NCBI GenBank assembly: GCA_036939975.1
Contig: JALLPB010001887.1
Coordinates: 1-12,101, forward strand
DNA from: Cyclostephanos tholiformis
Taxonomy: Eukaryota > Bacillariophyta > Thalassiosirophyceae > Thalassiosirales > Thalassiosiraceae
DNA: 12,101 nucleotides
Direction: 5' to 3'
This document shows positions 1-12,101 of this stretch, piece by piece. The notes beneath the pieces were generated by a model. The model saw nothing but the letters and a program-made list of their open reading frames with translations, was not told the DNA's origin and ran no database searches. A program made the translations under genes and the position numbers. The stretch's first letter is position 1. Every line of letters begins with the position of its first letter.

Positions 1-82
1 ATTCGAAACTGGGAATTTAAAATTCCCACTCCTCGCTGCTCTCTCTACTGGCCGCGTGACTGTACATAGTACATGTCTAACA
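1..82 (-). repeat. 3' LTR of element 1 (first 82 bp of 182)
   Basis: Read on the minus strand it starts TGTTAGAC directly after the polypurine tract. It is the same sequence as 5262-5343 with one substitution. The remaining 100 bp of this LTR, including the primer and U5 part, would be to the left of the window. It contains the 17-nt palindrome at 11-27. Confidence 0.93.
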
Positions 83-93
83 CACCCTTGCAG
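83..93 (-). other. Polypurine tract of element 1
   Basis: On the minus strand it reads CTGCAAGGGTG and directly abuts the TG of the 3' LTR. Element 2 has the identical 11 bases in the same place (10905-10915) although the surrounding DNA differs. This is the expected plus-strand priming site. It starts only 8 nt after the pol stop, so there is almost no 3' untranslated spacer. Confidence 0.85.
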
Positions 94-101
94 TAGAGAG
101 A

Positions 102-3100
102 CTACTGACGTAGGACACCATACGAATTTTTGCATTGACTTTTTGGAGTCAAAATATTTACCTTGTTGCGAAACTCTAAGAGCTGACTGAAAGGTGTGAG
201 GAATACTGGTCGCATGTTGCGATGATGTGCTGCCGGATGATGCTTCGTCCAGTAGTCGGCATAGTTTGTAGGGCCGGGGCGCCAATAAAATCTGAATTGA
301 TTTTGCGTGCTGCGATCTCGCAGCCAATGAAAGCGCATATCCATGGCTTTGGTACGTTTTGGTTGTACTCGTTTGTTGATGATGCCTTCGGCGGTTGAAT
401 TATCGATTTGAACGGGGGTGGCTGGCTGTTTGTGTCCCATTTCGTCTAAAATGATGCGTTCCTCAACTGCCTTGCGTGCGTTAATATACATGGCACCCAG
501 TTCAGCTTCGGCTGCTGATGACATGACGCCCTTAATTATTTCAGCGACGTTGTGAATTGCGCCGTTGTTTGGGGGGAAAGGTACGTTTTCGGAGAGGAAA
601 TGATGGCCGCCGGCTCGACTACGAGCTTCCTCCTCGTTGAGGTAGCTCGCATCGCTATGGACTGCAAGGACCATGTCGCTTTTGCGATATGTGAGAACTG
701 CAGGTTCCTGCGTGGCGAGATAGTCCATTATTTGTTGGCCTCGTTGCGTGGTATTGACGGTCGGTTTCGATTGTTTTGCTGCAATTGCACTGAGGGGGGT
801 GAGGATCGTTCCATCGACACCGCGTCCGTACCATAAAAATTTACCAGTGATTTTCTGAATTTTCTTTTTCTCTTCATCGTCGACAGGTTCTGATTGATCG
901 TACTCTGCGAATTGTTGCTTGGCTCCATATTTTGGTTGCACGTGCGGATACGGTGATTGCTGGCGTTTTGTGGGAATAACATTGTCGAATTGTCGGAGCG
1001 CCTTGTCGAGGTAAGGTTTCATCGAGAGGTGCACCTTTTTGTTCGTGTAATCCCAATCGAGCTCAATTTTTACTAATTCCTTTCCGTCGGGGTCAACTTT
1101 TACATCGTAATATTTCTTGAGAGTGTCGGATAGATGGTCCAGGTCGTTTTTGGTGAAGTATTTAATGCCGAAGTCGTCAACGATAAGAATGAATTGAGTA
1201 GGACGTGTCTTGTGCTTCCAAAGGGCTGGGACAAGGGGGCTTTTGTAGTATCCGTCCTTGTTGAGACGTTCTTCGAGTTCATCGTGGCTGTTCGAGCCTG
1301 ATTGAGGTAAGCCATACATGCCACGTACCACTTTGAAGTATACCCAGCCGTCTTTTGTTTTAACATTCAGTTTGTATTCGTTTATGATTTCGTCGGGAAT
1401 GTCTGTCAATTTTACCCTGCCGTATTCGGGTCGCTTGAGGGGCGTCATCAGGTAAAAATTGGAGAGGTCAGCAGTGGCAAATTTGGCTCCCTCGGTCGAA
1501 ATGACGCTGTTCAAGAAGATTTTGATCAGCAGTAGATCGGCAGTTGGGGTACCCACATCGTCGGGATAGTGGATGAGGTTGCCGCCGAGAGTGGCTCTGA
1601 TGCGGTGGGGTTCATCTTTCTCTGTGCGAACGGACGCGACGAACTTAATGTAAGTGACGTCCTTGAGTCTGTCTTGTGGGATTTCGTGTTTGTGGACGAA
1701 AAATATAGTGTTCGTGCCATCAATACGTCCGCCGACACCTTGTGCTAATCTGCCGAATTCATTTGCTCCTGCTTTGGTCCAAATTTCTTTGTGTTTGGGG
1801 TCTCGCAGCAATTGACGGTATTCAAGTAGTTTGCCGGTGTCAAAATCGAGGACTGGCTTAGCAGATTCTCGACGTCGTTGGGCCACACGTTCGGCAATGG
1901 ATGACAATGGTGTGCAGCGCCTTCGTTTGACTCTATCGGCGATTGATTCAGATGGAATGATTGTTGGTTGCTTTAGAATGGGTTTTGGGGACATAACAAT
2001 CAATCGGGGTGGCGTCGGCTTCGTATCGGGGTGTATTTCCTCGTTGCCTTCGATATTGAATTGCACCCTTGGAGGTGCGTCGATTTGCATTGTTGGAGGT
2101 GGTGCAGTATGCACCCTTGGAGATGCCTCAACGTGCACCCTTGGAGTATGGGCGTGGAGTGGTATCGTATTCCCAGGGCGAAGCGCATTGGTGAGTCCTT
2201 GGATTGCGTCCATTTGTGTGTTGCTGCCAAGTTTGCTGCCGCCTTTGATTGCATTGGAGAGATCTTGGATTGCTTTGATGACCAGATCCTCGGTAGACAA
2301 AGTTGGTTGTGTGATGTGCTTGTGCTTGAAATAGACTGTGTCCGAGATTTGTTTTGCTCGTGTGGCCTTGACGAAAATGAAGTGGCAGCGGTAGTGATCT
2401 GGGGACGTCGTTAGGTACCACCCGTCGCTGGAATGCTCACCCCATGATTTGCGTCTGTCCGGTTTGATATGAAATTGTACAGCACAGCCCATGGGAGCAA
2501 GTGGCATGCGGTTGTAGTCGAAGGTGCCGTGGTGGTACGCATATGCAGAGATGTTGGGTGCCACGTGCGATTGCCTGAGGAGATTCAAGGTAAGTACGAT
2601 TTGTGGTACCAACTCGTGCCACTGATGGATTGGGAAGTCGTCGGATACGCCGGCCAAGACAGAAATGAAATGGCCCTTGTAAGTTTGAATCGCCCGCTCC
2701 GCAATGTTTCTCCTGTGCATGTCCGCCGGTGTTTTCTCAACGCGACAACCATTTATTCGAATTGCTTCTAAAAATTCGTCAGGTGCTTCGTTGTCGAGAA
2801 CATGCCAATTAGGGCAGATGACTCCGGTGGCCTTCCACCGTGCATAGATTCGTTTGTAGGCTTCGGTAAGTTCCCTGGCTGTTCTTGATTTTATCGGTTC
2901 GGCGTCTATGTAGTTCCCGTCTAGTTCCACTGCCACCATTGTGTATTTGTGGCCGCCGGCGGAAGTGATTGGGAACCGACCCGTTTGATCGGTGTACATG
3001 GCCTTTTTGGTCGTGTCGAACACCCGTAAGTAAACGTCCTTGAATTTTATACCTGGCGTTGGTTTGGGGTGAGTTTCCGCCTCGAGCATTGCATCTTCAT

Positions 3101-4013
3101 CGACAACCTTTGTTGATCTGACGCCTTGTCGTGTCTGCCTCATGTGTCCCTTTTGCGTTTCGTTGGACTCGGGAAAGAATTTGTGGACGTTGTCGACTGT
3201 CATTCCTGGGAAGGTGACGAGGTTGTTGTGGCAAATGGCTTCGAGTAGTGTTGCCTTCGTCGGGAATCCGAGTGCGGCGTGCCCAAAGCGGATTACCTCT
3301 TTAGTCGATGGTAATTTGTAGATGTTCAACGCCCTCTCGTCCGCGAGTGGTACAGTCCACAATCCTCCGTTGTCCCTCCAACCGTGGAGTAACGGCGGTT
3401 TGTTGGTGACAAGTTTAAAACTGTCGTTGTCGTGGACAGTGGCTCCCTGTAGGTAAGGATGAAAAACTGTCGTGTATCCTTGATCCGCCAATTGTCGAAC
3501 GCTCATGAGTGCTTGCGTTGACATTTCAGGGATGACGATCGCTTCGCGAGCTTCGTCGTTGAGTTGCGTGAGCGGGAGGCGTGCTCTGTGGGTGGCTTTC
3601 ATTATGTGGCCGTTGGCGGTGGAGACCGATTTTGATGATGGACCGGTGAGTTCAAGTCCATCTGATGATTGGATAAAGTTGCTCGTCGCGCCAGAATCTA
3701 ACATCGCTTCCTTGATGGCTCTGACTTCGTTGATGGCGTCATCAATGAATTGATCCTCGGTTCGGCGAACTTCGGTCAGTGCTTTATGTTTTGCGAGCCG
3801 CCGCGTCCATTTTGATGAGGGATGGGGGCTGGTGGTTGACTCAACAATCAATCGGGGAAGGCGAATGCTTGGATCACTTGTGATTGGGTCAGGTGTAGTG
3901 GGTGGAGAGATGGGCCCAGCAGTGGCAACCAGGTAAGAGAAACCCTTTGTTATTTTATGGATCTCTATCTTACCCGGCTGCCATTGCTCGGTAGGCTCAT
4001 CCTCCGGACACCG
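102..4013 (-). CDS. pol: Pol polyprotein of element 1: protease, integrase, reverse transcriptase, RNase H
   Basis: The frame is open from the codon after the gag UGA (4011-4013) to TAG at 102-104, about 1,300 residues. No in-frame ATG occurs before the one two residues upstream of the protease motif, so an independent start is unlikely and readthrough from gag is the best reading. Counting residues from a TTG at 3851: aspartic protease DSGA at 52; integrase catalytic D288, D353 and E385; a linker of 8-residue PRV repeats (569-598) and two SIA[DE]RV basic blocks (636-660); RT with D795 and VDD at 891-893; RNase H with D1067, E1115/E1117 and D1150. All these catalytic residues are present. The cysteines of the usual HHCC zinc-binding segment are not seen near residues 189-246. 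It probably encodes a functional enzyme set for reverse transcription and integration in the virus-like particle. Confidence 0.93.
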   Translation of the reverse strand, partial: RCPEDEPTEQWQPGKIEIHKITKGFSYLVATAGPISPPTTPDPITSDPSIRLPRLIVESTTSPHPSSKWTRRLAKHKALTEVRRTEDQFIDDAINEVRAIKEAMLDSGATSNFIQSSDGLELTGPSSKSVSTANGHIMKATHRARLPLTQLNDEAREAIVIPEMSTQALMSVRQLADQGYTTVFHPYLQGATVHDNDSFKLVTNKPPLLHGWRDNGGLWTVPLADERALNIYKLPSTKEVIRFGHAALGFPTKATLLEAICHNNLVTFPGMTVDNVHKFFPESNETQKGHMRQTRQGVRSTKVVDEDAMLEAETHPKPTPGIKFKDVYLRVFDTTKKAMYTDQTGRFPITSAGGHKYTMVAVELDGNYIDAEPIKSRTARELTEAYKRIYARWKATGVICPNWHVLDNEAPDEFLEAIRINGCRVEKTPADMHRRNIAERAIQTYKGHFISVLAGVSDDFPIHQWHELVPQIVLTLNLLRQSHVAPNISAYAYHHGTFDYNRMPLAPMGCAVQFHIKPDRRKSWGEHSSDGWYLTTSPDHYRCHFIFVKATRAKQISDTVYFKHKHITQPTLSTEDLVIKAIQDLSNAIKGGSKLGSNTQMDAIQGLTNALRPGNTIPLHAHTPRVHVEASPRVHTAPPPTMQIDAPPRVQFNIEGNEEIHPDTKPTPPRLIVMSPKPILKQPTIIPSESIADRVKRRRCTPLSSIAERVAQRRRESAKPVLDFDTGKLLEYRQLLRDPKHKEIWTKAGANEFGRLAQGVGGRIDGTNTIFFVHKHEIPQDRLKDVTYIKFVASVRTEKDEPHRIRATLGGNLIHYPDDVGTPTADLLLIKIFLNSVISTEGAKFATADLSNFYLMTPLKRPEYGRVKLTDIPDEIINEYKLNVKTKDGWVYFKVVRGMYGLPQSGSNSHDELEERLNKDGYYKSPLVPALWKHKTRPTQFILIVDDFGIKYFTKNDLDHLSDTLKKYYDVKVDPDGKELVKIELDWDYTNKKVHLSMKPYLDKALRQFDNVIPTKRQQSPYPHVQPKYGAKQQFAEYDQSEPVDDEEKKKIQKITGKFLWYGRGVDGTILTPLSAIAAKQSKPTVNTTQRGQQIMDYLATQEPAVLTYRKSDMVLAVHSDASYLNEEEARSRAGGHHFLSENVPFPPNNGAIHNVAEIIKGVMSSAAEAELGAMYINARKAVEERIILDEMGHKQPATPVQIDNSTAEGIINKRVQPKRTKAMDMRFHWLRDRSTQNQFRFYWRPGPTNYADYWTKHHPAAHHRNMRPVFLTPFSQLLEFRNKVNILTPKSQCKNSYGVLRQ
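2062..2146 (-). repeat. 24-nt periodic repeats in the integrase-RT linker of element 1
   Basis: The 13-mer CTCCAAGGGTGCA (minus strand) occurs at 2062-2074, 2110-2122 and 2134-2146. Spacings are 48 and 24, so the unit is 24 nt or 8 residues (T/S/P-PRV-H/Q). The unit between the first two has diverged to PPTMQIDA. The core CAAGGGTG equals the core of the polypurine tract. Confidence 0.85.
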
Positions 4014-4016
4014 TCA
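4014..4016 (-). promoter_or_regulatory. Gag stop UGA, candidate readthrough site into pol
   Basis: The minus strand reads GCT TGA CGG TGT. Gag and pol share one frame with no other stop between them. UGA followed by CGG is a known leaky context, for example in furoviruses and tobraviruses. After the stop the peptide RC, then ten codons in all, then WQPGK is shared with element 2. Confidence 0.7.
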
Positions 4017-5126
4017 AGCGATAGTCTTGGTGGACTTCCAATTCTCAGGCCTGAGGGCCTTGTTGACGTCCAGTTCCCAGCACTTGTCGTGTTTGGCGTG
4101 CTTCTTGCTGCAGTGGGGGCATTCCGTACGCGGTGGGCGAGGTGCCTTGGGTGTGTTGGCGGCGGGAGGCATTGCAGGTACGTGATGAGACGCGAGTAGC
4201 TTCTCGAACATCGTCATCATGGTCTTCATTTGTTCAGCATTTTGCGCTTGGAGTACGTTCGCCACCTCAGCGATGACCATGGCTTGAGCCTCGGCGTCTG
4301 AGATTTTTTCTTCCGTCGCTTTGTTCGCAATGCCCTTTCCGACGGCTCCGGCGGTCGATCTGTTTCGTTTGATCATCTTGGTGAACTCGATTTGAATGTA
4401 GACGCGGAACTTGGGAAAGGACTTGTCTGCCGGAAGTTTTGCATGCCATTTGCGCATTGCGGCGTCGAATTGACCAGAGGTTTGGTAAGTTGAAATGGCA
4501 TACGAGAGGCGCAACTCGGGTTGCTTTGGGATGTTGTGACGTTCCAACTGACGTTCATATTTGTCTGCCCGCGCAAACATTGTCACAGGTGCTTCAACTC
4601 CGTCCCACGGCTCCAACATCTTGGTGTTGAGGTCCGTGATTTCGAGGTCGTCGAGGTCTCCACCGGCATCGCGAAGTAGTTCTAGGAGTTCCAGTGGCTC
4701 TACGGCTTGGTATCCAATATCTTCATTGTGCTTCTCGGAGATCCATTCTTCGTCGACCGCCTTTACAATGGCCTGGCGAGCCCATGCTTCGCAAGCCATG
4801 TAAGTTTCAAATTCTATGATTTCTGCTTTGTGCTCCGCGACTTCTCTCTCACGAAGTTTCTTGTCGTCACTTGCGGTTGCTGGGTATGCTCCAGGGTGCA
4901 TTGGTCAAACGAGTTTGGTGCCCATTGATAGAACGACATATCTGCTGTCTGGGATGACAATGCCGATGTGTCCTAGTTTGCCTCCCCCGTTTGAGGTCAA
5001 GATGGTTACTAGCGCAGCGGTCAGTTGCGTCGTGAGCTTGTTGATGTCGTCCTCGGTTGGTTGCCCGTCGATCTTGGTTATTTCAAATGCTTGGAGAGCA
5101 TTGAACACGTCCTGAAGGATGCCCAT
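4014..5126 (-). CDS. gag: Gag (nucleocapsid/capsid) of element 1, interrupted by one in-frame TGA
   Basis: The start ATG at 5126 begins MGIL and lines up with the MGKR start of element 2 gag: both have exactly 24 residues from Met through a shared TKI-GQPT block. About 370 codons follow, close to the 380 of element 2. A single TGA at 4905-4907 splits it into a 73-residue head and a 295-residue body that could restart at ATG 4901, two codons after the stop. The body carries the capsid-like helical region, a glutamine- and methionine-rich likely coiled coil, and a C-terminal knuckle CPHC-SKKH-C followed by Trp (C-X2-C-X3-H-X5-C). Gag should form the particle and bind element RNA. Because the rest of the element is young, the TGA is most likely a recent mutation. 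Leaky reading or restart is the alternative. Confidence 0.85.
4905..4907 (-). other. Premature TGA within element 1 gag
   Basis: The minus strand reads GTT TGA CCA ATG. The reading frame is identical on both sides (5126 and 4901 differ by a multiple of 3), and the protein before and after aligns with the uninterrupted gag of element 2 (…KLV stop PMHPGAYPA against …FITPPHPGIYPA). It is therefore a substitution inside a coding codon, not a gene boundary. Confidence 0.85.
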
Positions 5127-5149
5127 GCTTGCTTGCTTTATTAATTCGG

Positions 5150-5161
5150 ATTAATTACGAC
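5150..5161 (-). promoter_or_regulatory. Primer-binding segment of element 1, complementary to its own LTR
   Basis: Starting at the first base after the LTR end (…TTTAGCA), the minus strand reads GTCGTAATTAAT. This is the exact reverse complement of minus-strand LTR bases 5211 to 5200. The match is 12 of 12 and breaks at the next base. I recognise no match to the usual initiator-Met tRNA primer site here. Confidence 0.7.
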
Positions 5162-5343
5162 TGCTAAACAGCGGCAAAAGGATCAGTATGCATAGAAAGG
5201 TCGTAATTAATTAATGAGTTATTTCTGCAACTCTTCATTTTGAAAATTGCGAAAACTCAAAATTCGAAACTGGGAATTTAAAATTCCCACTCCTCGCTGC
5301 TCTCTCTACTGGCCGCATGACTGTACATAGTACATGTCTAACA
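5162..5343 (-). repeat. 5' LTR of element 1 (182 bp)
   Basis: On the minus strand it begins TGTTAGAC and ends GTTTAGCA, an imperfect 8-bp terminal inverted repeat of the usual TG…CA type. It holds a TGTAC-TAT-GTACA hairpin near its start (5322-5334), a 17-nt palindrome (5272-5288), the motif ACTCATTAAT (5219 to 5210), the 12-nt self-complementary primer (5211 to 5200) and a 38-nt U5-like tail. The tail shares CTTT, ATCCTTT and CTGTTTAGCA with element 2. Transcription should run leftward. Confidence 0.93.
5200..5211 (-). promoter_or_regulatory. Predicted self-primer and approximate transcript start of element 1
   Basis: ATTAATTACGAC pairs perfectly with the 12 nt after the LTR. By analogy with Tf1, whose first 11 mRNA bases pair with the segment after its 5' LTR, the transcript would start at or just before 5211. 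The ACTCATTA immediately upstream matches ACTCATAA in element 2. Confidence 0.55.
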
Positions 5344-5382
5344 ACCTTTGCACAACATCCTTTAGTTTGTCACTGTTTAGCA
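5344..5382 (+). repeat. Right-hand remnant of the 5' LTR of element 2
   Basis: It is 39 of 39 identical to 11072-11110, the end of the 3' LTR. It starts abruptly where the element 1 LTR ends, showing that element 1 landed here. Its first five bases, ACCTT, would be the right copy of the element 1 target duplication. Confidence 0.9.
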
Positions 5383-5394
5383 GTGATTACGTAT
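5383..5394 (+). promoter_or_regulatory. Primer-binding segment of element 2, complementary to its own LTR
   Basis: GTGATTACGTAT starts at the first base after the LTR terminus. It is the exact reverse complement of 11062-11073 in the 3' LTR (12 of 12, mismatch on either side). Position, length and first base G agree with element 1, but the sequence differs. Confidence 0.7.
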
Positions 5395-5439
5395 CAGATC
5401 TAATCAATGCGGAAGCTAATTCATTCAACTAGTTTAACA

Positions 5440-6582
5440 ATGGGCAAACGAGCGGAAACACGTGATGAACTTTGGAAGGAAACGGTCACGAAAATCCACG
5501 GACAACCGACGGACCAAGACATCACGACGCTCAAAAAAGAACTCATTGCAATCGCAGCCAGCATTCCAACAGGATTAGGCGAAGGAAACCATGGACACGC
5601 GGGACTAATCGTCGAAGCAACCAAATACCTCGCAATGGCCGGCCAAGCTTTCATCACACCACCCCACCCAGGCATCTACCCAGCAGGACTCGCAGCAGGC
5701 GCAGCAGCAGGAAGAACACGAGCCCGAGCGGAAGCGGTGCATAAAGAAGAACTTCTTGCCCAGTACGAAATCTTCAAAGGAGTCAAACAGGCATTGAAAG
5801 ACATCATCCAAGAAGCGGTTGAACACGACTACCTCCTCAAAATCGAAGATGATACTCTCGGTTTCTTAAACCAAACTCCCCGCCAAATGATCGACCACCT
5901 CAAAGCACGCGGAGGAGCATTGGACTTTGCCAACACAAAGACCCTTCTGGCCGAAAGAGACACGGAATGGGACATCAGTGAAAACCCACAGGTTTACTTC
6001 AACAGGGTAGAAAAGGCAGTCAAAGCACTCACCCGAGCTGGCATCACCTCCGACTTGAACGAACACAGGGACATGGCACTCTATTATCTCAAGTCATCTG
6101 GAGAATTCGATGCGGCGGTGCGCGAGTGGGAGAACAAAGCGGCAGCGGACAAAACGTGGGCGAACATTAAGACATTCATCGCAACGGAATACGCGCGCGA
6201 GAACAAACAAAACAAACTCACCGCGAAACAGTTCAAAGCCAATCTCATTGAAGAACAGGCTGAGGTGACGGAGGAACTCATCGCAACCCTGACAGAGAAC
6301 CACACTCGTCAGATGGAGAGCCTGATCAAAAGCACAACGGAAGCGATGAAAGAGATGATGCAGCTCATCAAATCAAACGGCAACACTCCGACGAACCCCA
6401 CCAACGCTAAGGACGAGGAAAAGAAGAAGAAACGAGACGAGAAACGCAAGAAATACAACGAGGCACCCATCTGCACTCACTGTGGCAAGAAGCATCCTTC
6501 GAAAAAGGAGGAAGACTGCTGGGAACTGGAGAAGAACAAAGCCTCTCGCCCGGCCAACTGGAAATCGACGAAGAGCACCTGA
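5440..6582 (+). CDS. gag: Gag of element 2, intact
   Basis: The 380-residue start at 5440 (AACAATGGGC) is preferred over an in-frame ATG at 5407. From 5440 the distance to the shared TKIHGQPT block is 24 residues, exactly as in element 1, and the context is better. The N-terminal part is followed by an alanine/glycine-rich linker, a capsid-like helical region resembling copia Gag, a lysine-rich helical stretch likely to form a coiled coil, and a charged KKK/DEKRKK segment. Near residue 345 there is a knuckle CTHC-GKKH-C followed by Trp (C-X2-C-X3-H-X7-C), which should bind nucleic acid. Unlike pol of this copy it has no lesion. It ends in TGA at 6580-6582 with pol continuing in the same frame. 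Confidence 0.9.
   Translation: MGKRAETRDELWKETVTKIHGQPTDQDITTLKKELIAIAASIPTGLGEGNHGHAGLIVEATKYLAMAGQAFITPPHPGIYPAGLAAGAAAGRTRARAEAVHKEELLAQYEIFKGVKQALKDIIQEAVEHDYLLKIEDDTLGFLNQTPRQMIDHLKARGGALDFANTKTLLAERDTEWDISENPQVYFNRVEKAVKALTRAGITSDLNEHRDMALYYLKSSGEFDAAVREWENKAAADKTWANIKTFIATEYARENKQNKLTAKQFKANLIEEQAEVTEELIATLTENHTRQMESLIKSTTEAMKEMMQLIKSNGNTPTNPTNAKDEEKKKKRDEKRKKYNEAPICTHCGKKHPSKKEEDCWELEKNKASRPANWKSTKST
6580..6582 (+). promoter_or_regulatory. Gag stop UGA of element 2, candidate readthrough site
   Basis: The sequence reads ACC TGA AGG TGC. The next in-frame stop is not until 6829. The codons after TGA encode RC, then WQPGK at 6616-6630, as in element 1. A short hairpin CTTC-AGTA-GAAG lies about 13 nt downstream. 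The AGG after the stop differs from the CGG of element 1. Confidence 0.6.
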
Positions 6583-7161
6583 AGGTGCGCGGGGTCTTCA
6601 GTAGAAGCAGAGACGTGGCAGCCAGGAAAAGTGATATCGAATAAACTAAACACGACCATCACTTACCCGGCTGTCACGAACTATTGGACCCCACTTATTG
6701 ACACAGACAACGATGAACCAACGACAAAAGAGGAACACATCAACACAGTACAATCAACCAAGCAGCAACAGAAACCAAAGTCCAACAAGTGGAAGAGAAG
6801 GATCGCACGACGACAAGAAATGAGACGATGACAAGACGAGGAAAGCATAATCATCGACTCAGGAGCAACGTCACACTTCGTCACCAAACGACTCAACTTA
6901 CCCGCCATATGACCATCAGACCTCACAGTCTATCTCCCTGATGATTCGACTTTGAGAGCAACCAGCAAGACTCAACTCCCATTCGAACAATTGTCAGAAG
7001 AAGCAAGACGAGCGAACATACTCCCAGGCCTCACCAAATCACTTATCAGTGTGAACAAAATGGCAGAGAACGGATACACAACCATCTTCAGACCAGGGGA
7101 CGAAGGCGTAACATTCCACAAAAAGGGCACACTCACCATCACAACGAGCAAACCTCCTGTG

Positions 7162-7174
7162 CTCCAAGGGTGCA
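7162..7174 (+). repeat. Isolated copy of the 13-mer CTCCAAGGGTGCA
   Basis: The base sequence is the same as the three linker repeats of element 1, but it lies between the protease and integrase and in a different codon phase (CTC CAA GGG TGC instead of CCA AGG GTG). Element 1 lacks the motif at the corresponding place. Confidence 0.7.
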
Positions 7175-7251
7175 AGAGGAGAGGAGAGAACCTATGGACA
7201 GTGTCAGTACCGAAAACAAAGTCAAGACGAGAGGAAGCGGCCAACGTTTAA

Positions 7252-8381
7252 AACTTACTGTCAATTGCACAAACGATAAAATACCTCCATGCGGCAGCGG
7301 GATACCCGACTGAAAACACATGGATAAAGGCAATCAAAGCCGGAAACTACATCTCATGGCCAGGCCTCACGGCCACAGCGGTGAGGAAGCATTTCCCCGA
7401 ATCCGACGAGACCAAGAAAGGACACATGAAGCGGCAACGACAGGGCGTCAGATCGACCAAAACACTCCAAACAATCAATGAAGACGAGGAGGATGCGATG
7501 GAAGACCACGACTCACCAATGACATCCAAACCAAAGAAGATGAAAGACGTATACGTGAAGGTCCACAGTGCCAGTGACACAATGTACACCGACCAGCCAG
7601 GACGATTCCCAGCCACCTCGAGCAGCGGAAACCAATACATAATGGTGTTAGTAGAAGTCGATGGAAATTACATAGACGCAGAGTCAATGAAGAACAGATC
7701 AGCAGGATCAATGGTGAAGGCTTACCTAGCACTTTGGGCACGTATCACGGCAACAGGAACCATCCGACCCACGACACACCTCATGGACAACGAAGCACCA
7801 ACAGAGCTCAAGGCTGAAATCAAAAAGAATTGCACGCTCCAACTCGTCCCCCCGGACAATCACAGGCGAAACCTGGCAGAGAGAGCGATACAGACATTCA
7901 AATGCCCCTTCAAGTCAGTGTTGGCGGGGGTAGACGACAATTTCCCAATGCGGCTGTGGGATAAACTCCTACCACAAACAGTACTCACATTGAACCTACT
8001 TAGACAATCAAATGTGGCCCCAACAGTCTCGGCATACCAATATGTTAATGGAGTATTCGACTACAACAAAATGCCATTGGCCCCACTCGGTTGCGCAGTC
8101 CAACTGTATGAAAGCAACGCACGACGAGGAACATGGGCGGAACATGCAATTGACGGATGGTACCTCGGCACATTGACGGAACATTACCGATGCCACAGAT
8201 TATACGTGAAGCAAACAAGAAGTGAGAGGATATTGGACACAGTGTTTTTCAAACATAAACACATCACTCAACCTACCGTGATGCCAACGGACACAATTGT
8301 TAAGGCACTCGACGACCTAATGCACGCTTTAAAGGGAAGGAGAAACATTAAAGGAGCAACGGAAATCAAAGCACTGGAAAA
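7252..8381 (+). pseudogene. Integrase region of element 2 pol
   Basis: This is the longest undamaged domain of the broken pol, in frame with gag. It begins with a degenerate pre-integrase segment (LHAAAGYP, WPGLT, FPESDETKKGHM) that shows no CxxC pair. The catalytic residues are all present: Asp 7591-7593 (MYTDQPG), Asp 7786-7788 (LMDNEAP) and Glu 7879-7881 (NLAERAIQ). The two Asp are 64 residues apart, as in element 1, and the second Asp to Glu gap is 30 residues (31 in element 1), shorter than the usual 35 of retroviral integrases. The reading frame is lost at the A run near 8380. Confidence 0.85.
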
Positions 8382-8588
8382 ATCGATGAATTACTCAACA
8401 ACATACCCAAGCAATTATTGCCAGAGGTACAACAGCCTAGACAGACTCGAGTGTCATTTGACGCAACAACGGCACCACCAAAGGAAAGCGTCACCCCGAC
8501 AGCACGACAGGCGGCGACACCACGTCAAAATCAACGACCTCTCTCACAACAACAATCATCGACAAACCAATCCAACCCAACACCCCAA

Positions 8589-8635
8589 CTCCAAGGGTGT
8601 GCAGCAACTCCAACATACCAAATCCAAGGGTGCGC
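8589..8635 (+). repeat. Two PRV/CCAAGGGTG repeats in the element 2 linker
   Basis: CTCCAAGGGTGTG at 8589-8601 and TCCAAGGGTGCGC at 8623-8635 are 33 nt apart. In the frame leading into RT they encode TPRV and NPRV. The first differs from the polypurine tract plus LTR start (CTGCAAGGGTGTG) by one base. Confidence 0.75.
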
Positions 8636-9222
8636 AGCAAAGTCGGGAAGGCGCCATTAACGACACAACAACAGAAGTTAAGAAGCACATTGCGAGAAAG
8701 AGCGGAGAGCAGAGCAAGAATACCAAATCGAACTCACATGCAACTCAGGCAACAAGAGCAACGTGAACTTACCCAACTCATCCGCGACGACGACACCGGC
8801 GAATACCTAAACTACAGACAGCTCATGCGCAGTCCAAAACACAGAATAATCTGGAATAGATCATCAGCCAACGAATTTGGCCGACTTGCTCAAGGACTCA
8901 AAGACGGCCGAGTGACTGGAACAAACACAATCTTCTTCATTCCCAAAGACCAAGTGCCAAAGGACAGACTCAAAGATGTAACGTACGGAAGCTTTAGTTG
9001 TGACATGAAGCCGAATAAGAAAGAAACACACAGAACCAGACTTACCGCAGGAGGTGACAAGATCAATTATCCAGAGGACGTTGGAACCCCCACGGCGGAC
9101 ATGACGTTAGTCAAGACCTTTTCAACAGTGTCATTTCAACGAAGAAAGCAAAGTGCATCATGGCAGACATCAAAGACTTCTACCTCAACACTCCAATGAA
9201 GAGATATGAATACATGCGTCTC

Positions 9223-9609
9223 AAGATGATTAAATACGCCCGTATGGAGGGAGTATTCTCTCCCGCCATTTGGAGCAAGAAACGTGAATAAAATATAGAG
9301 AAACGAATATGACGCCGAAGAAAGGATTCTATCTCTCGTATGTAGATGATACGGGGATGTTCCTCNCTCTCGTATGTAGACGATACGGGGATGTTCCTCG
9401 CCTGACACGTGCCTGACACGCAACCGTGGGTTTTCATGTGAAGACGAAACAGAACCACGGATAATGACATGACGACGCTCTCACAATCGACCATTTCGAC
9501 TGTAATCTATTACTTAATCTTGACTGAATAGCCGCGCCCTCCCACGAGTTACCACGGCGGCCACGGTCATTGATCTTATACCTCAATGCAGGCATATCCT
9601 TTTAAAGAT
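9223..9609. mobile_element. 377-bp insertion in the RT of element 2, flanked by AAGAT
   Basis: RT coding is continuous if 9228-9604 is removed: CGT CTC AAGAT joins to AAGAT AACC, giving RLK-ITNIPEE, which matches RVKLTDIPDE in element 1. AAGAT occurs at 9223-9227 and 9605-9609, a 5-bp duplication. The insert has no terminal inverted repeat that I trust, no TG…CA ends, and no long open frame. It contains a 33-bp repeat around a single N and an 11-bp tandem repeat (9400-9421). The hairpin-prone GGAGGGAGTATTCTCTCC lies near its left end. It separates the two RT catalytic blocks (Asp 9166-9168 and VDD 9839-9847). The element type is unknown. Confidence 0.75.
9333..9399. repeat. 33-bp direct repeat separated by one N
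   Basis: Copies at 9333-9365 and 9367-9399 differ at one base (TAGATGATAC against TAGACGATAC) and are separated only by the N at 9366. The pattern fits two contig ends that overlap but were not merged, so the duplication may not be real. Confidence 0.85.
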
Positions 9610-10900
9610 AACCAACATACCAGAGGAGGTCATAGAATATTATAACTTTAGAAGCATCATCACGGAAGATGGATATGTATACTGCAAAATACGGAAGGGC
9701 ATGTATGGCCTACCGCAAGCAGGGATTATTGCGCAAGAGCTACTCAAAGAGCGACTCGCAATAAAGGGATACCACCAAAGCAAAATCATCCCAGGACTGT
9801 GGACACACGAAACCAGGAACATATGTTTCACGTTAGTGGTCGACGACTTCGCAATAAAATATGTCAACAAGGAGGATGCAGATCACTTACTCAACGCCCT
9901 GCAGAAAGACTACACAGTATCGATGGACTGGGAAGCGACAAATTACATCGGCCTAACAATTGAATGGGACTACCACAACAGGAAGGTGCACATCCACATG
10001 CCAGGCTACCTCGCAAAAGCACTTCAGCGGTTCAAACATCCAACACCGACGAAGCAACAGAACTCACCACACCCGCACATCGCACCCCAATACGGCGCCA
10101 AGGTCCAATTTGCACCAGATGACAATGAATCCCCCCCCCTCGACAAAGAGGACATGAAATACATTCAGGCGGTGGCGGGGACATTGCTATATTATGGGCG
10201 AGCCGTTGACAACACAATACTCACCGCGCTCAGTGCAATAGCGACCAAGCAGGCCAAACCAACGCAGAAAACAATGGAAGTGATAAAACAACTGCTAGAC
10301 TATTGGGCAACGCAGGAAGATGCAATCATCACATACCGAGCAAGCAAAATGATCTTACAGGTTCACTCTGACGCAGGATATTGCAACGAAAAGAACTCAC
10401 GCAGCAGAGCCGGGGGACATTTTTTCCTATCGAATGGCGAAGACAATTCCCCCAACAACGGCGCCATACTCACGATCGCAACAATAATTAAAGCAGTCAT
10501 GTCATCGGCAGCCGAGGCAGAATTAGGAGCATTATATTTAAACGGGAAAGAGGCAACATATCTATGCCAGATACTCACCAAAATGGGACACCCACAACCA
10601 TGCACTCCAACCCAAACTGACAACTCGACGGCGGCATGAGTCGTCAACAGCATTATCCAACCAAAGCAAATGAAGGCCATGGACATGAGATTCCACTGGC
10701 TCCGCGACCAAGAAGCCCAAGGACAACTCAGAATTTATTGGCGACCGGGGAAGACGAACCTTGCGGACTACTTCACAAAACATCACTCACCGGCACACCA
10801 TGTTAATATCAGGTCAGAATTCCTAACCAGAGTGAAAGATCTCGCAGAAGCGAGGCGTCAGAGAAAGGAGCAACGCCAGACCAAACCAGCAAAAAGCTGA
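9605..10900 (+). pseudogene. RT C-terminal half and RNase H of element 2 pol
   Basis: The frame is open from the right end of the insertion to TGA 10637-10639 and, past that stop, to TGA 10898-10900. It contains the RT GMYGLPQAG block, the catalytic VVDDFAIKY (VDD 9839-9847), then RNase H motifs VHSDAGYCNE, SSAAEAELGALY and TDNSTAA. After the stop come KAMDMRFHWLRD, IYWRPGKTNLADY and FTKHHSPAHH, which mirror the C-terminal end of element 1 Pol. The TGA replaces a codon aligned with Glu or Gly in element 1. Apart from that stop, the motifs are well kept. Confidence 0.88.
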
Positions 10901-10904
10901 ATAG

Positions 10905-10915
10905 CTGCAAGGGTG
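10905..10915 (+). other. Polypurine tract of element 2
   Basis: CTGCAAGGGTG directly precedes the TGCTAAAC start of the 3' LTR and is identical to the tract of element 1. It lies four bases after the pol stop. Confidence 0.85.
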
Positions 10916-11110
10916 TGCTAAACTTTCCAATACATACCTACGTATGGAAGTCACATAGGGACAGCTAAGCGAGCTTTTGGCGAATGGAAAATTTAAAATC
11001 TCCATGTAGAAGGTTTGCGCCACAGGTTTCCAAGATGAAACCAAAGATAGATTACTCATAAATACGTAATCACCTTTGCACAACATCCTTTAGTTTGTCA
11101 CTGTTTAGCA
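10916..11110 (+). repeat. 3' LTR of element 2 (195 bp)
   Basis: It begins TGCTAAAC and ends GTTTAGCA, a perfect 8-bp terminal inverted repeat. It holds a CATAC-CTAC-GTATG hairpin near its start (10933-10946), an imperfect 22-nt palindrome (10984-11005, 18 of 22 symmetric), ACTCATAAAT (11054-11063), the 12-nt primer (11062-11073) and a 37-nt U5-like tail. The start is set by the polypurine tract and the end by identity with 5344-5382. Confidence 0.9.
11062..11073 (+). promoter_or_regulatory. Predicted self-primer and approximate transcript start of element 2
   Basis: ATACGTAATCAC is the reverse complement of 5383-5394. In the intact element the corresponding bases of the 5' LTR would be the start of the transcript. 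They should lie left of element 1, outside the window. ACTCATAA is immediately upstream, as in element 1. Confidence 0.55.
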
Positions 11111-12101
11111 GATAAGTCTTCCTGCTCTTCTGAGTCCTCTAATGATGATTTGGTTGTCTTGTCTGCTGTGAACAACACCTTTCCTGTTGAAACGGCTCGT
11201 TGTTGTCAGCAATCCAGTTGACAGAATGAGGGAGCCACTCTTGGTGGTCCACGCCAAAGCAAAAGGTTGAGGCAAGGAAGGAATCTGCACCCATTGTACC
11301 CACTCTCTGGACTAACATTTGGTTCTTCCTATCTTGTAAAGAAGTCACGCACTCAGGCCAAGCACAGTTCTTGTGTACCCTTGGCACAAAGCAACCTTCT
11401 CCTTTGGCAATACCTACCCACAGTAATGCATCCAAATGTGAACTTGGGTCCCTTTACTTGGCAAAAGTTACTGTGAACACTATCTCATCATTCTGGCGGA
11501 CAAATGTGACACAGGTGTTATTGAAGACCTTCATGTTCAAATGATACCACCTCTCATACTTGCAGCAAAGACCGCGGCTACTAAGGATGATAATCCCACC
11601 TGGTGGCAAGCGATGAATGGTCCTTATGCCAAAGAATTCTAGAAAGCCGCTCAGATTGAGATTGAGATCCTCAAGAAAATTGTTCCCTGTGCAGATGATA
11701 TTACCAACATCTTGCCTTCCACATGGGCATTCAAGGTCAAGCAATACCCAGATGGTATTATCAAGAAGTTCAAGGGATGTTTCTGTGCTAGTGGAGACAA
11801 GCAAATTCAAGGTGTTGACTTCTTTGAAACCAACAGCCCAGTGGTTCAATGGACCACTATTCATTTGATGCTTGTACTTGAATGAATCTTTGGCCTCTGC
11901 TCAAAACAAGGTGATATCACTTGTGTCTTTCTCCATGCATTACTTGGGAAAGATGAGGCAGTTGACATTGAGATGCCCCAGGGTTTCAAGCAGTATTACA
12001 AGAATGGCAAACTCAAGGTCCTGAAGCTTAACCAAACATTATATGCTCTGCACCAATCTCCATGTGCCTTTTGTTTATATCTTGTTACTGAAAAACTAGA
12101 G
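11111..12101 (+). pseudogene. pol: Element 3: degraded copia pol (linker and reverse transcriptase), cut by element 2
   Basis: From 11111 one frame reads an acidic, serine-rich linker with a TGA at 11219-11221, then GPRQSKRLRQGRNLHPL, ending at TGA 11474-11476. Around 11470-11520 the frame shifts, and a conventional copia RT follows to the window end. Recognisable blocks are PTWWQAMNGPYAKEF, LPSTWAFKVKQYPDG, GVDFFETNSPVVQWTT, KQGDITCVFLHA, EMPQGFKQ and LKLNQTLYALHQSP. Stops at 11640-11642 (TAG, where Trp is usual) and 11883-11885 (TGA) break it. The lineage differs clearly from elements 1 and 2. Element 2 begins exactly at its left edge, so gag, protease and integrase of element 3 are expected to the left of the window. 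Confidence 0.88.

Follow-up and report, generated by a model that had tools for sequence, protein, structure and literature searches.

Complementarity between the primer-binding site and the element's own LTR points to self-priming in Ty1/copia elements of a diatom

The window, i.e. the whole 12.1-kb stretch of Cyclostephanos tholiformis DNA that was analysed (12,101 nucleotides), contains two copia-type elements in opposite orientations and part of a third (Table 1). The insertion point of element 1 is 5343/5344, equivalent to 11071/11072 in the 3' LTR of element 2. As the insertion interrupts the primer arm in the 5' LTR of element 2, that LTR has no intact arm. In the RT region of element 2, 33 nt around the single N were present as a near-duplicate (9333-9399), which is probably an assembly join.

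Table 1. Features of the two copia-type elements and of the partial third element in the window
Feature	Position	Strand	Remarks
Element 1, copia-type		minus	Nested in 5' LTR of element 2; 3' LTR incomplete at contig start
3' LTR start, element 1	1..82	minus	Rest lost at contig end
Polypurine-like tract, element 1, CAAGGGTG	83..90	minus	Precedes 3' LTR; read from sequence
pol, element 1	102..3851	minus	Open frame of 1249 aa, mechanical TTG start; order protease, integrase, RT, RNase H partly by eye
gag frame, element 1	4014..5126	minus	In-frame TGA 4905-4907; terminal TGA 4014-4016; pol next, same frame
Primer-binding site (PBS), element 1, GTCGTAATTAAT	5150..5161	minus	12/12 with own LTR
5' LTR, element 1	5162..5343	minus	182 nt, TGTTAG...TTTAGCA; aligned to LTRs of C495, C1543, C1492
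Primer arm, element 1, ATTAATTACGAC	5200..5211	minus	Final 12 of 16 nt from A of CAT at 5215
CAT of conserved initiator-like motif, element 1	5214..5216	minus	CTCATTA; A = 5215, primer 3' end 16 nt on
Element 2, copia-type, broken	5344-5382 to 3' LTR 10916-11110	plus	
5' LTR right end, element 2	5344..5382	plus	LTR split by element 1 within primer arm
PBS, element 2, GTGATTACGTAT	5383..5394	plus	
gag, element 2	5407..6582	plus	391 aa; zinc-knuckle-like C-terminus by eye; terminal TGA
Broken pol, element 2	6583..10900	plus	Several stops and frameshifts; one N at 9366
Polypurine-like tract, element 2, CAAGGGTG	10908..10915	plus	Read from sequence
3' LTR, element 2	10916..11110	plus	195 nt, TGCTAA...TTTAGCA; start set by analogy with element 1
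Primer arm, element 2, ATACGTAATCAC	11062..11073	plus	A of CAT = 11058, primer 3' end 16 nt on
Third copia element, partial	11712-12071		RVT_2 match; 3' of element 2

A profile search of the element 1 pol gave Asp_protease_2 at amino acids 46-99 (E 0.0026, below its cut-off). RVT_2 was found in element 2 below the cut-off in one search (E 6e-6) and over it in another (34.9 bits); after this domain (9671-10036) fewer than 300 codons remain to the end of pol at 10900. Integrase and RNase H were located by eye only, in the translation. The integrase-like motifs recognised by eye are N-terminal to RT, which gives the order protease-integrase-RT-RNase H of Ty1/copia elements (Pseudoviridae). Membership of the Tf1/sushi clade was rejected, since the Ty3/gypsy order has the integrase after RNase H and the integrase-like motifs seen by eye precede RT. 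The LTR termini were TG...CA or TG...TA, and two solo LTRs of relatives were flanked by 5-bp target duplications. Among the best 120 of 688 protein relatives, the named organisms were diatoms (Cyclotella cf. meneghiniana, Thalassiosira oceanica and Skeletonema marinoi), and the two closest relatives reached 90% and 85%; the named relatives suggest a diatom host, probably one of the Thalassiosirales. One relative (P0116, 57% identity) bears the name Reverse transcriptase Ty1/copia-type; the CCRYP_ entries among the relatives presumably come from C. cryptica. A sequence search of the PDB gave no match. The search for pol protein relatives gave 2 pattern matches in viral contigs and 7 in contigs of bacterial/archaeal genomes, none of which was confirmed by tblastn.

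The 12 nt directly after the 5' LTR of element 1 (5161..5150, GTCGTAATTAAT) are the exact reverse complement of LTR bases 5211..5200, with 38 nt left to the LTR end. Likewise, nucleotides 5383-5394 of element 2 (GTGATTACGTAT) correspond exactly to the reverse complement of 11062-11073, which lies 37 nt from the end of the LTR. This arm was read in the 3' LTR, since the insertion of element 1 interrupts the same 12-mer of the 5' LTR. Both matches had been recorded in a preliminary description of the window and were reproduced exactly. Their start at the first base after TTTAGCA, which had also been recorded, agrees with the LTR border of the TTTAGYA type, which is independently established by two solo LTRs of relatives and their 5-bp target duplications (L027, TTCCT; L074, GCCAC). 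At 5370-5386 (TCACTGTTTAGCAGTGA) a small 6-bp hairpin (TCACTG/CAGTGA), which is absent from some families, is formed by the end of the LTR and the start of the PBS. This hairpin would compete with primer binding and is perhaps a switch or an integrase-end constraint.

Relatives were sought in the same genome (24.95-Mb assembly, 1,566 contigs), where the element 1 pol had at least 60 matches and the LTR-end pattern RTCACTGTTTAGYA occurred at 46 sites, versus 2 for the reversed control. An LTR-end pattern gave one match in viral contigs (L127), in a contig with no blastn similarity to the window, which was taken as chance. A sample of 41 junctions was assembled from element 1, C495 and element 2, 20 pattern sites, C111 and C236, 3 tandem LTR junctions, and 13 of 16 upstream pieces. 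It covers 39 contigs and 40 distinct rows (C21a = C21b); C28, C1055, C1507 and C684 showed no leader similarity and were picked for a PBS-like start. For C1556 and C1496 the LTR border was shifted by one base to give an LTR with a CA end, a shift borne out for C1556 by its 3' LTR. C1169 has two copies of U5 around an N gap, of which the nearer was used. At L011 (C1399), L021 (C1110) and L024 (C1330) an LTR lies directly 5' of the apparent internal start of another copy, and these are perhaps tandem elements with one common LTR.

The 12 nt after the LTR paired with the own LTR at 12/12 positions in 23 junctions, at 11/12 in 12, at 10/12 in five and at 8/12 in one, and thus at 10/12 or better in 40 of 41. 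Base-shuffled LTR tails (41 x 100 = 4,100) gave a best 12-mer match of 12 in no case, of 11 in 2 and of 10 in 36, and control 12-mers taken from bases 21-32 after the LTR had 5-9 matches (mode 7, in 22 of 41). The imperfect junctions, with one mismatch in 12, two in five and only 8/12 in C53, which has a 2-nt LTR deletion, were counted against self-priming. Pairing at position 13 was found in 18 of 41 junctions, while that at position 14 (7 of 41) was at chance level. Outside the sample, C1492 matched its 5' LTR at 10/12 and its 3' LTR at 11/12.

When the 3' LTR of element 2 was left out, 19 of the 45 remaining pattern sites reached 10/12 and 26 were below this value. Similarity of the internal leader was present in 18 of the 45, and 15 of these 18 reached 10/12; the three that did not were element 2 (split LTR), C53 (deletion) and C80 (one match, probably no 5' junction). 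Among the 16 upstream pieces, which were chosen by pol homology alone, the 13 with a junction all paired at 10/12 or better. No LTR was recognised in C660 and C357, and in C553 the LTR ends at the contig edge before the primer; as judged by eye, 9 contiguous nt of the 3' LTR of C553 are paired by its PBS. Two pieces of another copia lineage, C161, share no repeat and thus provide no LTR pair.

The covariation claimed earlier for the two window elements was found throughout the sample, in which the pairing is kept with compensating changes over 28 different PBS 12-mers. Examples of arm/PBS pairs are ATTTAGTAATCAC / GTGATTACTAAAT (C1447), ATTCAGTAATCAC / GTGATTACTGAAT (C831), ATTTACTAATCAC / GTGATTAGTAAAT (C1089), ATTCAGTTAGAAC / GTTCTAACTGAAT (C1399), ATGATAAATAAC / GTTATTTATCAT (C419), AATCTAGGAGGTA / TACCTCCTAGATT (C1521), TTTTATGCACCAA / TTGGTGCATAAAA (C1542) and CTTTAGCAATGTC / GACATTGCTAAAG (C1407). 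Watson-Crick pairs occurred at positions 1-12 in 35-41 of the 41 junctions, and each position showed two to four types of pair. Ten of the 12 positions exceeded all 1,000 shuffles, the exceptions being positions 5 and 11, which hardly vary. The mean match was 11.4 on the own LTR versus 8.4 on the LTRs of elements with another PBS (1,580 trials). Foreign LTRs nevertheless gave 12/12 in 24 and 11/12 in 135 of these trials, which was counted against self-priming; these matches occurred because many rows are close kin, members of a single family around GTGATTA.

FastTree was used to build an RT tree from query-anchored pieces of 20 elements (rooted at the midpoint, support values not shown), in which sister or near-sister branches carried different primer/PBS pairs. 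For C1399, C1110 and C1330 the junction sits in a tandem LTR downstream of the pol that entered the tree. Compensated changes were found between close relatives, namely C831/C1447 (87% RT identity), C1399/C1110 (82%) and C419/C1260 (84%), and C1169, with only 44% RT identity to element 1, had the same architecture. In seven of the 13 upstream-piece junctions the LTR end was also seen in the 3' LTR (25-30 of 30 nt alike, followed by unrelated sequence). C419, C1496, C1407, C18, C1395 and C56 had no 3' LTR to confirm the border, which was placed by the pairing and partly by the CA/TA end. The adjacency in these six is thus partly placed by the pairing itself, and this was counted against self-priming, as was the choice of the four rows with a PBS-like start. 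Within the examined part of this group of elements in one genome, the pairing is real, strong and general.

The distance from the A of a CAT motif in the LTR to the primer 3' end was 16 nt in 31 junctions, 17 nt in eight, 15 nt in C1395 and 12 nt in C53, which carries the deletion, when only CATs 12-18 nt away were counted. With the nearest CAT within 24 nt and before the border shifts, it was 16 nt in 28, 17 nt in 10, 15 nt in one and 12 nt in one, and one junction had no CAT; the pairing counts were the same. The motif was YCAT in 38 of 41 and GCAT in three, and CTCATWA was present in 29. The loop between the arm and the LTR end measured 27-68 nt. Thus, although the nearly equal distances to the LTR end given in the preliminary description hold for elements 1 and 2 (38 and 37 nt), this distance is not fixed over the families, and the near-constant is the 16-17 nt from the conserved CAT. 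The oomycete initiator (INR) has been given as YCAYTYY. The CAT is probably the transcription start site, and the primer would then be the 16-17 nt at the 5' end of the RNA. In a transcript beginning with the A of CAT, a few nucleotides at the start of the primer would usually be unpaired with the PBS, a point counted against self-priming.

These observations suggest that the diatom Ty1/copia elements very probably prime minus-strand DNA with their own RNA, the 5' end of which would fold back, be cut and serve as primer. The LTR promoter would start the RNA at or beside the A of the conserved (Y)CAT, and the final 12-13 nt of the first 16-17 nt would fold onto the 12-13 nt right after the 5' LTR. 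The RNA would be cut at the end of the duplex; in Tf1 the cut is ascribed to the RNase H of the element. The new 3' OH would be extended through U5/R to give minus-strand strong-stop DNA, and plus-strand synthesis would copy the primer into the PBS of the next generation. This last step is what the standard LTR cycle implies. In every cycle the LTR would thus supply the sequence of the new PBS, which would explain why both arms change together. The self-priming reading of the preliminary description is therefore supported, since relatives keep the pairing and no tRNA in the partial set described below competes. On a broader reading, towards which we incline somewhat less than half-way, a large diatom copia radiation is wholly self-primed, with the primer cut 16-17 nt from the RNA 5' end independently of the loop. 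RT identity among the pairs compared went down to 44%.

The nearly fixed spacing could also be produced by a short promoter-proximal RNA of 16-17 nt from the LTR that acts in trans, instead of the cut 5' end of the same mRNA. The primer 3' end lies 16-17 nt from the CAT in 39 of 41 junctions while the loop varies from 27 to 68 nt, as such an RNA would allow, but the precedent of Tf1 is one of intramolecular folding and cleavage, and we consider a primer in trans unlikely. A second alternative is that the helix, as a conserved RNA structure, serves another function (packaging, dimerisation, or control of translation or termination) and that the primer is something else. Stems between U5 and leader exist in retroviruses, and in minimum free energy folds of the RNA from the A of CAT to PBS base 20 the arms of 38 of 41 junctions formed a stem of 8 or more primer:PBS pairs; the exceptions C28, C53 and C236 had none. 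Against a purely structural helix, its 3' arm starts immediately behind the last LTR base, the position required of a PBS, and this border was independently fixed by target duplications for the TTTAGYA type and by the 3' LTR for seven further junctions. The pairing is moreover 12-13 nt long, and no tRNA-like PBS was seen in its place with the partial tRNA set. This alternative is improbable as well.

Priming by a tRNA or half-tRNA, with the LTR match being secondary, is most unlikely. Most plant copia groups use tRNA-Met or half-tRNAs (PMC6317226), and five junctions (C1330, C1321, C1542, C18 and C553) start with TTGG, in which TGG, one base in, could pair with the CCA end of a tRNA. However, the best match of the PBS anywhere in 30 tRNA loci was 7-9/12, which was equalled by 15-100 of 100 shuffles per element, and the match to the tRNA 3' end (3-7 of 12) was no better than with shuffles. 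This partial set included tRNAs for Ala, Arg, Asn, Thr, Ile, Lys, Leu, Met, Cys, Asp, Ser, Gly, Tyr, Glu, Pro and Gln, and none of those named was for Phe, Trp, Val or His. The 28 PBS types would also require many tRNAs, each of which also matched the element's own LTR. A tRNA or half-tRNA primer was therefore rejected, as the PBS complementarity to the partial set did not exceed that of shuffled sequence. The five TTGG sites (L024, L118, L117, L122 and L114, respectively) match their own LTR over 9-13 contiguous nt, and their families have longer loops (49-68 nt in the four measured); it is possible that they are a relic or an intermediate of tRNA priming. Chance or an assembly artefact, suggested by the split 5' LTR of element 2 and the reading of its arm from the 3' LTR, is practically negligible and was rejected on the comparison of own-LTR pairing with shuffled tails and on the occurrence of 28 PBS types on 39 contigs.

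Self-priming is experimentally known for Tf1 and Ty3/gypsy relatives, and the pairing of Tf1 comprises 11 nt, reportedly from the RNA 5' end onwards. The diatom pairing differs in its length of 12-13 nt, in an arm that starts a few nucleotides downstream of the likely start A, and in a primer sequence that is not the same between families. The PBS of Tf1 adjoins the 5' LTR and matches no tRNA; its complement is an LTR segment regarded as the RNA 5' end (PMC5445492, PMC5006619). The diatom elements resemble Tf1/sushi (Ty3/gypsy) in the adjacency of the PBS to the 5' LTR, the complementarity to a segment of the own LTR and the lack of a tRNA match; unlike Tf1/sushi, they are copia elements with integrase motifs before RT.

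Within Ty1/copia, self-priming has been predicted for the plant TAR lineage (with Houba and Osr-1) from a complementarity of at least 10 bp that starts 0-5 bp after the LTR (PMC6317226). The view in the preliminary description that self-priming was not described for Ty1/copia thus has to be given up; it is not new to this group, and the diatom case is a new variant of a known mechanism. The diatom elements are like TAR in being Ty1/copia elements for which self-priming is predicted from complementarity, but they occur in a diatom host and probably belong to another lineage; their named relatives are diatom proteins. No analysis of covariation or spacing was seen in the TAR account (PMC6317226). 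The fungal copia element GalEa also has no tRNA PBS; in contrast to the diatom elements, in which a complementary LTR segment is present, it was described with a conserved palindromic hairpin site and with no complementary U5 segment found (PMC5445492). The CoDi elements are likewise diatom Ty1/copia elements, with LTRs of 153-844 bp and TG/CA ends in 23 of 26 families (Maumus 2009, PMC2806351); a term search of the main text found no discussion of primer or PBS. Self-priming in diatom or other stramenopile elements did not appear in the titles or abstract starts among the matches listed for the openly licensed PMC literature.

Natural compensatory changes among 28 PBS types in this diverse group of diatom copia elements argue strongly, on genetic grounds, for the LTR as the source of the primer. 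It has been argued that tRNA priming is a late invention and suggested that self-priming is ancestral to LTR elements (PMC3601003), and the diatom elements bear on this question. Should a fixed cut 16-17 nt from the RNA 5' end apply to the whole radiation, primers would drift freely and families would gain private primers because the PBS would be rewritten from the LTR in each cycle. The elements would then also be independent of host tRNAs and out of reach of defence by tRNA fragments. The sites that LTRdigest searches for are of the tRNA type. A pipeline for Cyclotella cryptica retains LTR elements only if LTRdigest detects a PBS in them (PMC7466962), and filters of this kind may discard self-primed elements. 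If self-priming also holds in other old copia lineages, it may be ancestral to LTR elements (PMC3601003).

In both window elements gag and pol lie in one frame and are separated by a single TGA (4014-4016, minus, in element 1; 6580-6582, plus, in element 2). This in-frame layout with a single stop suggests that Gag-Pol may be made by stop-codon readthrough. The gag/pol stop was surveyed in 14 loci and element 2, and the same layout was found in seven relatives (L012, L013, L014, L017, L022, L027 and L031), which are the listed ones with an open frame before the stop in the sequence slice used. L010 had the same TGA after a broken gag, and the remaining loci surveyed were cut or broken at the gag/pol junction. 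The stop contexts were TGA CGG, TGA AGG, TGA TGG, TGA CAT and TGA CAA.
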